Shown in pieces: positions 1-64,000 of a DNA stretch of 64,000 bases; position 1 is the first letter of the stretch, and each line of letters starts with the position of its first letter. Made by a program: the position numbers and the translations under genes. The notes beneath the pieces were generated by a model. It did not search any database. It saw only the letters and a list, made by a program, of their open reading frames with translations, and was not told where the DNA came from. This DNA is from Variovorax sp. CF079 (GTDB lineage: Bacteria > Pseudomonadota > Gammaproteobacteria > Burkholderiales > Burkholderiaceae_C). The DNA lies in contig NZ_FMZU01000007.1 of NCBI RefSeq assembly GCF_900101545.1, forward strand, positions 186,001 through 250,000. The letters run 5' to 3'.

Positions 1-1086
1 GGCCACACGCTGCGCCACCAGTTCGCGCGTGCGCGGAATCAATTCGCGGCCGTAGTCGATCGCGTCCTCGAGCGGATCGAAGCCGCGGATCAGGAAGGTG
101 GTGACGCCGAGCGCGTGATAGTCGAGCAGCGCATCGGCCACCTGCTCCGGCGTGCCGACCAGCGCGGTGCTGTTCGAGCGTCCGCCGATCTCCTGCGCGA
201 CCGCGGTCCACAGCCGCTTGTCGAGCCGCGTGCCATGCTCGGCCGCGGCCAAGAGGCGCTTCGCACCCTCGCTCTGCTGCGGACCGCCGCGGCCGAAGCC
301 CTGCACCACGCGCAGCCGCCGGGTTTCGGTCAGGATGTTGTCGGCGCGCTCCCAGGCCTTGGCTTCGGTCTCCGCCAGGATCGGCCGGAACGAGACCGAG
401 AAGCGCACGTTGCGCCCCTGCTTCGCGGCCTCGGCGCGCACGCGGCCCGTGAGTTCGGCCGCCTGGGCCAGCGATTCGCCCCACAGCGCATAGACGTCGG
501 CATGCTTGCCGGCCACCGGGATCGCGGCTTCCGAGGCGCCGCCGAAATACACCGGCACGTGTGGCCGGCCGTTCAGTGTCTGCACCGGCTTCACTTCGGA
601 GAACGCATCCTTGAATCGGTAGTGCGCGCCCTCATGGTCGAAAGGCTTGTCGCTGGTCCACACCTTGCGCAGCACCTCGAGGTACTCGTCGGTGCGCGCA
701 TAGCGCTGGTCGTGGTCGAGCCAGTCGCCGTCGCGCTTCTGCTCTTCGTCGGAGCCGCCCGAGATGTAGTGCACGCCAAGCCGTCCGCCGCTGAACTGGT
801 CGAGCGAGGCGAACTGGCGCGCCGCCAGCGTCGGCGCCACGAAGCCGGGGCGGTGCGCCAGCATGAAGTGGATACGCTCGGTGACCGAGGCCGCATAGGC
901 CACGGTCAGCGTGGCGTCGGGGCTGGTCGAGTGGTGCGGCACCAGCACGCGGTCGAAGCCGGCCGTTTCGTGCGCCTGCGCGAAGGCGCGCACGTAGTCG
1001 CGGTCGATCGCCGGGCCGCGCGCGGGGTGGATCTCCGAGACCTTCTGGGCCTGGATCATGCCGATGAATTCGATGCTGTCGCTCAT
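1..1086 (-). CDS. LLM-class flavin-dependent monooxygenase, SsuD-like (C-terminus cut by window edge)
   Basis: Predicted FMNH2-dependent monooxygenase of the bacterial luciferase-like family, closest in layout to alkanesulfonate monooxygenase SsuD, which splits a sulfonate into aldehyde and sulfite. The frame starts MSDSIEFIGMI at the ATG at 1086 and stays open for 362 codons to the edge, so only a short tail is missing (SsuD is about 380 aa). SsuD-like landmarks in order are an FDRVLVPHH segment near residue 40, RPGFVAPTLAARQ near 95, YISGGSD near 125 and VYFGGASEAA near 190. It is followed by an SsuA-like binding protein gene on its 5' side, which supports sulfur scavenging from organosulfonates or sulfones. 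SfnG- or MsuD-like substrate preference cannot be excluded. Confidence 0.88.
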   Translation of the reverse strand, partial: MSDSIEFIGMIQAQKVSEIHPARGPAIDRDYVRAFAQAHETAGFDRVLVPHHSTSPDATLTVAYAASVTERIHFMLAHRPGFVAPTLAARQFASLDQFSGGRLGVHYISGGSDEEQKRDGDWLDHDQRYARTDEYLEVLRKVWTSDKPFDHEGAHYRFKDAFSEVKPVQTLNGRPHVPVYFGGASEAAIPVAGKHADVYALWGESLAQAAELTGRVRAEAAKQGRNVRFSVSFRPILAETEAKAWERADNILTETRRLRVVQGFGRGGPQQSEGAKRLLAAAEHGTRLDKRLWTAVAQEIGGRSNSTALVGTPEQVADALLDYHALGVTTFLIRGFDPLEDAIDYGRELIPRTRELVAQRVA

Positions 1087-1116
1087 GGGTGTTTCTTCCT
1101 TCGATGCAAAAAGTGG

Positions 1117-2127
1117 TCAGGCCGGGTTGTTGTTGCGCGAGAGGGCGGCGCCGAAGCTGCGGTCCCACAGCGGCGCCACCTCGGCCGGGCCGTCGAGCAC
1201 GCCGAGCTTCTGGAAGGTGTCGGCCACCTCCTGGTGGCTGCGCACCGCGGCGTTGGTGACCGGGCCCAGCGCGTAGTCGTTGCTGCGGCCGTTGAAGAGC
1301 TCGATCAGGTCGCCCACCGGCACCCGCGTCTCTGCCGACTGCGCCTTCGCGTACTCGAGGTAGTTGCCGTTGGCCCAGGCGTAGGCGCGCTGCAGGCGCA
1401 GCAGGAAGTCGGTGATGGCGGCATGGCGCAGCGGCTCGTCCACCGCGCGCGGATTGGCATAGACCGGGAAGTTGCCCGAGAGATAGCCCTTGCCGGTCTT
1501 GATGGTGCGCGCGCCGTACTGGGTGCGGGCCAGCTGCCCGTTGTAGCCGTAGATGGCCCAGGCATCGAGGTCGCCGCGCGCGAAGGCCGAGAGGCCGTCC
1601 GCCGGACTCAGGTTGATGGGCTGGATGTCGTTGAAGCTGAGCCCGACCTCGGCCAGCTGTTTGCTCAGGTAGTAGTGCGCGGTGGTGGCGCGCACGTAGC
1701 CGACGCGCTTGCCCTTGAAGTCGGCGATGGTCTTGATCGGTGCGTCCTTGCGCGCCAGCGTCGCCTGGTTGTTCAGGTCTTCATGGATCACGGCGACGAA
1801 GCGCACCTTGGCCTTCTGGCGCGCCGCGAAGGTGGCCGGGATCTCGCTGCCCGAGCCAAGATCCAGCGCATCGCCCTGGATGGCCTCGATGTGGAGCACG
1901 CCGTTGTTGAGTTCGCGCCAGTCGATCCTGTAGGGTGTCTTGCCCTGGCCCGATGCCTCGAGCAGCGGGCGCCACAGGCCCTTGTAGGTGCCGATGCGCA
2001 GCGTGAGGCCGGAGAGATCGGTGGGCGCGGCGGCCTGTGCCCACGGGCCGGCGGCGCCGAAGGCCGCGGCCGTGCCGGCGGCTTGCAGCCATTGCCGGCG
2101 CGACCAGGCAGAAAGGATGGATGTCAT
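1117..2127 (-). CDS. Aliphatic sulfonate ABC transporter substrate-binding protein, SsuA-like
   Basis: Periplasmic binding protein of the SsuA/TauA/NMT1 type, 336 aa. The chosen ATG at 2127 opens a Tat-like leader with RRQWLQAAGTAAAF followed by an AQA cleavage region; upstream in-frame codons would add an implausible 37 residues. The mature part shows the family pattern: LRIGTYKG strand, GDALDLGSGSE near residue 95, FKGKRVGYVRATTAHYYL near 140 and FARGDLDAWAIYGY near 185. It lies 30 bp upstream of the SsuD-like gene in the same direction, so the two are probably cotranscribed. No permease or ATPase gene is visible nearby; they may lie beyond the left edge. Confidence 0.88.
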   Translation of the reverse strand: MTSILSAWSRRQWLQAAGTAAAFGAAGPWAQAAAPTDLSGLTLRIGTYKGLWRPLLEASGQGKTPYRIDWRELNNGVLHIEAIQGDALDLGSGSEIPATFAARQKAKVRFVAVIHEDLNNQATLARKDAPIKTIADFKGKRVGYVRATTAHYYLSKQLAEVGLSFNDIQPINLSPADGLSAFARGDLDAWAIYGYNGQLARTQYGARTIKTGKGYLSGNFPVYANPRAVDEPLRHAAITDFLLRLQRAYAWANGNYLEYAKAQSAETRVPVGDLIELFNGRSNDYALGPVTNAAVRSHQEVADTFQKLGVLDGPAEVAPLWDRSFGAALSRNNNPA

Positions 2128-2265
2128 GGAAAGCGCTCTTCTCGTGGACCTTGGGGAGGCGTGACCGTAATGCGCGCCGCGGCCGAAGAGAACGCAGAAA
2201 TGCGAGTTTGGATATGCGGGATTCGTCGTTCCCCGCACCCGGCGCGGCCTTTAAGGTGCCGCACC

Positions 2266-3474
2266 ATGAGTTCTCAAGTCCTGCGCCGCCTGCCGGCCGA
2301 CCCCGCAACGGACGCCGCGCTGCTGGCCCGCCTGTCCGCCCTGTTTGCCGAGACCGCGGCCGACCACGATAGGAGCGGCGCCTTCCCGCGCGAGAACTTC
2401 GCCGAGCTGCAGGCGCAGGGGCTGATCGGCCTGGTCGCGCCGCAGGCGCATGGCGGCGGCGGTGCCTCGCTGGCGGCGGCGCGCCGCGTGCTTGCGGCCG
2501 TGGCCTGGGGCGAGCCCGCGACCGCGCTGATCCTCACCATGAGCTGGCTGCAGCAGCATGCGATCGGCCGCACCGACAGCCGCTGGCCGGCCCACCTGCG
2601 CGAGCGCGTGCTGCGCGATGCGGTGCGTGAGGGCGCGCTGATCAATGCCTTGCGCGTGGAGCCTGTACTCGGGTCGCCGGCACGCGGCGGCCTGCCCGCC
2701 ACCACGGCGCGGCGCGAAGGCGCCCAGTGGAAGATCAACGGCCACAAGCTCTACACCACCGGCATCGAAGGGCTGACGTGGCTCGCCGTCTGGGCCCGCA
2801 CCGACGACGAGGCGGCGCCGCGCACCGGCTTCTTCCTGGTGCCGCGCGGCGCGCCCGGCATTCGCGTGGTGGCCAGCTGGGACCACCTGGGCCTGCGCGC
2901 CTCGGGCAGCCACGAGGTGCTGTTCGAGGAGGTCGCGATCCCGCTCGATCACGCGGTCGATCTGCGCGCGCCGGCCGAGTGGGCGCCCGATGCCGGCAGC
3001 CAGACCGACATCGACGCGCATGCCACGCAGCACGCCTGGATGGTGGTGCTCTTGGGCACGCTCTACGACGCCGCGGCGCGTGCCGCGCGCGACTGGCTCG
3101 TCGGCTTCCTGAACCGGCGCGCGCCGAGCTCGCTGGGCGCCTCGCTCGCCAGCCTGCTGCGCGTGCAGGAGCACGTGGGCGAGATCGAGGCCCTGCTGCG
3201 CAGCAACCGCGTGCTGCTTGATCAGGCCACGGCCGAGGTCGACGCCGGCCATGCGCCGGCCGCCACCGACAGCGGCCTCTTGAAGTACACGGTCACGAAC
3301 AACGCCATCCGCGCCGTCGAGCTGGCGCTGCAGCTCACCGGCAACCACGGCCTGGCGCGGCAGAACCCGCTGGAGCGCCACTACCGCGACGTGCTGTGCA
3401 GCCGCATCCATACGCCGCAGAACGATGCGATCCTGGTGGGCGCGGGCAAGGCGGCGCTGGGAGTGCGTTCATGA
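2266..3474 (+). CDS. Acyl-CoA dehydrogenase-family flavin monooxygenase (SfnB/DszC-like)
   Basis: 402-aa flavoprotein with the acyl-CoA dehydrogenase fold. The N-terminal helical domain spans residues 1-120, the beta domain carries WKINGHKLYTTG near 160 and FFLVPRGAPGIRV near 190, and a C-terminal helical domain ends with LTGNHGLARQNPLERHYRD. Members found among sulfonate genes act as FMNH2-dependent oxygenases on sulfur compounds (SfnB, DszC) rather than as true acyl-CoA dehydrogenases. It is the first gene of a rightward operon, divergent from the SsuA/SsuD-like pair, and overlaps the next gene by 4 bp. The reading frame is open far upstream, but the start at 2266 (MSSQVLRRL) matches the family N-terminus. 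Confidence 0.82.
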   Translation: MSSQVLRRLPADPATDAALLARLSALFAETAADHDRSGAFPRENFAELQAQGLIGLVAPQAHGGGGASLAAARRVLAAVAWGEPATALILTMSWLQQHAIGRTDSRWPAHLRERVLRDAVREGALINALRVEPVLGSPARGGLPATTARREGAQWKINGHKLYTTGIEGLTWLAVWARTDDEAAPRTGFFLVPRGAPGIRVVASWDHLGLRASGSHEVLFEEVAIPLDHAVDLRAPAEWAPDAGSQTDIDAHATQHAWMVVLLGTLYDAAARAARDWLVGFLNRRAPSSLGASLASLLRVQEHVGEIEALLRSNRVLLDQATAEVDAGHAPAATDSGLLKYTVTNNAIRAVELALQLTGNHGLARQNPLERHYRDVLCSRIHTPQNDAILVGAGKAALGVRS

Positions 3475-4430
3475 GCTCGCGCCGTCACTTGCTCAAGCAG
3501 GGCGCCGCACTCTCGCTGGCCGGCCCGCTGAGCGCGCTGGCGCAAGGCCGCGCGCACACGACCCTGGTGCTCGGCGACCAGGCCGGCGGCCTGCGTGCCT
3601 TGTTCGAAGCTTCGCGTGCACTCGAAGGCGCACCGTTCCAGTACCGCTGGGCCAACTTCCAGGGCGCCGCGCCGCTGTTCGAAGCCCAGCGCAGCGCGGC
3701 CGTCGACACGGCGGTCGCGGGCGACCTGCCGGTGCTCGCCGCGGCTGTGGGCAGGACGCCGCTCAAGATCGTCGCCACCCGCGTCGGCAAGCCCGAGGCG
3801 CTGGGGATCGTGGTGCAGCCCGACTCGCCGCTGCGCCGCGTGGCCGACCTGCGCGGCCAGAGCGTGGTGGTGTCGTCCGCGCGCGGCAGCATCTCGCAGT
3901 ACCAGCTCTACGGCGCACTCGAAGAGGCGGGCGTGAAGCGCGAGGAGGTCAACCTGCGCTTCGTGCTGCCGACCGATGCGGCGGCCGCCTTCGCCTCGCG
4001 CCAGATCGACGCCTGGGCCATCTTCGATCCCTACTACGCGATCGCGCTGCAACAGGGCGGGCGCATCCTGCGCGACGGCGGCGGCATCAACACCGCGCTG
4101 GCCTTCATCACCGCGAGCGAGTCGGCGCTGGCCGACGCCGCCAAGCGCGCGGCCGTCGCCGATTTCCTGCAGCGGCTGGGCCGCGCCGGCGAATGGGCCA
4201 AGGCCAACGCCGAGGCCTATGCCAAGGTCTATGCGGAACTCACGCGGCTGCCGCTCGAGACCTCGCGCACCATCACCGCGCGCGCGGCCGTGACGGGCCG
4301 GCCCGTCAGCGAGGCCGACATCATCGCGCTGCAGGCCGTGGCCGACCGCTCGGCGCGCGACGGCATCCTGCCGCTGCGCGTGGACGTGCGGGCCATCACC
4401 GACACGCGGGTCTGGAAACCGGCAGCGTGA
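3471..4430 (+). CDS. ABC transporter substrate-binding protein, SsuA/NMT1-like
   Basis: 319-aa periplasmic binding protein with a Tat-like leader (MSSRRHLLKQGAALSLAG, then an ALAQG cleavage region). The mature protein carries the SsuA-type pattern: YRWANFQGAAPLFEA near residue 60, VADLRGQSVVVSSARGS near 125, and SRQIDAWAIFDPYYA near 175. It overlaps the preceding oxygenase gene by ATGA and the following dioxygenase gene by GTGA, so the four rightward genes are tightly coupled. It is the second SsuA-like binding protein in 4 kb, which suggests two different sulfur ligands feeding one transporter or two. The ligand is not predictable from sequence. Confidence 0.85.
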   Translation: MSSRRHLLKQGAALSLAGPLSALAQGRAHTTLVLGDQAGGLRALFEASRALEGAPFQYRWANFQGAAPLFEAQRSAAVDTAVAGDLPVLAAAVGRTPLKIVATRVGKPEALGIVVQPDSPLRRVADLRGQSVVVSSARGSISQYQLYGALEEAGVKREEVNLRFVLPTDAAAAFASRQIDAWAIFDPYYAIALQQGGRILRDGGGINTALAFITASESALADAAKRAAVADFLQRLGRAGEWAKANAEAYAKVYAELTRLPLETSRTITARAAVTGRPVSEADIIALQAVADRSARDGILPLRVDVRAITDTRVWKPAA

Positions 4431-5023
4431 GCGCGCTGGCGCCGCTGCGCGAGTTCGTGGTCGATTTCGCCCGCCTGCTCGATACGCATCCCGACGAACC
4501 GCGCATCCTGGAGGAGGGCGGTGCGCTGCTGCGCCGGCTGGTGGCGCGCGACGACTGGCTGCCCGATGCCTATGCCCGGCCGCACCCCGAGCGCTACCAG
4601 CAGTTCCTGCTGCATGCCGACTCGACCGAGCGCTTCTCGGTCGTCAGCTTCGTCTGGGGCCCGGGCCAGGCCACGCCGGTGCACGACCACACGGTGTGGG
4701 GGCTGATCGGCATGCTGCGCGGGGCCGAGTACAGCCAGGCCTACCGCGAGCGGCATGGCGAGTTGCGCCCCGAGGGCGAGCCCTCGTGGCTTGCGCCGGG
4801 CGACGTGCAGGCCGTGTCGCCTCGCATCGGCGACGTGCACCGCGTGCACAACGCCTGCGACGACCGCGTGTCGATCAGCATCCATGTCTACGGCGCCAAC
4901 ATCGGTGCGGTGCGGCGCCATACTTACCCTGCGGGCGGCGGGCGCAAGCCCTTCGTCTCCGGCTACTCGAATACGCAACTGCCCAATCTCTGGGACCGAT
5001 CCGCCGAACTTCACCATCCATGA
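4427..5023 (+). CDS. Cupin thiol dioxygenase, Gln-type (cysteine dioxygenase family; 3-mercaptopropionate dioxygenase-like)
   Basis: 198-aa non-haem iron cupin that oxidises a thiol to a sulfinate. Iron ligands are visible as the HDH pair in TPVHDHTVWG near residue 88 and a later GDVHRVHN. The position equivalent to Arg60 of mammalian cysteine dioxygenase, in RYQQFLLH, is Gln. This marks the bacterial Gln-type enzymes, several of which prefer 3-mercaptopropionate over cysteine. The residue after HDHTVW is Gly rather than the crosslinking Cys of eukaryotic enzymes, as usual in bacteria. The start is GTG at 4427, overlapping the previous stop. Between a sulfonate-binding protein and a rhodanese it fits organic thiol breakdown. 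The family call is firm, the substrate is inferred. Confidence 0.85.
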   Translation: MSALAPLREFVVDFARLLDTHPDEPRILEEGGALLRRLVARDDWLPDAYARPHPERYQQFLLHADSTERFSVVSFVWGPGQATPVHDHTVWGLIGMLRGAEYSQAYRERHGELRPEGEPSWLAPGDVQAVSPRIGDVHRVHNACDDRVSISIHVYGANIGAVRRHTYPAGGGRKPFVSGYSNTQLPNLWDRSAELHHP

Positions 5024-6264
5024 CTGCCACGCTGTCCTTTGTCGCCGTGCGCGCCCACCTGCTTGCGGGCGACGAGATCGCCTTGTTCGACGTGCGCGAG
5101 GAAGACCCCTTCGCACAGGCCCATCCGCTGTGGGCCGCGAACCTGCCGCTGTCGCGCATCGAGATCGATGCCTGGCGCCGCATGCCGCGCCGCGACACGC
5201 TGATCGTGGTCTATGGCGAGCACGAGGGCATCGACCTCGCGCCGCTCGCGGTCGAGCGCCTGGGCGCGCTGGGCTACACCCAAGTGCGCCTGCTCGAAGG
5301 CGGGCTCGACGGCTGGCGCCAAGCCGGCGGCGAGCTGTTTCGCGACGTCAACGTGCCGAGTAAGGCCTTCGGCGAACTGGTCGAGCATGAGCGCCATACG
5401 CCCTCGCTCGCGGCCGAGGAGGTGAAGGCGCTGATCGATGCCAAGGCCGACGTGGTGGTGCTGGACGCGCGCCGCTTCGACGAATACCAGACCATGAGCA
5501 TCCCCACCGCGACCAGCGTGCCCGGCGCCGAGCTGGTGCTGCGCGTGCGCGAGCTGGCGCCAGATCCGGCCACGCGCGTGATCGTCAACTGCGCGGGGCG
5601 CACGCGCAGCATCATCGGCACGCAGTCGCTGGTGAATGCGGGCATCCCCAATCCGGTGGCGGCGCTGCGCAACGGGACGATTGGCTGGAAGCTGGCGGGG
5701 CAGGTGCTCGACCACGGCGCCACGCGCCGGGCGCCCGAAGCAGGTGAAGCGAACCGTGCCGCGGCGCGGGCTTCGGCGGAAGACGTGGCACGGCGTGCCG
5801 GCGTGCGTTGGGTCGATCTCCACGCGCTCGCCACCCTCGAAGCGCCTGGCCGCACGCTCTACCGCTTCGACGTGCGCACGCCCGAGGAGTACGAGGCCGG
5901 CCACCTGCCCGGCTTCGCGAGCGCGCCGGGCGGGCAGCTGGTGCAGGAGACCGATCACCACGTGCCGGTGCGCGGCGCGCGCATCGTGCTGGCCGATGAC
6001 GACGGCGTGCGGGCGCCGATGACCGCGTCGTGGCTGGCGCAGATGGGGTGGGAGGTGCATGTGCTGGCGCCGCAGGCCGCGTCGGCGCGCAGTGACAAGG
6101 GTCCGGCACCGGCCAAGGCCGCGACGCCTGCGACCGGCCGCTACCGCCGGCCCTACGAAGGCACCGACGCGCCGCCCGAGGCGATGCAGGCCTACCTCGA
6201 CTGGGAGTTCGGCCTGGTGGCGCAGCTGGAGTCCGACGGCACGCACGGCTTTCGCGTGCTCTGA
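5020..6264 (+). CDS. Triple-domain rhodanese-related sulfurtransferase
   Basis: 414-aa cytoplasmic protein with three rhodanese-like domains: about 1-105, 120-235 and 255-350. Rhodaneses move sulfane sulfur from thiosulfate or persulfides through an active-site Cys. Only the middle domain keeps that Cys (VNCAGRTRS near residue 193). The first domain has VYGEHEG and the third LADDDGVRAP at the same place, so they should be non-catalytic, for binding or regulation. The C-terminal 60 residues after about 350 are a low-complexity linker and an acidic tail (RYRRPYEGTD). The ATG overlaps the dioxygenase stop, so it closes the organosulfur operon and could handle sulfite or thiosulfate released there. 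Confidence 0.86.
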   Translation: MTATLSFVAVRAHLLAGDEIALFDVREEDPFAQAHPLWAANLPLSRIEIDAWRRMPRRDTLIVVYGEHEGIDLAPLAVERLGALGYTQVRLLEGGLDGWRQAGGELFRDVNVPSKAFGELVEHERHTPSLAAEEVKALIDAKADVVVLDARRFDEYQTMSIPTATSVPGAELVLRVRELAPDPATRVIVNCAGRTRSIIGTQSLVNAGIPNPVAALRNGTIGWKLAGQVLDHGATRRAPEAGEANRAAARASAEDVARRAGVRWVDLHALATLEAPGRTLYRFDVRTPEEYEAGHLPGFASAPGGQLVQETDHHVPVRGARIVLADDDGVRAPMTASWLAQMGWEVHVLAPQAASARSDKGPAPAKAATPATGRYRRPYEGTDAPPEAMQAYLDWEFGLVAQLESDGTHGFRVL

Positions 6265-6314
6265 ATAGGCGCCGCGACGCGGCGGACTAGACTATCTGTC
6301 ATTAGGAGTTACCA

Positions 6315-7406
6315 ATGGCAGTTACCCAGGCGGCGCTCACCGAAGCGCTCAAGACCGTCCTCGACCCCAACACGGGCAAGGACTTCGTCAGCACCAAGGC
6401 GCTGAAAAACCTGCAGATCCACGAGGGCGACGTCTCCTTCGACATCGAGCTCGGCTATCCGGCCAAGAGCCAGATGCCGGCGATGCGCAAGGCGCTGGTG
6501 GCCGCGGCCAAGGGCGTGGCCGGCGTGGAGAACGTGTCGGTCAACATCGCGACCAAGGTCATCAGCCATGCCGTGCAGCGCGGCGTGCAGCTGATGCCCA
6601 ACGTCAAGAACATCATCGCCGTGGCTTCGGGCAAGGGCGGCGTGGGCAAGAGCACCACCGCGGCCAACCTGGCGCTGGCGCTGGCGGCCGAGGGGGCCAG
6701 CGTCGGCCTGCTCGATGCCGACATCTACGGCCCGAGCCTGCCCATGATGCTGGGCATCGACCGCCGTCCCGAGAGCGAGGACGGCAAGACCATGGAGCCG
6801 CTGGAAAACCACGGCGTGCAGGTGATGTCGATCGGCTTCCTGGTCGACCAGGACGAGGCCATGATCTGGCGCGGCCCGATGGCCACCCAGGCGCTGGAGC
6901 AGCTCCTGCGTCAGACCAACTGGAAAGAGCTCGACTACCTGATCGTCGACCTGCCGCCCGGCACCGGCGACATCCAGCTGACGCTCTCGCAGCGCGTGCC
7001 GATGACCGGCGCAGTGATCGTGACCACGCCGCAGGACATCGCGCTGCTCGACGCCAAGAAGGGCATCAAGATGTTCGAGAAGGTCGGCGTGCCGATCCTC
7101 GGCATCGTCGAGAACATGGCGGTGCACGTGTGCTCGAACTGCGGCCACGTCGAGCACATCTTCGGCGCCGAGGGCGGCAAGAAGATGGCCGCGCAATACA
7201 ACATGGAGTACCTCGGCGCGCTGCCGCTGGACATCAACATCCGCCTGCAGGCCGACAGCGGCAAGCCGACGGTGGTGGCCGATCCCGACGGCGAGGTGGC
7301 GGGCATCTACAAGTCGGTGGCGCGCCGCGTGGCGGTCGGCATTGCCGAAAAGGCGAAGGATTTCTCGGCCAAGTTCCCGACCATCACGGTCAGCAAGAAC
7401 ACCTGA
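6315..7406 (+). CDS. apbC: Iron-sulfur cluster carrier protein ApbC (Mrp/NBP35 family)
   Basis: 363-aa P-loop ATPase that carries and delivers Fe-S clusters. An N-terminal MIP18/DUF59-like domain (residues 1-80, VLDPNTGKDFVS) precedes the Mrp ATPase domain with the deviant Walker A VASGKGGVGKST at about 102-113 and the DLPPGTGD motif near 213. The cluster-binding pair is the CSNCGH near residue 275. A good ribosome binding site (taggagtt) precedes the ATG. It sits between the sulfur operon and two Fe-S-rich formate dehydrogenases; the location is compatible with serving them, though ApbC is a general factor. Confidence 0.95.
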   Translation: MAVTQAALTEALKTVLDPNTGKDFVSTKALKNLQIHEGDVSFDIELGYPAKSQMPAMRKALVAAAKGVAGVENVSVNIATKVISHAVQRGVQLMPNVKNIIAVASGKGGVGKSTTAANLALALAAEGASVGLLDADIYGPSLPMMLGIDRRPESEDGKTMEPLENHGVQVMSIGFLVDQDEAMIWRGPMATQALEQLLRQTNWKELDYLIVDLPPGTGDIQLTLSQRVPMTGAVIVTTPQDIALLDAKKGIKMFEKVGVPILGIVENMAVHVCSNCGHVEHIFGAEGGKKMAAQYNMEYLGALPLDINIRLQADSGKPTVVADPDGEVAGIYKSVARRVAVGIAEKAKDFSAKFPTITVSKNT

Positions 7407-7416
7407 TCAAGCGCTC

Positions 7417-8361
7417 ATGAACCTGCTCGCGTCCATGCGCTACCTCAGCGCGCTGCACGAGCACCGCCACTTCGGCCGCGCCGCGCAGGCCTGCCACATC
7501 ACGCAGCCGGCCTTGTCGAACGCGCTGCGTGCGCTGGAGGCCGAGTTCGGCGTGGTGATCGTCAAGCGCGGGCGCACCTATTCCGGGCTGACGCACGAGG
7601 GCGAGGCCGTGCTGGCCGCGGCCCACCGCATGCTGCACGAGAACGAGGTGCTGCAGCAGCTGCTCAAGAGCGAAGAAGACCGTCCGCGCGGCAACCTGCG
7701 CATGGCCGCGGTGCCGACCGCGATGCCGATGCTGGCGCGCTTCGCGGGACGGCTGCGGGCGCGCCATCCGGGCATCGTGCCGACGGTGCTGTCGATGAGT
7801 TCGCTCGAGCTCGAAACCGGGCTGGAAAACCTGTCGCTCGACCTGGCCCTCGGCTACACCGAGCGCATGCGAAGCGGCGAGGTCAAGCTCACGGCCTGGC
7901 CGCAGAGCATCGAGCACTATTACCTGGTGCGCCGGTCGGCGAGCGCCGACCAGCCGGCGCTGCAGTTCGGCGCGCCCATCGCCTGGGCAGAAGCGGGGCG
8001 GCTGCCCCTGTGCCTGCTGACGCCGGAAATGCACAACCGCTCCATCGTCGACCAGGCCTTCGCCGATGCCGGCGTCTCGGTGAAGCCGGCCATCGAGACC
8101 AATTCGGTGCTGACGCTGGCGCTCAGCGTGAGCGCCGGGGACGTTTGCGCCGTGCTGCCCGGCGGCATGGTCGATGCCGTGCGCAGCCACGGCGAACTGG
8201 AGGCGCTGCCCCTGGTGGCGCCGGAGGTGCGCACGCCGATCGGCTTCATGACGCAGACGGCCGTGCGGCCCTCGCGCGCCCTCGATGCGGCGCTGGCGCT
8301 GGTCCAGAGCCCGGCCTGGCAGCAGGAAGTCGCGGCGCACAGCGGAGCGCTGCGCGGCTAG
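7417..8361 (+). CDS. LysR-family transcriptional regulator (candidate regulator of the soluble formate dehydrogenase)
   Basis: 314-aa LysR-type regulator. The winged helix-turn-helix is at residues 4-62 (MRYLSALHEHRHFGRAAQ, then TQPALSNALRALEAE), followed by a periplasmic-binding-protein-like effector domain from about 90. The start is the ATG at 7417, 10 bp after apbC. It reads in the same direction as the formate dehydrogenase genes, which start 134 bp downstream behind a perfect 8-bp inverted repeat. Position and synteny make it a likely formate-responsive activator, but this is inference; the effector is not predictable. Confidence 0.88.
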   Translation: MNLLASMRYLSALHEHRHFGRAAQACHITQPALSNALRALEAEFGVVIVKRGRTYSGLTHEGEAVLAAAHRMLHENEVLQQLLKSEEDRPRGNLRMAAVPTAMPMLARFAGRLRARHPGIVPTVLSMSSLELETGLENLSLDLALGYTERMRSGEVKLTAWPQSIEHYYLVRRSASADQPALQFGAPIAWAEAGRLPLCLLTPEMHNRSIVDQAFADAGVSVKPAIETNSVLTLALSVSAGDVCAVLPGGMVDAVRSHGELEALPLVAPEVRTPIGFMTQTAVRPSRALDAALALVQSPAWQQEVAAHSGALRG

Positions 8362-8385
8362 TGAGGTGCGCCGCATCATTTCTTT

Positions 8386-8413
8386 ATTGAATCGCCCCAT
8401 GTGCGGATTCAAT
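8386..8413. promoter_or_regulatory. Inverted repeat upstream of the soluble formate dehydrogenase operon
   Basis: Perfect 8-bp arms ATTGAATC (8386-8393) and GATTCAAT (8406-8413) separated by 12 bp, in an unusually AT-rich patch 83 bp before the fdsGB start. Size and position suit a LysR-type activator site, and the neighbouring LysR gene is the obvious candidate. There is no T tract, so a terminator for the LysR gene is less likely. Confidence 0.5.
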
Positions 8414-8495
8414 TTGCCGAAAACCGCAGGCGGGGCGACAGTCGGGCAGGCCGTGCCTTCGCGCGGCCGGACAGTCCGCAACAACGGCCGAGGCA

Positions 8496-10304
8496 ATGAA
8501 CTACCCAGGCACCCAGAACGCCGTCCAGGCGATCCCGCTCGCGACCCCCGATCAACTGCGCGAGCGCATCCGCCGCAAGAGCAAGCTCAAGGGCCGGCAG
8601 CCCGAGACCGAAGCGCTGGCGGAGGTGCGCGCACTCATCGGCCCGCGGCCCGATGACGGCTGGCGGCGCGACCTGCTGATCGAGCAGCTGCACCTGCTCA
8701 ACGATGCGCACGGCGGGCTGCACGACCGCCACCTGGTGGCGCTGGCCTCGCTCATCAACGTTCCGATGGCCGAGGTCTACGAGGTTGCGACCTTCTATCA
8801 CCACTTCGAAGTGCTGCGCGGCGACGAGCAGGCACCCGGGCTCACGATCCGCGTGTGCGATGGCCTGGCCTGCGAGCTGGCCGGCGCACAGGACCTGCTC
8901 GCGCGGCTGCCTGCGCTGCTGGGCGCGGCGGGCCGCGACGACGTGCGCGTGATCTCCGCGCCCTGCATCGGCCGCTGCGAGCAGGCGCCGGCCGCGGCGG
9001 TGCACCAGCGCGCCGTGCCGCTGGCGACCACCGACCGGCTGCTGCAGGCGCTGGACGCCAGGCCGTCAGTGCCCGAGACCTTCAACTTCGTGCCGGCGGC
9101 GCTGGCCGAGAAAAGCGTCTCGCCGCCGCCCGAAGGGATCGCGGAGATCCCCGCCTTCACGGACTACGCCACCTACCGCGCCAACGGCGGCTATGCGCTC
9201 GCGGCCGCGCTGGTCAACGGCGAAGAGGACGCCGAGGCCGTGCTCCGCGCGATGGAAGACTCGGGCCTGCGCGGCCTCGGCGGCGCGGGCTTTCCGGCCG
9301 GGCGCAAGTGGCGCATCGTGCGCGAGCAGCCGGCGCCGAAACTCATGGCGGTGAACATCGACGAGGGCGAGCCCGGTACCTTCAAGGACCGTACCTACCT
9401 CGAGCGCGATCCGCATCGCTTCCTCGAAGGGCTGCTGGTGGCCGCGCAGGTCGTGGGCACCGAGGCCTGCTACATCTACCTGCGCGACGAATACCACGAC
9501 TGCCGCCGGCTGCTCGAGGCCGAGCTGGCCAAGCTCAAGGCCGACCCGCCCTGCACGCTGCCGCGCATCGAGCTGCGGCGCGGCGCCGGCGCCTACATCT
9601 GCGGCGAGGAGTCCGCGATGATCGAGAGCATCGAAGGCAAGCGCGGTGAGCCGCGCATGCGCCCGCCCTATATCGCGCAGGTCGGCCTGTTCGGCCGGCC
9701 GACGCTGGAGCACAACTTCGAGACGCTCTACTGGGTGCGCGACATCGTCGAGAAAGGCCCGCAGTGGTTCAGCGGCTTCGGCCGCCACGGGCGCAAGGGG
9801 CTGCGCAGCTTCAGCGTGAGCGGGCGCGTCAAGAACCCCGGCGTCAAGCTCGCACCGGCGGGCATCACGGTGCAGGAGCTGATCGACGAATACTGCGGTG
9901 GCATGCTGCACGGCCACACGCTTTACGGCTATCTGCCCGGCGGCGCCTCGGGCGGCATCCTGCCGGCGCGCATGAACGACATCCCGCTGGATTTCGACAC
10001 GCTGCAGCCTTACGGCTGCTTCATCGGCTCGGCCGCCGTGATGGTGCTGAGCCAGCACGATCGCGCGCGCGATGCGGCGCTGAACATGATGCGCTTCTTC
10101 GAACACGAGAGCTGCGGCCAGTGCACGCCCTGCCGCGTCGGCACCGCCAAGGCGGCGGCGCTGATGCAGGCGCCGGTGTGGGACAACGCCACGCTGGAAG
10201 ACCTCGCGCAGGTCATGGGAGATGCATCGATCTGCGGGCTGGGGCAGGCCGCGCCCAATCCGATCCGCTGCATCCAGAAGTACTTCCCCGAGGAGATCGC
10301 GTGA
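8496..10304 (+). CDS. NAD-dependent formate dehydrogenase, fused gamma-beta subunit (FdsG-FdsB / NuoE-NuoF type)
   Basis: 602-aa diaphorase subunit that passes electrons from formate oxidation to NAD+ in the cytoplasm. Residues about 1-185 are a NuoE/FdsG thioredoxin-like 2Fe-2S domain (CDGLACELAG near 127 and CIGRCEQAP near 165 supply the four Cys). Residues about 210-600 are NuoF/FdsB: NADH/FMN glycine loop GLRGLGGAGFPAGRKW near 260, FMN-binding GAGAYICGEESA near 365, SLBB region near 460, and the 4Fe-4S motif SCGQCTPCR near 545 with a distal Cys in ICGLG. In Cupriavidus these are two genes, so here they are fused. The stop overlaps the fdsA start (GTGA). Confidence 0.93.
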   Translation: MNYPGTQNAVQAIPLATPDQLRERIRRKSKLKGRQPETEALAEVRALIGPRPDDGWRRDLLIEQLHLLNDAHGGLHDRHLVALASLINVPMAEVYEVATFYHHFEVLRGDEQAPGLTIRVCDGLACELAGAQDLLARLPALLGAAGRDDVRVISAPCIGRCEQAPAAAVHQRAVPLATTDRLLQALDARPSVPETFNFVPAALAEKSVSPPPEGIAEIPAFTDYATYRANGGYALAAALVNGEEDAEAVLRAMEDSGLRGLGGAGFPAGRKWRIVREQPAPKLMAVNIDEGEPGTFKDRTYLERDPHRFLEGLLVAAQVVGTEACYIYLRDEYHDCRRLLEAELAKLKADPPCTLPRIELRRGAGAYICGEESAMIESIEGKRGEPRMRPPYIAQVGLFGRPTLEHNFETLYWVRDIVEKGPQWFSGFGRHGRKGLRSFSVSGRVKNPGVKLAPAGITVQELIDEYCGGMLHGHTLYGYLPGGASGGILPARMNDIPLDFDTLQPYGCFIGSAAVMVLSQHDRARDAALNMMRFFEHESCGQCTPCRVGTAKAAALMQAPVWDNATLEDLAQVMGDASICGLGQAAPNPIRCIQKYFPEEIA

Positions 10305-13249
10305 ACGCTCCCACACGACTTGCCGAAGTGATTCCGCAGACCATCGAGTTCAAGCTCGACGGCCGCGCCGTCCAGGCCTTCGAAGGCGAAACCATTCTTC
10401 AGGCCGCGCAGCGCCACGGCGTCGATATCCCGCACCTTTGCTACAAGGAGGGCCTGCGCCCCGACGGCAACTGCCGCGCCTGCGTGGTCGAGGTGAAGGG
10501 CGAGCGCACGCTCGCGCCGAGCTGCTGCCGCAATGCGACGGCGGGCATGGAGGTGCAGGCCAGCAGCGAGCGGGCGCTGAAGAGCCAGAAGATGGTGGTC
10601 GAGATGCTCTTGTCCGATATGCCGGACCGCGGGTACAAGTGGAACGACGAGGCGGTGGCGAAGGCTGCGAGCCCCCACCCCATCCCTCCCCCTCTGGGGG
10701 AGGGCGGGGGTGGGGGCTTCCCCGTCGGCCAGCACGGCGAGCTCAGCGAATGGGCCGAACGCCTCGGAATCTCCGTCCGCCCCGAGCTCAAGGCCCTGCG
10801 CCGCGAGCAACCCAAGGCCGATGTCTCGCACCCCGCGATGGCTGTCAACCTCGACGCCTGCATCCAGTGCAACCGTTGCGTGCGCGCCTGCCGCGAGGAG
10901 CAGGTCAACGACGTGATCGGCTACGCGATGCGCGGCGGGGATTCGAAGATCGTGTTCGACCTCGACGACCCGATGGGCGACAGCACCTGCGTGGCCTGCG
11001 GCGAATGCGTGCAGGCCTGCCCGACGGGTGCCTTGATGCCCAAGAGCCAGATCGGCTCGCAGCAGGTCGACCGCAAGGTCGATTCGGTCTGCCCCTTCTG
11101 CGGCGTGGGTTGCCTGATCACCTACAACGTCAAGGACGAGAAGATCGTCAGCGTCGACGGCCGCGACGGCCCGGCCAACCACAGCCGGCTCTGCGTCAAG
11201 GGCCGCTTCGGCTTCGACTATGCGCACCATCCGCAGCGCCTGACCAAGCCGCTGATCCGCAAGCCCGGCGTGCCCAAGGACTTCAACGACGCACCGCGGC
11301 CCGGCGACTGGCACGACGCCTTCCGCGAGGCCAGCTGGGAAGAGGCGCTCGCGCTCACCGCGGGCAAGCTCAAGAGCCTGCGCGACACGCACGGCAAGAA
11401 GGCGCTGGCCGGCTTCGGCTCGGCCAAGGGCAGCAACGAAGAGGCCTACCTGTTCCAGAAGCTGGTGCGCACCGGCTTCGGCAGCAACAACGTCGACCAT
11501 TGCACGCGGCTGTGCCACGCCTCCAGCGTGGCGGCGCTGCTCGAAGGCGTGGGTTCGGGCGCGGTGAGCAACCAGGTCAACGACGTGGAGCATGCGGACC
11601 TGATCTTCATCATCGGCTCCAACCCGACCGCCAACCATCCGGTGGCCGCCACCTGGATGAAGAACGCCGCCAAGCGCGGCGCGAAGATCGTGCTGGCCGA
11701 CCCGCGCGTCACCGACATCGGCCGGCACGCCTGGCGCACGCTGCAGTTCAAGGCCGACACCGACGTCGCGATGCTCAATGCGCTGATCCACGCGGTGATC
11801 GACGAGGGCCTGGTCGACGAGGCCTTCGTCCGCGACCGCGCCAGCAACTTCGAGGCGCTGCGCGAGAACGTCAAGGGCTACAGCCCCGAGGCGATGGCGC
11901 CGATCTGCGGCATTCCGGCCGAGACGCTGCGCGAAGTGGCGCGGGCCTTCGCCAAGGCCAAGGGCGCGATGGTGTTGTGGGGCATGGGCATCAGCCAGCA
12001 CGTGCACGGCACCGACAACGCGCGCTGCCTGATCGCGCTGGTCACGGTCACCGGCCAGATCGGCAAGCCCGGCTCGGGCCTGCATCCGCTGCGCGGGCAG
12101 AACAACGTGCAGGGCGCGAGCGATGCGGGGCTGATCCCGATGATGTTCCCCAACTACCAGCGCGTCGACAACCCGGGCGTGCACGCTTGGTTCGAGAACT
12201 TCTGGGGCATGCCGCTCGACGAGAAGCCGGGCTACACGGTGGTCGAGATCATGCACAAGGCGCTGGCGCCGGACAGCGATCCGCACAAGATCCGCGGCAT
12301 GTACATCATGGGCGAGAACCCCGCGATGAGCGACCCGGACCTCAACCATGCGCGCCATGCGCTCGCGAGCCTGGAACACCTGGTGGTGCAGGACATCTTC
12401 ATGACCGAGACCGCGTGGCTGGCCGACGTGGTGCTGCCGGCCACTGCCTGGCCCGAGAAGACCGGCACCGTGAGCAACACCGATCGCATGGTGCAGCTTG
12501 GCAAGAAGGCGCTCAACCCGCCCGGCGATGCGAAGCCCGATCTCTGGATCATCCAGCAGATCGCAAAACGCATGGGCTTGGCCTGGAACTACGAGGGCGA
12601 GGAGTCCGGCGTGGCCGCCGTCTACGAAGAGATGCGCCAGGCCATGCATGCGGCCATCAGTGGCATCACCTGGGAGCGGCTGCAGCGCGAATCCAGCGTG
12701 ACCTACCCCTGCCTGGACGCGGACGATCCGGGCCAGCCGACTGTCTTCATCGACGACTTCCCGACCGCCGACGGCCGCGTGAAGCTGGTGCCGGCCGACA
12801 TCATCCCGGCCGACGAGCGGCCCGATGCCAAGTACCCCTTCGTGCTGATCACCGGGCGCCAACTCGAGCACTGGCACACCGGCAGCATGACGCGCCGCGC
12901 CACCGTGCTCGATGCGCTGGAGCCGATGGCCACGGCGTCGATGAACCAGAGCGACCTGGAGACCCTGGGCCTCCAGGCGGGCGACGTGGTCACGATCCGC
13001 TCGCGCCGCGGCGAGGTGGCGATCCACGTGCGCCGCGACGACGGAACGCCGAACGGCGCGGTGTTCGTGCCCTTCGCCTACTACGAGGCGGCAGCCAACC
13101 TGATGACCAATGCGGCGCTCGATCCCATGGGCAAGATCCCGGAGTTCAAGTACTGCGCGGTGCAGGTGCTGCGCGGCGGCGTGCCGGTGGCCGCCGCGGG
13201 CTATGGAACCGGGGCGGTGGCAACGGTGGAAACGGCGACGGCGCACTGA
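10301..13249 (+). CDS. fdsA: NAD-dependent formate dehydrogenase, catalytic alpha subunit (Cys-type, W/Mo-bis-PGD)
   Basis: 982-aa catalytic subunit oxidising formate to CO2. The N-terminal NuoG-like part holds a 2Fe-2S site (CYKEGLRPDGNCRAC near residue 47), a His/Cys cluster region, and two ferredoxin-type 4Fe-4S motifs (CIQCNRCVRAC near 187, CVACGECVQAC near 231). A further 4Fe-4S (CPFCGVGC near 265) precedes the molybdopterin domain. The metal ligand is Cys405 (RLCHAS); it is a TGC codon, not selenocysteine. The C-terminal dinucleotide-binding domain begins near 855. The start is GTG at 10301. Residues about 125-139 are encoded by an inserted GC-rich palindrome. No separate FdsD gene is seen; FdhD is encoded at 26646. 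Confidence 0.94.
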   Translation: MNAPTRLAEVIPQTIEFKLDGRAVQAFEGETILQAAQRHGVDIPHLCYKEGLRPDGNCRACVVEVKGERTLAPSCCRNATAGMEVQASSERALKSQKMVVEMLLSDMPDRGYKWNDEAVAKAASPHPIPPPLGEGGGGGFPVGQHGELSEWAERLGISVRPELKALRREQPKADVSHPAMAVNLDACIQCNRCVRACREEQVNDVIGYAMRGGDSKIVFDLDDPMGDSTCVACGECVQACPTGALMPKSQIGSQQVDRKVDSVCPFCGVGCLITYNVKDEKIVSVDGRDGPANHSRLCVKGRFGFDYAHHPQRLTKPLIRKPGVPKDFNDAPRPGDWHDAFREASWEEALALTAGKLKSLRDTHGKKALAGFGSAKGSNEEAYLFQKLVRTGFGSNNVDHCTRLCHASSVAALLEGVGSGAVSNQVNDVEHADLIFIIGSNPTANHPVAATWMKNAAKRGAKIVLADPRVTDIGRHAWRTLQFKADTDVAMLNALIHAVIDEGLVDEAFVRDRASNFEALRENVKGYSPEAMAPICGIPAETLREVARAFAKAKGAMVLWGMGISQHVHGTDNARCLIALVTVTGQIGKPGSGLHPLRGQNNVQGASDAGLIPMMFPNYQRVDNPGVHAWFENFWGMPLDEKPGYTVVEIMHKALAPDSDPHKIRGMYIMGENPAMSDPDLNHARHALASLEHLVVQDIFMTETAWLADVVLPATAWPEKTGTVSNTDRMVQLGKKALNPPGDAKPDLWIIQQIAKRMGLAWNYEGEESGVAAVYEEMRQAMHAAISGITWERLQRESSVTYPCLDADDPGQPTVFIDDFPTADGRVKLVPADIIPADERPDAKYPFVLITGRQLEHWHTGSMTRRATVLDALEPMATASMNQSDLETLGLQAGDVVTIRSRRGEVAIHVRRDDGTPNGAVFVPFAYYEAAANLMTNAALDPMGKIPEFKYCAVQVLRGGVPVAAAGYGTGAVATVETATAH
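10671..10717. repeat. Palindromic repeat element inserted in frame inside fdsA
   Basis: 47-bp hairpin: outer arms GCCCCCACCCC (10671-10681) and GGGGTGGGGGC (10707-10717), inner arms CCCTCCCCC (10684-10692) and GGGGGAGGG (10696-10704), and a 3-nt loop. It is translated as the low-complexity stretch SPHPIPPPLGEGGGGG, between the 2Fe-2S domain and the ferredoxin motifs. The inner arm type recurs at 17673 in the DUF3306 gene. It resembles a REP/small palindromic repeat family common in Comamonadaceae. Confidence 0.8.
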
Positions 13250-13374
13250 AAAGCGGCATCGTGATGTGACATTTTTGGCATGGCGAGCGTCTTTCTGACG
13301 CCGGACGTCGCACCGCGGGCACGCATGCCAGGCGCGGCCCTGCGCGAGGACCTTGGCTCGAGTGACTGGCATAT

Positions 13375-15639
13375 ATGTTGCTGGCCGTAACTTATCCAGC
13401 ACATAACAACGCCAAGTCAAACGTGGACCAGCCAAAAAACGACAACGACATTTCATTGGATCGCCGCCTCTTCTGCGTGGGCGCAGTGAGCTTCGCAGCC
13501 CTGGGAACCGCGGCCTGCGGAGACGGTGGGAGCAGCGGCTTCGGCAGCGCCGGCGCGCTCGGCACCACGCAACAGAATGCGGCGACTTCGACGGCCACGT
13601 CCACCGAGGTCGCTGCGACCGAGCCTGTCACCAACTCCACCTTGACGTCGCAAGCGCGAAAGTTCACGCATCCCGGTCTGCTGCACACCGAGGCCGATTT
13701 CGAGCGCATGCGAACCAAGATCGCGGCCGGCGCCCAGCCCTGGGTCGACGGCTGGAACGCGCTCACCTCCAGCAGCCGTGCCCAGCTCGGCCGCGCGCCC
13801 GTGCCGCTGGCAACGGTGGTGCGCGGCGGCGACGGCGAGAACCACCGCACCATGGTCGAGGACATGGCGCGCGCCTACCAGTTCGCGCTGCGTTGGAAGG
13901 TCTCCGGCAACACCGCCTACGCGGACCTGGCGGTGCAATACCTCGACGCGTGGTCGTCGACGATGACGGCACTCAACGGCAACTCCGACCGCTTCCTGGC
14001 CGCCGGCATCTACGGCTACCAATGGGCCAATGCGGCCGAGATGATGCGCAGCTATCCGGGCTGGTCGTCCGAAGGCGTCGCGCGCTTCCAGAAGCTGCTG
14101 CTGGAGGTGTTCTATCCGCTCAGCCACAGTTTCCTGATCAAGCACAACGACGCGAACATCACCAACTACTGGGCCAACTGGGATCTGTGCGCCATCTGCG
14201 CCATCCTGGCCATCGGCGTCTTCTGCGATCGCACCGACCTCTATGACGAGGCCATCGCCTACTACAAGACCGGCCGCGGCAACGGGGCGGCGGCACACAA
14301 CGTCTACATGCTCCACCCCGGCTACCTGGGGCAATGGCAGGAAAGCGGCCGGGACCAGGGACACGCCACGCTCGGCATGGCGCTGACCGGCCTGCTGTGC
14401 GAAATGGCCTGGAGCCAGGGCGAGGACCTCTACGGCTACGGCAACAACCGCTTCCTCGCCGCCGCCGAGTATGTGGCCATGTCGAACCTGCAGGACGGCA
14501 ACGGCCAGTACTACTCGCCGCCGTTCTCGACCTACGTCAACAGGCAGGGGACTTTCACCGTGGTGTCGACGGCCGGGCAGCCCAACCTGCGCCCGTGCTG
14601 GGAGTCGATCTACAACCACTACGTCAATCGCAAGGGGCTTGCGGCGCCCTGGGTGGCGACCATCGCCGCCCAGATACGCCCCGAGCGCAGCGAATGGGGC
14701 GGCGACCAGCCGAGCTTCGGCACGCTGACCTACAGCCGCGATCCCGTAGCCGCGGGCACGCCGCCGAGCGGCCTCACGGCCTACGTCACCGCCAACCAGG
14801 TACTGCTGTCGTGGTGGGGCAGTGCAGGCGCGACGAGCTACAAGGTCAAGCGCGGCCCTTCGGCGAACGGGCCTTTCGCCACCGTCGCCAGCGTCACCGA
14901 CCCTCGCACCTACACCGACACGCCGGGCAACGGCGTCTGGCACTACGTCGTCACCGCGGTGAGCGCAAGCGGCGAGAGCAGCGTCTCCAACGTGGCGCGC
15001 GTGGCCTTGCCCAGCGAGCTGCGCGCGCAACTGCCGCTGGATGCGGCCAGCGGAACCACGGCCGCCGATGGCAGCGGCAACGGCCAAAACGGCACGCTGC
15101 AGGGCGGCGCCAGCTGGGGCGAAGGCCGCAGCGGCGGCCGCGCGCTGGCGCTCGACGGCAGCAGCGGCCACCTCGCGCTGCCCACCGGTGTGCTCTCCAG
15201 CCTGGGCGACTTCACGATCGCGCTGTGGGTGTACTGGAATGCCGCCGTCACCAACACACGCGTGTTCGACTTCGGCTCCAGCGACATCGCCTACCTCGCA
15301 CTGCTGCCGCGCGATGCCGGCGGCTCGATGCGCTTCACGGTGACCGGCACCACCTGGTACGGCGAGCAGAGCATCGTGGCGAGCGCGTTGCCCACCGGCC
15401 GCTGGGTGCACCTGGCGGTCACCCTGTCGGGCACCACCGGCACGCTGTACGTTGACGGCGTGGCCGCCGGCAGCAACAACGCGATTGCGCTCGCGCCCTT
15501 CCAGCTCGGCGACACCACCCAGAACTGGCTCGGCCGCTCGCAGTACCCGGCCGACCCTTGCTTCAACGGGCGCATGCAGGACCTTCGTATCTACAGCGGC
15601 GCGTTGAGCGCAGCCGAGATCGCGGCGCTCGCGGCCTGA
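13375..15639 (+). CDS. Exported alginate-lyase-family protein with FN3 and LamG-type domains
   Basis: 754-aa predicted exported polysaccharide-active protein. A Tat-like leader (LDRRLFCVGAVSF, ending AACGD, possibly lipid-anchored) precedes a Thr/Ala-rich linker. An alpha/alpha-toroid alginate-lyase-like domain spans about 95-450, with the family-style NNHGTWYD motif replaced by a looser N/W-rich stretch (HNDANITNYWANWD) near 260. An FN3 module follows at about 463-545, then a concanavalin-like LamG domain at about 550-754 (FTIALWVYWN, WVHLAVTL, DLRIYSGALS). Carbohydrate binding is likely, activity on alginate is uncertain. The ATG at 13375 lacks a clear ribosome binding site; GTG at 13423 is an alternative. 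It separates the two formate dehydrogenase loci. Confidence 0.78.
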   Translation: MLLAVTYPAHNNAKSNVDQPKNDNDISLDRRLFCVGAVSFAALGTAACGDGGSSGFGSAGALGTTQQNAATSTATSTEVAATEPVTNSTLTSQARKFTHPGLLHTEADFERMRTKIAAGAQPWVDGWNALTSSSRAQLGRAPVPLATVVRGGDGENHRTMVEDMARAYQFALRWKVSGNTAYADLAVQYLDAWSSTMTALNGNSDRFLAAGIYGYQWANAAEMMRSYPGWSSEGVARFQKLLLEVFYPLSHSFLIKHNDANITNYWANWDLCAICAILAIGVFCDRTDLYDEAIAYYKTGRGNGAAAHNVYMLHPGYLGQWQESGRDQGHATLGMALTGLLCEMAWSQGEDLYGYGNNRFLAAAEYVAMSNLQDGNGQYYSPPFSTYVNRQGTFTVVSTAGQPNLRPCWESIYNHYVNRKGLAAPWVATIAAQIRPERSEWGGDQPSFGTLTYSRDPVAAGTPPSGLTAYVTANQVLLSWWGSAGATSYKVKRGPSANGPFATVASVTDPRTYTDTPGNGVWHYVVTAVSASGESSVSNVARVALPSELRAQLPLDAASGTTAADGSGNGQNGTLQGGASWGEGRSGGRALALDGSSGHLALPTGVLSSLGDFTIALWVYWNAAVTNTRVFDFGSSDIAYLALLPRDAGGSMRFTVTGTTWYGEQSIVASALPTGRWVHLAVTLSGTTGTLYVDGVAAGSNNAIALAPFQLGDTTQNWLGRSQYPADPCFNGRMQDLRIYSGALSAAEIAALAA

Positions 15640-15668
15640 AGCGTCGGACGACGCCTGCCGTTGATCTA

Positions 15669-15678
15669 GGGTTAACCC
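15669..15678. promoter_or_regulatory. Palindrome GGGTTAACCC, candidate operator
   Basis: Perfect 10-bp palindrome 30 bp after the alginate-lyase-like gene and 70 bp before the LivK-like gene, flanked by near-symmetric CTA and TAG. An identical copy occurs at 57014-57023, at the start of a LysR gene. It may be an operator, or a coincidence. Confidence 0.3.
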
Positions 15679-15703
15679 CTAGGCCCCATCGATTTTAAGT
15701 TAC

Positions 15704-15745
15704 AGTAAGTGACTACTCGTTACATGAGCGCCTGACTCACTTACT
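15704..15745. promoter_or_regulatory. Inverted repeat just upstream of the LivK-like gene
   Basis: Perfect 9-bp arms AGTAAGTGA (15704-15712) and TCACTTACT (15737-15745) separated by 24 bp; the right arm ends 2 bp before the ATG at 15748. The region is AT-rich for this genome. It could be an operator or an mRNA hairpin that hides the start codon; no T tract follows, so a terminator is unlikely. Confidence 0.45.
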
Positions 15746-15747
15746 CG

Positions 15748-16884
15748 ATGGAAAAACCGATTCAACGCCGGCACGCGATCCAACGCCTTGCCGCCGCGAG
15801 CGCCGCGCTGGCACTTCCGGCTTGGGCCCAACCGGCGCGCATCGTGCTCGGGCAATCGGCCGCATTCAGCGGCCCGGCCGAGCAGCTGGGCATTCAGATG
15901 AACAAGGGCGCGCGCATCTTCTTCGATGCGCTCAATGCCTCGGGCGGCATCAACGGCCGCAGCGTCGAACTGCGCACGCTCGATGACGGCTACGAGCCCG
16001 AGCGCTGCAAGGCGAACACCGACAAGCTCATCAAGGACGAGGTCTTCGCGCTCTTCGGCTACGTCGGCACGCCCACCTGCCTGGCGGCGATGCCGCTGGT
16101 CGATGCGGCGAAGATTCCGTTCTTCGGCCCGTTCACCGGTGCCGAGGCCCTGCGCGAGCCGTTCCGCAAGACGGTGTTCCATGTCCGTGCCTCTTACTAC
16201 GACGAGACCGCGCTGATCGTGAAGCAGCTCACCTCGCTGGGCCTCAGGAAGATCGCGGTGTTCCACCAGAACGATGCCTACGGCCAGGCCGGGCTGGAGG
16301 GCGTGAAGCGTGCGCTCAAGCCGCTCGCCCTGGACCCGGTGGCCGTGGGCAAGGTCGAGCGCAATTCGGTGAACGTCGCGCAGGCGGTAAAAGACATCAC
16401 TGCCGCCGGCCCCACGGCCGTGGTGCAGATCGGCGCCTACAAGGCCTGCGCGGCCTTCATCCGCGAAGCGCGCAAGGCCGGCTACGGCGGCACCTTCTTC
16501 AACGTGTCCTTCGTCGGCACCGAGGCGCTGGGCGACGAACTCGGCAAGGACGCCCGCGGCATCATGGTCAGCCAGGTGATGCCCTCTCCGTTCTCGACCA
16601 ACACGCCGATCTCGCGCGAATACCTGGAGGCCGCGCGCAAGGCCGGCCCTGAGGCCAAGCCCAACTATTCGAGCATGGAAGGCTACGTGGCCGCCAAGGT
16701 GCTGGCCGAGGGACTTCGCCGCGCGGGCCGCGCGCCGACGCGCGATTCGCTGGTCGCCGGCCTGGAGTCGATCCAGAACGCCGACTTCGGCGGCTTTCGC
16801 GTCGACTTCAGCGCCCGCAATCACGCGGCATCGAGCTACGTCGATCTGTCGATGCTGACGCAGGACGGCAAGGTTCGCCTTTGA
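15748..16884 (+). CDS. ABC transporter substrate-binding protein, LivK-like (branched-chain amino acid type)
   Basis: 378-aa type I periplasmic binding protein (Peripla_BP_6). A signal peptide (RRHAIQRLAAASAALALP, cleavage near AWAQP) precedes the typical VLGQSAAFSGPAEQLG strand. Family landmarks are INGRSVELRTLDDGYEP near residue 72, FALFGYVGTPT near 100 and VAVFHQNDAYGQAG near 165. In Burkholderiales many LivK-like proteins bind amino acids, aromatic acids or other carboxylates. No permease or ATPase gene is next to it, so it is an orphan component here. The preceding 108 bp hold two symmetric sequences that may control it. Confidence 0.88.
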   Translation: MEKPIQRRHAIQRLAAASAALALPAWAQPARIVLGQSAAFSGPAEQLGIQMNKGARIFFDALNASGGINGRSVELRTLDDGYEPERCKANTDKLIKDEVFALFGYVGTPTCLAAMPLVDAAKIPFFGPFTGAEALREPFRKTVFHVRASYYDETALIVKQLTSLGLRKIAVFHQNDAYGQAGLEGVKRALKPLALDPVAVGKVERNSVNVAQAVKDITAAGPTAVVQIGAYKACAAFIREARKAGYGGTFFNVSFVGTEALGDELGKDARGIMVSQVMPSPFSTNTPISREYLEAARKAGPEAKPNYSSMEGYVAAKVLAEGLRRAGRAPTRDSLVAGLESIQNADFGGFRVDFSARNHAASSYVDLSMLTQDGKVRL

Positions 16885-16958
16885 GCTTGGGAAGCGGCTG
16901 CGCCGGCGCGAAACCCCGCTTGCATGTCGCCGGCGGCGCATCGGCTATCGTCCGCCGC

Positions 16959-17543
16959 ATGGTCCCATCCGAAACCCCATCCGAGGGCGCACACCCTTCT
17001 CTCGCCGTGGCGGTCGTGATGCGGCGCGAGCGGCTCCACGGCCCGTCGAGCCATTGGCAGCCCTGGCGCTGGACGCTCGACGAGGTGGTGCCCGACGAGC
17101 CGGGCTTCGGCGACGCGCCGCGGCTCTTGCGCGACGACGAGGGCGCGCAGCGCTGGCTGCACCCGGGCTTCCAGGTCGAATTGTTTCGCGATGAAGCAGA
17201 GGGTTACCAGCTCAACGCAACAACGCCCGCGCCCTGCTGGTTCGTGATGTGGCGCATGGAAGAAGAGGCGACGCTGGCGCCGGAGCCGATTGCGCGGCCG
17301 CTGGTGGTGACGTTGAGCTACAACGAAGCGGGCCGCTGGCTCGATGCGCAGGAGAATGTCGAGCAGGTGCCGGCACCCGAAGAAGTGGTGGCGTGGCTGC
17401 GCGCCTTCGTCGAAGAACACTATGTGCTCGAGCCCAAGCGCCGCAAGCGGCCGGAGAGCTTCAAGCCGCTGGTCGACCGCTTCGGCAATGCGGCCAGCGT
17501 GTCGACCGAGAAGAAGCGCGGCCGGGGAGCGGGCGATGTCTGA
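16959..17543 (+). CDS. DUF3305 domain-containing protein (formate dehydrogenase accessory)
   Basis: 194-aa cytoplasmic protein of the DUF3305 family, which in proteobacteria almost always sits beside DUF3306 and membrane-bound formate dehydrogenase genes. Conserved features seen are VMRRERLHGPSSHWQPWRW near residue 20, GFQVELFRDEAEGYQLN near 75 and WFVMWRMEE near 98. The ATG at 16959 (MVPSETPSEG) is chosen; an upstream ATG at 16881 would add 26 residues that do not fit the family. It is the first gene of a long rightward operon and overlaps the next gene by 8 bp. Its molecular role is not established. Confidence 0.82.
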   Translation: MVPSETPSEGAHPSLAVAVVMRRERLHGPSSHWQPWRWTLDEVVPDEPGFGDAPRLLRDDEGAQRWLHPGFQVELFRDEAEGYQLNATTPAPCWFVMWRMEEEATLAPEPIARPLVVTLSYNEAGRWLDAQENVEQVPAPEEVVAWLRAFVEEHYVLEPKRRKRPESFKPLVDRFGNAASVSTEKKRGRGAGDV

Positions 17544-18144
17544 AGGCTTTTTCGATCGCTGGTCGCGGCGCAAGCAGCAGGTGCGGGAAGGGGAGGTGCC
17601 CGCGCCTGAGCCGGTGGCGGCCGTGCCGGTTGTGGCGCCTGCGCTTGTGGAGACGCCTGGCCCCCATCCCAACCTTCCCCCAGAGGGGGAAGGAGAGATG
17701 CCACCGCCGCCGCCTACGCTGGCTGATGCTGAAGCGCTCACCATCGACTCCGACTTCAAGCCCTTCGTCGCGAAGAACGTCGCGCCGGAGGTCAAGAACG
17801 CGGCCTTCAAGAAGCTGTTCGCCGATCCGCACTTCAATGTGATGGACGGGCTGGACACCTACATCGACGACTACTCCCAGTCGACCCCGGTGCCCGAGAG
17901 CGTGCTGCGCCAGATGGCGAGCGCGAAGTTCCTGAACCTGTTCGAGGAAGAAGAATCGAAAGAAGACCCTGAGGCCCACGCACCCCCGGACGTGGCACAG
18001 TCGATGCCTCCCGAGGAAGTTCCCAGCCCGCCGGTTGCCGATGCGCAACCCGCCAGCCAAGAGACCGATGACCACCACGCTGATCTGCGACTGCAACAAG
18101 ACGATGCCCCTCGAGCCGAAGACGCTCGGGACGGCACTGGCTGA
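17536..18144 (+). CDS. DUF3306 domain-containing protein with in-frame repeat insertion
   Basis: 202-aa protein starting MSEGFFDRWSRRKQQV, the characteristic opening of DUF3306, paired with DUF3305 in formate dehydrogenase operons. The conserved core is at about residues 70-140 (IDSDFKPFVAKNVAPEVKNA, DPHFNVMDGLDTYIDDYS). Residues about 40-57 (PGPHPNLPPEGEGEMPP) are encoded by a palindromic repeat and are not part of the family core. The Pro/Glu-rich tail from about 145 runs 77 bp into the next gene in another reading frame, a long overlap for this genome. The function is unknown. Confidence 0.78.
   Translation: MSEGFFDRWSRRKQQVREGEVPAPEPVAAVPVVAPALVETPGPHPNLPPEGEGEMPPPPPTLADAEALTIDSDFKPFVAKNVAPEVKNAAFKKLFADPHFNVMDGLDTYIDDYSQSTPVPESVLRQMASAKFLNLFEEEESKEDPEAHAPPDVAQSMPPEEVPSPPVADAQPASQETDDHHADLRLQQDDAPRAEDARDGTG
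17661..17693. repeat. Palindromic repeat element inserted in frame inside the DUF3306 gene
   Basis: Arms CCTTCCCCC (17673-17681) and GGGGGAAGG (17685-17693) with a 3-nt loop, preceded by CCCCCATCCC at 17661. Translated as PHPNLPPEGEGE, a peptide typical of palindromic repeats that enter coding regions. It is related in layout to the element at 10671-10717, so the same repeat family appears in both formate dehydrogenase loci. Confidence 0.75.
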
Positions 18145-20182
18145 GAACCTGCCTCTCCATTCGGCACTGTGCCGGCGCGAGGCGCCGGCCTTCCAGCGCG
18201 CGATCCAGTCCGGCGACGAGGTGGTGGTGGCCTGCACGCAGGAGAAGCGCTTGTTCGGCGAGCTCGCGCAACAGACCCCGGATGCGGTGTCTCCGATCCG
18301 CTTCGTCAACATCCGCGAAACCGGCGGCTGGAGCCGCGACGCGAAGAGCGCGATGCCGAAGATCGCCGCGCTGCTCGCCGCCGCCAGCCTGCCCGAGCCT
18401 GATCCCGTGTCGACGGTCAGCTATGCGAGCCAGGGCCGCTTGCTGATCGTCGGTGCGCTCGACGAAGCGGAGAAGGCGGCTGCGCTGGTGGGCGACGCGC
18501 TGGACGTCACGATCTTTTCGCAGGGCCCCGGCATGCTCGGCGGTGCGCAGGAGCGCCGCTGGCCGGTGATCGCGGGCCGCATCGATTCGCTCGCCGGCTG
18601 GCTCGGCGCCTTCAAGCTGCAGTGGACGCGCGACAACGCGATCGACCTCGATCTCTGCACGCGCTGCAACGCCTGCCTCGCCGTCTGCCCGGAACAGGCC
18701 ATCGGCTTCGACTACCAGATCGACAACGCCAAGTGCACCTCGCACCGCGACTGCGAACGCGCCTGCGCGGTGGCCGGCGCGATCGATTTCAGCCGCGCGC
18801 CCGCGCAACTCGACGGCGCCTTCGACCTGGTGCTCGATCTCGGCGCCGCGCCGCTCATCGACTGGCATGCGCCGCCGCAGGGCTATTTCCACCTGGCCGG
18901 CGGCCTCGCGCATGCGCAGGGCCTGCAAACCCTGCTGCGCTTGCGCGAGCTGGTCGGCGAGTTCGAGAAGCCGAAGTTCTTCGACTACAAGCAGAAGCTT
19001 TGCGCGCACAGCCGCAACGAAGTGGTTGGCTGCAATGCCTGCATCGAGGTCTGCTCCGCGCATGCGGTGACGAGCGACAAGGAACGCCAGCGCATCGTCG
19101 TCAACCCGAACCTCTGCGTCGGCTGCGGCGCCTGCACCACCGTCTGCCCGACCGGAGCGCTCGGCTACACCTATCCGCGCACGCCCGACCAAGGCCTGAA
19201 GCTGCGCACGCTGCTTTCCACCTATGCAGGCGCGGGCGGGCGCGATGCCGTGCTGCTGCTGCACAGCCAGGAAGGCGGGCAGGCGCTGGTCGAACGGCTC
19301 GGGCGCGACGCGCAGCTCGGCCGCGCGCAGGGCGTGCCCGCGAACGTGATTCCGATCGGCCTCTGGCATGCCGCAAGCACCGGCATCGACCTCTGGCTCA
19401 GCGCGGTCGCCTTCGGCGCTTCGCAGGTGGCCGTGCTCGCGACCGGTGAGGAGGCGCCGGCCTACCTCGATGCGCTGCGCAAGCAGATGGCGATCGCGCA
19501 GGCGCTGCTGCTGGGGCTGGGCTACACGGGAACTCACTTCCGGTTGATCGAGGCGGCGACGCCCGCGGCCCTGGATGCCGCGCTGGCCGCCTTGCGCGAC
19601 ACGCGCCAGCAGCGGCCGGCCACGGCGGCGCGCTTCGCGGTCGGCACCGAGAAACGCAGCACGCTCGAACTCGCGCTCGACCACCTCATCGACGCGGCGC
19701 CGGCGCTGAAGGCGGCGCCCGAAACGGCGCTCGCGATTCCGCTGCCGGCAGGCTCGCCCTTCGGCACGATCGAGGTCGACAAGAACAAGTGCACGATGTG
19801 CCTGGCCTGCGTCAGCGCCTGCCCGGCCAGTGCGCTGCAGGACAACCCGAACGCGCCGCAGCTGCGCTTCGTCGAGAAGAACTGCGTGCAGTGCGGTCTT
19901 TGCGAAACCACCTGCCCCGAGGACGCGATCTCGCTGGTGCCGCGGCTGCTGGTCGCGGCCGAGCGCAAGCAGCCGGTGGTGCTCAACGAGGCCAAGCCTT
20001 GGAGCTGCATCCGCTGCGGCAAGCCCTTCGGCACGCAGAAGGCGATCGAGGCCATGCTCGGCAAGCTCGCGGGCCATGCGATGTTCCAGGGCGAGGCGCT
20101 CGAGCGGCTCAAGATGTGCAGCGACTGCCGGGTCATCGACCTGTACAGCGCGCAGAACGAAATGAAGATCACGCAGTTATGA
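18068..20182 (+). CDS. Polyferredoxin-type 4Fe-4S protein of the formate dehydrogenase operon
   Basis: 704-aa cytoplasmic protein with many Fe-S motifs: an N-terminal CDC pair (LICDCNKTM), then CTRCNACLAVCP near residue 197, CNACIEVC near 323, CVGCGACTTVCP near 350, CTMCLACVSACP near 577, CVQCGLCETTCP near 608, and a C-terminal CIRCG...CSDC zinc-ribbon-like pair near 645-690. It resembles proteins that accompany DUF3305/DUF3306 and FdhA and may pass electrons or help cluster insertion; the exact role is unproven. Start ATG at 18068 (MTTTLICDCNKT), inside the end of the DUF3306 gene. The stop overlaps the chaperone start (ATGA). Confidence 0.85.
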   Translation: MTTTLICDCNKTMPLEPKTLGTALAENLPLHSALCRREAPAFQRAIQSGDEVVVACTQEKRLFGELAQQTPDAVSPIRFVNIRETGGWSRDAKSAMPKIAALLAAASLPEPDPVSTVSYASQGRLLIVGALDEAEKAAALVGDALDVTIFSQGPGMLGGAQERRWPVIAGRIDSLAGWLGAFKLQWTRDNAIDLDLCTRCNACLAVCPEQAIGFDYQIDNAKCTSHRDCERACAVAGAIDFSRAPAQLDGAFDLVLDLGAAPLIDWHAPPQGYFHLAGGLAHAQGLQTLLRLRELVGEFEKPKFFDYKQKLCAHSRNEVVGCNACIEVCSAHAVTSDKERQRIVVNPNLCVGCGACTTVCPTGALGYTYPRTPDQGLKLRTLLSTYAGAGGRDAVLLLHSQEGGQALVERLGRDAQLGRAQGVPANVIPIGLWHAASTGIDLWLSAVAFGASQVAVLATGEEAPAYLDALRKQMAIAQALLLGLGYTGTHFRLIEAATPAALDAALAALRDTRQQRPATAARFAVGTEKRSTLELALDHLIDAAPALKAAPETALAIPLPAGSPFGTIEVDKNKCTMCLACVSACPASALQDNPNAPQLRFVEKNCVQCGLCETTCPEDAISLVPRLLVAAERKQPVVLNEAKPWSCIRCGKPFGTQKAIEAMLGKLAGHAMFQGEALERLKMCSDCRVIDLYSAQNEMKITQL

Positions 20183-20796
20183 GCGATAGTTTTCCGGTTT
20201 CCTCCGCGCTCGACGAGGAGCTTGCGCGCGCCGAGCTCTACGGCCTGCTGGCGCGGCTCTGGTATGCGGCGCCCGATGCCGAGTTGCTCGGCGCCTTCCA
20301 GGTCGCGCCGACCGAGGCGCCGGCTGCGGGCGCCTTTCTCGAAGAGCCCTGGCGCCAGCTCGTGGGCGTGGCGCGCGGCCTCGACGCCGCGGCGGCGAAG
20401 AGCGAGTACGACGCGCTCTTCGGCGGCATCGGCAAGCCCGAGGTCTACCTGTTCGGTTCGCACTACCTGAGCGGCTTTCTCAACGACAAGCCGCTGGCCC
20501 AGCTGCGTACCGACCTCGACCGGCTCGGCCTGGCGCGCGAGCAGGCGGTCTCCGAGACCGAGGACCACATCGCCTGCCTGTTCGAAGTGATGCGCTACCT
20601 GATCGCGGGCGAGGACGTCGCGGTCGCCAATCTCACGCAGCAGCAGGCCTTCTTCTCGACCCATGTTCAGTCTTGGCTGCCCGCCATGTGCGATGCGGTG
20701 GCGCAGCATCCGAAGGCGAACTTCTATGCCGCGCTGGCGGTGCTGACACGCGCATTCGCAGAGGTCGAAGCGCAGGGCTTCGACATGCTGAACTGA
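20179..20796 (+). CDS. TorD/DmsD-family molybdoenzyme chaperone
   Basis: 205-aa all-helical chaperone of the TorD family (Nitrate_red_del), which binds the twin-arginine signal of a molybdoenzyme until cofactor insertion is complete. Seen: ELYGLLARLWYAAPD near residue 20, the family YxxLF-like segment SEYDALFGGIG near 75, and the EDHIACLFEVMRYL segment near 122. It begins in an ATGA overlap with the polyferredoxin gene and is followed 105 bp later by the FdhX/FdhA genes, whose FdhA carries the likely client Tat signal. Confidence 0.87.
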   Translation: MSDSFPVSSALDEELARAELYGLLARLWYAAPDAELLGAFQVAPTEAPAAGAFLEEPWRQLVGVARGLDAAAAKSEYDALFGGIGKPEVYLFGSHYLSGFLNDKPLAQLRTDLDRLGLAREQAVSETEDHIACLFEVMRYLIAGEDVAVANLTQQQAFFSTHVQSWLPAMCDAVAQHPKANFYAALAVLTRAFAEVEAQGFDMLN

Positions 20797-20848
20797 GTCT
20801 GAGGGAAATAGATTTACGAAATATCAGGGTCTCGACTAGTATCCAAAT

Positions 20849-20868
20849 ATATGTAACTGGTTTCATAT
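20849..20868. promoter_or_regulatory. 20-bp dyad upstream of fdhX, candidate operator
   Basis: ATATG at 20849-20853 and CATAT at 20864-20868 share one symmetry centre with the inner arms AAC (20855-20857) and GTT (20860-20862). The dyad sits in a strongly AT-rich 100-bp gap, 32 bp before the fdhX start. It is the only sizeable gap inside the operon, so a second promoter for the structural genes is plausible here. Confidence 0.45.
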
Positions 20869-20900
20869 CTAGTTCCACCCAGCCACTCCTGGAGTTGTTA

Positions 20901-21125
20901 ATGCAGGACAGCCAATCCGCCGGTCCCAAGCCGGCGTCCCGCCGCGGGTTCTTTTTCGGCGCCGCCTCGGTCGGCGCAGCTGCAGCAGCCGTCACGGTGC
21001 TGCCCAAAGTCGCGCCGGAGCCCGTTTCCGCCGCCACACCCGTTCCGAAGCCTGCGCCCGAGAAGGGCGGCGGCTACACGCTGAGCGAGCACGTCAAGCA
21101 CTACTACAAGACCACTTCGGCCTGA
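20901..21125 (+). CDS. Formate dehydrogenase region Tat-signal small protein (FdhX-type)
   Basis: 74-aa protein consisting mostly of a twin-arginine leader (SRRGFFFGAASVGAAAAAVTVL at about 13-35) and a short tail ending YTLSEHVKHYYKTTSA. This matches the family of small twin-arginine proteins always found just before periplasmic formate dehydrogenase alpha genes. It is probably exported or membrane-tethered and may take part in assembly or electron transfer; no activity is known. A clear ribosome binding site (ctggagttg) precedes the ATG, and fdhA starts 14 bp after the stop. Confidence 0.85.
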   Translation: MQDSQSAGPKPASRRGFFFGAASVGAAAAAVTVLPKVAPEPVSAATPVPKPAPEKGGGYTLSEHVKHYYKTTSA

Positions 21126-21139
21126 GGACGAACACCACC

Positions 21140-24133
21140 ATGTTGTTGACCCGGAAAGCGACCGGCGCTGCGCTCGACAGTGCCTCTTCCCGTTCCTCTT
21201 CTTTCTCCTCCTCGCCCTTCGTCCACAGCCTGCGGCGCGGCCTCGCCAATGCGTTGCCGACCATGGACCGGCGCGCCTTCCTGCGGCGCTCCGGGCTGGG
21301 TGTCGGCGTGGGTCTGGCCGCGGGCCAGCTCACGCTGATGCGCAAGGCCGAAGCCGCCGGGGATGGCAAGCCGGCTGCGGTCGGCGCCGGCAAGATCGAG
21401 ATCAAGCGCACGGTCTGCACGCACTGCTCGGTCGGCTGCGCCTCGGACGCGGTGGTCGAGAACGGCGTCTGGGTGCGGCAGGAGCCGGTGTTCGATTCGC
21501 CGCTCAACCTGGGTGCGCACTGCGCCAAGGGCGCGGCGCTGCGCGAGCACGGCCACGGCGAGTACCGGCTGCGCTATCCGATGAAGCTGGTGAACGGCAA
21601 GTACGAACGCATCAGCTGGGACACGGCGCTCGACGAGATCACCGCCAAGCTCAAGGAGCTGACCAAGGCCAGCGGCCCCGATTCGATCTACTGGATCGGC
21701 TCCAGCAAGCACAACAACGAGCAGGCCTATCTGCTGCGCAAGTTCGTGAGCTTCTTCGGCAGCAACAACTGCGACCACCAGGCGCGCATCTGCCACTCGA
21801 CCACGGTCGCCGGCGTGGCGAACACATGGGGCTACGGCGCCATGACGAACTCGTACAACGACATGCGCAATTCGAAGGTTGCGCTCTACATCGGCTCGAA
21901 CGCGGCCGAGGCCCATCCGGTGAGCATGCTGCACATGCTGCATGCCAAGGAAAACGGCTGCAAGATGATCGTGGTCGACCCGCGCTTCACCCGCACCGCG
22001 GCCAAGGCCGACGAGTACGTGCGCATCCGTTCGGGTTCGGATATTCCCTTCCTCTTCGGCATCCTGTACCACATCTTCAAGAACGGCTGGGAAGACAAGA
22101 AGTACATCAACGACCGCGTCTTCGGCATGGACGAGGTGCGCGCCGACGTGATGGCCAAGTGGACGCCCGACAAGGTCGAGGAAGCCTGCGGCGTCAAGGA
22201 AGCCCAGGTGCTGAAGGTCGCGACCTGGCTCAACGAGAACCGCCCCGGCACCATCGTCTGGTGCATGGGCCAGACCCAGCACACCATCGGCAACGCGATC
22301 GTGCGCGCCTCCTGCATCCTGCAGCTGGCGCTGGGCAACGTGGGCAAGTCGGGCGGCGGCACCAACATCTTCCGCGGCCACGACAACGTGCAGGGCGCCA
22401 CCGACGTCGGCCCCAACCCCGATTCGCTGCCCGGCTACTACGGCCTGGCCGAAGGCTCGTGGAAGCATTTCGCCGCCACCTGGGGCGTGGACTTCGAGTG
22501 GATCAAGGGCCGCTTCGCTTCGCCCGCGATGATGGCCAAGCCGGGCCTCACGGTCTCGCGCTGGATCGACGGCGTGCTCGAGAAGAACGAGCTGATCGAC
22601 CAGGATTCGAATCTGCGCGGCGTCTTCTACTGGGGCCATGCGCCCAATTCGCAGACCCGCGGCCTCGAGATGAAGCGGGCCATGGACAAGCTGGACCTGC
22701 TGGTGGTGGTGGACCCGTACCCCTCGGCCACCGCGGCGATGGCGGCGATGCCGGGCCGCTCGGAAGACCTGAATCCGAATCGCGCGGTGTATCTGCTGCC
22801 GGCCTGCACGCAGTTCGAAACCAGCGGCTCCGTCACCGCCTCGAACCGCTCGCTGCAATGGCGCGAGAAGGTGATCGAGCCGCTGTGGGAAAGCCGCAGC
22901 GACCACATGATCATGCAGCAGTTCGCCGACCGGCTCGGCTTCGGCAAGGAGCTCAGCAAGAACTACAAGATGCAGAAGGTCAAGGGCATGGACGAGCCCG
23001 TGCCGGACGACATCCTGCGCGAGATCAACAAGTGCGTCTGGACCATCGGCTACACCGGGCAGAGCCCCGAGCGGCTGCAGGCCCACATGCGCAACATGGG
23101 CGCCTTCGACGTGCGCACGCTCAGGGCCAAGTCGGGCAAGGACAAGGTCAACGGCTACGACCTCTCGGGCGACTACTTCGGGCTGCCGTGGCCCTGCTAT
23201 GGCACCCCCGAGCTCAAGCATCCGGGCAGCGCGAACCTCTACGACACCACGCGGCACGTGATGGACGGCGGCGGCAACTTCCGCGCGAACTTCGGCGTCG
23301 AGCGCAACGGCAAGAACCTGCTGGCCGAGGACGGCTCGCATTCGCTGGGCGCCGAGATCACCACCGGCTATCCGGAGCTCGACCACCTGCTGCTCAAGAA
23401 GCTCGGCTGGTGGGACGAGCTCACCGCGGCCGAGAAGCCCAAGGCCGAGGGCAAGAACTGGAAGACCGACAGCTCGGGCGGCATGATCCGCGTGTTCATG
23501 AAGAACCACGGCTGCCATCCCTTCGGCAACGCCAAGGCGCGCGCGCTGGTGTGGAACTTCCCCGATGCCATCCCGCAGCACCGCGAGCCGCTCTATGGCA
23601 CGCGGCCGGACCTGATGGCCAAATACCCGACGCACGACGACAAGATGGCCTTCTGGCGCCTGCCCACGCTCTACAAGAGCGTGCAGCAGAAGAACATCGC
23701 CGACAAGGTGGCCGAGAAGTTCCCCTTCATCATGACCTCGGGCCGGCTGGTCGAGTACGAGGGCGGCGGCGAGGAAACCCGCTCCAACCCCTGGCTCGCC
23801 GAGCTGCAGCAGGAGATGTTCATCGAGATCAACCCCAAGGTAGCGGCCGAGAAGAACATCCGCAACGGCGAGCGCGCCTGGGTGCACACGCCCACCGGCG
23901 CCAAGCTCAACGTGCAGGCGCTGGTCACCGAGCGCGTGGGTCCCGACACCGTGTTCATGCCCTTCCACTTCTCCGGCCACTGGCAGGGGGCGGACATGCT
24001 CGCCTACTACCCCAAGGGCGCGGCGCCGGTGGTGCGCGGCGAGGCGATCAACACCTCGACCACCTACGGCTACGACAGCGTGACCATGATGCAAGAGACC
24101 AAGACCACGGTCTGCAACATCGAGAAAGCATAA
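21140..24133 (+). CDS. fdhA: Membrane-associated formate dehydrogenase, catalytic alpha subunit (Cys-type, periplasmic)
   Basis: 997-aa molybdopterin oxidoreductase that oxidises formate on the periplasmic side. A long Ser-rich N-terminus precedes the twin-arginine signal DRRAFLRRSGLGVGVG at about 43-58. The first 4Fe-4S motif is CTHCSVGCASD near 94, and the metal ligand is Cys218 (ARICHSTTVAG) from a TGC codon, so it is not a selenoprotein. The dinucleotide-binding C-terminal domain starts near 865 (FIMTSGRLVEYEGGG). Downstream are the ferredoxin-type beta subunit and cytochrome b gamma subunit, a complete three-subunit enzyme. The preceding TorD-like protein and FdhX are its likely assembly partners. 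Confidence 0.95.
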   Translation: MLLTRKATGAALDSASSRSSSFSSSPFVHSLRRGLANALPTMDRRAFLRRSGLGVGVGLAAGQLTLMRKAEAAGDGKPAAVGAGKIEIKRTVCTHCSVGCASDAVVENGVWVRQEPVFDSPLNLGAHCAKGAALREHGHGEYRLRYPMKLVNGKYERISWDTALDEITAKLKELTKASGPDSIYWIGSSKHNNEQAYLLRKFVSFFGSNNCDHQARICHSTTVAGVANTWGYGAMTNSYNDMRNSKVALYIGSNAAEAHPVSMLHMLHAKENGCKMIVVDPRFTRTAAKADEYVRIRSGSDIPFLFGILYHIFKNGWEDKKYINDRVFGMDEVRADVMAKWTPDKVEEACGVKEAQVLKVATWLNENRPGTIVWCMGQTQHTIGNAIVRASCILQLALGNVGKSGGGTNIFRGHDNVQGATDVGPNPDSLPGYYGLAEGSWKHFAATWGVDFEWIKGRFASPAMMAKPGLTVSRWIDGVLEKNELIDQDSNLRGVFYWGHAPNSQTRGLEMKRAMDKLDLLVVVDPYPSATAAMAAMPGRSEDLNPNRAVYLLPACTQFETSGSVTASNRSLQWREKVIEPLWESRSDHMIMQQFADRLGFGKELSKNYKMQKVKGMDEPVPDDILREINKCVWTIGYTGQSPERLQAHMRNMGAFDVRTLRAKSGKDKVNGYDLSGDYFGLPWPCYGTPELKHPGSANLYDTTRHVMDGGGNFRANFGVERNGKNLLAEDGSHSLGAEITTGYPELDHLLLKKLGWWDELTAAEKPKAEGKNWKTDSSGGMIRVFMKNHGCHPFGNAKARALVWNFPDAIPQHREPLYGTRPDLMAKYPTHDDKMAFWRLPTLYKSVQQKNIADKVAEKFPFIMTSGRLVEYEGGGEETRSNPWLAELQQEMFIEINPKVAAEKNIRNGERAWVHTPTGAKLNVQALVTERVGPDTVFMPFHFSGHWQGADMLAYYPKGAAPVVRGEAINTSTTYGYDSVTMMQETKTTVCNIEKA

Positions 24134-24145
24134 AGAGGAATCGAT

Positions 24146-24766
24146 ATGGCAAGAATGAAGTTCGTCTGCGATTCCGAGCGCTGCATCGAGTGCAACGGTT
24201 GCGTCACGGCCTGCAAGAACGAGAACGAGGTGCCGTGGGGCGTGAACCGCCGCCGCGTGGTGACGCTCAACGACGGCGTGCCGGGCGAGAAGTCGATCTC
24301 GGTGGCCTGCATGCACTGCTCCGACGCGCCCTGCATGGCGGTGTGCCCGGTGCAATGCTTCTACCGCACCGAAGAAGGCGTGGTGCTGCACGACAAGGAT
24401 GTCTGCATCGGCTGCGGCTACTGCTCCTACGCCTGCCCCTTCGGCGCGCCGCAGTTCCCCTCGCAAGGCACCTTCGGTGCGCGCGGCAAGATGGACAAGT
24501 GCACTTTCTGCGCCGGCGGCCCCGAGGCCAACGGCTCGCAGGCCGAGTTCGAGAAGTACGGGCGCAACCGCCTGGCCGAAGGGAAGCTTCCGGCCTGCGC
24601 CGAGATGTGCTCGACCAAGGCGCTGCTGGCCGGCGACGGCGACGTGGTGGCCGACATCTTCCGCACCCGCGTGCTGCATCGCGGCAAGGGCGCCGAAGTC
24701 TGGGGCTGGGGCACGGCCTACGGTTCGCAGCAGGCCGGCACGCCGACCAGCGGAGGCACGAAATGA
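24146..24766 (+). CDS. fdhB: Formate dehydrogenase beta subunit (4Fe-4S ferredoxin-type)
   Basis: 206-aa electron-transfer subunit with four clusters' worth of Cys: CIECNGCVTACKNE near residue 13, CMHCSDAPCMAVCP near 55, CIGCGYCSYACP near 92, plus CTFC near 119 and the distal CAEMC near 151. It carries electrons from FdhA to the cytochrome b subunit. It has no signal peptide, so it is probably exported as a passenger of the FdhA Tat signal. It starts 12 bp after fdhA with the ribosome binding site aaagagg, and its stop overlaps the next start (ATGA). Confidence 0.94.
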   Translation: MARMKFVCDSERCIECNGCVTACKNENEVPWGVNRRRVVTLNDGVPGEKSISVACMHCSDAPCMAVCPVQCFYRTEEGVVLHDKDVCIGCGYCSYACPFGAPQFPSQGTFGARGKMDKCTFCAGGPEANGSQAEFEKYGRNRLAEGKLPACAEMCSTKALLAGDGDVVADIFRTRVLHRGKGAEVWGWGTAYGSQQAGTPTSGGTK

Positions 24767-25017
24767 GGCGCGCACTGGCGACGACGGCAGTCCTGGCCTC
24801 TGCCGTGCTGCTGCTGGCGGCCTGCGGCGAGAAGCCGCAGACCAACGCCGAGGGCGTCAAGCTCGATGCCGCGCCCTGGACCGGCACCGGCACGCAGCAG
24901 AACGCGGGCACGGCATTCACCGCGTCGGGTTGGCAGGTCGGCGACAAGAACGCCTGGCAGCAGCAGCTCAAGACCCGCGCGCAGAACGGCCAGAACGACT
25001 ACGTCAGAGACAACTGA
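24763..25017 (+). CDS. Small lipoprotein of the formate dehydrogenase operon
   Basis: 84-aa protein with a type II signal peptide: MRRALATTAVLASAVLLLAAC, lipobox LAAC with Cys at residue 21. The mature part of 63 residues (GEKPQTNAEGVKLD, ending QNGQNDYVRDN) is Gln/Asn/Thr-rich with no recognised domain. It lies between the beta and gamma subunit genes with a 4-bp overlap to the former. This placement suggests an accessory role on the periplasmic face; no function is known. Confidence 0.72.
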   Translation: MRRALATTAVLASAVLLLAACGEKPQTNAEGVKLDAAPWTGTGTQQNAGTAFTASGWQVGDKNAWQQQLKTRAQNGQNDYVRDN

Positions 25018-25033
25018 GCGGAAGGAAGGCTGC

Positions 25034-26254
25034 ATGAACAAGGCTCTTCTGAACGCCCTGGTCCTCATGGCCGCGCTGGCCGCCGGCCCGGCCCTGGCCC
25101 AGGCGCCGAACCCGGCTGCCGGCGGCGCGGTCGCCCAGCCGCCTGCCGCCGCTGCGGCGCCGCCGCAGCAGCAGGCCGGCGGCATCAAAAGCCAGAACAT
25201 CTTCGAGGTCAAGCCCGAGGCGAGCGCCGATCCCAACTACCTGCAGCAAAGCAATGCCGAGCGCGCGAAGGTGCAGCCCGGCAACAACGCGCCGATGTGG
25301 CGGCAGGTGGGCGAAGGCGTGACGGGCTACAGCAGCCTGCCGAAGTCTCAGGCGCCCGAAGCCGGCAACCTGATCCAGCGCTTCGTGCAGTACCCGGGCT
25401 CGCGCTATACCAACGCCGGCGAGGCCTGGCGCCAGGTGCGCAACGACTGGATCATTCCCTACGGTGCGGCGCTGCTCTTCGTGGTGCTGCTGGCGATCGC
25501 GATCTTCTATTTCACGCGCGGCGCGATCGGCCTGCACGGCACCGAAACCGGCCGCAAGATCGAGCGCTTCACGCCCTTCGAGCGCGCCACGCACTGGTCG
25601 AACGCGATCGCCTTCGTCACGCTGGCCGTCTCGGGCCTGGTGATGGCCTTCGGCAAGTTCTTGCTGCTGCCCATCATCGGCGCCGCGTTGTTCGGCTGGC
25701 TGACCTATGCGCTGAAGACCGTGCACAACTTCGTCGGCCCGCTGTTCGTCGTCACGCTGATCCTGATGTTCATCACCTTCGTGCGCGACAACTTCCCGCG
25801 CAAGGCGGACCTCCAGTGGCTGGCTCATTTCGGCGGCCTGTTCGGCGGCAAGGAGGTGCCTTCGCACCGCTTCAACGCCGGCGAGAAGGTGGTGTTCTGG
25901 GGCGGCATCCTCGTGCTCGGCAGCATCGTGGCCGGCTCGGGCCTGTTCCTCGACAAGCTGCTGCCGGGCTTCGTCTACACGCGCGGCGAGATGCAGATCG
26001 CGCACATGGTCCACGCGGTGGCCACGCTGCTCATGATGGCGATGATCATGGGCCACATCTACATCGGCACGCTGGGCATGAAGGGCGCCTTCAGCGCCAT
26101 GCGCCACGGCTATGTCGACGAGACCTGGGCCCGCGAACATCACGAGCTCTGGTACGACGACATCGCTGCCGGCAAGATTCCCGTCCAGCGCAGCGCCGAG
26201 GTCTCGGGCGCCGCGCCCGCGAAGACCGTCCGGGTCGAAGGAAGCCCCTCATGA
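25034..26254 (+). CDS. fdhC: Formate dehydrogenase gamma subunit (cytochrome b556)
   Basis: 406-aa membrane subunit that passes electrons to quinone. A signal peptide (LNALVLMAALAAGPALAQA) precedes an unusually long, Ala/Pro/Gln-rich periplasmic segment to about residue 135. Membrane segments follow at about 138-158, 185-205, 215-255, 288-308 and 320-345, with candidate haem His in ATHWSNA, KTVHNFVG and AHMVHAVAT. This is the FdnI/FdoI-like cytochrome b domain. The start is the ATG at 25034 after gaaggaaggc. It overlaps the next start by 4 bp. Confidence 0.92.
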   Translation: MNKALLNALVLMAALAAGPALAQAPNPAAGGAVAQPPAAAAAPPQQQAGGIKSQNIFEVKPEASADPNYLQQSNAERAKVQPGNNAPMWRQVGEGVTGYSSLPKSQAPEAGNLIQRFVQYPGSRYTNAGEAWRQVRNDWIIPYGAALLFVVLLAIAIFYFTRGAIGLHGTETGRKIERFTPFERATHWSNAIAFVTLAVSGLVMAFGKFLLLPIIGAALFGWLTYALKTVHNFVGPLFVVTLILMFITFVRDNFPRKADLQWLAHFGGLFGGKEVPSHRFNAGEKVVFWGGILVLGSIVAGSGLFLDKLLPGFVYTRGEMQIAHMVHAVATLLMMAMIMGHIYIGTLGMKGAFSAMRHGYVDETWAREHHELWYDDIAAGKIPVQRSAEVSGAAPAKTVRVEGSPS

Positions 26255-26649
26255 AGAAGATGCTGATCGTCTGCGGCCTGGCCCTGGGCCTGGCCTCCAC
26301 CGCTTTCGCCAAGCTGCCGGCGCCGCCTTCCACGCCCGAGGCCAAGCTCAAGGCCGCGGAGACCGCGGCCAAGACCGCATGGACAGGCAAGGTCGATGCC
26401 TACCAGCTCTGCCAGGCGCAGGACAAGGTGGCGGCCAAATACCGCGCCAGCGCAGCAGCGGCCGGCAAGCAGTTGCCGCCGGCGCCGGCGACGCCCGCCT
26501 GCACCGACCCAGGCCCCTTCGCCTTCGTGCCGCCGGCCGAGCAGAAGCCGATCGAGGCCGCGGGTGCCCATTCGCCGGCCGCCACGGCAGCTGCGCCGCC
26601 GAGCACCGCCCAGCCAGCGGCGGCGACGAATCCCACGCCGAAACAGTGA
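26251..26649 (+). CDS. Small secreted Pro/Ala-rich protein of the formate dehydrogenase operon
   Basis: 132-aa protein with a signal peptide (MKKMLIVCGLALGLASTAFA, cleaved before KLPAPP). The mature part has a charged helical stretch (TPEAKLKAAETAAKTAW) and two conserved-looking Cys (YQLCQAQDK and PACTDPG), then a low-complexity Pro/Ala tail. No domain is recognised. It is sandwiched between the gamma subunit and FdhD genes by ATGA/GTGA overlaps, so it is translated with them and is probably a periplasmic accessory factor; function unknown. Confidence 0.7.
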   Translation: MKKMLIVCGLALGLASTAFAKLPAPPSTPEAKLKAAETAAKTAWTGKVDAYQLCQAQDKVAAKYRASAAAAGKQLPPAPATPACTDPGPFAFVPPAEQKPIEAAGAHSPAATAAAPPSTAQPAAATNPTPKQ

Positions 26650-27518
26650 CGACTGCCTTGCCGCTTCCGCGCCTGACTTCGGCCCGCGCCGAACTCACGC
26701 GCGAAGTGGAGGTCGTCGACGAGCACGGCGAACGCGGCGTCGTCTCGATCCCGGCCGAGCGCGACCTGACGGTCTACGTCGACCGCCGCGAACTGGTCAC
26801 GCTGATGACGCTCGGCGCCCAGCCCGAGCTGCTGGTGCTGGGCTACCTGCTGAACCAGCGGCTCATCGAGTCCGCGGCCGACGTCGAATCGATCACGGTC
26901 GACTGGGAGGTGGGTGCGGCCGCCGTGAAGACCCATGCCGGCATCGACCGCATCGAGGAGCGCACCGCCAAGAAGGTGGTGACCACGGGCTGCGGCCAGG
27001 GCAGCGTGTTCGGCGAGCTGATGGCCGGCATCGACAAGCTCGAGCTGCCCGCCACGCGCATGCGGCAGGCGCAGCTCTATGCGCTCGTCAACGTCATCCG
27101 GCTCCAGGAGAGCACCTACAAGTCGGCCGGCTCGGTGCATGGCTGCGCGCTGTTCACGCTCGGCCAGGGTGATGAAGCGCACATGCAGTGCTTCGTCGAG
27201 GACGTGGGGCGCCACAACGCGATCGACACCATCGCCGGCTGGATCGCGATGCAGCCCGCAGAAAGGCTTACGGGCGGCCGCGTGTTCTACACCACCGGGC
27301 GCCTCACGAGCGAGATGGTGATCAAGTCGGCCCAGATGGGCGTGGCCATCGTGGTCTCGCGCAGCGGCATCACGCAGATGGGTCATGAGGTCGCGATGCG
27401 CGTGGGCTTGTGCGCGATCGGGCGCGCGACCAACAAGCGCTTCGTCTGTTATGCCGGCGCCGAGCGGCTGGTGTTGCAGCCTGAGCTCGCGGGCGCCCGC
27501 GTCACGAGCGCCGCCTAA
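26646..27518 (+). CDS. fdhD: Formate dehydrogenase accessory sulfurtransferase FdhD
   Basis: 290-aa protein of the FdhD family, which moves sulfur from a cysteine desulfurase to the molybdenum cofactor so that formate dehydrogenase becomes active. Family blocks seen: LTLMTLGAQPELLVLGYLL near residue 55, the GCALFTLG block near 168, EDVGRHNAIDTIAG near 184, and YTTGRLTSEMVIKSAQMG near 218. The sulfur-carrying loop reads TTGCGQGSVF, with a single Cys where E. coli has CxxC. The start is GTG at 26646 overlapping the previous stop. It probably serves both formate dehydrogenases in the window. Confidence 0.92.
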   Translation: MTTALPLPRLTSARAELTREVEVVDEHGERGVVSIPAERDLTVYVDRRELVTLMTLGAQPELLVLGYLLNQRLIESAADVESITVDWEVGAAAVKTHAGIDRIEERTAKKVVTTGCGQGSVFGELMAGIDKLELPATRMRQAQLYALVNVIRLQESTYKSAGSVHGCALFTLGQGDEAHMQCFVEDVGRHNAIDTIAGWIAMQPAERLTGGRVFYTTGRLTSEMVIKSAQMGVAIVVSRSGITQMGHEVAMRVGLCAIGRATNKRFVCYAGAERLVLQPELAGARVTSAA

Positions 27519-27564
27519 GCCCTTCGGTTTGGCCGGGCCTTGCGGCTCGGCTATCGTCTCGCCC

Positions 27565-30081
27565 ATGAATGCTTCTCTTCGCCTAGGCTGGCGCACCCTC
27601 TGGCGCGACTTGCGCGCCGGCGAACTGCGGCTCCTCATCGTGGCCGTGCTGCTTGCCGTGGCGGCACTCACCGCGGTCGGTTTCTTCGCCGACCGGCTCA
27701 AGGGCGGACTGCAGCGCGATGCGCGCCAGCTGCTCGGCGGCGATGCGGTGCTGGCGAGCGACAACCCGACGCCGAAGGCTTTCGTCGAACGTGCACGTGC
27801 GCTCGGCCTGCAGGACGCCAGCACCTACGGTTTTCCGACCATGGCACGCGCCAGCGAGGAGCAGGGCGGCGCCAGCAAGCTGGTCGCGCTCAAGGCGGTG
27901 GAGGACGGCTATCCGCTGCGCGGCAGCCTGCAGGTGAGCACCGAGCCCGGCGTGCCGGGCCGGCCGACGCGGGACGTGCCGGCGCCGGGCGACGCCTGGG
28001 TCGATGCGTCGCTGCTCGAATCGCTGGCGCTCAAGGTGGGCGACACGCTGCTTTTGGGCGATGCCGGCCTGCGCATCGCGCGCGTGATCACGCTCGAGCC
28101 CGACCGCGGCGCCGGCTTCATGAGCTTCGCGCCGCGCGTGATGCTCAACCAGGCCGACGTGCCGCGCACCGGCCTCGTGCAACCGGCCAGCCGCGTCAGC
28201 TATCGCTTTGCCGTGGCCGGCGAGGCGCGCGCCGTCAAGACCTTCAGCGACTGGGCCGACGCAGCGATCAAGAAGGGCGAGCTGCGTGGCATGCGCCTCG
28301 ACTCCTTCGAAAGCGGCCGCCCCGAGATGCGCCAGACGCTGGACCGGGCCGAGAAGTTCCTCAACCTGGTGGCGCTGCTGGCGGCGCTGCTGTCGGCCGT
28401 GGCGGTGGCGCTGGCCGCGCGCGGCTTCGCGGCCAGCCACCTGGACGATTGCGCCATGCTGCGCGTGCTGGGCCAGAGCCAGCGCACCATCGCGCAGGCC
28501 TATGCCTTCGAGTTCGCCGCCATCGGCCTCTTCGCCAGCGCGCTCGGCGTGGCCATCGGCTACAGCGTGCACTATGTCTTCGTGCTGCTGCTCGCGGGCC
28601 TGGTCGAGACCGCATTGCCCGCGGCCACCCTCTGGCCCGTCGCCTTCGGCCTCGGCATGGGACTCACGCTGCTGTTCGCCTTCGGGCTGCCGCCGGTGCT
28701 GCAGCTCGCGCAGGTGCCGCCGCTGCGCGTGATCCGGCGCGACGTCGGCAACCTGAAGCCGGCCTCGATCGCGGTGCTGGCGCTTGGCGTGGCCGGCTTT
28801 GCCGCCTTGCTGGTGGCGGCCAGCAGCGACCTGAAGCTGGGGCTGATCGCGGTCGGCGGCTTCGCGGCGGCGGTGGCGGTGTTCGCGCTTCTGAGCTGGA
28901 TCGCGGTGCTGCTCTTGCGCCGCAGCGTCAACGAAACGACGGCGCCGCGCTGGCTGGTGCTGGCGACGCGCCAGATCTCGGCGCGGCCGGCCTATGCGGT
29001 GGTGCAGGTCAGCGCGCTGGCGGTGGGCCTGCTGGCGCTGGTGCTGCTGGTGCTGCTGCGCACCGATCTCGTGGCCAGCTGGCGCAAGGCCACGCCGCCC
29101 GACGCGCCGAACCGCTTCGTGATCAACGTCATGCCCGACCAGAGCGAGGGCTTCCAGAAGACCCTGCGCGACAACGGCGTGAGGAAGTTCGACTGGTATC
29201 CCATGATCCGCGGGCGCCTCGTCGCCATCAACGGCAAGTCGGTCTCGCCCGACGACTACGCGGACGACCGCGCGAAGCGGCTGGTCGACCGCGAGTTCAA
29301 CCTGAGCACCAGCGCCGAGGCGCCGGCGCACAACGTCGTCACGGCCGGCGCATGGAAGCCCGGCGCCGCCGGCGAGCTGAGCGTCGAGGAAGGGCTGGCC
29401 GAGACCCTGGGGATGAAGCTCGGCGACAGCCTGCGCTTCGACATCGGCGGCATGCAGAACGATGCGCGCATCACCTCCCTGCGCAAGGTCGACTGGGGTT
29501 CGCTGCATGCCAACTTCTTCGTCATGTACACCGTGGATGCGCTGCCCGAGGTGCCCGTCACCTACATGGGCGCGTTCCGCGCGCCGGACGTGAAGGGCTT
29601 CGACAACGCGCTGGTGCGCAGCTACCCCAACGTGACCAACGTCGACATGAGCGCCACCATCGGCCAGGTGCAGCGCGTGCTCGACCAGGTGATCCGCGCG
29701 GTGGAGTTCCTGTTCGGCTTCACGCTCGCGGCCGGCCTCGTGGTGCTGTTCGCGGCCGTCACCGCCACGCGCGAGGAGCGCGCGCGCGAGTTCGCCGTGA
29801 TGCGCGCAGTCGGCGCGCGCGGCAGCCTGCTGCGCCAGGTGCAGCGCGCCGAACTCGTGGGCGTGGGCCTGCTGGCCGGCTTCCTCGCGAGCATCGTCGC
29901 CTCGCTGATCGGCTGGGGCCTGGCGCGCTATGTGTTCGACTTCACCTGGACCGCTTCGCCGCTGGTGCCCATCGCCGGCTCGCTGGCCGGCGCCGTGCTC
30001 GCGCTCGCGGCCGGCTGGTGGGGCCTGCGCGAAGTGCTGCGCCGGCCGGTGGTCGACACGCTGCGGCGGGCAGCGGAGTAG
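27565..30081 (+). CDS. FtsX-like ABC transporter permease (YbbP type)
   Basis: 838-aa membrane protein of the MacB/FtsX permease family with two FtsX repeats, like E. coli YbbP (about 800 aa). A first membrane helix at about 20-42 is followed by a MacB-type periplasmic domain and a helix block at about 265-400. A second block with helices at about 410-505 and a second periplasmic domain follow, ending with helices at about 710-735, 765-790 and 800-825. The start is the ATG at 27565. The usual partner ATPase (YbbA/LolD type) is not adjacent, so it must be supplied from elsewhere or be absent. Confidence 0.87.
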   Translation: MNASLRLGWRTLWRDLRAGELRLLIVAVLLAVAALTAVGFFADRLKGGLQRDARQLLGGDAVLASDNPTPKAFVERARALGLQDASTYGFPTMARASEEQGGASKLVALKAVEDGYPLRGSLQVSTEPGVPGRPTRDVPAPGDAWVDASLLESLALKVGDTLLLGDAGLRIARVITLEPDRGAGFMSFAPRVMLNQADVPRTGLVQPASRVSYRFAVAGEARAVKTFSDWADAAIKKGELRGMRLDSFESGRPEMRQTLDRAEKFLNLVALLAALLSAVAVALAARGFAASHLDDCAMLRVLGQSQRTIAQAYAFEFAAIGLFASALGVAIGYSVHYVFVLLLAGLVETALPAATLWPVAFGLGMGLTLLFAFGLPPVLQLAQVPPLRVIRRDVGNLKPASIAVLALGVAGFAALLVAASSDLKLGLIAVGGFAAAVAVFALLSWIAVLLLRRSVNETTAPRWLVLATRQISARPAYAVVQVSALAVGLLALVLLVLLRTDLVASWRKATPPDAPNRFVINVMPDQSEGFQKTLRDNGVRKFDWYPMIRGRLVAINGKSVSPDDYADDRAKRLVDREFNLSTSAEAPAHNVVTAGAWKPGAAGELSVEEGLAETLGMKLGDSLRFDIGGMQNDARITSLRKVDWGSLHANFFVMYTVDALPEVPVTYMGAFRAPDVKGFDNALVRSYPNVTNVDMSATIGQVQRVLDQVIRAVEFLFGFTLAAGLVVLFAAVTATREERAREFAVMRAVGARGSLLRQVQRAELVGVGLLAGFLASIVASLIGWGLARYVFDFTWTASPLVPIAGSLAGAVLALAAGWWGLREVLRRPVVDTLRRAAE

Positions 30082-30125
30082 GCGCAGGGCGACTACGATC
30101 ATGTCGACTGCACAAGGTGGACGAC

Positions 30126-31499
30126 ATGACGACTGAAACCCGACCCGCGGTGCTGGACCTGATCGGCAACACGCCGCTGGTGCAGGTCACGCGGCTGGAC
30201 ACCGGCCCCTGCACGCTGTTCCTCAAGCTCGAGTCGCAGAATCCCGGCGGCTCGATCAAGGACCGCGTCGGCCTCTCGATGATCGATGCGGCCGAGCGCG
30301 ACGGCCGCCTCCAACCCGGCGGCACCGTGGTCGAGGCGACGGCCGGCAACACCGGCCTGGGCCTGGCGCTGGTGGCGCGCGCCAAGGGCTATCGCGTGGT
30401 GCTGGTGGTGCCCGACAAGATGTCGACCGAGAAGGTGCTGCACCTCAAGGCGCTCGGCGCCGAGGTGCACACCACGCGCTCGGACGTGGGCAAGGGCCAT
30501 CCCGACTACTACCAGGACTTCGCCGCGCGGCTCGCGAAGGAGATCCCCGGCGCCTTCTTCGCCGACCAGTTCAACAACCCCGACAACCCGCTCGCGCACC
30601 AGTCCAGCACCGGCCCCGAGATCTGGCAGCAATGCGGGCACGACGTGGATGCGATCGTGGTCGGCGTCGGCTCGGGTGGCACCATCACCGGGCTCACGCG
30701 CTACTTCCGCGAACTGCAGCCGCAGCTCTTTTTCGTGCTGGCCGATCCGGCGGGCTCGGTGGTCGCGGAGTACACGCGAAGCGGCACGGTGGGCGAAGCC
30801 GGATCGTGGGCGGTCGAGGGCATCGGCGAGGACTTCATCCCGGGCATCGCCGATCTGTCGGGCGTGAAGCATGCGTATTCGATCACCGACCTGGAAAGCT
30901 TCGGCACCGCGCGCGAGCTGCTGCGTGCCGAGGGCATCCTCGCCGGCTCCTCCACCGGCACGCTGCTGGCTGCAGCGCTGCGCTTCTGCCGCGCGCAGAC
31001 GCGGCCGCTGCGCGTCGTCACCTTCGTCTGCGACACCGGCACGCGCTATCTCTCGAAGGTCTACAACGACCAGTGGATGCTCGACCAGGGCCTGCTCGTG
31101 CGCGAGCACCATGGCGATCTGCGCGACGTGGTCTCGCGCCGCTTCGAGGACGGCAGCGTGATCAGCGTCGGCCCCGAGGACACGCTGCTCACCGCCTTCC
31201 AGCGCATGCGGCTGGCCGACGTGTCGCAGCTGCCGGTGCTCGAAGGCGCGCAACTGGTCGGCGTGATCGACGAATCCGATCTGCTGCTGGCCGTGCATGC
31301 GGACGCCGGCCGCTTCCGTTCGAGCGTGAAGAGCGCGATGACCGATGTGCCCGAGACTCTGCCGTCCGGCGCCAGCCTGGCCGAGCTCGAGGCCGTGCTC
31401 GACCGCGGCCTGGTGGCGATGATCGCGGACGAGTCCGGATTCCACGGCCTCATCACCCGCGTCGACCTGTTGAATCACCTGCGGAGAAGCTTGAAATGA
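30126..31499 (+). CDS. Cystathionine beta-synthase
   Basis: 457-aa PLP enzyme that condenses serine and homocysteine to cystathionine. The fold-type II catalytic domain spans residues about 1-320: Schiff-base Lys in NPGGSIKDR near 44, ATAGNTGLGLAL near 72, and the glycine loop VGSGGTITG near 183. Two CBS domains follow at about 340-395 and 400-457 (ISVGPEDTLLTAFQRM, then LPVLEGAQLVGVIDESD). The tandem CBS domains distinguish it from cysteine synthase. It overlaps the next gene by ATGA, and together they form a reverse transsulfuration pair making cysteine from homocysteine. Confidence 0.92.
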   Translation: MTTETRPAVLDLIGNTPLVQVTRLDTGPCTLFLKLESQNPGGSIKDRVGLSMIDAAERDGRLQPGGTVVEATAGNTGLGLALVARAKGYRVVLVVPDKMSTEKVLHLKALGAEVHTTRSDVGKGHPDYYQDFAARLAKEIPGAFFADQFNNPDNPLAHQSSTGPEIWQQCGHDVDAIVVGVGSGGTITGLTRYFRELQPQLFFVLADPAGSVVAEYTRSGTVGEAGSWAVEGIGEDFIPGIADLSGVKHAYSITDLESFGTARELLRAEGILAGSSTGTLLAAALRFCRAQTRPLRVVTFVCDTGTRYLSKVYNDQWMLDQGLLVREHHGDLRDVVSRRFEDGSVISVGPEDTLLTAFQRMRLADVSQLPVLEGAQLVGVIDESDLLLAVHADAGRFRSSVKSAMTDVPETLPSGASLAELEAVLDRGLVAMIADESGFHGLITRVDLLNHLRRSLK

Positions 31500-32683
31500 C
31501 CCAGGACCCCCCCAACACCCCGAAGAAGGGTTTCGCCACCCGCGTGATCCATGCCGGCCAGTCGCCCGACCCCTCGACCGGCGCGATCATGCAGCCCATC
31601 TATGCGACCTCGACCTATGTGCAGCAGAGCCCCGGCGTGCACAAGGGGCTGGACTACGGCCGCTCGCACAACCCCACGCGCTGGGCGCTGGAGCGCTGCA
31701 TCGCCGACCTCGAAGGCGGCTCGGCGGCCTTCGCCTTCGCCTCCGGCCTGGCCGCGATCTCGACCACGCTCGAATTGCTGGACGCCAATTCGCACATCGT
31801 CTCGGGCGACGACGTCTACGGCGGCACCTTTCGCCTGTTCGAGCGTGTACGGGCGCGCAGCGCGGGGCATCGCTTCAGCTTCGTCGACCTCACCGATCCC
31901 GCCAGGCTCGTCGCCGCGCTGCGGCCGGACACGCGCATGGTCTGGGTCGAAACGCCGACCAACCCGCTCTTGCGCCTGGCCGATCTGCGCGCCATCGCCG
32001 AGATCTGCCGCGAACGCGGGATCTTGAGCGTGGCCGACAACACCTTCGCGAGCCCGTGGGTGCAGCGTCCGCTGGAGGCGGGCTTCGACGTCGTGGTGCA
32101 CTCGACCACCAAGTACCTCAACGGCCATTCGGATGTGATCGGCGGCGTCGCCATCGTCGGCCGGGAAGCGCGGCACGAGGCGCTGCGCGAGCGCCTGGGC
32201 TTCCTGCAGAACTCGGTGGGTGCGATCGCCGGGCCCTTCGACAGCTTCCTCACGCTGCGCGGCGTGAAGACGCTGGCGCTGCGCATGGAGCGCCATTGCA
32301 GCAGCGCGCTCGTGCTGGCGCAGTGGCTCGAACGGCAGGCGCAGGTCGCGCGGGTGCACTACCCGGGCCTGCCTTCGCATCCGCAGCACGAGCTGGCCCG
32401 GCGCCAGATGGAGGGCTTCGGCGGCATGATCTCGATCGACCTGCGCTGCGACCTGGCCGGCACGCGGCGCTTCCTCGAGGCGGTGCAGATCTTCTCGCTG
32501 GCCGAAAGCCTGGGCGGCGTCGAGAGCCTGATCGAGCACCCGGCCATCATGACCCACGCCACCATTCCAGCCGAGACGCGCGCGCGGCTGGGTATCGGCG
32601 ATGGGCTGGTGCGGCTGTCGGTGGGCGTGGAAGACCTGGACGATCTGCGCACCGATCTGCAGCAGGCGCTGGCGAAGATCTGA
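31496..32683 (+). CDS. Trans-sulfuration enzyme, cystathionine gamma-lyase/synthase type
   Basis: 395-aa PLP enzyme of the Cys/Met metabolism family (fold type I). Seen: Tyr/Arg phosphate contacts in YGRSHNPTRWALE near residue 57, SGDDVYGGTFRLF near 103, the aspartate of VADNTFASP near 182, and the Schiff-base Lys in HSTTKYLNGHSDVIGG near 207. Sequence alone cannot cleanly split gamma-lyase from gamma-synthase, but pairing with cystathionine beta-synthase argues for the lyase, which yields cysteine, ammonia and 2-oxobutyrate. The C-terminal LGGVESLIEHPA motif near 340 is intact. Confidence 0.9.
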   Translation: MTQDPPNTPKKGFATRVIHAGQSPDPSTGAIMQPIYATSTYVQQSPGVHKGLDYGRSHNPTRWALERCIADLEGGSAAFAFASGLAAISTTLELLDANSHIVSGDDVYGGTFRLFERVRARSAGHRFSFVDLTDPARLVAALRPDTRMVWVETPTNPLLRLADLRAIAEICRERGILSVADNTFASPWVQRPLEAGFDVVVHSTTKYLNGHSDVIGGVAIVGREARHEALRERLGFLQNSVGAIAGPFDSFLTLRGVKTLALRMERHCSSALVLAQWLERQAQVARVHYPGLPSHPQHELARRQMEGFGGMISIDLRCDLAGTRRFLEAVQIFSLAESLGGVESLIEHPAIMTHATIPAETRARLGIGDGLVRLSVGVEDLDDLRTDLQQALAKI

Positions 32684-32701
32684 GTCCGGACTGCCGCGCG
32701 C

Positions 32702-33697
32702 CTACAGCACCGCGCTGCGCAGTTGCGGGAACACCTTCGACACCTTGTCGAGCAGGTAGTCGCCATAGATGCCGTTGAAGGCATGCACGTTGGCGCGGTC
32801 CCAGCGCGTGGCGCTGTCGTCGACCACGGCGGGCTTCGGCAGGCCTTCAATCGGCCGCACGCGCGCATGGAAGTTGGGGTCGAAGAAGAGCGGGAACGAA
32901 AGCCGGTCGCGTCCCGAGGTGTTGCGGATCACGCGATGCGGCGTCGAGCGGTAGAGGCCGCCGGTCATGCGGTCGAGCATGTCGCCGATGTTGATGACGA
33001 AGGCATCGGGCACCGGCGCGGCATCGATCCAGCCCTGGCCCGTGCGCACCTGCAGTCCGCCGATGTCGTCCTGCCGCAGGATGGTGAGCAGGCCGTAGTC
33101 GGTGTGCTCGCCCACGCCCCATTGCACGTCGAGGTTCGCGGGCACCGGCTGCGTCGGGTAGTTGAAGATGCGGAACAGGATCAGCGGGTCGGCCGTGTAG
33201 CGCTCGGCGAAGTAGGAGGCGGGCAGACCCAGGCTCAACGCGATGCCTTCCATCAGCGTGTGGCCGAGCCGCGTGGCAGCCTGCATGTAGTCGAGGATCG
33301 CGGTCTTGAAGCCGGGCAGGTCGGGGAACAGGTTGCGCCCGTGCACCGGCGTGCGCGCCAGCACCAGCGGATCGTCGTCGGGCAGCTCGGTGCCGAGGTA
33401 GAGCCCTTCCTTCCAGTCGGGCCGGCCCGAGGTGAGTTCTCCCGCGACTGGAAAGTAGCCGCGCCAGGCGCGGCCGCCGAGTTCCATGCGCCATTGCATC
33501 TTGGTTGCTTCGCCCTGCGCGAAGAAGGCGCGGCTCAGGTCTTCGAGCCGCTGCGTCAGCGCGGGGTCGATGCCGTGGCCGGTGATGTAGAAGAAGCCGT
33601 GCGCGCGGCAGGCCTCACCGATCTGCGCGGCGACCGCGGCGCGCTCGCGCGTCGATGCGGTGAGCGGCGCGATGTCGATCAGGGGCAGCGAAGTCAT
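32702..33697 (-). CDS. 2-oxoglutarate/Fe(II) dioxygenase, isopenicillin N synthase-like
   Basis: 331-aa oxygenase with the DIOX_N domain (residues about 1-110, LIDIAPL, then HGFFYITGHGID) and the 2OG-FeII_Oxy core. Iron ligands are His and Asp of GEHTDYGLLT near 200 and His of TPHRVIRN near 257; the 2-oxoglutarate-binding RxS follows in GRDRLSFPLF. The start is the ATG at 33697 (MTSLPLIDIAP). It is the last gene of the leftward amino-acid ABC importer operon, 16 bp after the ATPase gene, so it may hydroxylate the imported amino acid or a derivative. The substrate is unknown. Confidence 0.88.
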   Translation of the reverse strand: MTSLPLIDIAPLTASTRERAAVAAQIGEACRAHGFFYITGHGIDPALTQRLEDLSRAFFAQGEATKMQWRMELGGRAWRGYFPVAGELTSGRPDWKEGLYLGTELPDDDPLVLARTPVHGRNLFPDLPGFKTAILDYMQAATRLGHTLMEGIALSLGLPASYFAERYTADPLILFRIFNYPTQPVPANLDVQWGVGEHTDYGLLTILRQDDIGGLQVRTGQGWIDAAPVPDAFVINIGDMLDRMTGGLYRSTPHRVIRNTSGRDRLSFPLFFDPNFHARVRPIEGLPKPAVVDDSATRWDRANVHAFNGIYGDYLLDKVSKVFPQLRSAVL

Positions 33698-33713
33698 GGC
33701 GATGTCCAGGGTA

Positions 33714-34457
33714 TCAAACGGCATGCGCGAAGGGCGTGCGGATGTCGGCAAGAAACTGCTGGGCGCGCGGGTGTTGCGGCCGGTTGAAGAAGTCGTCGGG
33801 CGTCGCGCGTTCGAGCACGCGGCCGGCGTCCATGAAGAGCACGCGATCGGCCACGTCGCGCGCGAAGCCCATCTCGTGCGTCACGACCACCATGGTCATG
33901 CCTTCGCGCGTGAGGTCGCGCATCACCAGCAGCACCTCGCCGACCATCTCGGGGTCGAGCGCGCTGGTGGGCTCGTCGAAGAGCATCAGCGGCGGCTGCA
34001 TGGCCAGCGCGCGTGCGATCGCCACGCGCTGCTGCTGGCCGCCCGAGAGTTCGGACGGAAAGGCGCTTGCCTTGTGGGCCAGGCCGACGCGATCGAGCAG
34101 GGCCATCGCGCGTTCCGTCGCCTCGGCGCGCGAAAGGCCGCGCAGCTGGATCGGCGCCAGCGTGCAGTTGCCGAGCACCGTGAGATGCGGGAACAGGTTG
34201 AACTGCTGGAACACGAAGCCGATGTGCGAGCGGAAGTCGTTGAGGTCGATGCCGCGCGCATGGATGTCGCGGCCATCGACCGTGATGTGGCCCGACTGGA
34301 TCGGCTCGAGCCGGTTGATGGTGCGGATCAGCGTGGACTTGCCCGAGCCCGAAGGCCCGCAGACCACCACGACCTCGCCGCGGGCGATGCTCTCGTTCAC
34401 CTCGACCAGCGCCTGGTAGTCGCCGTACCACTTGTTGACGTTGTCGAACTGGATCAT
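33714..34457 (-). CDS. Amino-acid ABC transporter ATP-binding protein (GlnQ type)
   Basis: 247-aa ATPase of the polar amino acid transporter class. Walker A is [10 protein letters not shown] near residue 34, Q-loop [13 protein letters not shown] near 84, signature [15 protein letters not shown] near 138, Walker [14 protein letters not shown] near 158 and switch His [15 protein letters not shown] near 193. The start is the ATG at 34457 ([12 protein letters not shown]), overlapping the stop of the permease gene (ATGA). It powers uptake by the two permeases encoded upstream. Confidence 0.94.
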
Positions 34458-35164
34458 GCGGGTGCTTTCGGTGCAGAGCGGACGAGCGTGCGCCGGCTGG
34501 TGCGCGCCTCCAGCCAGTAGGCGAAGCGCGAGAGGCCGAAGCACATGACGAAGTACGTGAAGCCGAGCACCAGGTAGACCTGTACCGGCTTGGTGAAGAC
34601 CTGGGTGTTGATCTGCGAGGCGATGAAGGACACCTCCGCCAGCCCGATGATGTAGCCCAGCGAGGTCTCCTTGATGGTGGAGACGAACTGGTTCACCAGC
34701 GATGGCAGCATGCTGCGCAGCGCCTGCGGCAGCACCACGAAGCGCATTGCGCGGCCGTAGCCCAGGCCCAGAGAACGCGCGCTCTCGACCTGGCCGCGCG
34801 GCACGCCCAGGATGCCGGCGCGCACGATCTCGCCGATGTAGATGCCGTCGAACACCACCAGCGCGATCAGCATGGTGCTGAACTGGTCGGTCTTGACGCC
34901 GGTCACGCTGGGCAGGAAGAAGTAGGCCCAGAACACCACCATGAGCAGCGGCGTGCCGCGCACCACGAAGGCCACGGTGGTGACCGGCCAGCGCAGCCAG
35001 CGCCAGGGGGCGACGCGCGCCAGGCCCAGCAGCAGGCCGAAGGGCAGGGCGAGCACCAGCCCCAGCGCGGCCAGCAGCACGGTGAGTGCGAGGCCGCCCA
35101 ACGGGCCGTTGGGGTATTGGCCGATCAGGAAGTAGATCCAGTAGGTCTGGACCAGCTCGATCAT
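34454..35164 (-). CDS. Amino-acid ABC transporter permease
   Basis: 236-aa inner-membrane permease of the HisMQ/GlnP class. The five or so helices include [19 protein letters not shown] near residue 25 and [13 protein letters not shown] near 72. The coupling loop with the family EAA-type motif is [25 protein letters not shown] near 125. The ATG at 35164 overlaps the upstream permease gene by 4 bp. It probably forms a heterodimer with that permease. Confidence 0.92.
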
Positions 35165-35856
35165 GCGGCCCTCGGCGGAAAGCGGTGCTGGTACCAGCTG
35201 GCCGCGCCGGTGATGATCATCGACACCGTGAGATAGGCCGCCGTGGCGAAGGCGAAGGATTCGGCGCTGCGGAAGGTCGCGCTCTCGACCTGCCCGGCCT
35301 GGTACATGAGCTCGGCCACGCCGATCACGGTCGCGATGCTGGTGCCCTTCCAAAGATTGAGCGTCTGCGAGATGAGGGGCGGGATCGTGACGCGCAGCGC
35401 CTGCGGCAGGATGATGCGGCGCATGGTCGCGAGAAAGCCGAAGCCGAGCGCCCGGCCGGCTTCCATCTGCACCGCGGGGATCGCGCGGATGCCGCTGCGG
35501 ATGTCTTCGGCCATGTAGGCCGCGGCGTAGAGGCCCAGCGCGACCACCGCGCTCATCGCCTCGATGCGGCCGCTGTAGAGGCGCTGCTTGATGTCCTCGG
35601 GCAGGAGCTCGGGCGCGCCGAAGTACCAGAACAGCATGTGCGCGAGCAGCGGGATATTGCGTATGGACTCGACATAGGCGAAGCCCAGCCAGCGCAGCGG
35701 CGCGGCCGGCGCCAGGCGCAGCAGCGCCACCACCAGCGCAATGGGCAGCGCCAGCATCAGCGAGGCGGCCAGCAGTTGCAGCGACAGCAGGAAGCCCGCG
35801 ACGAGCATGTCGTGGTACTTCCCCGTGATGAGCAGGGTGTAGTCGAAGGGCAGCAT
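35161..35856 (-). CDS. Amino-acid ABC transporter permease
   Basis: 231-aa inner-membrane permease of the HisMQ class starting [15 protein letters not shown]. The coupling loop reads [25 protein letters not shown] near residue 135, and helices are visible near 15-60, 85-105 and 190-215. An in-frame ATG at 35898 would add 14 residues; the internal start is preferred because the family normally begins close to the DY-type segment, but no strong ribosome binding site decides it. It is the first permease of the pair, 80 bp after the binding-protein gene. Confidence 0.9.
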
Positions 35857-35936
35857 GAACGGATACGTCGGCACCCGCGTCGTACGGGCGCGGGGCACAT
35901 CCTACGCATCCGGCGCCGCGGATGCCCGGCGCGGGC

Positions 35937-36767
35937 TCAGCTGTCGATCTTGTCGGTCTCGATCTTGAAGCTGCGCTTGTCGAAGCCCGACTTGGTCTTC
36001 GGGCCGTACCACTTGAAGAAGATCTTCTCGGCCTCGCCCGATTTCTCGAGCTCGCGCAGCGTCTCGTCGACCACCGCCTTGAGGCCGGTCTCGCCCTTCC
36101 TGATGCCGATGGCGAGCGCCTCGGTGCTGAGGTTCTGCGGCAGCACCACGTACTGCGCCTTCTGCGGGCCGAGCTTGGCGTAGCTGTTGAGCAGCGCGGC
36201 CTCGTCGTCGACATAGCCCACGCCCTTGCCCTGCTGCAGCGCCTGGAAGGCCTGCTGGCTGGTGTCGAAGGTCACGACCTCGGCGCCTGGAACGGCCTTC
36301 TTGATGTTGGGCTCCTGCGTGCCGCCGCGGATGGTCAGCACCTTCTTGCCCGAGAGCTGCGGCACCGCGGTGATGCCGCTGTCCTTCTTGACGATGGCCT
36401 TCTGGCCGGTGACGAAGGTGGTCAGCGAGAAGTCGATCTGCGCCTCGCGCTCCTTGTTGTGCGTGAGGCCGGCGGCCACCAGGTCGACATGGCCCTGCTG
36501 CAGCTCGGGAATGCGCGCCGCGACGGCGATCTGCTTCAGCACCGGCTTGACGCCGATCTTCTTGGCGATCGCGTTCACCAGATCGACCTCGTAGCCGATG
36601 ATCTCGCGCGTCTTGGGATCGATGAAGGTGGCGGGCTCGTCGGTGCCCAGCACGCCGACGACCAGTTGGCCCTTTTTCTTGATATCGGCGAGTTGGTCGG
36701 CATGGACGGCGGTGCCCAGGAGCAGGGCGGCCGCGGCGAAGGCGGAAGCGGCGATTCGGAAACGCAT
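35937..36767 (-). CDS. Amino-acid ABC transporter substrate-binding protein
   Basis: 276-aa periplasmic binding protein of SBP family 3. A signal peptide (MRFRIAASAFAAAALLLGTAVHA) precedes ADQLADIKKKGQLVVGV. The ligand pocket pattern is PATFIDPKTREIIGYEVDL near residue 52, LVAAGLTHNKEREAQIDFS near 103 (with the conserved Arg for the carboxylate), and a VYFDTS-like segment near 172. It is the first gene of the leftward importer operon. The 88 bp to the divergent haemoglobin gene should hold both promoters. The ligand is a polar amino acid or similar. Confidence 0.92.
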   Translation of the reverse strand: MRFRIAASAFAAAALLLGTAVHADQLADIKKKGQLVVGVLGTDEPATFIDPKTREIIGYEVDLVNAIAKKIGVKPVLKQIAVAARIPELQQGHVDLVAAGLTHNKEREAQIDFSLTTFVTGQKAIVKKDSGITAVPQLSGKKVLTIRGGTQEPNIKKAVPGAEVVTFDTSQQAFQALQQGKGVGYVDDEAALLNSYAKLGPQKAQYVVLPQNLSTEALAIGIRKGETGLKAVVDETLRELEKSGEAEKIFFKWYGPKTKSGFDKRSFKIETDKIDS

Positions 36768-36855
36768 GTTGTTATCTCCAGTGGAAGTCGGCCCGCACCA
36801 TAGCAACAAAAGCCTGCGCCGAGAAATAGCTCTTTCACATATGCATACTGCCGGC

Positions 36856-37275
36856 ATGCAGATTCAAGACAAGCCGCCCTTCGACACGCCCTTCGAATGG
36901 ATCGGCGGCGAAGCCAAGGTCCACGCGCTGGTCGAGCGCTTCTACGACCTGATGGAGCTGGAACCGGCCTATGCGCAACTGCGCGCCGTGCATGGCACGA
37001 CGCTCGACAACGCGCGCCAGCGGCTGTTCTGGTTTCTCTGCGGCTGGCTCGGCGGGCCGCAGCACTACACCGACCGCTTCGGCCATCCGATGCTGCGCGC
37101 GCGGCACCTGCCGCAGAGCATCGGAGGGCATTCGATCGGCATCAAGGAGCGCGACCAGTGGCTGGCCTGCATGGACCAGGCGATGGGGGAGACAGGGGTG
37201 CCGGAAGCCTTGCGTGCCCGGCTTCGTGACTCTTTCTTCCAGACCGCCGACTGGATGCGAAACAGAAGCGGCTAG
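36856..37275 (+). CDS. Group II truncated haemoglobin
   Basis: 139-aa 2-over-2 haemoglobin (YjbI/trHbO type). The FEWIGGEAKVHALVERFYDLM start at about residue 11 is typical. The proximal His is in MLRARHLP near 80, the conserved Trp G8 in ERDQWLACMDQAM near 100, and Tyr/Trp distal candidates in RLFWFLCGWLGG near 58. It binds O2 or NO; roles in oxygen or NO handling are known for the family. Start chosen at 36856 (MQIQDKPPF); an in-frame ATG at 36841 adds five residues. Its 3' end overlaps the convergent Smr gene by 4 bp. Confidence 0.92.
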   Translation: MQIQDKPPFDTPFEWIGGEAKVHALVERFYDLMELEPAYAQLRAVHGTTLDNARQRLFWFLCGWLGGPQHYTDRFGHPMLRARHLPQSIGGHSIGIKERDQWLACMDQAMGETGVPEALRARLRDSFFQTADWMRNRSG

Positions 37276-37928
37276 CGCCGCGCCGGCGCCAGCAGCACCA
37301 GCAGCGCGCCGGCTCCACCCTCGGCTGGCTTGGCCTGCACGAAAGCCAGCGTCTCGCTCTTCTGGATCAGCCAGCGCTGCACCTTGGCCTTGAGGACCGG
37401 CTGGCGTCCCGGCGAGCCCAGCCCCTTGCCGTGCACCACGCGCACGCAGCGCAGGCCCTGCTTGTAGGCATCGCGGATGAAGGCACCGAGCGCCTCGCGG
37501 GCCTCGTCGCTGCGCATGCCGTGCAGGTCGATCTGGCGCTGGATCGACCATTCGCCCGCGCGCAATTTGCGCGTCACGTCGGTGTGGATGCCCGGGCGGC
37601 GGAAGCTCATCGCATCGTCGGCGTCGAGCAGCGTGGTGACGTCGAACTCGTCGGACAGCGATTCGCGCAGCACGCGCTCTTCGTCCAGTTGATGCTGCAC
37701 CGGGATCGGCGCCGGCGGCTCGGGCGCCAGCGGCACGGCGGCCTTGCGGCGCAGCGGCTGGGTGGCGCCGATCGCGCGCGCGAACAGGTCCTGTTCGGCC
37801 AGGCGCTTCTTCTCGGCGGCCGCGCGCGCAGCGGCCGCGGCGGTTTCGCGCTCGCGCTGTTCGGCCAGCTTGTGCTGCAGCGTTTTCAGGTCGGCGAGGC
37901 TCTTGATGGCTTTGGGTGGGAGAGGCAT
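37272..37928 (-). CDS. Smr/MutS2 domain-containing protein
   Basis: 218-aa protein with a C-terminal Smr domain: the DLHGMRSDEAREAL motif near residue 135 and VVHGKGLGS near 164 are the two conserved loops of this nuclease-like domain. The first 60 residues form a charged Ala/Glu-rich coiled coil (KLAEQRERETAAAAARAAAEKK). E. coli SmrA/SmrB have the same layout; SmrB cleaves mRNA at collided ribosomes, but orthology is not shown here. It is convergent with the haemoglobin gene. Confidence 0.9.
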   Translation of the reverse strand: MPLPPKAIKSLADLKTLQHKLAEQRERETAAAAARAAAEKKRLAEQDLFARAIGATQPLRRKAAVPLAPEPPAPIPVQHQLDEERVLRESLSDEFDVTTLLDADDAMSFRRPGIHTDVTRKLRAGEWSIQRQIDLHGMRSDEAREALGAFIRDAYKQGLRCVRVVHGKGLGSPGRQPVLKAKVQRWLIQKSETLAFVQAKPAEGGAGALLVLLAPARR

Positions 37929-37960
37929 GGAGCTCAGGATAAGGCTTCGTCGTCTCTTGC

Positions 37961-38407
37961 TCAGACCAGGCCGCGCTCGGCCATCGACAGGGTCTGGCCA
38001 CGGGCGACGATCATGTGGTCCGGCGCCGCGAACACCTCGTGCGGCCGCGCGGCGATGTGCAGCTGCAGGTAGTGCTTGACGGCATCGGGCGAGTCGAACA
38101 CCGCGCGCTCCTTCAGGCGCTCGGCCAGGGCGCGGCGTGCCAGCTCGAGCACGGCCGCCAGCTCGGCGCGCTTGGCGGTGCCGCCCAGGCCCTTGATGCG
38201 TTTGAGGTCGTCGAGCCCGGCATGGAGGAGCCCGGCCAGCCCGCCGAAGCTGTCGAGCAACTCCTGGGCGAGCTGCAGCACGTTCTTGCCCGCCGCGCCG
38301 GTGCGCAGCAGCAGGGCCAGCAACTCGGCATCGCCGAGCGCAGCGGCGCCCTGCGCGATGAGCCTTTCGCGCGGGCGCGCCCCGGCCGGCAGATCCTTGA
38401 AAGACAT
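37961..38407 (-). pseudogene. radC: RadC-like protein with in-frame internal deletion removing the JAMM core
   Basis: 148-aa frame with a normal RadC N-terminus ([16 protein letters not shown], helix-hairpin-helix region [18 protein letters not shown] near residue 66, [24 protein letters not shown] near 104-127). It then jumps to the normal C-terminal end ([19 protein letters not shown]). Full-length RadC is about 220 aa; the missing 75 or so residues hold the metal-binding HxHPSG...D motif and the catalytic beta sheet. The join lies near 38025 and keeps the frame, so a stable short protein is possible, but the enzymatic core is gone. Divergent from fkpB. Confidence 0.82.
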
Positions 38408-38470
38408 GATTTATGCGGGCTCAAGGGCCCCTCCCTAAAATACAGGCCCAGTCTATAGCGATCCCCCATC

Positions 38471-38926
38471 TTGTCCTCCACCACCACCGCCGTCGTCACG
38501 CCCGGCTCCTTTCTCACGCTGCACTACCGGCTGGCCGGGCCGGCGGGCGACATCATCAACACCTTCAACGACAAGCCCGCCACGCTGTCGCTGGGCACCG
38601 GCGAGCTCTCGCCCGCGGTCGAGCAGCGGCTGCTGGGGCTGGAAGAAGGCACGCACGCCACCTTCGAGCTGCCGGCCGGCGACGCCTTCGGCGAGCGCAA
38701 CCCCGAGATGCAGCAGTGGGTGGCGCGCAAGCTGCTCGCTCAGATGGGCGACCCCGACGAGCAGTACGCGGTCGGCGACGTGGTGCAGTTCCCCACGCCC
38801 GATGGCAGCGGCAGCTACGCCGGCGCGGTGATCGAGTCGAACGAGACCGCGGTGCGCTTCGACTTCAACCATCCGCTCGCAGGTCAGCCCGTGACCTTCG
38901 AGGTCCGACTGATCGGCGTGTTGTGA
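38471..38926 (+). CDS. fkpB: FKBP-type peptidyl-prolyl cis-trans isomerase (SlpA/FkpB)
   Basis: 151-aa SlpA-type [15 protein letters not shown] near residue 13, [28 protein letters not shown] near 33-60, an inserted-in-flap domain around 75-130, and the ending [19 protein letters not shown]. It assists folding; in E. coli the orthologue fkpB is cotranscribed with ispH, as here. The likely start is TTG at 38471, since no in-frame ATG lies nearby and the protein then begins at the family position. The stop overlaps a GTG for ispH. Confidence 0.92.
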
Positions 38927-39972
38927 GCACCGCCGGGCCGCCCCAAGGTGCGAAGGCCCCCTCGGGGGGCAGCGAGGACACGCCAGTGCCGAGCGTGGGG
39001 GCCAGTTCAACCGGCGTGCAAGAGGTCATCCTGGCCGAACCGCGCGGCTTTTGCGCCGGCGTCGACCGCGCGATCGAGATCGTCGAGCGCGCGCTCGCCA
39101 AGTTCGGCGCGCCGATCTACGTGCGCCACGAGATCGTGCACAACACCTACGTGGTCAACGAGCTCAAGGCCAAGGGCGCGATCTTCATCGAGGACCTGGC
39201 CGAGGTGCCGCCGGGCTCTACGCTGGTGTTCAGCGCGCACGGCGTCAGCAAGGCGGTGCAGGCCGAGGCGCGCGAGCGCGGCTTCGAGGTCTTCGATGCC
39301 ACCTGCCCGCTGGTGACCAAGGTGCACGTCGAGGTCGCCAAGCTCGCGAAGGAAGGCTACGAGTTCATCATGATCGGCCACAAGGGCCACCCCGAGGTCG
39401 AAGGCACGATGGGGCAGCTGTCGAGCGGCATCCACCTGGTGGAAGACGTGGATGACGTCGCGCACGTATCGCCCGCGCAGACCGACAAGCTGGCCGTCGT
39501 CACGCAGACCACGCTGTCGGTCGACGATGCGGCCGAGATCTCGGCCGCGGTGCGCGCGCGTTTTCCGAACGCGCGCGAGCCCAAGCAGCAGGACATCTGC
39601 TATGCCACCCAGAACCGGCAGGACGCCGTGAAGCTGCTGAGCCCGCAGGTCGACCTGGTGATCGTGGTGGGCAGCCCGACCAGCTCCAACAGCAACCGGC
39701 TGCGCGAGCTGGCGCAACGGCTGGGCACCGAGAGCTACATGGTCGATTCGGCCGCTGAGCTCCAGCCCGAATGGTTCGAGGGCAAGAGCCGTGTCGGCTT
39801 GACGGCCGGCGCTTCGGCGCCCGAGGTGCTGGTGCGCGAGGTGATCGAGCGCGTCAAGGCGCTGGGGGCGGTGTCGGTGCGCAAGATGGACGGCATCGAG
39901 GAGACGCTCAAGTTCCCGCTGCCCAAGGGCCTGAAGCTCGACGACATTCCCGCACCGGGTCATATCTCGTGA
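38923..39972 (+). CDS. ispH: 4-hydroxy-3-methylbut-2-enyl diphosphate reductase (IspH)
   Basis: Last enzyme of the non-mevalonate isoprenoid pathway, making IPP and DMAPP. A 4Fe-4S cluster is held by Cys in [24 protein letters not shown] and [10 protein letters not shown]; catalytic segments [18 protein letters not shown] and [10 protein letters not shown] are present. The core starts at [12 protein letters not shown]. With GTG at 38923 (overlapping the fkpB stop) the protein is 349 aa and carries an extra N-terminus of about 30 residues ([16 protein letters not shown]) encoded by a palindromic repeat; a GTG within 38995-39020 would give the usual length. Start therefore uncertain. The end overlaps the dehydratase gene by GTGA. 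Confidence 0.93.
38935..39004. repeat. Palindromic repeat element at the fkpB-ispH junction
   Basis: Compound hairpin of about 70 bp: a core GCCCCC-TCG-GGGGGC (about 38956-38970) nested in outer arms GGCCGCCCCA (near 38937) and TGGGGGCC (near 38996). The arrangement, with a GGCAGCGAGGACACGCC segment between, is of a kind often seen between Comamonadaceae genes. It differs from the type at 10671 and 17661. It is translated if ispH starts at 38923. Confidence 0.72.
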
Positions 39973-40934
39973 GCGGCGCCGCAACCATCGACTGGCGCCG
40001 CAACATCGAGGCCGCCGCCCGCCGCCTGCACGAGCGCGCGCCGCATTTTTTGCGCGAGACGCCGCTGTGGAAGCTGTCGGGCCGTGCGCTGGGTGTGGAA
40101 GTGCCGGGCGTCGAGGTCTGGCTCAAGCTCGAGCATCTGCAGGCCAGCGGCAGCTTCAAGGCGCGCGGCATGATGAATCGTTTGCTGGCCAACGAGATTC
40201 CGGAAAGCGGCGCGATCGTGGCTTCTGGCGGCAATGCCGGCATTGCCACAGCGGCGGCCGCGCACGCGCTCGGCGTGCATTGCGAGGTGTTCCTGCCCAC
40301 GGTGTCGCCCGAAGCCAAGCGCGCGCGCCTGCGTGCGCTGGGCGCGACGGTGGTGGTGGGCGGCGAGATGTACGGCGATGCGCTGGCCGCCTGCCTCGAA
40401 CGGCAGCGCGAAAGCGGTGCGCTGCTCACCCATGCCTACGACCAGCCCGAGGTGGTGGCCGGCGCCGGTACGCTCGGTCGCGAGATCGAGCAGCAGGGCG
40501 GCCTGCCGGACGCGGTGCTGGTCAGCGTCGGCGGCGGAGGGCTGATCGGCGGGCTGGCGGCCTGGTTCGAGCAGCGCAGCCGCGTGGTCGCGCTCGAGCC
40601 GGAGCGCGCGCCGACGCTGTATCGGGCGCGCGAAGCGGGCGAGCCGGTCGATGTCGAGGTCGGCGGCGTCGCGGCCGATTCGCTCGGCGCAAGGCGCATC
40701 GGCGCGATCGCCTGGGACATCACGCAGCGCCATGTGCGCGATGCGCTGCTCCTGCCCGACGAGGCGATCCGCGCGGCGCAGCTGTGGCTCTGGAAGGAGC
40801 TCAAGCTGGCCGTCGAGCCGGCGGCCGCCTTGCCGCTGGCCGCGCTGCAAAGCGGCGCCTATGTACCGCGCGAAGGCGAGAAGCTCTGCCTGATCGTCTG
40901 CGGCGCGAACGTGGACCCGGCGAGCCTGGCTTAG
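39969..40934 (+). CDS. Serine/threonine dehydratase-family PLP enzyme
   Basis: 321-aa fold-type II PLP enzyme. Schiff-base Lys in [14 protein letters not shown] near residue 58, phosphate loop [14 protein letters not shown] near 80, C-terminal loop [11 protein letters not shown] near 177, and the family Ser/Cys near the end in [10 protein letters not shown]. It should deaminate threonine or serine to the 2-oxoacid; IlvA-type regulatory domains are absent, so it is the catabolic, single-domain form. Start GTG at 39969, overlapping the ispH stop, so it is probably in the fkpB-ispH transcript. Confidence 0.87.
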
Positions 40935-40949
40935 GGACTGAACAGGCCC

Positions 40950-41360
40950 TCAGGCCGGCGGCTGGTCGACGTTGACCATCCACGGCACGCCGAACTTGTC
41001 TTCCAGCATGCCGAAGCCGGGGGACCAGAAAGTGGCGGCGTAGGGCATGGTGACTTTCCCGCCCTCGGACAGCGCCTTGAAGAGCTGTTCGCCTTCTTTC
41101 ACATCCTTGGCCTGCACCGAGAGCGAAAAGCCCTTGTAGCCGTCGAAGGCCATGCCGGGCGGCAAGTCCGAGGCCATGATCTGCTTGCCGCGGGCTTCGA
41201 GGGTGGCATGCATGATCTTGTTCTTGTGGTCGGCCGGCGTTTCGGCGCCCATCGGGCTCTCGCCGAAGCTCATGCTGAAGAGGATCTTTCCGCCCAGGCT
41301 CTTGGCGTAGAAGGCCAGTGCCTCGGCCGCATTTCCGTTGAAGGACAGATAGGCTTCCAT
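40950..41360 (-). CDS. VOC-family (PhnB/glyoxalase-like) protein
   Basis: 136-aa PhnB-type vicinal-oxygen-chelate protein: opening EAYLSFNGNAAEALAFY, middle IMASDLPPGMAFDGYKGFSL and ending DKFGVPWMVNVDQPPA. The paired beta-alpha-beta-beta-beta modules and the PhnB ending are recognisable; the biochemical role is not known. Convergent with the dehydratase gene, 15 bp apart, and divergent from serS. Confidence 0.88.
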   Translation of the reverse strand: MEAYLSFNGNAAEALAFYAKSLGGKILFSMSFGESPMGAETPADHKNKIMHATLEARGKQIMASDLPPGMAFDGYKGFSLSVQAKDVKEGEQLFKALSEGGKVTMPYAATFWSPGFGMLEDKFGVPWMVNVDQPPA

Positions 41361-41413
41361 CGAATCTCCTTGAGTCAGTTGAAAGGGGGAGAGCGATCCT
41401 ACGCCCCGCCTAA

Positions 41414-42754
<1,341 letters not shown>

Positions 42755-42799
42755 AAAGCGCCCAAAGCCTCTGCTAGAATCGCGGGCTCGACAGACACC

Positions 42800-42889
42800 G
42801 GAGAGGTGGCAGAGTGGTCGAATGTACCTGACTCGAAATCAGGCGTCCGTGCGAACGGACCGAGGGTTCGAATCCCTCCCTCTCCTCCA
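42800..42889 (+). tRNA. tRNA-Ser(CGA)
   Basis: 90-nt tRNA including encoded CCA (42887-42889). Acceptor stem GGAGAGG (42800-42806) pairs with CCTCTCC (42879-42885); anticodon loop CTCGAAA with anticodon CGA at 42834-42836; a long variable arm (GTCCGT/ACGGAC) typical of serine; and a T arm with GGTTCGAATCC. The base at the discriminator position (42886) is T, whereas G73 is usual in bacterial tRNA-Ser. Confidence 0.95.
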
Positions 42890-42921
42890 GAAGTAGCGCC
42901 GACAAGCGCCACGGACGACCG

Positions 42922-42957
42922 AAAAGCCCTTGAGAATCTACGCTCTAGGGCTTTTTT
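42922..42957 (+). terminator. Rho-independent terminator after tRNA-Ser
   Basis: Stem AAAAGCCCT (42922-42930) with AGGGCTTTT (42947-42955), a 16-nt loop, and T residues running to 42957. It ends the serS/tRNA-Ser transcript 33 bp after the tRNA. Confidence 0.85.
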
Positions 42958-43065
42958 GTTGCCTATGTTGTCCGCCAAAGTGCTTTGACAGCCCGAGCCA
43001 AAACGGGGGGCACAGTTGGGGGCATAAACCGCGATCCGAGCGGTGCCCCTCGAAAATGCCCCCAG

Positions 43066-43104
43066 ATGCCGCTCACCGACACCGCCTGCAAGAACGCGAA
43101 ACGC
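43066..43104 (+). pseudogene. Remnant of a phage-type integrase N-terminus (Arm-binding domain, DUF4102)
   Basis: The ATG at 43066 begins MPLTDTACKNAKR, the standard opening of tyrosine recombinases of the DUF4102/phage integrase family found beside tRNA genes. After about 13 codons the reading no longer matches an integrase. The preceding 100 bp contain GGGGGCACAGTTGGGGGCAT and TGCCCCCAG, a G/C-run pattern usual just upstream of such integrases. It lies 177 bp after tRNA-Ser. Only the start of the gene survives, so it is a scar of an integrated element. Confidence 0.6.
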
Positions 43105-43158
43105 TCACTTGGCGAGCCTGGGTGGCGTGCATACATGTTGCACTACCAGACAGGCATG

Positions 43159-43180
43159 AAAAAGCCCGCCGAAGCGGGCC
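43159..43180 (-). terminator. Rho-independent terminator for leftward transcription
   Basis: On the minus strand a GCCCGC/GCGGGC stem with a TTCG tetraloop is followed by TTTTT (43163-43159). This compact form is frequent in phage and mobile-element genes. It lies 184 bp after the nuclease stop and is its likely terminator. Confidence 0.75.
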
Positions 43181-43363
43181 GTCTGTCGGGCAGCGGGCGA
43201 GTTACGCTGCGTCGCGACGTGATTCAAGTCACTTACGTTCGCATGGTAGCGTCGGTGAGTTCCATCAATGTCCTTGATGATCACATCAATCTTGATGGAC
43301 TGCCCGAACTTTGGGCTGCACTCATGATGGTACAGACACCTCCACTGCCCAACATCACCAGCG

Positions 43364-43849
43364 TCAGCCGCCGCGCTGTACCTTCCGCCATTCCCACGGC
43401 GCCAGGGGCTCCCTATCGGCCCACAACCCTAGATGCTGCGCACGGGCGGTGTACTGCATCTTGAACAGCGCGCCGTCGTCGCGGGTCGTGTACTGCTCGT
43501 AGACCCAAGCCCAGCCGCCAGCTACTTGGTGCCGGCCGGCGTCCTCACCGCGGCATCTCACATCCGCCACAGTCCGGCCGTATCGGTCGGTGTCGCGTGG
43601 CGAGATCCGAGCCTGTTCCATGTAGCAAAGCGCGCTCAGAGCCTGCTTGCTTCGCTGGCCGTAGGGCTGACGTGACTCAGGAGCATCGATGGCTGCAAGC
43701 CGGACCTTCACCTGCTCGTATGAGCCTGGAGAGCCACAGCGGGCCGTGAGGGTGTCGCCGTCACTGATGCCAACGACGAGGCAGGTTCGGGGCTGGGCTT
43801 GGGCGGCAAAGGGAAGGGCGAGCAGCAGACAGATGAGGGCGCGGAGCAT
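43364..43849 (-). CDS. Secreted thermonuclease (staphylococcal nuclease-like) family protein
   Basis: 161-aa secreted nuclease: signal peptide MLRALICLLLALPFAAQA, then an SNase domain. Calcium and catalytic residues look intact: ISDGDTLTARC (Asp), VKVRLAAIDAPES (Arg and Glu), and DRYGRTVADVRC (catalytic Arg). Four Cys in the mature part may form disulfides. The ATG at 43849 gives a proper leader; an in-frame ATG at 43912 adds 21 residues that spoil it. Such small nucleases are common cargo on plasmids and integrative elements, and the location next to an integrase remnant agrees. Confidence 0.85.
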   Translation of the reverse strand: MLRALICLLLALPFAAQAQPRTCLVVGISDGDTLTARCGSPGSYEQVKVRLAAIDAPESRQPYGQRSKQALSALCYMEQARISPRDTDRYGRTVADVRCRGEDAGRHQVAGGWAWVYEQYTTRDDGALFKMQYTARAQHLGLWADREPLAPWEWRKVQRGG

Positions 43850-43987
43850 TGGGAGTAACGGCCCATGGCTGGGCGAGAGGAGGAAAGGAGCGCGATGATA
43901 AGAGGCCGTCAATGCGCCCTGCAGCCCGATATGCGAACGTCTCCCTCCCTCCAGTGACGGATTTCAAGCTGTCTCAGGAAGCTTCAG

Positions 43988-44034
43988 AAAACCCCGCAAA
44001 CCCCGCGTCAAGCCTAGGTTTCCGGGGTTTTTTC
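43988..44034 (+). terminator. Rho-independent terminator before the LysR gene
   Basis: AAACCCCG (43998-44005, with a second copy at 43989) pairs with CGGGGTTT (44023-44030), followed by TTTT. No rightward gene directly precedes it. It may be the terminator that once followed tRNA-Ser before insertion of the intervening segment, which is inference. Confidence 0.65.
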
Positions 44035-44079
44035 TTGCCCGGGCGGTCTCACTCGGCGCAGTGGTCAAATCCACTCGTC

Positions 44080-45009
44080 ATGATCAACCTGAATCGTTTC
44101 GATCTCGTCTCCCTGCGCCTTTTCGTCGCGGTCGTCGATGCAGGAAGCCTGACCGCGGGCGCAGATCGCTTCGGCGTTTCGCTCCCAGCGGCCAGCAAGC
44201 GCATCGCCGATCTCGAACGGCATTGCGGCATCGCCCTGCTCCAGCGGGGGCAGCGCGGCGTGACCGCTACGCCGGAGGGACAGACCCTGCACCGACACGC
44301 GATCGAAGTGATTGCGCGCCTGGAACAGCTCGTGCAGGCCGTCGACGATTTCCGCTCGGGTGCCACCGGTCACCTGCGGTTGTGCGCCAATCCTTCCGCT
44401 TTCGGAGGCTTCCTGCCAAGCGTGCTGGCAGAGTACGCCCGCCGCTACCCCCATGTCGTGATCGACATGGAAGATGCCCTGAGCGAGGACGGTATCCGCG
44501 CCGTGCAGAAAGGCTTGGCGGAGCTTGCCGTCATTGGCGACAACGTGCCGCACGAAGGCCTCGAGACAATCGTCTGCAATGTCGACCAGTTGGTCCTGCT
44601 CGTGCCGGCAGGTCACGCGCTGGGCAGTCAGCAGAACGCCTCCACAGTGAACGTGTTCGACTATGACCTGGTCACTCTGGCGCGAAGCGCATCGCTCACG
44701 CGCAAGGTGATGGCGGCGGCCGACGCGGTGAAGCGCACACCACGCATCCGGGTGCAGGTGCGCAGCTTCGATTCGATGTGCCGCATGGTCGCATGCGGGC
44801 TCGGCCTGGCGATCCTGCCACGCGCGGCTGCCGCTCTCTATGCCCAAGCCCTCAACCTCGTGCAGGTCGGCCTCGAGGGCATCGAGATGGAACGCGTGCT
44901 GCTGCTGGCAATGCGGAGCCGCCCGGAACTGTCGACGTCCGCAGCCGCGCTCGTGGAGATGATCGAGAGCGCGGCTTCGCTCAGCAGCGTCTCCGCCAGC
45001 ACTTCATGA
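44080..45009 (+). CDS. LysR-family transcriptional regulator
   Basis: 309-aa LysR-type regulator. Winged HTH at about 4-64 (FDLVSLRLFVAVVDAGSLTAGADRFGVSLPAASKRIADLE), effector-binding domain from about 92 (GHLRLCANPSAFGGFLPSVL). The ATG at 44080 (MINLNRFDLVSL) matches the family start; the frame is open further upstream but without similarity. It converges on the alpha/beta hydrolase gene with 40 bp between. The target and effector are unknown. Confidence 0.88.
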   Translation: MINLNRFDLVSLRLFVAVVDAGSLTAGADRFGVSLPAASKRIADLERHCGIALLQRGQRGVTATPEGQTLHRHAIEVIARLEQLVQAVDDFRSGATGHLRLCANPSAFGGFLPSVLAEYARRYPHVVIDMEDALSEDGIRAVQKGLAELAVIGDNVPHEGLETIVCNVDQLVLLVPAGHALGSQQNASTVNVFDYDLVTLARSASLTRKVMAAADAVKRTPRIRVQVRSFDSMCRMVACGLGLAILPRAAAALYAQALNLVQVGLEGIEMERVLLLAMRSRPELSTSAAALVEMIESAASLSSVSASTS

Positions 45010-45049
45010 ATCCTGAGAAGGCGATGCTGGTAGCGCATTTCTCTCCTCG

Positions 45050-47179
45050 TCAGCGGAGCACAGCGCTGTCGGACGCCTGACGGATGAGGCGCTCACGGTC
45101 CGCGGGGAGAAGGAAGCCCTCGGAGAACGCCTTCTCGGCGGCGGCTCGCACCGCGGCCACGTAGCCCTCGTGATTGCCGTAGCGCTCCTCGAGCGAGAGG
45201 CGCGGGTCGCCATGGGCGATCCGCTCGGCACGCGTCCGGGCGAACGGCACATAGCCCCCCACATAGTTGCACACTTGCCCCTGATGGAAACCCGCAGCGG
45301 TGATGTTGAAGCCCAGGTAGGTGCCCAGCGGAGCCATCACGAGCACGGTGGGTACGCCCGCGATCTCGTTGCCGTCGGCGTCGACCTTCGGTACCTTCAT
45401 CGGGATGACCTTCTTGATGGGCGGCGGCACGTTGGTGGGCACGCCGGAAGCTTCCGCGTGGTTGAATTGCGGGCCCCAGTCGTAGTCGAACACCGGAAAC
45501 GCAAAGTTCTCCGGCAGGAAGATCGAATCCGGGATGCCGGGCACGCCGTCCGGGAAACCCATCGCCTCCTTGTTCGCGTCGACCAGCGTCTTGCCCGCGA
45601 GCGTGGGCCACCGGCTCGGCGGCGGCGGCGTACCCTTAAGCACCCAGTCGCGCATGGCCAGGCGCAGCACGTTGGTGATCTCCGTGTGCGGCACCGGGTT
45701 CGCCGCCAACGTGGCGCGACCAAAGTTGTTGCCGGGACAGGTGGGGCCGGTGGTGGTCGCCGGGATGTGCGTGAAGCTGCCTGCGCCGCCGCCGTGGTTG
45801 GTGCTCGGCACGTAGTAGCGGCGAACGTTGCGAGTCAGCGGGATGTCCGCGTCGCCGGCCGTGCCGATCCACTCGGGCGTCAGCTTCAGTGCGTACACCT
45901 CGGCCGACCCGAAATGCTCGATCACCTTCGGGCAGGTGTTGTTCGTGTTGCAACGCGAGAAGATGCTGCCGGCGGGCTGGTTGCGCACCGGGTCCGCCCA
46001 GTCCACCCACCACTGCGGGCCTTCGCTGCCCTGCTGGTAGAGTTCCAGCACGCCGTCCGGCTGGGCCCAGCGCGAGTTGGCGGCCACCCGGCGGCCCGCG
46101 ATGATCGGCCAGGCCCCGTCGTAGACCTTGCGGTTGCGTTCGTCCTGGTTCAGACCCATGAAGATGAACTGCCGTACCATGTTTCCGGACTGCGACACAC
46201 CCCGCACGGCCGTGCCCTTGACGAAGCCGGCGATCGGATTGCGCGTGCCGAAGTCGTCGGTAGTCTCGTAGCGGAAGAAGGTGCCGACGTCGCGGAATGC
46301 CGCCATGCCCACGCCCAGGATGTAAGCGTTTTGCGCCGGGTACACCACCTGGTACAGCAGGTTGGGATCGAAGCCGTTCCGCAAACAGATGTGCACGGGC
46401 AGATTGCCGGGCGCGTTGGCGGGGTTGTTGTCGATCAGAGTACCGGGGAACGGATTGCTGGCGTCGCATTTCGCGAACGCCCAGTCGCCCGCGGCGATGC
46501 TCGGACCCTCGGTGATGACGCCGTCGACGGTTTCCTTGGTGTGCGTCTTCAGTGTCGCCTTGGTCGTGTCCAGCGTTGCTGGAAGGTAGGGCATAGGGTT
46601 CGATTGCACCGTCAGCGGCTTGGAGTCCGCGCCGCTCTGGTTGACGATCCGCGCGAATACGTTGCCTGTGACGGCCAAGCCGTTGACCTTCGCGATGGGC
46701 GCCGCCACCCAGTGATTGGTACCCGCCGCGCGATTGGCGGCAATGCCTGTATTGCCGGCGTTGTCCGCCTGCCAGCCGCTGCGCAAGCCGATATCGCCCA
46801 GCTCGCGTTCGTCGACGACGATGGTGCCGGCGCCGCCACGGTTGGGCACGTCATGCCAGAGGAAGCCACTGGAGCGGTTCATGTCGACCGGCTTCACCAG
46901 ATTGAATGTGGTCTCGTAGCGCACCTTGCCATCGGCGTCCGTTCCCAGCTTGATGTCGGTGATGACGCTGTTGTGCGGATCGTTCGGGTCGAGCTCGCCG
47001 AAGGCGCGGCCGCGGATTTGCTCGTACAGGATCGCCTGCCCCGTGAGTGGCGTGACACTGTCGATCACGATGCGAGTGACGCGGGCCTCGGCCGGCGCGG
47101 CAGCAACGGTCGCCGCCGTGGCCGCAGCCGCGAGCCAGGGCAGGCGCGACTGACGCCCGATCAGGCTTCTGGGGTGCAT
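45050..47179 (-). CDS. Exported alpha/beta hydrolase domain-containing protein (Abhydrolase_10-like)
   Basis: 709-aa exported esterase-like protein. A signal peptide (RLPWLAAAATAATVAAAPAEA) precedes TRIVIDSVTPL. The nucleophile elbow is GVSQSGNMVRQF near residue 335. The protein is rich in Asn/Gly and has several Cys (CRNGFD, SRCNTNNTCP, GPTCPGN, QVCNYVGG), consistent with disulfides outside the cytoplasm. This large family of unknown specificity is common in soil proteobacteria. The ATG at 47179 follows a clear ribosome binding site (caggagacagc). The gene stands alone, with a candidate operator about 100 bp upstream. Confidence 0.82.
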   Translation of the reverse strand: MHPRSLIGRQSRLPWLAAAATAATVAAAPAEARVTRIVIDSVTPLTGQAILYEQIRGRAFGELDPNDPHNSVITDIKLGTDADGKVRYETTFNLVKPVDMNRSSGFLWHDVPNRGGAGTIVVDERELGDIGLRSGWQADNAGNTGIAANRAAGTNHWVAAPIAKVNGLAVTGNVFARIVNQSGADSKPLTVQSNPMPYLPATLDTTKATLKTHTKETVDGVITEGPSIAAGDWAFAKCDASNPFPGTLIDNNPANAPGNLPVHICLRNGFDPNLLYQVVYPAQNAYILGVGMAAFRDVGTFFRYETTDDFGTRNPIAGFVKGTAVRGVSQSGNMVRQFIFMGLNQDERNRKVYDGAWPIIAGRRVAANSRWAQPDGVLELYQQGSEGPQWWVDWADPVRNQPAGSIFSRCNTNNTCPKVIEHFGSAEVYALKLTPEWIGTAGDADIPLTRNVRRYYVPSTNHGGGAGSFTHIPATTTGPTCPGNNFGRATLAANPVPHTEITNVLRLAMRDWVLKGTPPPPSRWPTLAGKTLVDANKEAMGFPDGVPGIPDSIFLPENFAFPVFDYDWGPQFNHAEASGVPTNVPPPIKKVIPMKVPKVDADGNEIAGVPTVLVMAPLGTYLGFNITAAGFHQGQVCNYVGGYVPFARTRAERIAHGDPRLSLEERYGNHEGYVAAVRAAAEKAFSEGFLLPADRERLIRQASDSAVLR

Positions 47180-47530
47180 GCTGTCTCCTGCTTTTTGTGG
47201 TGGTCCGACGGCGTCGGCGCCTTGCATCCTCACGATTCGGAGGCACGCCGACAATTCGCATCTTGTTTAGTCGGTCTTAACTGATGGTTAAGGGTGACAG
47301 TCTCACTAGGATCAACTCGCACGCCTGCATCCAGCAATGACGCTACGCCATCCCGCAAGGTAGTCCGTCGGTGATTCGTGCCATGCGCCAGGGTGTTGTC
47401 GCGGTCGGACATGAGCGGACTTGTTTCTGATGGAATGCGTTCGGGGCCCTTGACCGACCCTGTGACGCAAGTTTCCTGGTTGCCGCGGTGGCTGAAAAAT
47501 GCGAAACGTGGATATGTCCATAGGCCGAGC
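47180..47530. other. 351-bp gene-free stretch between hydrolase and FkbM genes
   Basis: No convincing gene on either strand. It should hold the leftward hydrolase promoter and contains the inverted repeat at 47276-47292. Short open frames on both strands lack a ribosome binding site and any family resemblance. Confidence 0.6.
47276..47292. promoter_or_regulatory. Inverted repeat CTTAAC-N5-GTTAAG upstream of the hydrolase gene
   Basis: Perfect 6-bp arms at 47276-47281 and 47287-47292, separated by TGATG, in an AT-rich patch 97 bp before the hydrolase start. The size suits a dimeric repressor or a LysR half-site pair. Confidence 0.4.
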
Positions 47531-48415
47531 CTATGTCTTCTCCGCAAGCAACGGCTTGCGCGCGATCAGCATCTCGTAGAACCCGGGCGGCACCTCATCG
47601 AGGGGGCGAACTTCAATGCGCATGCCCCGCACCAGCGAGCATGCGAAGAACCAGAGCTTTCCGAGCTTCCCCGCATTGTGCGTTGAGGGTATGCGATCGA
47701 TGGAATGGAACTCCGTGTAGCCATAGCTGCGCAGCAGTTCCACTACCTTCGACTTGCCATCCACGAACTCGCCGAAGTGCTGCTCGAAGACCAATATGGG
47801 CGAGTCGCGGTCCAGAATGCCCTTCATTCCCTGGATTGCCGCATATTCGTGGCCTTCGACGTCGATCTTGACGAGCCGAACGTCGCGCACGTCCGCCACT
47901 TCCTCGTCAAGCCGGCGGCAGGGCAACTCCATCGCCTTTCCTGTGGGCTGCCAGCCCTCTGGAAGCACGTACGTGCCTCCAATATTTCCCGCCTCCTGCT
48001 CGAAGCGCAGCGTCCCGTTTGTGTCCGATGCTGCAACCTGGTGGCAGTGAATGTTTTCTGCCAAGTTTGCGTTGAGGGCAAGGACCTCGTACGACCTGGG
48101 GTTCGGCTCGATCGCGTGAACGGCTTCGAAGTACCGCGACATGAAGATGCTGTGGTTGCCGATGTTCGCGCCGACGTCGAGCATCGCACCGCCTACGTGG
48201 CCGTTCGCCTTGAGCCACTGCGCGAGGACCTCGAGTTCCTCAAACTCCCAGTAGCCGTACATATTGATGCCCTGGCCGATCAGGTCCGACGAGAAGACCA
48301 CCATCTGGGGATGGTTCGCCGCAGCACGCTGTGAGAACTCCGGCACCAGCACCTTGTTCATGATCAGGCTCTTCAAGATCCGCGATGCGGCATAACGCCT
48401 TCCGAAGTTCAACAT
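47531..48415 (-). CDS. FkbM-family SAM-dependent methyltransferase
   Basis: 294-aa methyltransferase. SAM-binding motif I is AMLDVGANIGNHSIFMSRYF at about 76-95, followed by VHAIEPNPRSYEVLALN near 100 and the family DVEGHEYAAIQGMKGIL near 190. FkbM enzymes methylate sugar or polyketide hydroxyls. The ATG at 48415 follows a strong ribosome binding site (ggcggagaaggac). No glycan or polyketide genes adjoin it, so the acceptor is unknown. Confidence 0.86.
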   Translation of the reverse strand: MLNFGRRYAASRILKSLIMNKVLVPEFSQRAAANHPQMVVFSSDLIGQGINMYGYWEFEELEVLAQWLKANGHVGGAMLDVGANIGNHSIFMSRYFEAVHAIEPNPRSYEVLALNANLAENIHCHQVAASDTNGTLRFEQEAGNIGGTYVLPEGWQPTGKAMELPCRRLDEEVADVRDVRLVKIDVEGHEYAAIQGMKGILDRDSPILVFEQHFGEFVDGKSKVVELLRSYGYTEFHSIDRIPSTHNAGKLGKLWFFACSLVRGMRIEVRPLDEVPPGFYEMLIARKPLLAEKT

Positions 48416-48518
48416 GTCCTTCTCCGCCTGTCGTGGTGACTGGTGAAGGCTCCTTTTCCGGGGGAAGCCTGGTTCTCTCAAGGCATCTGTGTCAAATTGC
48501 GTCCGGGTAAAATGCCGC

Positions 48519-48710
48519 ATGTCCAACACCCAACTCACGCAGGATGGCCTGCGCTACGTCAAGAAGGCGCCAGGCTCCATCATCACCACGCCGCGCGCCG
48601 AAGCCATGATGTCCTGCTTCAAGTGCGGGAAGTTCGTTCTTCGCACCGGGATGACTTCGCGGCGCTTTCTCGGCAAGAACCATCTCGTCTGTGCGCCCAA
48701 GTGCCCATAG
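48519..48710 (+). CDS. Small zinc-ribbon-like protein
   Basis: 63-aa hypothetical protein starting MSNTQLTQDGLRYVKK. The second half carries MSCFKCGKF and VCAPKC, a CxxC plus CxxxC arrangement about 20 residues apart that could hold one zinc ion. It contains several Lys/Arg and is possibly nucleic-acid binding. Divergent from the FkbM gene, with about 100 bp between. Not recognised further. Confidence 0.55.
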   Translation: MSNTQLTQDGLRYVKKAPGSIITTPRAEAMMSCFKCGKFVLRTGMTSRRFLGKNHLVCAPKCP

Positions 48711-48992
48711 GAAGCGCACCGCGGCGTTGCCCACCAAACTCAGCGGCCTCTCGGCCACCTGCTGAAGTGAAGGCGCGCCGCTCAGCTCAACCTCGCCAGC
48801 AAGCACGCGCTCCAGCGACCAACACATCGAACGCCAGGCACAGGGCATTCGCCTGAAGGGACGCGAAGCTTGAGAAGCTCAGGTTCGAATTCGTCGGCAA
48901 CTGACTGTCGGTAACACCTGGGCGGCGGATGTGGGTTGGTTCGCAGACCGCGGTGTTTCACAATCGGAGGCCGAAGAGAACGGGGTGCCTCC

Positions 48993-49859
48993 ATGAATGA
49001 ACCCTCCGACAGTGAGGCACTTGCACTGCTGAACGAGCGCCGCGGCCTGTTGCGCCGTATGTGGGCGCTTGCGATGGTCAGCATGGCATCTGGAAGTGCA
49101 GCGCTCACGGCCTGCGGCGGAGGCTCCGGCGCCCAGACAACAGTAGCTGCAGCCGCAATTGCAGCCGCTCCTGCCCCTGCACCCGCACCTGCTCCTGCTC
49201 CTGCTCCTGCTCCAACGGCGCCAGCCCTCGGCGCCCACGTGCTCGACTTCAACCGTGACGGCGTGTCGTCCTCATCGCTGTCCACTTCCGGCATGTCCAC
49301 GCGCACGACCGGAAGCACCCTGTTGGCCTGCGTCGGGCGGGGTTTGCTTTCTGCCATCGCGCCGACGGACAACGTGGGCAATGCCTTCGTTCAGCTCGAT
49401 GTGGCGCACACCTACACCCTCTGGCCAAACTCAGGGACGGCCTTGTATGCCTGCGAGCAGGCCCGGGGCATGGGCGGCCACGCGGTCACCGTGGTGAAGC
49501 CTAAAGTCACCGACGAAACGACCCTGAGCGTTGTCGAGATCACCGGAGGCGGCTTCGTGCGCGATGTGCAGTGGCGCGAGGTGCTGTCTGGCCAGCCCCT
49601 GACCAGCGCCAGTGTCACCACCACCGGCCCTGCGCTGCTCGTCGCATGGTGGTGGGGCGATGCAGGTGTCGACCTGGACAAGACGGCCGTGCCCGACAGC
49701 GGCTTCACGGTGGTCGATTCGGTACTGGCCTCTGGTGCATTGGTGCAGTGCGCCGTTGCCGTCAGGCGGGTGAGCGTGGCCGGTACCTACAACGTGACCT
49801 GGGCGTCGACGCCGCAGCAAGGAGCGCAGCTCTGGCTCGCTGCCGTGCAGGCGGCCTAG
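48993..49859 (+). CDS. Putative lipoprotein with Pro-Ala repeat linker
   Basis: 288-aa hypothetical protein. N-terminal charged segment, then a hydrophobic stretch ending in the lipobox LTAC (Cys near residue 41), suggesting a lipoprotein. A flexible (PA)n linker follows at about 58-75, then a beta-rich domain of about 200 residues (VVEITGGGFVRDVQW, SASVTTTGPALLVAWWWGD, VAGTYNVTWAS) that looks like a phage- or adhesin-type jelly-roll or Ig-like fold. Start ATG at 48993 (MNEPSDSEALALL). Function not recognised. Confidence 0.7.
   Translation: MNEPSDSEALALLNERRGLLRRMWALAMVSMASGSAALTACGGGSGAQTTVAAAAIAAAPAPAPAPAPAPAPAPTAPALGAHVLDFNRDGVSSSSLSTSGMSTRTTGSTLLACVGRGLLSAIAPTDNVGNAFVQLDVAHTYTLWPNSGTALYACEQARGMGGHAVTVVKPKVTDETTLSVVEITGGGFVRDVQWREVLSGQPLTSASVTTTGPALLVAWWWGDAGVDLDKTAVPDSGFTVVDSVLASGALVQCAVAVRRVSVAGTYNVTWASTPQQGAQLWLAAVQAA
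49167..49213 (+). repeat. Imperfect 6-bp tandem repeat coding Pro-Ala
   Basis: About eight copies of a GCNCCN unit (latter copies identical, gctcct) encode the Pro-Ala linker of the lipoprotein. Identical units make it prone to slippage by whole units, which would change linker length without shifting frame. Confidence 0.75.
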
Positions 49860-49899
49860 CCCGTCTCAACAGCAGCCTGCACGAACTCCTGGGTGATCC

Positions 49900-51192
49900 T
49901 TAGATCCGCGCGTCTACCAAGTGGAATGCGCGGGCGCCCGCTTCATAGCCCAGCGCCTTCGCGTTGCGCCACAGCGTGGGGGCCACTTGTGTCACCGGCA
50001 ACGGCAGGTCATCGCGGCGGACCGCGCCCAGCACGAGCTTCGCGAGTTCCCTGCCGAACACCGTTCCCGGTGCGATACCCCGGCCATTGAAACCGTTGAA
50101 CGAAACCACGTTGTGGTCAAGCTCGTGAAATCGGGGGAGGGCGTTGCTCGTCATGCCGATCGTTCCATACCACTCATGCTCGAACGGCACGTCCTTCAAC
50201 TGCGGAAAGATCCTGGCGAGCGCGCGTCGCGCCCAGTCGTGGTGGATCTCCCGTCCCATGCCCCGCAAAGCGCCGACGCTGCCGAAGACGAGCCGCCCCG
50301 CGGCGTCGAGACGGAACGAGGACAGAACCTGGCGTGTATCCCATGCGCCTTGGCGTTCGGGCAGGATGCTTTCTGCGCTTGCCCGCGGCAGCGGCGCCGT
50401 GGCGAAGTTGAAATAGGGCAATCGCACCTGCTCTGCCTGGATGCCGGGCCACAGCCCGTCGCTCCCGGTGTAAGCATCGGTGGCGACGATGACCCATCTC
50501 GCGGACACCATTCCGCCGCTGCTCGTTACCAATTGCCACTGGGACCCGACGCGCTCGGCCGCTGTCACGCGCGTCTGCGTGTGGATGCGCGCACCCGCAC
50601 GCAGTGCGGCATCGGCCAGGCCTCGCACATAGGCGAGCGGTTGGACGGTGCCGGCCCGGCGGTCCAGCAACGAAGCCGGATAGGCCCGAGTTCCGGTGAG
50701 TTCCAGGGTCCGCTGCGCATCGAGGACTTCCACCGGGGCGCCGAGTTCCAGCCACTGGCGCGCGCGCTCGGCAATCTCGGCGACGCCGCGTTTACCCGCT
50801 GCGCAATGCAACGTTCCGTTGTGGACGGCCTCGCACTCGATGCCATGGCGGGCAATCAGATCGAAAACGATGGAAGGCCCATTGCCCAGGATGCCCAGCA
50901 GGCGCTGGCCGTGCGACTTGCCGAGCTCACCCAGCAGCACGGATGGCATGACCCACATGCCGGCATTCACGAGGCCCACGTTCCTGCCGGAGGCGCCAAA
51001 GCCGATGTCGAATGCCTCGAGCACCGCGGCGCTCGCGCCGCCCTCGGCGAGGTGAAGTGCCGCCGATGATCCGGTATATCCCCCGCCGATGATCGCGACG
51101 TCGACCGTTATCCGCTGCGTCAGCGGTTGCGTCTTCGGCGCCAGCGGCGCCGAGGCCTCCCACAGGCCGTGCGAAAGCCGATCGCCGTTCAT
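49900..51192 (-). CDS. FAD-dependent oxidoreductase, DAO family (glycine oxidase/gamma-glutamylputrescine oxidase-like)
   Basis: 430-aa flavoprotein. The FAD-binding motif is VAIIGGGYTGSSAALHLAE near residue 33, followed by GFGASGRNVGLVNAG near 65, and the C-terminal FNGRGIAPGTVFGREL near 388 that closes the FAD site. This layout is typical of PuuB/OrdL-like amine or N-substituted amino acid oxidases. The ATG at 51192 has a good ribosome binding site (gcggaggttccc). It lies 193 bp after the split transketolase in the same direction and is probably the last gene of that catabolic set. Substrate unknown. Confidence 0.86.
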   Translation of the reverse strand: MNGDRLSHGLWEASAPLAPKTQPLTQRITVDVAIIGGGYTGSSAALHLAEGGASAAVLEAFDIGFGASGRNVGLVNAGMWVMPSVLLGELGKSHGQRLLGILGNGPSIVFDLIARHGIECEAVHNGTLHCAAGKRGVAEIAERARQWLELGAPVEVLDAQRTLELTGTRAYPASLLDRRAGTVQPLAYVRGLADAALRAGARIHTQTRVTAAERVGSQWQLVTSSGGMVSARWVIVATDAYTGSDGLWPGIQAEQVRLPYFNFATAPLPRASAESILPERQGAWDTRQVLSSFRLDAAGRLVFGSVGALRGMGREIHHDWARRALARIFPQLKDVPFEHEWYGTIGMTSNALPRFHELDHNVVSFNGFNGRGIAPGTVFGRELAKLVLGAVRRDDLPLPVTQVAPTLWRNAKALGYEAGARAFHLVDARI

Positions 51193-51385
51193 TGGGAACC
51201 TCCGCATTGCTACTGGGCGCGATGGGTGAAGTTGAGCATTCTGCCGGCAAAGACGGCTTTCGCTGCAATGCCGACTATGGATGCGCGTGCCCGTGCCGGA
51301 CTTGCTGGCCACAGTGCCGGCGCTTGAAGAACAACCGCGCCAAGGGCGCCAGCACCATCGTGTTGCGCCACACATCCGCTCGCGG

Positions 51386-52384
51386 TTATATCCAGGCGCG
51401 TATGCGCTCGGCCATGGTAGTCGCCGAGATGCCATAGCGATCATGGAGCGTCGGCAATGCGCCCGCATCAAGAAATGCATCAGGCAGCGCGACGTGCCGG
51501 AATGTCGGCGTGACACCGGAGCGAAGCAGAAGGCTCGCCAGAGCCTCACCAAGACCTCCAATGACCGAATGGTTCTCGGCGGCGACCACCACACGGTCCG
51601 ATCGTTTGACCTCGGACAGAATCGTCGCCTCGTCCAACGGCTTGATCGTGGGCACATGGAGCACCGCGACATCCACGTTGTCGGCACGCAGCTGCTTGGC
51701 TACCTCCAAGGAACGCATCGTCATGAACCCGCTCGCAATGATGAGCACGTCCTTGCCATCGCGCAGCAGCTTGGCCTTGCCGAGCTCGAACTTGTAGTCG
51801 TACTCGTCGAGCACGAGCGGCACGCTGCCGCGCAGCAGGCGCATGTACACCGGCCCCGGATGTGCTGCGATCTGCGGCACGGCCTGCTCGATGTCCAGCG
51901 CATCGCAAGGGTCGATGATGGTCATGCCTGGAATGCCTCGCATCATCGCGAGGTCCTCTGTCGCCTGGTGGCTGGGTCCGTAGCCGGTGGTGAGCCCCGG
52001 CAGCGCGCAGCACATCTTGACGTTGAGCTTCTCTTCCGCGATCACCTGGTGCACGAAATCGTAGGCGCGGCGCGTGCCGAACACTGCATAGGTGGTCGCA
52101 AAGGGAATGAAGCCCTCCTTGGCCATCCCGCCGGCGGCGCCCATCAGCAACTGCTCGGCCATCCCCATCTGGAAGAACCGCTCGGGGTACGCCTGGGCGA
52201 ACAGGTGCAGGTCCGTGTACTTGGCGAGATCGGCCGTCATGCCGACGATGTCGGGGCGCTCTCGCGCCAGTTCCACCAAGGCCTTGCCGAACGGGGCCGC
52301 CTTGACGCGCTGGCCCTCGCCGGCAATCGAGGCAATCATCGCCGATGTGGTCAGCCGCGGCTTCTTGTCGGTCGTGGTGTTCAT
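51386..52384 (-). CDS. Transketolase, C-terminal half (pyrimidine-binding and C domains)
   Basis: 332-aa subunit of a split transketolase. The pyrimidine-binding domain holds the catalytic Glu in MGMAEQLLMGAAGG near residue 75 and GPSHQATEDLAMMRGIPG near 127; the C-terminal domain begins near 195. With the N-terminal half encoded directly upstream (1-bp overlap) it should make an alpha2beta2 thiamine enzyme moving two-carbon ketol units between sugars. Split transketolases in TRAP operons are often for special sugars or sulfosugars rather than central metabolism. Confidence 0.9.
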   Translation of the reverse strand: MNTTTDKKPRLTTSAMIASIAGEGQRVKAAPFGKALVELARERPDIVGMTADLAKYTDLHLFAQAYPERFFQMGMAEQLLMGAAGGMAKEGFIPFATTYAVFGTRRAYDFVHQVIAEEKLNVKMCCALPGLTTGYGPSHQATEDLAMMRGIPGMTIIDPCDALDIEQAVPQIAAHPGPVYMRLLRGSVPLVLDEYDYKFELGKAKLLRDGKDVLIIASGFMTMRSLEVAKQLRADNVDVAVLHVPTIKPLDEATILSEVKRSDRVVVAAENHSVIGGLGEALASLLLRSGVTPTFRHVALPDAFLDAGALPTLHDRYGISATTMAERIRAWI

Positions 52385-53223
52385 CAAACGGCTCCTTCGT
52401 GTTGCGCCTGGTCGAGATGGTCGATCGCTTGCTGCCATTCCGGCGGATCGACGCGGATGAAATGGTTCTTCTCGCGCTGCTCGAGAAAGGGCACGCCCTT
52501 GCCCATCAGCGTGTCGACGAGGATGACGCGTGGCTTGGCGTCGCTCAGCGCGCGCGCGACGTCGAACGCCGCGACGACCGCGGGCAGGTCGTTGCCGTCG
52601 ACCCGCTGCACATGCCAGCCGAAGGCAGTCCACTTGTCGGCCAGCGGTTCGAACCCGAGCACCTTGCCTGACGGACCGTCGGCCTGCTGGTTGTTGATAT
52701 CGACCAGGCAGATGAGGTTTGACAGCTGGTGGTGCGCAGCCGCCATCGCCCCTTCCCAGGTCGAGCCTTCGTCCAGCTCCCCGTCCGACATCGAGTTGTA
52801 GACGAAGGCGGGGTTGCGCTTCTGGCGCAGGCCGAGTGCCATTCCGACCGCGATCGGCAGCCCTTGGCCGAGCGATCCGCCGGACATCTCCATGCCAGGC
52901 GTGTAGGTCGCCATGCCCGACATGGGAAGGCGACTGTCGTCGCTGCCATAGGTCTCGAGTTCGTCCTCGGGGATGATCCCCGCCTCGATCAACGCCGCGT
53001 AGAAGGCGATGGCGTAGTGGCCGTGCGAGAGCAGGAAGCGGTCGCGCGATTCCCATTGCGGGTCTTCCGGGCGGTACTTCATGGCGTGGCCATAGGCCAC
53101 GGCCAGCACGTCGGCATAGCCCAGGGCCTGGCCGATGTAGCCTTGCCCCTGCACTTCACCCATCCGCAGCGCATAGCGCCGAATGCGGTAGGCACGCTCG
53201 GAAAGAGTCGATGGATCAGACAT
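52384..53223 (-). CDS. Transketolase, N-terminal half (thiamine diphosphate-binding domain)
   Basis: 279-aa subunit of the same split enzyme. Thiamine-diphosphate motif SDGELDEGSTWEGAM near residue 148 runs to VDINNQQADG near 176; the first residue is Ser instead of the usual Gly of GDG. HGHYAIAFYAAL near 72 and GMEMSGGSLGQGLPIAVGMALG near 115 are typical. A good ribosome binding site (aaaggac) precedes the ATG at 53223. It starts 38 bp after the TRAP permease gene. Confidence 0.9.
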   Translation of the reverse strand: MSDPSTLSERAYRIRRYALRMGEVQGQGYIGQALGYADVLAVAYGHAMKYRPEDPQWESRDRFLLSHGHYAIAFYAALIEAGIIPEDELETYGSDDSRLPMSGMATYTPGMEMSGGSLGQGLPIAVGMALGLRQKRNPAFVYNSMSDGELDEGSTWEGAMAAAHHQLSNLICLVDINNQQADGPSGKVLGFEPLADKWTAFGWHVQRVDGNDLPAVVAAFDVARALSDAKPRVILVDTLMGKGVPFLEQREKNHFIRVDPPEWQQAIDHLDQAQHEGAV

Positions 53224-53261
53224 GAATGGTCCTTTGAGATGAGAGTGGAGCGAGAGCGGGT

Positions 53262-54521
53262 TCAGCGAATCGTGAGCCAGGGCAGATAGGCGAAGCCGAT
53301 CAGCAGGCCGATCGCAACGGCATAGAAGGGAATCAGTTCCTTCACCACGTCGCCGATGCGCACCTTCGCGATGGTGCTGGTGATGAACAGCGTGGTGCCG
53401 ATCGGCGGGTGGTAGAGCCCGATCGAGAGGTTGACGATCATCATGATCCCCAGCCGCACCGTGTCCATGCCGACCGCGGCGGCGAGCGGAACGAACATCG
53501 GCGTGAGGAGCAGCACGGCCGCGGGCAGATCGATGAACATGCCGGTGGCCAGCATGATCAGGTTCATCGCCAGGATGATCAGCCAGGGCGACTGCAGCGT
53601 TTCCTTCGCGAAGCGTGTGAACTCGGCAGGCAGCTGTTCGTAGGTCACGATCCAGCCGACGACGCTCGAGGCCATGATGATCAGCAGCACCACGCCGGTG
53701 GAGATTCCGGCTTCGATCGCCGCGTGTTTGATCTTGGCCAGCGTGAGATCCCGATAGACCAGGCCTGAGACGACCAGGGCGTACAGCGTGGACATCACGC
53801 TCACCTCCGTCGGCGTCGCGATGCCGAAGCGCAGGAAAACGATGATCAGCACCGGCATTGCCAGCGCGGGCGCGGCGTGGGCGAGCAAGCGCCAGAACGC
53901 AGGCCACTGGAACGGCGTCGTATCGCGCGGAAAGTTGCGGCGCCGGCCCTGCACGTAGCACACCGCCATGAAGCCCGCGCACATCAGCAGGCCGGGCAGG
54001 ATGCCCGCTACGAACAGCGCCCCGATCGATGCACCCGAGACCAGGGCATACACGATCATCGGGATGGACGGCGGGATCAGGATGTCGATGGTCGCGGCCG
54101 CAGCCAGCGTGCCGGCTGCGAAGGGTGCCGGATAGCCCAGCTTCTTGAGCCACGGGATCAGCATCGAGCCGATCGCCGAGGCATCGGCCACGGCCGAGCC
54201 GGAGACGCCGCCGAAGATGGTCGACGACAGCACACCGACCTGCGCGGGACCGCCGTGGACACGGCCGATCATCATCGACAGCAGGCTGACCAGGCTCTGA
54301 CCGAGCCGGCCGCTGACCATCAGCGCGCCGGTCATCATGAAGAAGGGAATCGCGATCAGCGGAAAGCTCTGCGTCTGGGCGAGCATCTGCTCGACTGCCA
54401 GGTGCACGGGCACCTTGTCGATGATGAGAAGTCCGCCGACGGAGGCGAGGACCAGCGCGTGCGCGATGGGGATCGACAGCAGCGCGACGACGATGAACAG
54501 CAGAATGATGAGTGCGGTCAT
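53262..54521 (-). CDS. dctM: TRAP transporter large permease (DctM type)
   Basis: 419-aa membrane protein with about 12 helices. DctM landmarks are FPLIAIPFFMMTGALM near residue 52, GGVSGSAVADASAIGSMLIP near 105, ILIPPSIPMIVYALVSGASIG near 150 and NLSIGLYHPPIGTTLF near 365. It is the ion-coupled translocation subunit for a C4-dicarboxylate- or sugar-acid-like substrate. The start is 2 bp after the DctQ stop. Confidence 0.93.
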   Translation of the reverse strand: MTALIILLFIVVALLSIPIAHALVLASVGGLLIIDKVPVHLAVEQMLAQTQSFPLIAIPFFMMTGALMVSGRLGQSLVSLLSMMIGRVHGGPAQVGVLSSTIFGGVSGSAVADASAIGSMLIPWLKKLGYPAPFAAGTLAAAATIDILIPPSIPMIVYALVSGASIGALFVAGILPGLLMCAGFMAVCYVQGRRRNFPRDTTPFQWPAFWRLLAHAAPALAMPVLIIVFLRFGIATPTEVSVMSTLYALVVSGLVYRDLTLAKIKHAAIEAGISTGVVLLIIMASSVVGWIVTYEQLPAEFTRFAKETLQSPWLIILAMNLIMLATGMFIDLPAAVLLLTPMFVPLAAAVGMDTVRLGIMMIVNLSIGLYHPPIGTTLFITSTIAKVRIGDVVKELIPFYAVAIGLLIGFAYLPWLTIR

Positions 54522-54523
54522 GG

Positions 54524-55039
54524 CTAGGCTCCGTGAGCGACGGCCTCGACGGCATCGAACCCCTGCGGGGGGGAGCCGGCCCAGAGCGTGGGCAACTTGC
54601 ACAGCGTCACCAGGCTGAGCAGTGCGAAGCCCAGCATCAGAGCCCAGACACTCACCGAGCCGGGCACTTGCAGCATGGGGCTGCGTTCGTCGGCCGCGAT
54701 CTCCATCAGGGGCCAGGCGGCGGCCGCCAGCGATGCGTAGAGCGCCGCCACGGCCAGCGAGCCGCCCGCCAGCACCCAGCGGCGCGCGGCGCCGAGCTTT
54801 TGCGTGAGGATGACCACCGCGATGTGCGAGCCCTGCTGGGCCGCCAGCACCACGCCGGCCATGATGAGCCACGGGAACATCAGCTCGGGCAGCTCGGACG
54901 CCGAGGCGAGGCTGGTGCCCGCGACATAGCGCAGCCCGACATTGACGCTCAGGATCGCGAACACGACGCTCAGCGTGATGTACAGAACGCCACGACACGC
55001 TGCGCCGACGCATCGGTCGATGAATTGAAGGAAAGACAT
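54524..55039 (-). CDS. dctQ: TRAP transporter small permease (DctQ type)
   Basis: 171-aa four-helix membrane protein: LYITLSVVFAILSVNVGLRYV near residue 19, ELPELMFPWLIMAGVVLAAQQGSHI near 49 with the family WLxxxG pattern, and two further helices near 88-110 and 130-150. It scaffolds DctM. A 109-bp gap separates it from the DctP gene. Confidence 0.9.
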   Translation of the reverse strand: MSFLQFIDRCVGAACRGVLYITLSVVFAILSVNVGLRYVAGTSLASASELPELMFPWLIMAGVVLAAQQGSHIAVVILTQKLGAARRWVLAGGSLAVAALYASLAAAAWPLMEIAADERSPMLQVPGSVSVWALMLGFALLSLVTLCKLPTLWAGSPPQGFDAVEAVAHGA

Positions 55040-55148
55040 GAAATTGCCCTCGTGAAGGACGCGCCAGGACGCAGTCGCGGTTTTCGTGGACGACAGGCAC
55101 CATCGCAGCGCCTTGCCTGGCGCCGCTTCATTCGCCTGCCTGGGTGGC

Positions 55149-56126
55149 TTATTGCGCTTGCTGGACCACGCGCTTGACGAAGTCGCCAGCCGGGCCTGCA
55201 GCCCACTTGGTGTAGACCGGCTTCGTCGCCTCGATGAAGGCCTTGCGGTCCACCGCGTCGATCTGCACGCCCTTGGACTTCAGTTCGGTGGCCAACTTCT
55301 CGTCGGCTTCCTTGGAGAGCTTGCGCTGCATCTGCGTCGCTTCGGCAGCGGCTTCCATGAAGACCTTCTGGTCCGCGGTGCTCAACTTCTCCCATGAACG
55401 CTTGCCCATCACGAAGGGATTGGCCTCGTACTTGTGGCCGGTGAGCGAAAGGTACTTCTGCACTTCGTACAGCTTGGCCGACGCGATGTTTGTCAGGGGG
55501 TTCTCCTGGCCGTCGACCACGCCCTGCTGGAGCGCCACGTACAGCTCGGAAAACTTGATCTGCTGCGGGTCCGCGCCGAGCGCCTGCATGATGTCCATGG
55601 TCATCGAATCGGGCGGGGTGCGGATCTTCAGGCCCTTGATGTCCGCCGGCGTCTTGATCGGCCGCTTGCTGTTGCTGACGTGGCGGATGCCGTTGTCCCA
55701 GAAGCCCAGCACGACCATGCCCTTGGCGGCCGTGCGCTTGGCCAGGTCCTCGCCGATCGGGCCGTCGAGCAGTTGCCAGGCCTTCTGGATGTCGGTGAAC
55801 AGGAAGGGCAGGCCCAGCGCGGCATATTCGGGTACCACGTTGGCCATCGCACCCTGGCTGTTGGCCGACATGTCGAGCGTGCCCGAGCGTAGCGCAGTGA
55901 TCATGGCGGCGTCGTCGCCAAGCTGCGCGGAATGGGCGACCTGGATGTCGAAGCGGCCGTTGGTCTTGGCCTTCACCGTCTCGGCGAACTTCACGGCCGC
56001 GTCGTGCCGCGGATTGCCCGGCGCCGCACCGTGGCCGAAGGTGAGCTTGATGGGCGCCTGCGCGAAGGCGAGGCTTCCGGTGGTGATCAGTGCGCCGACG
56101 AGAACGGCGATATTCCTGCGCTTCAT
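55149..56126 (-). CDS. dctP: TRAP transporter substrate-binding protein (DctP type)
   Basis: 325-aa periplasmic binding protein: signal peptide MKRRNIAVLVGALITTGSLAFA, then IKLTFGHGAAPGNPRHDAA. The pocket segment LKIRTPPDSMTMDIMQALGADP near residue 170 carries the conserved Arg that binds the ligand carboxylate, followed by SELYVALQQGVVDGQENPLTNI near 195. The ligand should therefore be an organic acid, for example a sugar acid. The ATG at 56126 is used, since upstream codons do not extend the leader sensibly. Confidence 0.93.
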   Translation of the reverse strand: MKRRNIAVLVGALITTGSLAFAQAPIKLTFGHGAAPGNPRHDAAVKFAETVKAKTNGRFDIQVAHSAQLGDDAAMITALRSGTLDMSANSQGAMANVVPEYAALGLPFLFTDIQKAWQLLDGPIGEDLAKRTAAKGMVVLGFWDNGIRHVSNSKRPIKTPADIKGLKIRTPPDSMTMDIMQALGADPQQIKFSELYVALQQGVVDGQENPLTNIASAKLYEVQKYLSLTGHKYEANPFVMGKRSWEKLSTADQKVFMEAAAEATQMQRKLSKEADEKLATELKSKGVQIDAVDRKAFIEATKPVYTKWAAGPAGDFVKRVVQQAQ

Positions 56127-56158
56127 GGTTTTGTCTCCGGTGTAGTAATGGGGATGGA

Positions 56159-56908
56159 TCAGTGAATCAACATGCCGCCATTCACGTCGAGCGTGATGCC
56201 GGTGCAATAGCTCGACAGGTCGCTGGCGAGGAAGAGGCAGGCGCCGGCGACGTCCGCGGCGACGCCGATCCGGCCGAGCGGGATTTCGCCGGCGATCTGC
56301 GCCTTGCGCTCTTCGGTCAACTTGCCCTTGCTGATGTCGGTGCCGATCAGGCCGGGGGTGATCGAGTTGACGCGGATGCCATCCGCGCCGAGTTCGCGTG
56401 CCATCGCACGCGCCAGCCCGAGCACGCCGGCCTTGGCCGCCGAATAGTGCGGGCCGCCGAGAATGCCGCCGCCGCGCTGAGCGGAAACGGAAGAGATGCA
56501 GATGATCGAACCGCTGCCCTGGCGCTGCATGACGGGAATGGCAGCTTGGGAGAACAGCAGCGTGCCGCGCAGGCTGACGTCCATCACGGCGTCGTAGTCG
56601 GCGCCGCTGATGTCGATCGTCTTGCGCGGCTGGGTGATGCCGGCGTTGTTGACGAGGATGTCGATGCGCCCGAACCGATCGAGAACGCGTGCGACCGCGG
56701 CATCGACTTCCGACTTGATCGTCACGTTGGCAACCAGCCCCAGGTGCTCGTCGCCGAGCGTGGCGGCGACCTGCGCCGGCGCGGCGGCTTCGAGGTCAGT
56801 GATGACGACGCGGGCGCCCTGCGACGCGAGCAGGCGCGCAGTGGCGAATCCCAGGCCATTGAGGCCGGCGCCACCGGTGATGAGGGCGACGCGATCGGTA
56901 AGCAGCAT
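56159..56908 (-). CDS. Short-chain dehydrogenase/reductase
   Basis: 249-aa classical SDR. Cofactor motif ITGGAGLNGLGFATA near residue 10, NNAGITQP near 85, catalytic Ser in ICISSVSAQ near 135 and YSAAK near 150. An acidic Asp at the end of the second strand (VVITDLE) indicates NAD(H) preference. It is the first gene of the leftward set SDR-dctPQM-transketolase-oxidase, so it probably oxidises the imported compound to a ketone for the transketolase. The ATG at 56908 follows cggagacaa. Confidence 0.9.
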   Translation of the reverse strand: MLLTDRVALITGGAGLNGLGFATARLLASQGARVVITDLEAAAPAQVAATLGDEHLGLVANVTIKSEVDAAVARVLDRFGRIDILVNNAGITQPRKTIDISGADYDAVMDVSLRGTLLFSQAAIPVMQRQGSGSIICISSVSAQRGGGILGGPHYSAAKAGVLGLARAMARELGADGIRVNSITPGLIGTDISKGKLTEERKAQIAGEIPLGRIGVAADVAGACLFLASDLSSYCTGITLDVNGGMLIH

Positions 56909-57013
56909 GAATTGTCTCCGTGGTGAGTGATGTGCGAGTGGGGTAACTATGGACATCACCACGCATGAAGACAAACGACACTTCTTCAGCGATGAGTGAA
57001 TTGCCGTCATACA

Positions 57014-57023
57014 GGGTTAACCC
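57014..57023. promoter_or_regulatory. Second copy of palindrome GGGTTAACCC
   Basis: Identical to 15669-15678. It ends one base before the preferred LysR start at 57025, and could be an autoregulatory operator, or part of the coding region if an upstream start is used. Confidence 0.3.
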
Positions 57024-57024
57024 G

Positions 57025-57963
57025 ATGCGATCGTCGTTTCCTCCTTTGAGTTGTCTTCTCGCCTTCGAGGCCGCAGCGCGTCGCACGAGCTTCAGCGCGG
57101 CGGCGCTCGAACTCCATCTGACGCCCTCGGCAGTGAGCCACCAGATCGCCAAGCTCGAACAGCTTCTCGACGTACGACTGTTCGAGCGCTCGGTGCGCAG
57201 CATTTCGCTGACCGATGCAGGCCGCGAATACATGGCTCGCGTGTCAGTCGCGCTGGACGCGATCAGCGCTGCAACGGACAACGTGCGCAAGGGAGTACGC
57301 AACGCTCTGCATGTGCACGCGGCACCGAGCTTCGCGAGTCTGTGGCTCATGCCCAGGCTCGCGGACTTCGCGCAGGCCCACCCGGGGATTGCGCTATCGC
57401 TGTCGTCTTCCGTCGTGCATTCGGACTTTTCGAGCGGACAGGTCGACATCGACATACGCTACGGCATTCCGAACTGGCCGCACCTCCATGTCCAGTCGGT
57501 GTTCGAGGAATGCATCCAGCCGATGGCGAGCCGCGATTTCATCGAGCGGCATCGACTCCGGACACCCGAGGACTTGCTGCACGTCCCGCTCATCCAGTCG
57601 GTGGTCAACGTCGTGCAGTGGGGGGACTGGTTCCGCAGCCGCAAGATCGAATTCTCGGCGGGGCAGTTCGCCTACCGCTTCGATCGCACTTCCATGGCGC
57701 TGGATGCCGCGGTGCAGGGGCTTGGTGTGGCGTTGGACAGCTCGTCGATCGCGGCAGGCCACCTTCATCAGGGCCGCTTGGTGAAGGTCTTCGACCCGCG
57801 CTGGTGCTTGAAGGTGCAGGCCCATTTCCTGGTGTGCCCTTCCCGTCACCTGCAGCGCAAGGAAGTGGCCAGCTTCATGGAATGGCTGCAGGAAAACGCA
57901 TCCGACCCGGAGGAGGGCGCGCTTGGCGGCCCAAAGGCGGCTGGGTACCGTCCTTCACGATGA
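57025..57963 (+). CDS. LysR-family transcriptional regulator, GcvA-like
   Basis: 312-aa regulator. The opening SFPPLSCLLAFEAAARRTSFSAAALELHLTPSAVSHQIAKLE is the GcvA-type HTH, followed by a PBP2-like effector domain (LMPRLADFAQAHPGIALSLSS). The ATG at 57025 matches the usual GcvA start; ATGs at 56965 and 56992 are in frame and would add 20 or 11 residues. It is divergent from the SDR gene with about 116 bp between, the classic LysR layout, so it most likely controls the SDR-TRAP-transketolase set in response to its substrate. Confidence 0.88.
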   Translation: MRSSFPPLSCLLAFEAAARRTSFSAAALELHLTPSAVSHQIAKLEQLLDVRLFERSVRSISLTDAGREYMARVSVALDAISAATDNVRKGVRNALHVHAAPSFASLWLMPRLADFAQAHPGIALSLSSSVVHSDFSSGQVDIDIRYGIPNWPHLHVQSVFEECIQPMASRDFIERHRLRTPEDLLHVPLIQSVVNVVQWGDWFRSRKIEFSAGQFAYRFDRTSMALDAAVQGLGVALDSSSIAAGHLHQGRLVKVFDPRWCLKVQAHFLVCPSRHLQRKEVASFMEWLQENASDPEEGALGGPKAAGYRPSR

Positions 57964-58084
57964 TGGGAGAGCCGTCGTACCGGCCGCCGAACATCACACC
58001 TGGAATGTTGAATTCCAGTCGAGCGTGGGCTTGCCTTCGTCAACGTCCGCTCCCGCTGCGAGCCAGCCGCTCGCGAATACGATT

Positions 58085-59668
58085 TCACCGCTCAGCGATG
58101 TAGTGCTGGGTCGTCACCGCCTCGCCGTCGCGCAGGAACATCCGTACACGAGCCTCCACCTCCTGGTCGGCCAGCGTGGCCCGGGCGCGCTGGTGCAGGT
58201 AGTCGGCCCAGGAGGCGACGATGAATCGCTCGACATAGCGCGACGGATCGCCGAGGTCGCGATAGACGCGCCATAGGGTGGCGCCGTCGCGGCGCCGCGA
58301 GGCGCGCAGCTGGGTCACGGCGTTCAAGAACTCCTCGGCTTCGCCGGCGCGGATGCGATAGCCGATCTCCACCGACACCGGGCCATCGTCCGGGAGAGGC
58401 TGATCCTTGACGAAAAGATCCTCCCAGAGCGCGACGGGCGTGATCTCCGGCGAAGCGCCCATCCGCAGCGGCAGCCAGCGGGAGAGAAAGATGCCTGCTG
58501 CCATGGCGAGGGCTGCGATGCTCAAGGCGATCGCCAGCCCCAGGATGCCTGAAACCGCGCCCCAGAATGCCGAGCCGATGGCGAACGAGCCCAGCGCGCT
58601 GACCGTGTGCAGTGCCACCGCGCGCGAACGGACCCACGGCGGCGCGCTCGACTGCGTGGCGGTGTTGAAGGTGGCCATGACCGCCATCCAGGCGGCGCCG
58701 CCGATGGCAAGTGCCACGAATACCACGGTGGGAATGCGCACGAACGCAGCGATGAGCATCACGGCTGCGAAGACCATACACCCCAGGGCGACGAGGCGCT
58801 CGAGCCCCAGGCGCGCACGCAACTTGCCCAGCACCAGGCCTGCAGCAACCGCGCCTGTGCCCAGGCATCCCATGAGGAAGCCGAATCCGGCGGCGCCCAA
58901 CTTCAGTTGTTGCGCCGCGATGGCCGGCAACAGCGCCCACAGCGCCGAGCCCGCGCCGCTGTAGGCGACGGTGCGCAGCAACTGAGCCAGGATCGTCGGC
59001 GAGTGCCTTGCGTAGCGCAGACCCGCGACGGTGCCGCTCCAGAGGCGCTCCGCCGGCAGGGGCGACTGGGCGTGCGGGGCAGGGGGCCAGCGCCGCACCG
59101 CTTGCATCATCACCAGTGCGCTCACCACCGCGACCACGAACACCCAGCCCGCACCGAGCCATGCGAATATGAAGCCCGCGACCGACGGCCCCAATGCCCG
59201 CGCGCTGTTCCAGGCGATCGACATCGCCGTGATGGCCTGCGGCATGTCCTCGCGTGGCACTGTGTCCGCGACGCTGGTGTTCCAGGCTGGTGACAGCAGC
59301 GCCGTGCAGCAGCCGGCGGCAAAGGTGAACAGCAGCAAGGTCGCCGGTCCCGCCCACCCTCCCAATGCGAGCAGGGACAGGACAACGACGACGGCCACCT
59401 GAACGGCCAGCGCATTCAGGATCAGCCGCCGCCGGTCCGTGGTGTCGGCCAGCACGCCGGCCGGCAGTGCCAGCAGGAACATTGGCAGGAACACGGCGGT
59501 CTGCACCAACGCTGCGAGGAAAGAGGAGCCCGTGAGCTCCACCATGAGCCATGAAGCCGCCATGACCTGCATGGCGTTTCCGGTGAAATAGATCGCGCTG
59601 CCGGTCCACAGGCCCCGGAATGCGGGCAGACGCAACGGGGACCAAAGGGAGTGGGATGCGGAGGACAT
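58085..59668 (-). CDS. MFS transporter with C-terminal cytoplasmic domain (MFS_3/EntS-like)
   Basis: 527-aa exporter. About 12 helices fill residues 10-405, with the MFS loop LADTTDRRRLILN near 65 and NTSVADTVPREDMPQAIT near 125. A hydrophilic C-terminal domain of about 120 residues (VSVEIGYRIRAGEAEEFLNAVTQLRASRRRDGATLWRVYRD) resembles the ferredoxin-like tail typical of the MFS_3 group. Such proteins export siderophores or drugs; no siderophore genes adjoin it. The ATG at 59668 is used. Convergent with the LysR gene. Confidence 0.87.
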   Translation of the reverse strand: MSSASHSLWSPLRLPAFRGLWTGSAIYFTGNAMQVMAASWLMVELTGSSFLAALVQTAVFLPMFLLALPAGVLADTTDRRRLILNALAVQVAVVVVLSLLALGGWAGPATLLLFTFAAGCCTALLSPAWNTSVADTVPREDMPQAITAMSIAWNSARALGPSVAGFIFAWLGAGWVFVVAVVSALVMMQAVRRWPPAPHAQSPLPAERLWSGTVAGLRYARHSPTILAQLLRTVAYSGAGSALWALLPAIAAQQLKLGAAGFGFLMGCLGTGAVAAGLVLGKLRARLGLERLVALGCMVFAAVMLIAAFVRIPTVVFVALAIGGAAWMAVMATFNTATQSSAPPWVRSRAVALHTVSALGSFAIGSAFWGAVSGILGLAIALSIAALAMAAGIFLSRWLPLRMGASPEITPVALWEDLFVKDQPLPDDGPVSVEIGYRIRAGEAEEFLNAVTQLRASRRRDGATLWRVYRDLGDPSRYVERFIVASWADYLHQRARATLADQEVEARVRMFLRDGEAVTTQHYIAER

Positions 59669-59807
59669 CGAAGGAAGCTTTGCCTGATTATGGTCGGGGC
59701 GTTCGCACGTCTTCCATGGGGGCAACTGGCGCGCTGCGAGGTTGAGGGCCGCGAGAGAGGCCCCATAGACAGACGTTACGTACCCTGCGCTCAGCAGTCG
59801 GAACAAC

Positions 59808-60077
59808 TCAGGATGCGAGCTGGCCGCTGTCTGGCGGCTGCAACTTCGTTGCGATGCCGTAGAGCGCAAGCATGCCCAGCACGTGCCCGATCGCGACGCC
59901 TGGTTCACCTGATTCAATCCGGGCGATCGTCTGGACGTGCACGCCCAATCGGGCGGCAGCGGCGGCTTGGCCGTCGCCGGCACTGGTGCGGGCCAGCTTG
60001 GCCGCGGCACCCATGTCCTTGATCGCCTGCAGGGCGTCGCCACCAATGTCTGCCGAGATGCGCTTGCCTTGGGCCAT
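59808..60077 (-). CDS. XRE-family helix-turn-helix protein, HipB-like (orphan antitoxin-type)
   Basis: 89-aa DNA-binding protein. The HTH is AAAARLGVHVQTIARIESGEPGVAIGHVLGMLALYGIATKL at about 38-78, the same pattern as HipB-type antitoxins. The ATG at 60077 (MAQGKRISADIGG) is chosen; a start at 60098 adds seven residues. HipA-type toxin genes normally follow directly, but the next 139 bp on the same strand hold none, so it is an orphan or a relic of a toxin-antitoxin pair. Confidence 0.72.
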   Translation of the reverse strand: MAQGKRISADIGGDALQAIKDMGAAAKLARTSAGDGQAAAAARLGVHVQTIARIESGEPGVAIGHVLGMLALYGIATKLQPPDSGQLAS

Positions 60078-60346
60078 CCGCGGATTGTCGCTGCACAATC
60101 GAACTCCCGGTCCAGGTGTGGCCAGCTGGTCACCATGAAGAACCTTCGACTTTCGCTTCTTCGTTGTGCAGACTTGCCAGGGCCATGGCGTCGAGCAACA
60201 AGCGTCCGGCCAGGGAGACGTTGGGAACTTGGGCTCAGTTAGAAAGCCTAAGGGAGATACCGTTCTCCAAGGTCGACCACCGACCTTCTTGCCCTGACTG
60301 GAAACAGCCAGGGCTTTTTCGTTTCAACGGTGGGTCAGAGTAGGTC
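60078..60346. other. 269-bp stretch without a supported gene, between the XRE gene and a small membrane-protein gene
   Basis: It includes the leftward promoter region of the XRE gene and a rightward terminator at 60291-60318. Weak open frames occur on the plus strand without a convincing start or domain. Confidence 0.5.
60291..60318 (+). terminator. Rho-independent terminator
   Basis: GCCCTG (60291-60296) pairs with CAGGGC (60308-60313), extended by CTG/CAG after one mismatch, followed by TTTTT (60314-60318). No intact rightward gene precedes it, so it probably belongs to a lost or unrecognised transcript. Confidence 0.65.
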
Positions 60347-60586
60347 TTGGCCGCCGCGGCCGTGACCTTGCTGCTTTACACGGCAGCGACAGTGGGCTTG
60401 CCTGCGACCGCCCTCGGCGCGCTTGTTCTCTTTCTCCTGGCGGCAGCGGGGGGTGCCGTCCTCAACCTGAACTACCACCGGAAGCAGTTGCCGCTGCCGA
60501 AGTGGCTTGTCATCGTCCATGGGCTGGCTGCCGTGGCCGGATTCCTATTGCTGCTGAGCGCGACGTGGGCGACCCGCGCCGCATGA
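60347..60586 (+). CDS. Small membrane protein
   Basis: 79-aa hydrophobic protein with two or three helices (about 3-20, 22-38 and 52-74) and a short cytoplasmic loop NYHRKQLPLPKWLVIVHG. The KxLPxPKWLVxxHG-type loop before the last helix recurs in small membrane proteins of proteobacteria, which supports a real gene. The start would be TTG at 60347; the ribosome binding site is weak. Function unknown. Confidence 0.5.
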   Translation: MAAAAVTLLLYTAATVGLPATALGALVLFLLAAAGGAVLNLNYHRKQLPLPKWLVIVHGLAAVAGFLLLLSATWATRAA

Positions 60587-60619
60587 ACCCCACTCGAGCT
60601 GCCGTGCACAATCTGTCGC

Positions 60620-60697
60620 ATGTCGACCATCACTCTGTACGTCCTGGACGCCAGCACGACTGGATCACTGATGTGTCCAGGAGTCCATTTGCCCTAG
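60620..60697 (+). promoter_or_regulatory. 25-codon upstream reading frame before the RlmN/Cfr-like gene
   Basis: ATG at 60620 to TAG at 60697, reading MSTITLYVLDASTTGSLM and a short tail, ends 7 bp before the methyltransferase ATG. A Shine-Dalgarno-like AGGAG lies inside it. The placement resembles leader peptides that couple translation to a downstream gene, as known for some ribosome-methylase resistance genes. Its own ribosome binding site is weak, so it may be fortuitous. Confidence 0.3.
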
Positions 60698-60704
60698 GCA
60701 GTGC

Positions 60705-61739
60705 ATGCGAATCCACGAACTAAAACGGCGACTGCGGGAAGCCGGAGCGGGCCCCATCCACGAGCACCGGATCTTGCGGCTGTGGTCCCATGCTCTACCC
60801 CGAAACAGCGGCAAGCGTCGACCAGAGAGCTTTTTTCCGTCGTCGCTGCTGGCTGCCCTGCCGTCCATTGAAGCTGAGCTTGCGGGACTGGCGCGCATCC
60901 ACGCGGTCCATCCCGGCGCCGATGGTTCCGAGCGGCTGCTCGTTGCCCTCGCGGACGGTCAGACCGTGGAGAGTGTGTTGCTGCCTCGGGACGGTCTGTG
61001 CATTTCGTCGCAGGTCGGGTGCGCCGTCGGGTGCCAGTTCTGCATGACGGGCCGCGAGGGATTGCTGCGCCAACTGGGAAGCGCCGAAATCATTGCCCAG
61101 GTCGCCCTCGCGCGGCTGCGCCGGCCGGTACGCAAGGTCGTGTTCATGGGCATGGGCGAACCGGCCCATAACCTGGACAACGTGATGGAGGCGATCGACC
61201 TGCTCGGCACGGCGGGCAACATCGGCCACAAGAACCTGGTGTTCTCCACCGTGGGCGATCCACGCGTGTTCGAGAGGCTGCACCAGGGAAGCGTCAGACC
61301 TGCGCTGGCACTCTCGTTGCACACGACCAAGGCTGAGCTGCGCAGAAAGCTCCTTCCGCGCGCGCCGAACATGACTCCCGAGGAACTGGTCACCGCATCC
61401 GACCGCTATGCCCGGGCCACCGGCTACCCGATTCAATACCAGTGGACGCTGCTGGAAGGTGTGAACGACGGGGAAGAGGAGATTGAAGGCATCGTCAGAC
61501 TGCTCTCCGGCAGGTACGGCGTGCTGAACATGATCCCCTTCAATGCGGTGGATGGCGTGGCGTTCAGTCGACCGTCGTGGGAGCGCTGCGAACAGATTGC
61601 TCGCACGCTGCGCCAGCGGGGCATTCTGACGAAGCTGCGCTATTCGGCCGGCCAGGATGTCGACGGCGGGTGCGGTCAGCTGAGGGCGCGCGCAGCCGAA
61701 GTACAGGTGCCGCTTCGAAGGGCCGAAGACTGGCGTTAG
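60705..61739 (+). CDS. RlmN/Cfr-family radical SAM RNA methyltransferase
   Basis: 344-aa radical SAM enzyme. The cluster motif is CAVGCQFCMTG (CxxxCxxC) near residue 107, SAM-binding GMGEPAHNLDNV near 148, SLHTTKAELRRKLLP near 205, and the C-terminal methyl-carrying Cys in VDGGCGQLR near 326. These are the signatures of RlmN and Cfr, which methylate A2503 of 23S rRNA at C2 or C8. It is shorter than canonical RlmN (about 380 aa) and lies in an accessory region, so it looks like a paralogue rather than the housekeeping gene. Specificity is open. Confidence 0.86.
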   Translation: MRIHELKRRLREAGAGPIHEHRILRLWSHALPRNSGKRRPESFFPSSLLAALPSIEAELAGLARIHAVHPGADGSERLLVALADGQTVESVLLPRDGLCISSQVGCAVGCQFCMTGREGLLRQLGSAEIIAQVALARLRRPVRKVVFMGMGEPAHNLDNVMEAIDLLGTAGNIGHKNLVFSTVGDPRVFERLHQGSVRPALALSLHTTKAELRRKLLPRAPNMTPEELVTASDRYARATGYPIQYQWTLLEGVNDGEEEIEGIVRLLSGRYGVLNMIPFNAVDGVAFSRPSWERCEQIARTLRQRGILTKLRYSAGQDVDGGCGQLRARAAEVQVPLRRAEDWR

Positions 61740-61792
61740 GTCACATTCGACACCTGCTGGCAGGCAGCAGTGGGGGGCGATGTACACGTCGG

Positions 61793-62728
61793 TCAAGTGT
61801 CCCGGAACAATGCGTACTGCTGCGTGATGGTCGCAACGTCTTCGCGCATTTCGCTGACGAGCCAATCCAGCACGCGGCGCACTTCTTGTCGAATCGACCC
61901 GGGCCTTGCCACCAGCCGGTACTCCTTTTCGGTGCGGATCAGGCGGCTGGAGGCCGGCACCAGAAGGCCCTCGCGCAGCGCACCGGATACCGCCGACACC
62001 CAACCGAGCGCAATCCCTTGACCGAGCAAGGCGGCCTGCAGCACGAGTGCCGAATCGGAGAAGCTGAGGGAGTTGCCGGGGCGCCGGCAGTCCAGGCCGG
62101 TGCGAGCCCCGTATTCTTCCCAATCCATGGTTGTCGTGGTCAGATGGATCAGGGTGTGCTGGCTCACATCGGCAGATTCACCGACGGCACCCACCCGATG
62201 CAGGTATTCCGGGCTGCAGACCGGGAGCACCACTTCCGGAAAGAACTCCCAGCTCTGCCACTTCCTCGTGGGGTCGTACAAGCGCAGTCCCAGGTCCACC
62301 TCGTCGACATCGCCACGGAGAACGCCGCTGATCACCTCGAAGCGCAGGTTGATGTGCGGGACGGCCTGTTGAAAACGTGCGTAGCGCGGCATCAACCAGT
62401 GGGAGATGAACGCGCTCGACAACGACAGCGTGACGGTGCCCCGATCTGCACGGCGGCGCCTGATCTCGCGCAGCGCCGTCTCCATCTGGCTGAAGCCGGC
62501 CGACACCGCCGAATGCAAGACCTCACCTTCTTCAGTGAGTTGAACGCCCAGCCGAGAGCGCGTGAACAAACGGATGCCCAAGGTGTCTTCGAGCCGGCTC
62601 ACCATGCGACTGACCGCCACGGGCGTCACGTGGAGCTCGGAGGCGGCGAGCGTGAAGTTCGCACAGCGTGCGGCGGCTTCAAACACGCGCAAGGCATTGG
62701 CGGAGCGTATCGTCTGCTGCGCTTCCAT
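61793..62728 (-). CDS. LysR-family transcriptional regulator, GcvA-like
   Basis: 311-aa regulator: HTH at about 8-66 (RSANALRVFEAAARCANFTLAASELHVTPVAVSRMVSRLE) and a PBP2-type effector domain from about 95. The ATG at 62728 is the family start. Divergent from the flavin oxidoreductase gene with 107 bp between, so it probably regulates that gene. Effector unknown. Confidence 0.9.
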   Translation of the reverse strand: MEAQQTIRSANALRVFEAAARCANFTLAASELHVTPVAVSRMVSRLEDTLGIRLFTRSRLGVQLTEEGEVLHSAVSAGFSQMETALREIRRRRADRGTVTLSLSSAFISHWLMPRYARFQQAVPHINLRFEVISGVLRGDVDEVDLGLRLYDPTRKWQSWEFFPEVVLPVCSPEYLHRVGAVGESADVSQHTLIHLTTTTMDWEEYGARTGLDCRRPGNSLSFSDSALVLQAALLGQGIALGWVSAVSGALREGLLVPASSRLIRTEKEYRLVARPGSIRQEVRRVLDWLVSEMREDVATITQQYALFRDT

Positions 62729-62835
62729 AACATCATGTTAGCGATCTCTGCCTAAGATGTAAATGGATCGGCCTCGTGTTCGATTACACAATGTCTATGC
62801 AGGCCGGACTCAACCGAGCGCGATAAGGAGAGGAT

Positions 62836-64000
62836 GTGCAGCTGTTTGCCCACTCCGTTGATGATGAGAAATCGGTGCGGCGACAGGACCCGCTGCTGAC
62901 CCCGTTCGCCATCAAGAGGGTCATCCTCAAGAACCGCATCATCAGCACCAGCCACGCCAGCGGCCTGACGGAGGGTGACTTTCCCCAGGAACGCTATCAG
63001 CGGTACCACGAAGAAAAAGCCATTGGCGGGATCGCGATGAGCATGTTCGGCGGCTCGTCCAACGTCGGCATCGACAGCCCGAGTGTCTTCCGGCAGATCA
63101 ACATGGGCGTCGACGAGGTGGTTCCCCATCTCCAGCAGTTTTCCGCGCGGATGCACGCCCATGGCACGGCACTCATGTGCCAGCTCACTCACATGGGCCG
63201 ACGCGGGAGCCCGTATGAAGGCGCCTGGTTGCCGGCCATCGCGCCATCTGCCAGGCGCGAAACATTGCATCGCAGCATTCCGCGTGAAATGACGGAGCGG
63301 GACATCCACCGGGTGATCCGCTATTTCGGGCAGGCGGCATCGCGCTGCCGGCAGGCAGGCCTGGACGGGCTGGAAACGCTGGCGGGCGGCCATCTGCTTG
63401 GGCAGTTCCTGAGCCCATCGGTCAACGTGCGAACCGACAGATACGGCGGTTCGCTGGAAAACCGCTGCCGGTTCATCCTGAGGGTGCACGAGGAGATCCG
63501 AAAACAGGTCGGCGAGGATTTCGTCGTCGGGATCCGCTATGCCATCGAGGACGGACTGGATTTCGAGGAGAGCGTTCGCGCCGCCGGCATTCTCGAACGC
63601 TCCGGGCTCTTCGATTTCTTCAATGTGGTCTACGGGCGCATGGACACTGCCCAAGCCCTGATCACCGACAACATGCCGACCATGTCGATGCCCTCGTCGC
63701 CCTGGCTGCAAAAGGCGGCCGCGTTCAAGAAGGAGGTGAGGCTGCCGGTCTTTCATGCGGCCAAGATCGCCGATCTGGCCACCGCGCGCTATGCGATCAG
63801 CGAAGGTCTGCTCGACCTGGTTGGGATGACGCGCGCCCACATGGCCGACCCGCACCTGGTTCGAAAGCTGATGGAAGGCCGGGAGCACGAAGTGCGCCCC
63901 TGTGTGGGTGCCTCGTTCTGCCGCAGTCATGAGACCGCATGCATCCACAACCCGTCCACGGGGCGGGAGACCTGGCTGCCTCACGAAGTCGATCGCTCGC
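62836..64000 (+). CDS. Old Yellow Enzyme-type NADH:flavin oxidoreductase with Fe-S motif (N-methylproline demethylase-like), 3' end cut by window edge
   Basis: 388 codons are visible. The FMN-binding TIM barrel begins LTPFAIKRVILKNRIISTSHA near residue 22, with MCQLTHMGRRGSP near 116, GGSLENRCRFIL near 205 and VGMTRAHMADPHLVRKL near 330. The Cys-rich segment RPCVGASFC...TACIHNP near 355-375 supplies the 4Fe-4S ligands seen in trimethylamine dehydrogenase and dienoyl-CoA reductase relatives; its spacing is closest to N-methylproline (stachydrine) demethylases. The start is GTG at 62836 with the ribosome binding site aaggagagg. The NAD-binding C-terminal half lies outside the window. Confidence 0.88.
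   Translation, partial: MQLFAHSVDDEKSVRRQDPLLTPFAIKRVILKNRIISTSHASGLTEGDFPQERYQRYHEEKAIGGIAMSMFGGSSNVGIDSPSVFRQINMGVDEVVPHLQQFSARMHAHGTALMCQLTHMGRRGSPYEGAWLPAIAPSARRETLHRSIPREMTERDIHRVIRYFGQAASRCRQAGLDGLETLAGGHLLGQFLSPSVNVRTDRYGGSLENRCRFILRVHEEIRKQVGEDFVVGIRYAIEDGLDFEESVRAAGILERSGLFDFFNVVYGRMDTAQALITDNMPTMSMPSSPWLQKAAAFKKEVRLPVFHAAKIADLATARYAISEGLLDLVGMTRAHMADPHLVRKLMEGREHEVRPCVGASFCRSHETACIHNPSTGRETWLPHEVDRS

Follow-up and report, generated by a model that had tools for sequence, protein, structure and literature searches.

In the 64,000-nucleotide stretch of Variovorax DNA analysed here (the window, genome G000), the gene fdsA carries in frame a hairpin that, judged by its sequence, is a member of the dispersed BoxC/PIT/intrastrand triplex motif family. 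We consider it probable (about 0.8) that a motif of this family lodged in the linker of FdsA, was kept as a tolerated insertion and became two-armed through the collapse of an inverted pair. The features concerned are the following.

10301..13249, + strand: fdsA, encoding the 982-aa alpha subunit of formate dehydrogenase and containing the element (GTG start at 10301, stop at 13249; Pfam and PDB matches)
10671..10717, + strand: two-armed BoxC/triplex-type palindrome, in frame in fdsA (sequence, folding, shuffles, arm scoring)
10671..10681, + strand: left outer (third-strand) arm GCCCCCACCCC; arm and hairpin form one triplex motif on the minus strand
10684..10704, + strand: central hairpin CCCTCCCCC-TCT-GGGGGAGGG (sequence and genome pattern search)
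10707..10717, + strand: right outer (third-strand) arm GGGGTGGGGGC; arm and hairpin form one triplex motif on the plus strand
8496..10304, + strand: upstream ORF of 602 aa (ORF listing), a putative fdsG-fdsB fusion, named after the fds operon

The fdsA element and its host gene

The element reads GCCCCCACCCC-AT-CCCTCCCCC-TCT-GGGGGAGGG-CG-GGGGTGGGGGC. Compared with the reverse complement, 40 of its 47 positions are self-complementary, the others forming a 2x2 internal mismatch and a 3-nt loop, and with 10-nt flanks its RNA is predicted to fold at -54.3 kcal/mol (200 shuffles, -36.7 +/- 3.6; z -4.88). The first-pass annotation had placed a near-perfect 47-bp hairpin in frame between the 2Fe-2S and ferredoxin regions, and its coordinates proved exact. 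The core pattern occurs once in the window, where 0.01 occurrences are expected (it was present in 1 of 100 shuffles). An Rfam scan of window positions 10000-18000 gave two matches up to E 1, none reaching the gathering score; over the element itself the sole match was mir-593, at 24.6 bits against a gathering score of 100. In a repeat-family search of the window, the element was absent among the matches listed (20 of at least 60 families).

The encoded peptide, SPHPIPPPLGEGGGGGF, corresponds to FdsA residues 124-140, the final residue lying just outside the palindrome. According to Pfam, it follows the Fer2_4 match (2Fe-2S, residues 13-88) and precedes the 4Fe-4S matches (from residue 179), with the molybdopterin domains lying C-terminal to it. 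The closest named FdsA proteins are from Variovorax (86-88% identity). Between the DMP and HGEL stretches the linker measures 43 residues in the window strain and 24 in the nearest relative, G072, a difference of 19 residues that arises partly because the flanking linker differs too. The ORF is intact and fdsA stays under purifying selection, with dN/dS of about 0.07 (over the compared part, 0.066 against G072, 0.076 against G084 and 0.096 against G003).

The element is probably translated as a floppy linker. In AlphaFold models, residues 110-144 fall below pLDDT 50; residues 168-253, which include conserved cluster ligands, do so likewise, so that low pLDDT is weak evidence for floppiness. 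Residues 113-167 are unaligned in the top two PDB matches, and the alpha chain of 6tg9 aligns in one stretch across the linker.

A BoxC/triplex repeat family in the genome

The pattern CCCTCNCC-N2-10-GGNGAGGG was found at 27 places in the genome and its reversed control at none, which bears out the earlier suggestion that the element is a repeat-family insert. A looser pattern gave 17 places (control 5), of which nine were already among the 27, six of TTCCCCC type were added and two (C23:9504 and C28:150720) were excluded as unlike the other copies. Among the 33 hairpins thus classified, an outer G/C-rich arm lies on the left in 15, on the right in 14 and on neither side in 3; the fdsA element alone carries a third-strand arm on both sides. 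The palindromic element of the first-pass annotation was thereby confirmed as a hairpin and refined to a two-armed BoxC/triplex motif. The 21-mer core of the element has an identical copy at G000:C58:284847-284867.

The BoxC/PIT/TM form used for comparison was CCCTCNCCC-N3-6-GGGNGAGGG-N3-GGGNGAGGG, the consensus given by Holder et al. 2015 (PMC4666352) being CCCTCNCCCN3-6GGGNGAGGGN3GGGNGAGGG. On each strand, the fdsA element agrees with this E. coli consensus with one mismatch (third arm, A to G), and it can therefore be read as two opposite-strand motifs sharing one hairpin; judged by reading, each of the nine class II triads could form (eight C-G-G and one T-A-T). The family resembles BoxC/PIT/TM, as far as the latter is described there, in combining a hairpin with a third-strand arm, in being multi-copy and in having inverted pairs that decay to a hairpin. 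Unlike the BoxC/TM described there, the fdsA copy is two-armed, and a tag resembling TCTTGCT adjoins the hairpin when the other 32 copies are aligned in the same orientation; 16 of these 32 match CTTGCT with no more than one mismatch, a level reached by 2.4% of random windows. That paper credits the motif with no established function or mover.

In-frame copies in other genes

Eight of the 28 repeat sites in the genome lie in frame inside genes, as the genome-wide search for coding copies proposed in the first-pass annotation brought out. Six were called by a codon-usage test, a listing of long ORFs being of no use for this purpose in a genome so rich in GC; the DUF3306 and CobD sites were added on domain evidence (Pfam), the codon test having disagreed on the left side for DUF3306 and scored 0.0 on the right side for CobD. 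Two further sites were excluded, one upstream of the start of an ABC ATPase (L151) and one in the C-terminal tail of an ORF that has no Pfam match (L011). Besides fdsA, the in-frame copies are as follows.

Lipoyl-domain dihydrolipoyl dehydrogenase: copy between the lipoyl and FAD domains
UvrA: inverted motif pair (L156, G000:C36:70206-70271)
Penicillin-binding protein, first copy: between the transglycosylase and transpeptidase domains
Penicillin-binding protein, second copy: inside the transpeptidase match
Molybdenum-binding/cytochrome c protein: motif pair between domains
CobD: copy inside the Pfam match, in frame on domain evidence
17536..18144, + strand: DUF3306 gene hosting the second window copy, with the putative start at the methionine of MSEGFFDRW
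17660..17695, + strand: second window copy, one-armed, TTCCCCC subtype, in frame in DUF3306, encoding PHPNLPPEGEG

Several of these copies, not all, fall between domains. Peptides similar to that of the DUF3306 copy occur in G084, G072 and G003, so this copy looks older and inherited. The uvrA motif is paired also in G084 and G003 and missing in G072.

This in-frame habit is unlike that of E. coli MG1655, whose 23 BoxC/TM copies are reported in PMC4666352 to be always intergenic; a genus with the motif in frame in core enzymes is what gives the present case its significance. Palindromes read in frame are as such already known, as described in Di Nocera et al. 2013 (PMC3733652). Rickettsia palindromic elements (RPE) lie in frame in functional proteins; they belong to a different host and are likened to the present family by this habit. 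Intragenic GTAG/CGTC REPs are palindromes or dimers read in frame, also in uvrA; they are other sequence families, with RAYT mobilisation proposed for GTAG, and neither their tag (looked for beside the 32 aligned copies) nor a transposase link was found here. Coding copies of the BoxC/triplex family had no account among the open-access literature matches listed. What is added here is the in-frame habit in this family, the two-armed form and the serial states of one linker within one genus.

The fdsA linker in relatives

A close fdsA is present in 55 of 101 Variovorax genomes, and the linker was read in 54 of these (G060 was left out). A family hairpin occurs in six of the 54 by script recount (stem of at least 7 bp plus family sequence), five of which contain the strict core pattern.

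G000 (window): two-armed hairpin
G003: a lone degenerate hairpin with a 7-bp stem, which the strict core pattern misses
G008: single hairpin
G068: inverted pair
G092: an intact hairpin and, by eye, two further imperfect units
G080: hairpin at a contig end, counted as present

Apparent remnants were seen by eye in three linkers (G002, G054 and G079), and the other 45 have neither hairpin nor remnant, if the C- or G-rich bits in G084 and G043, perhaps old remnants, are counted as absence. A tree built from the flanking DNA places G072 (96% DNA identity) and G084 closest to the window; both lack the fdsA element, and their genomes contain 26 and 54 core copies, respectively. The next branch is G003, whose degenerate single motif is of another subtype. 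Outside the genus, a Comamonadaceae bin (L050) carries an inverted pair at the same place. On this tree, with G080 scored as present, hairpin presence changes at least six times, or five without L050. The linker itself has changed repeatedly within the genus.

The earlier question of whether the insert is strain-specific has a divided answer: it is missing in the nearest relatives, but five other congeneric linkers carry hairpin versions of their own. That it is non-native was upheld, the peptide being missing from G072, G084 and the more distant FdsA aligned, where the linker is missing altogether; conservation in distant genera, which would speak for native sequence, was not seen. Some nearer-genus FdsA have long linkers of unrelated Ala/Gly/Ser-rich sequence, so the linker is variable even without the motif. 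By eye, the flanks of filled and empty linkers differ too much to call a target-site duplication of the kind expected of a MITE, and among the linkers compared no clean empty site was found; the flanking linker also changes.

In G080, contig C18 ends in a palindrome that folds back on itself at the fdsA hairpin (L140), and this piece of fdsA also stands at either end of contig C10; the pattern has the look of a misassembly at the element.

Origin and persistence of the two-armed form

We propose that a BoxC/PIT/triplex motif lodged in the FdsA linker between the 2Fe-2S and 4Fe-4S domains. Loss of the DNA between two inverted motifs, for example by replication slippage, would then have left a single hairpin flanked by both arms, and the ribosome would read the result as a Pro/Gly-rich flexible linker for which no further function is needed. 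The element looks like a tolerated insertion and not like native sequence, because in close relatives it is either missing or replaced by a different version in the same position. Its persistence would be explained by a length and frame that leave the ORF open, together with a linker that appears to tolerate extra residues. For the two-armed form, collapse of an inverted pair is the most likely origin and the simplest reading, since such pairs occur in the fdsA linker (clean ones in L141 within the genus and in L050 outside it, an imperfect triple in L142) and since Holder et al. (PMC4666352) describe inverted pairs that lose parts of both copies while stem-loops remain.

That the two-armed form was inserted as such, as an element type of its own, is in our view unlikely. 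It would account for the fact that no exact precursor pair was found among the linkers compared and that collapse in silico reproduced no known copy: the collapsed L141 pair agrees over just 21 bases with L140, the only other two-armed candidate, which is a contig-end fold-back. Because the simulated collapse matched no known copy, we infer the collapse of a pair rather than observe it. Yet none of the other 32 classified hairpins is two-armed, so that a two-armed insertion would have no evident source copy. Far less probable is that the hairpin is kept for regulation, the mRNA hairpin or a G-quadruplex slowing ribosomes between the Fe-S domains, an idea raised in the first-pass annotation, and aiding co-translational folding. 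The very stable fold and the position between domains would suit such a role, as would the G-rich 3' half, whose predicted energy by itself is -34.5 kcal/mol when quadruplex rules are applied and -16.9 when they are not. However, the predicted optimum of the full element is a plain hairpin with or without these rules, close relatives with an intact and similarly selected fdsA lack the element or have it in rearranged form, and earlier BoxC/TM work, as summarised in PMC4666352, saw neither promoter nor terminator activity, nor any effect on RNA polymerase.

A further question is whether the linker received one ancient insertion, followed by turnover and many losses, or repeated insertions. The former, which is compatible with insertion and pair collapse as proposed above, has a real chance of being correct, though we lean slightly away from it. 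In its favour, a stretch resembling NDxGVxxAA precedes the element, as judged by eye, in seven of the nine linkers with hairpin or remnant (not in G003 and G079). Against it, tree neighbours differ in subtype, G068 being CCCCC-type and G092 CCCTC-type in a sister grouping that is itself weakly supported (74/81), and L050 branches outside the clade of the genus. With one linker occurring in paired, single, decayed and empty forms, motif gain and loss become traceable and the cost to the protein measurable.

The family across the genus

At least one core copy is present in 94 of the 101 Variovorax genomes (range 0-147); controls gave 0-2, so that a count of one or two in a genome does not exceed chance. 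Mixed empty, single and paired states are found in the linkers of the lipoyl-domain dehydrogenase (E3) and UvrA too. With rows missed by the motif search dropped from the counts, a hairpin was present in six of 12 E3 linkers read (all among the 14 best of 30 loci), in seven of 18 UvrA linkers read (of 30 loci) and, by regular expression, in two of nine DUF3306 linkers read (of 30 loci), three more of which are similar by peptide as judged by eye.

RAYT mobilisation was considered and found no support. A Y1_Tnp match occurs in 97 of the 101 genomes, including all seven without a core copy (G002, G018, G035, G039, G046, G086 and G093), and none of the 30 Y1 loci inspected, which are from genomes other than G000, has a core hairpin within about 1.5 kb. 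The Y1 transposase survey of the 101 genomes and these 30 loci yielded no mover for the family.

Dimer stretches were read from G068 (12) and four other genomes (6); having been chosen for holding pairs, they give no estimate of frequency. Many of the copies listed in G068 form inverted dimers, about 88 nt from core to core with the arms inside and with similar spacer ends; many of those at L297-L307 have TCTTGCT-like outer ends. Inverted dimers with near-constant spacing in some congeners, as in G068, are reminiscent of REPINs (PMC3116915); unlike REPINs, no RAYT association was found for the family here. Tentatively, and giving it somewhat less than an even chance, we suggest that BoxC/triplex motifs in this genus are a REPIN-like, dimer-forming family that repeatedly enters linkers of multi-domain enzymes and drives their evolution. 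If so, orthologous linkers (FdsA, lipoyl-domain dehydrogenase, UvrA and DUF3306) would evolve by motif gain, collapse and decay, and the motifs would keep supplying proteins with new flexible sequence.

In L308, one of the dimer stretches read, the arms lie outside. G002 and G054 keep their apparent fdsA linker remnants with just 0 and 2 core copies in the genome, respectively.
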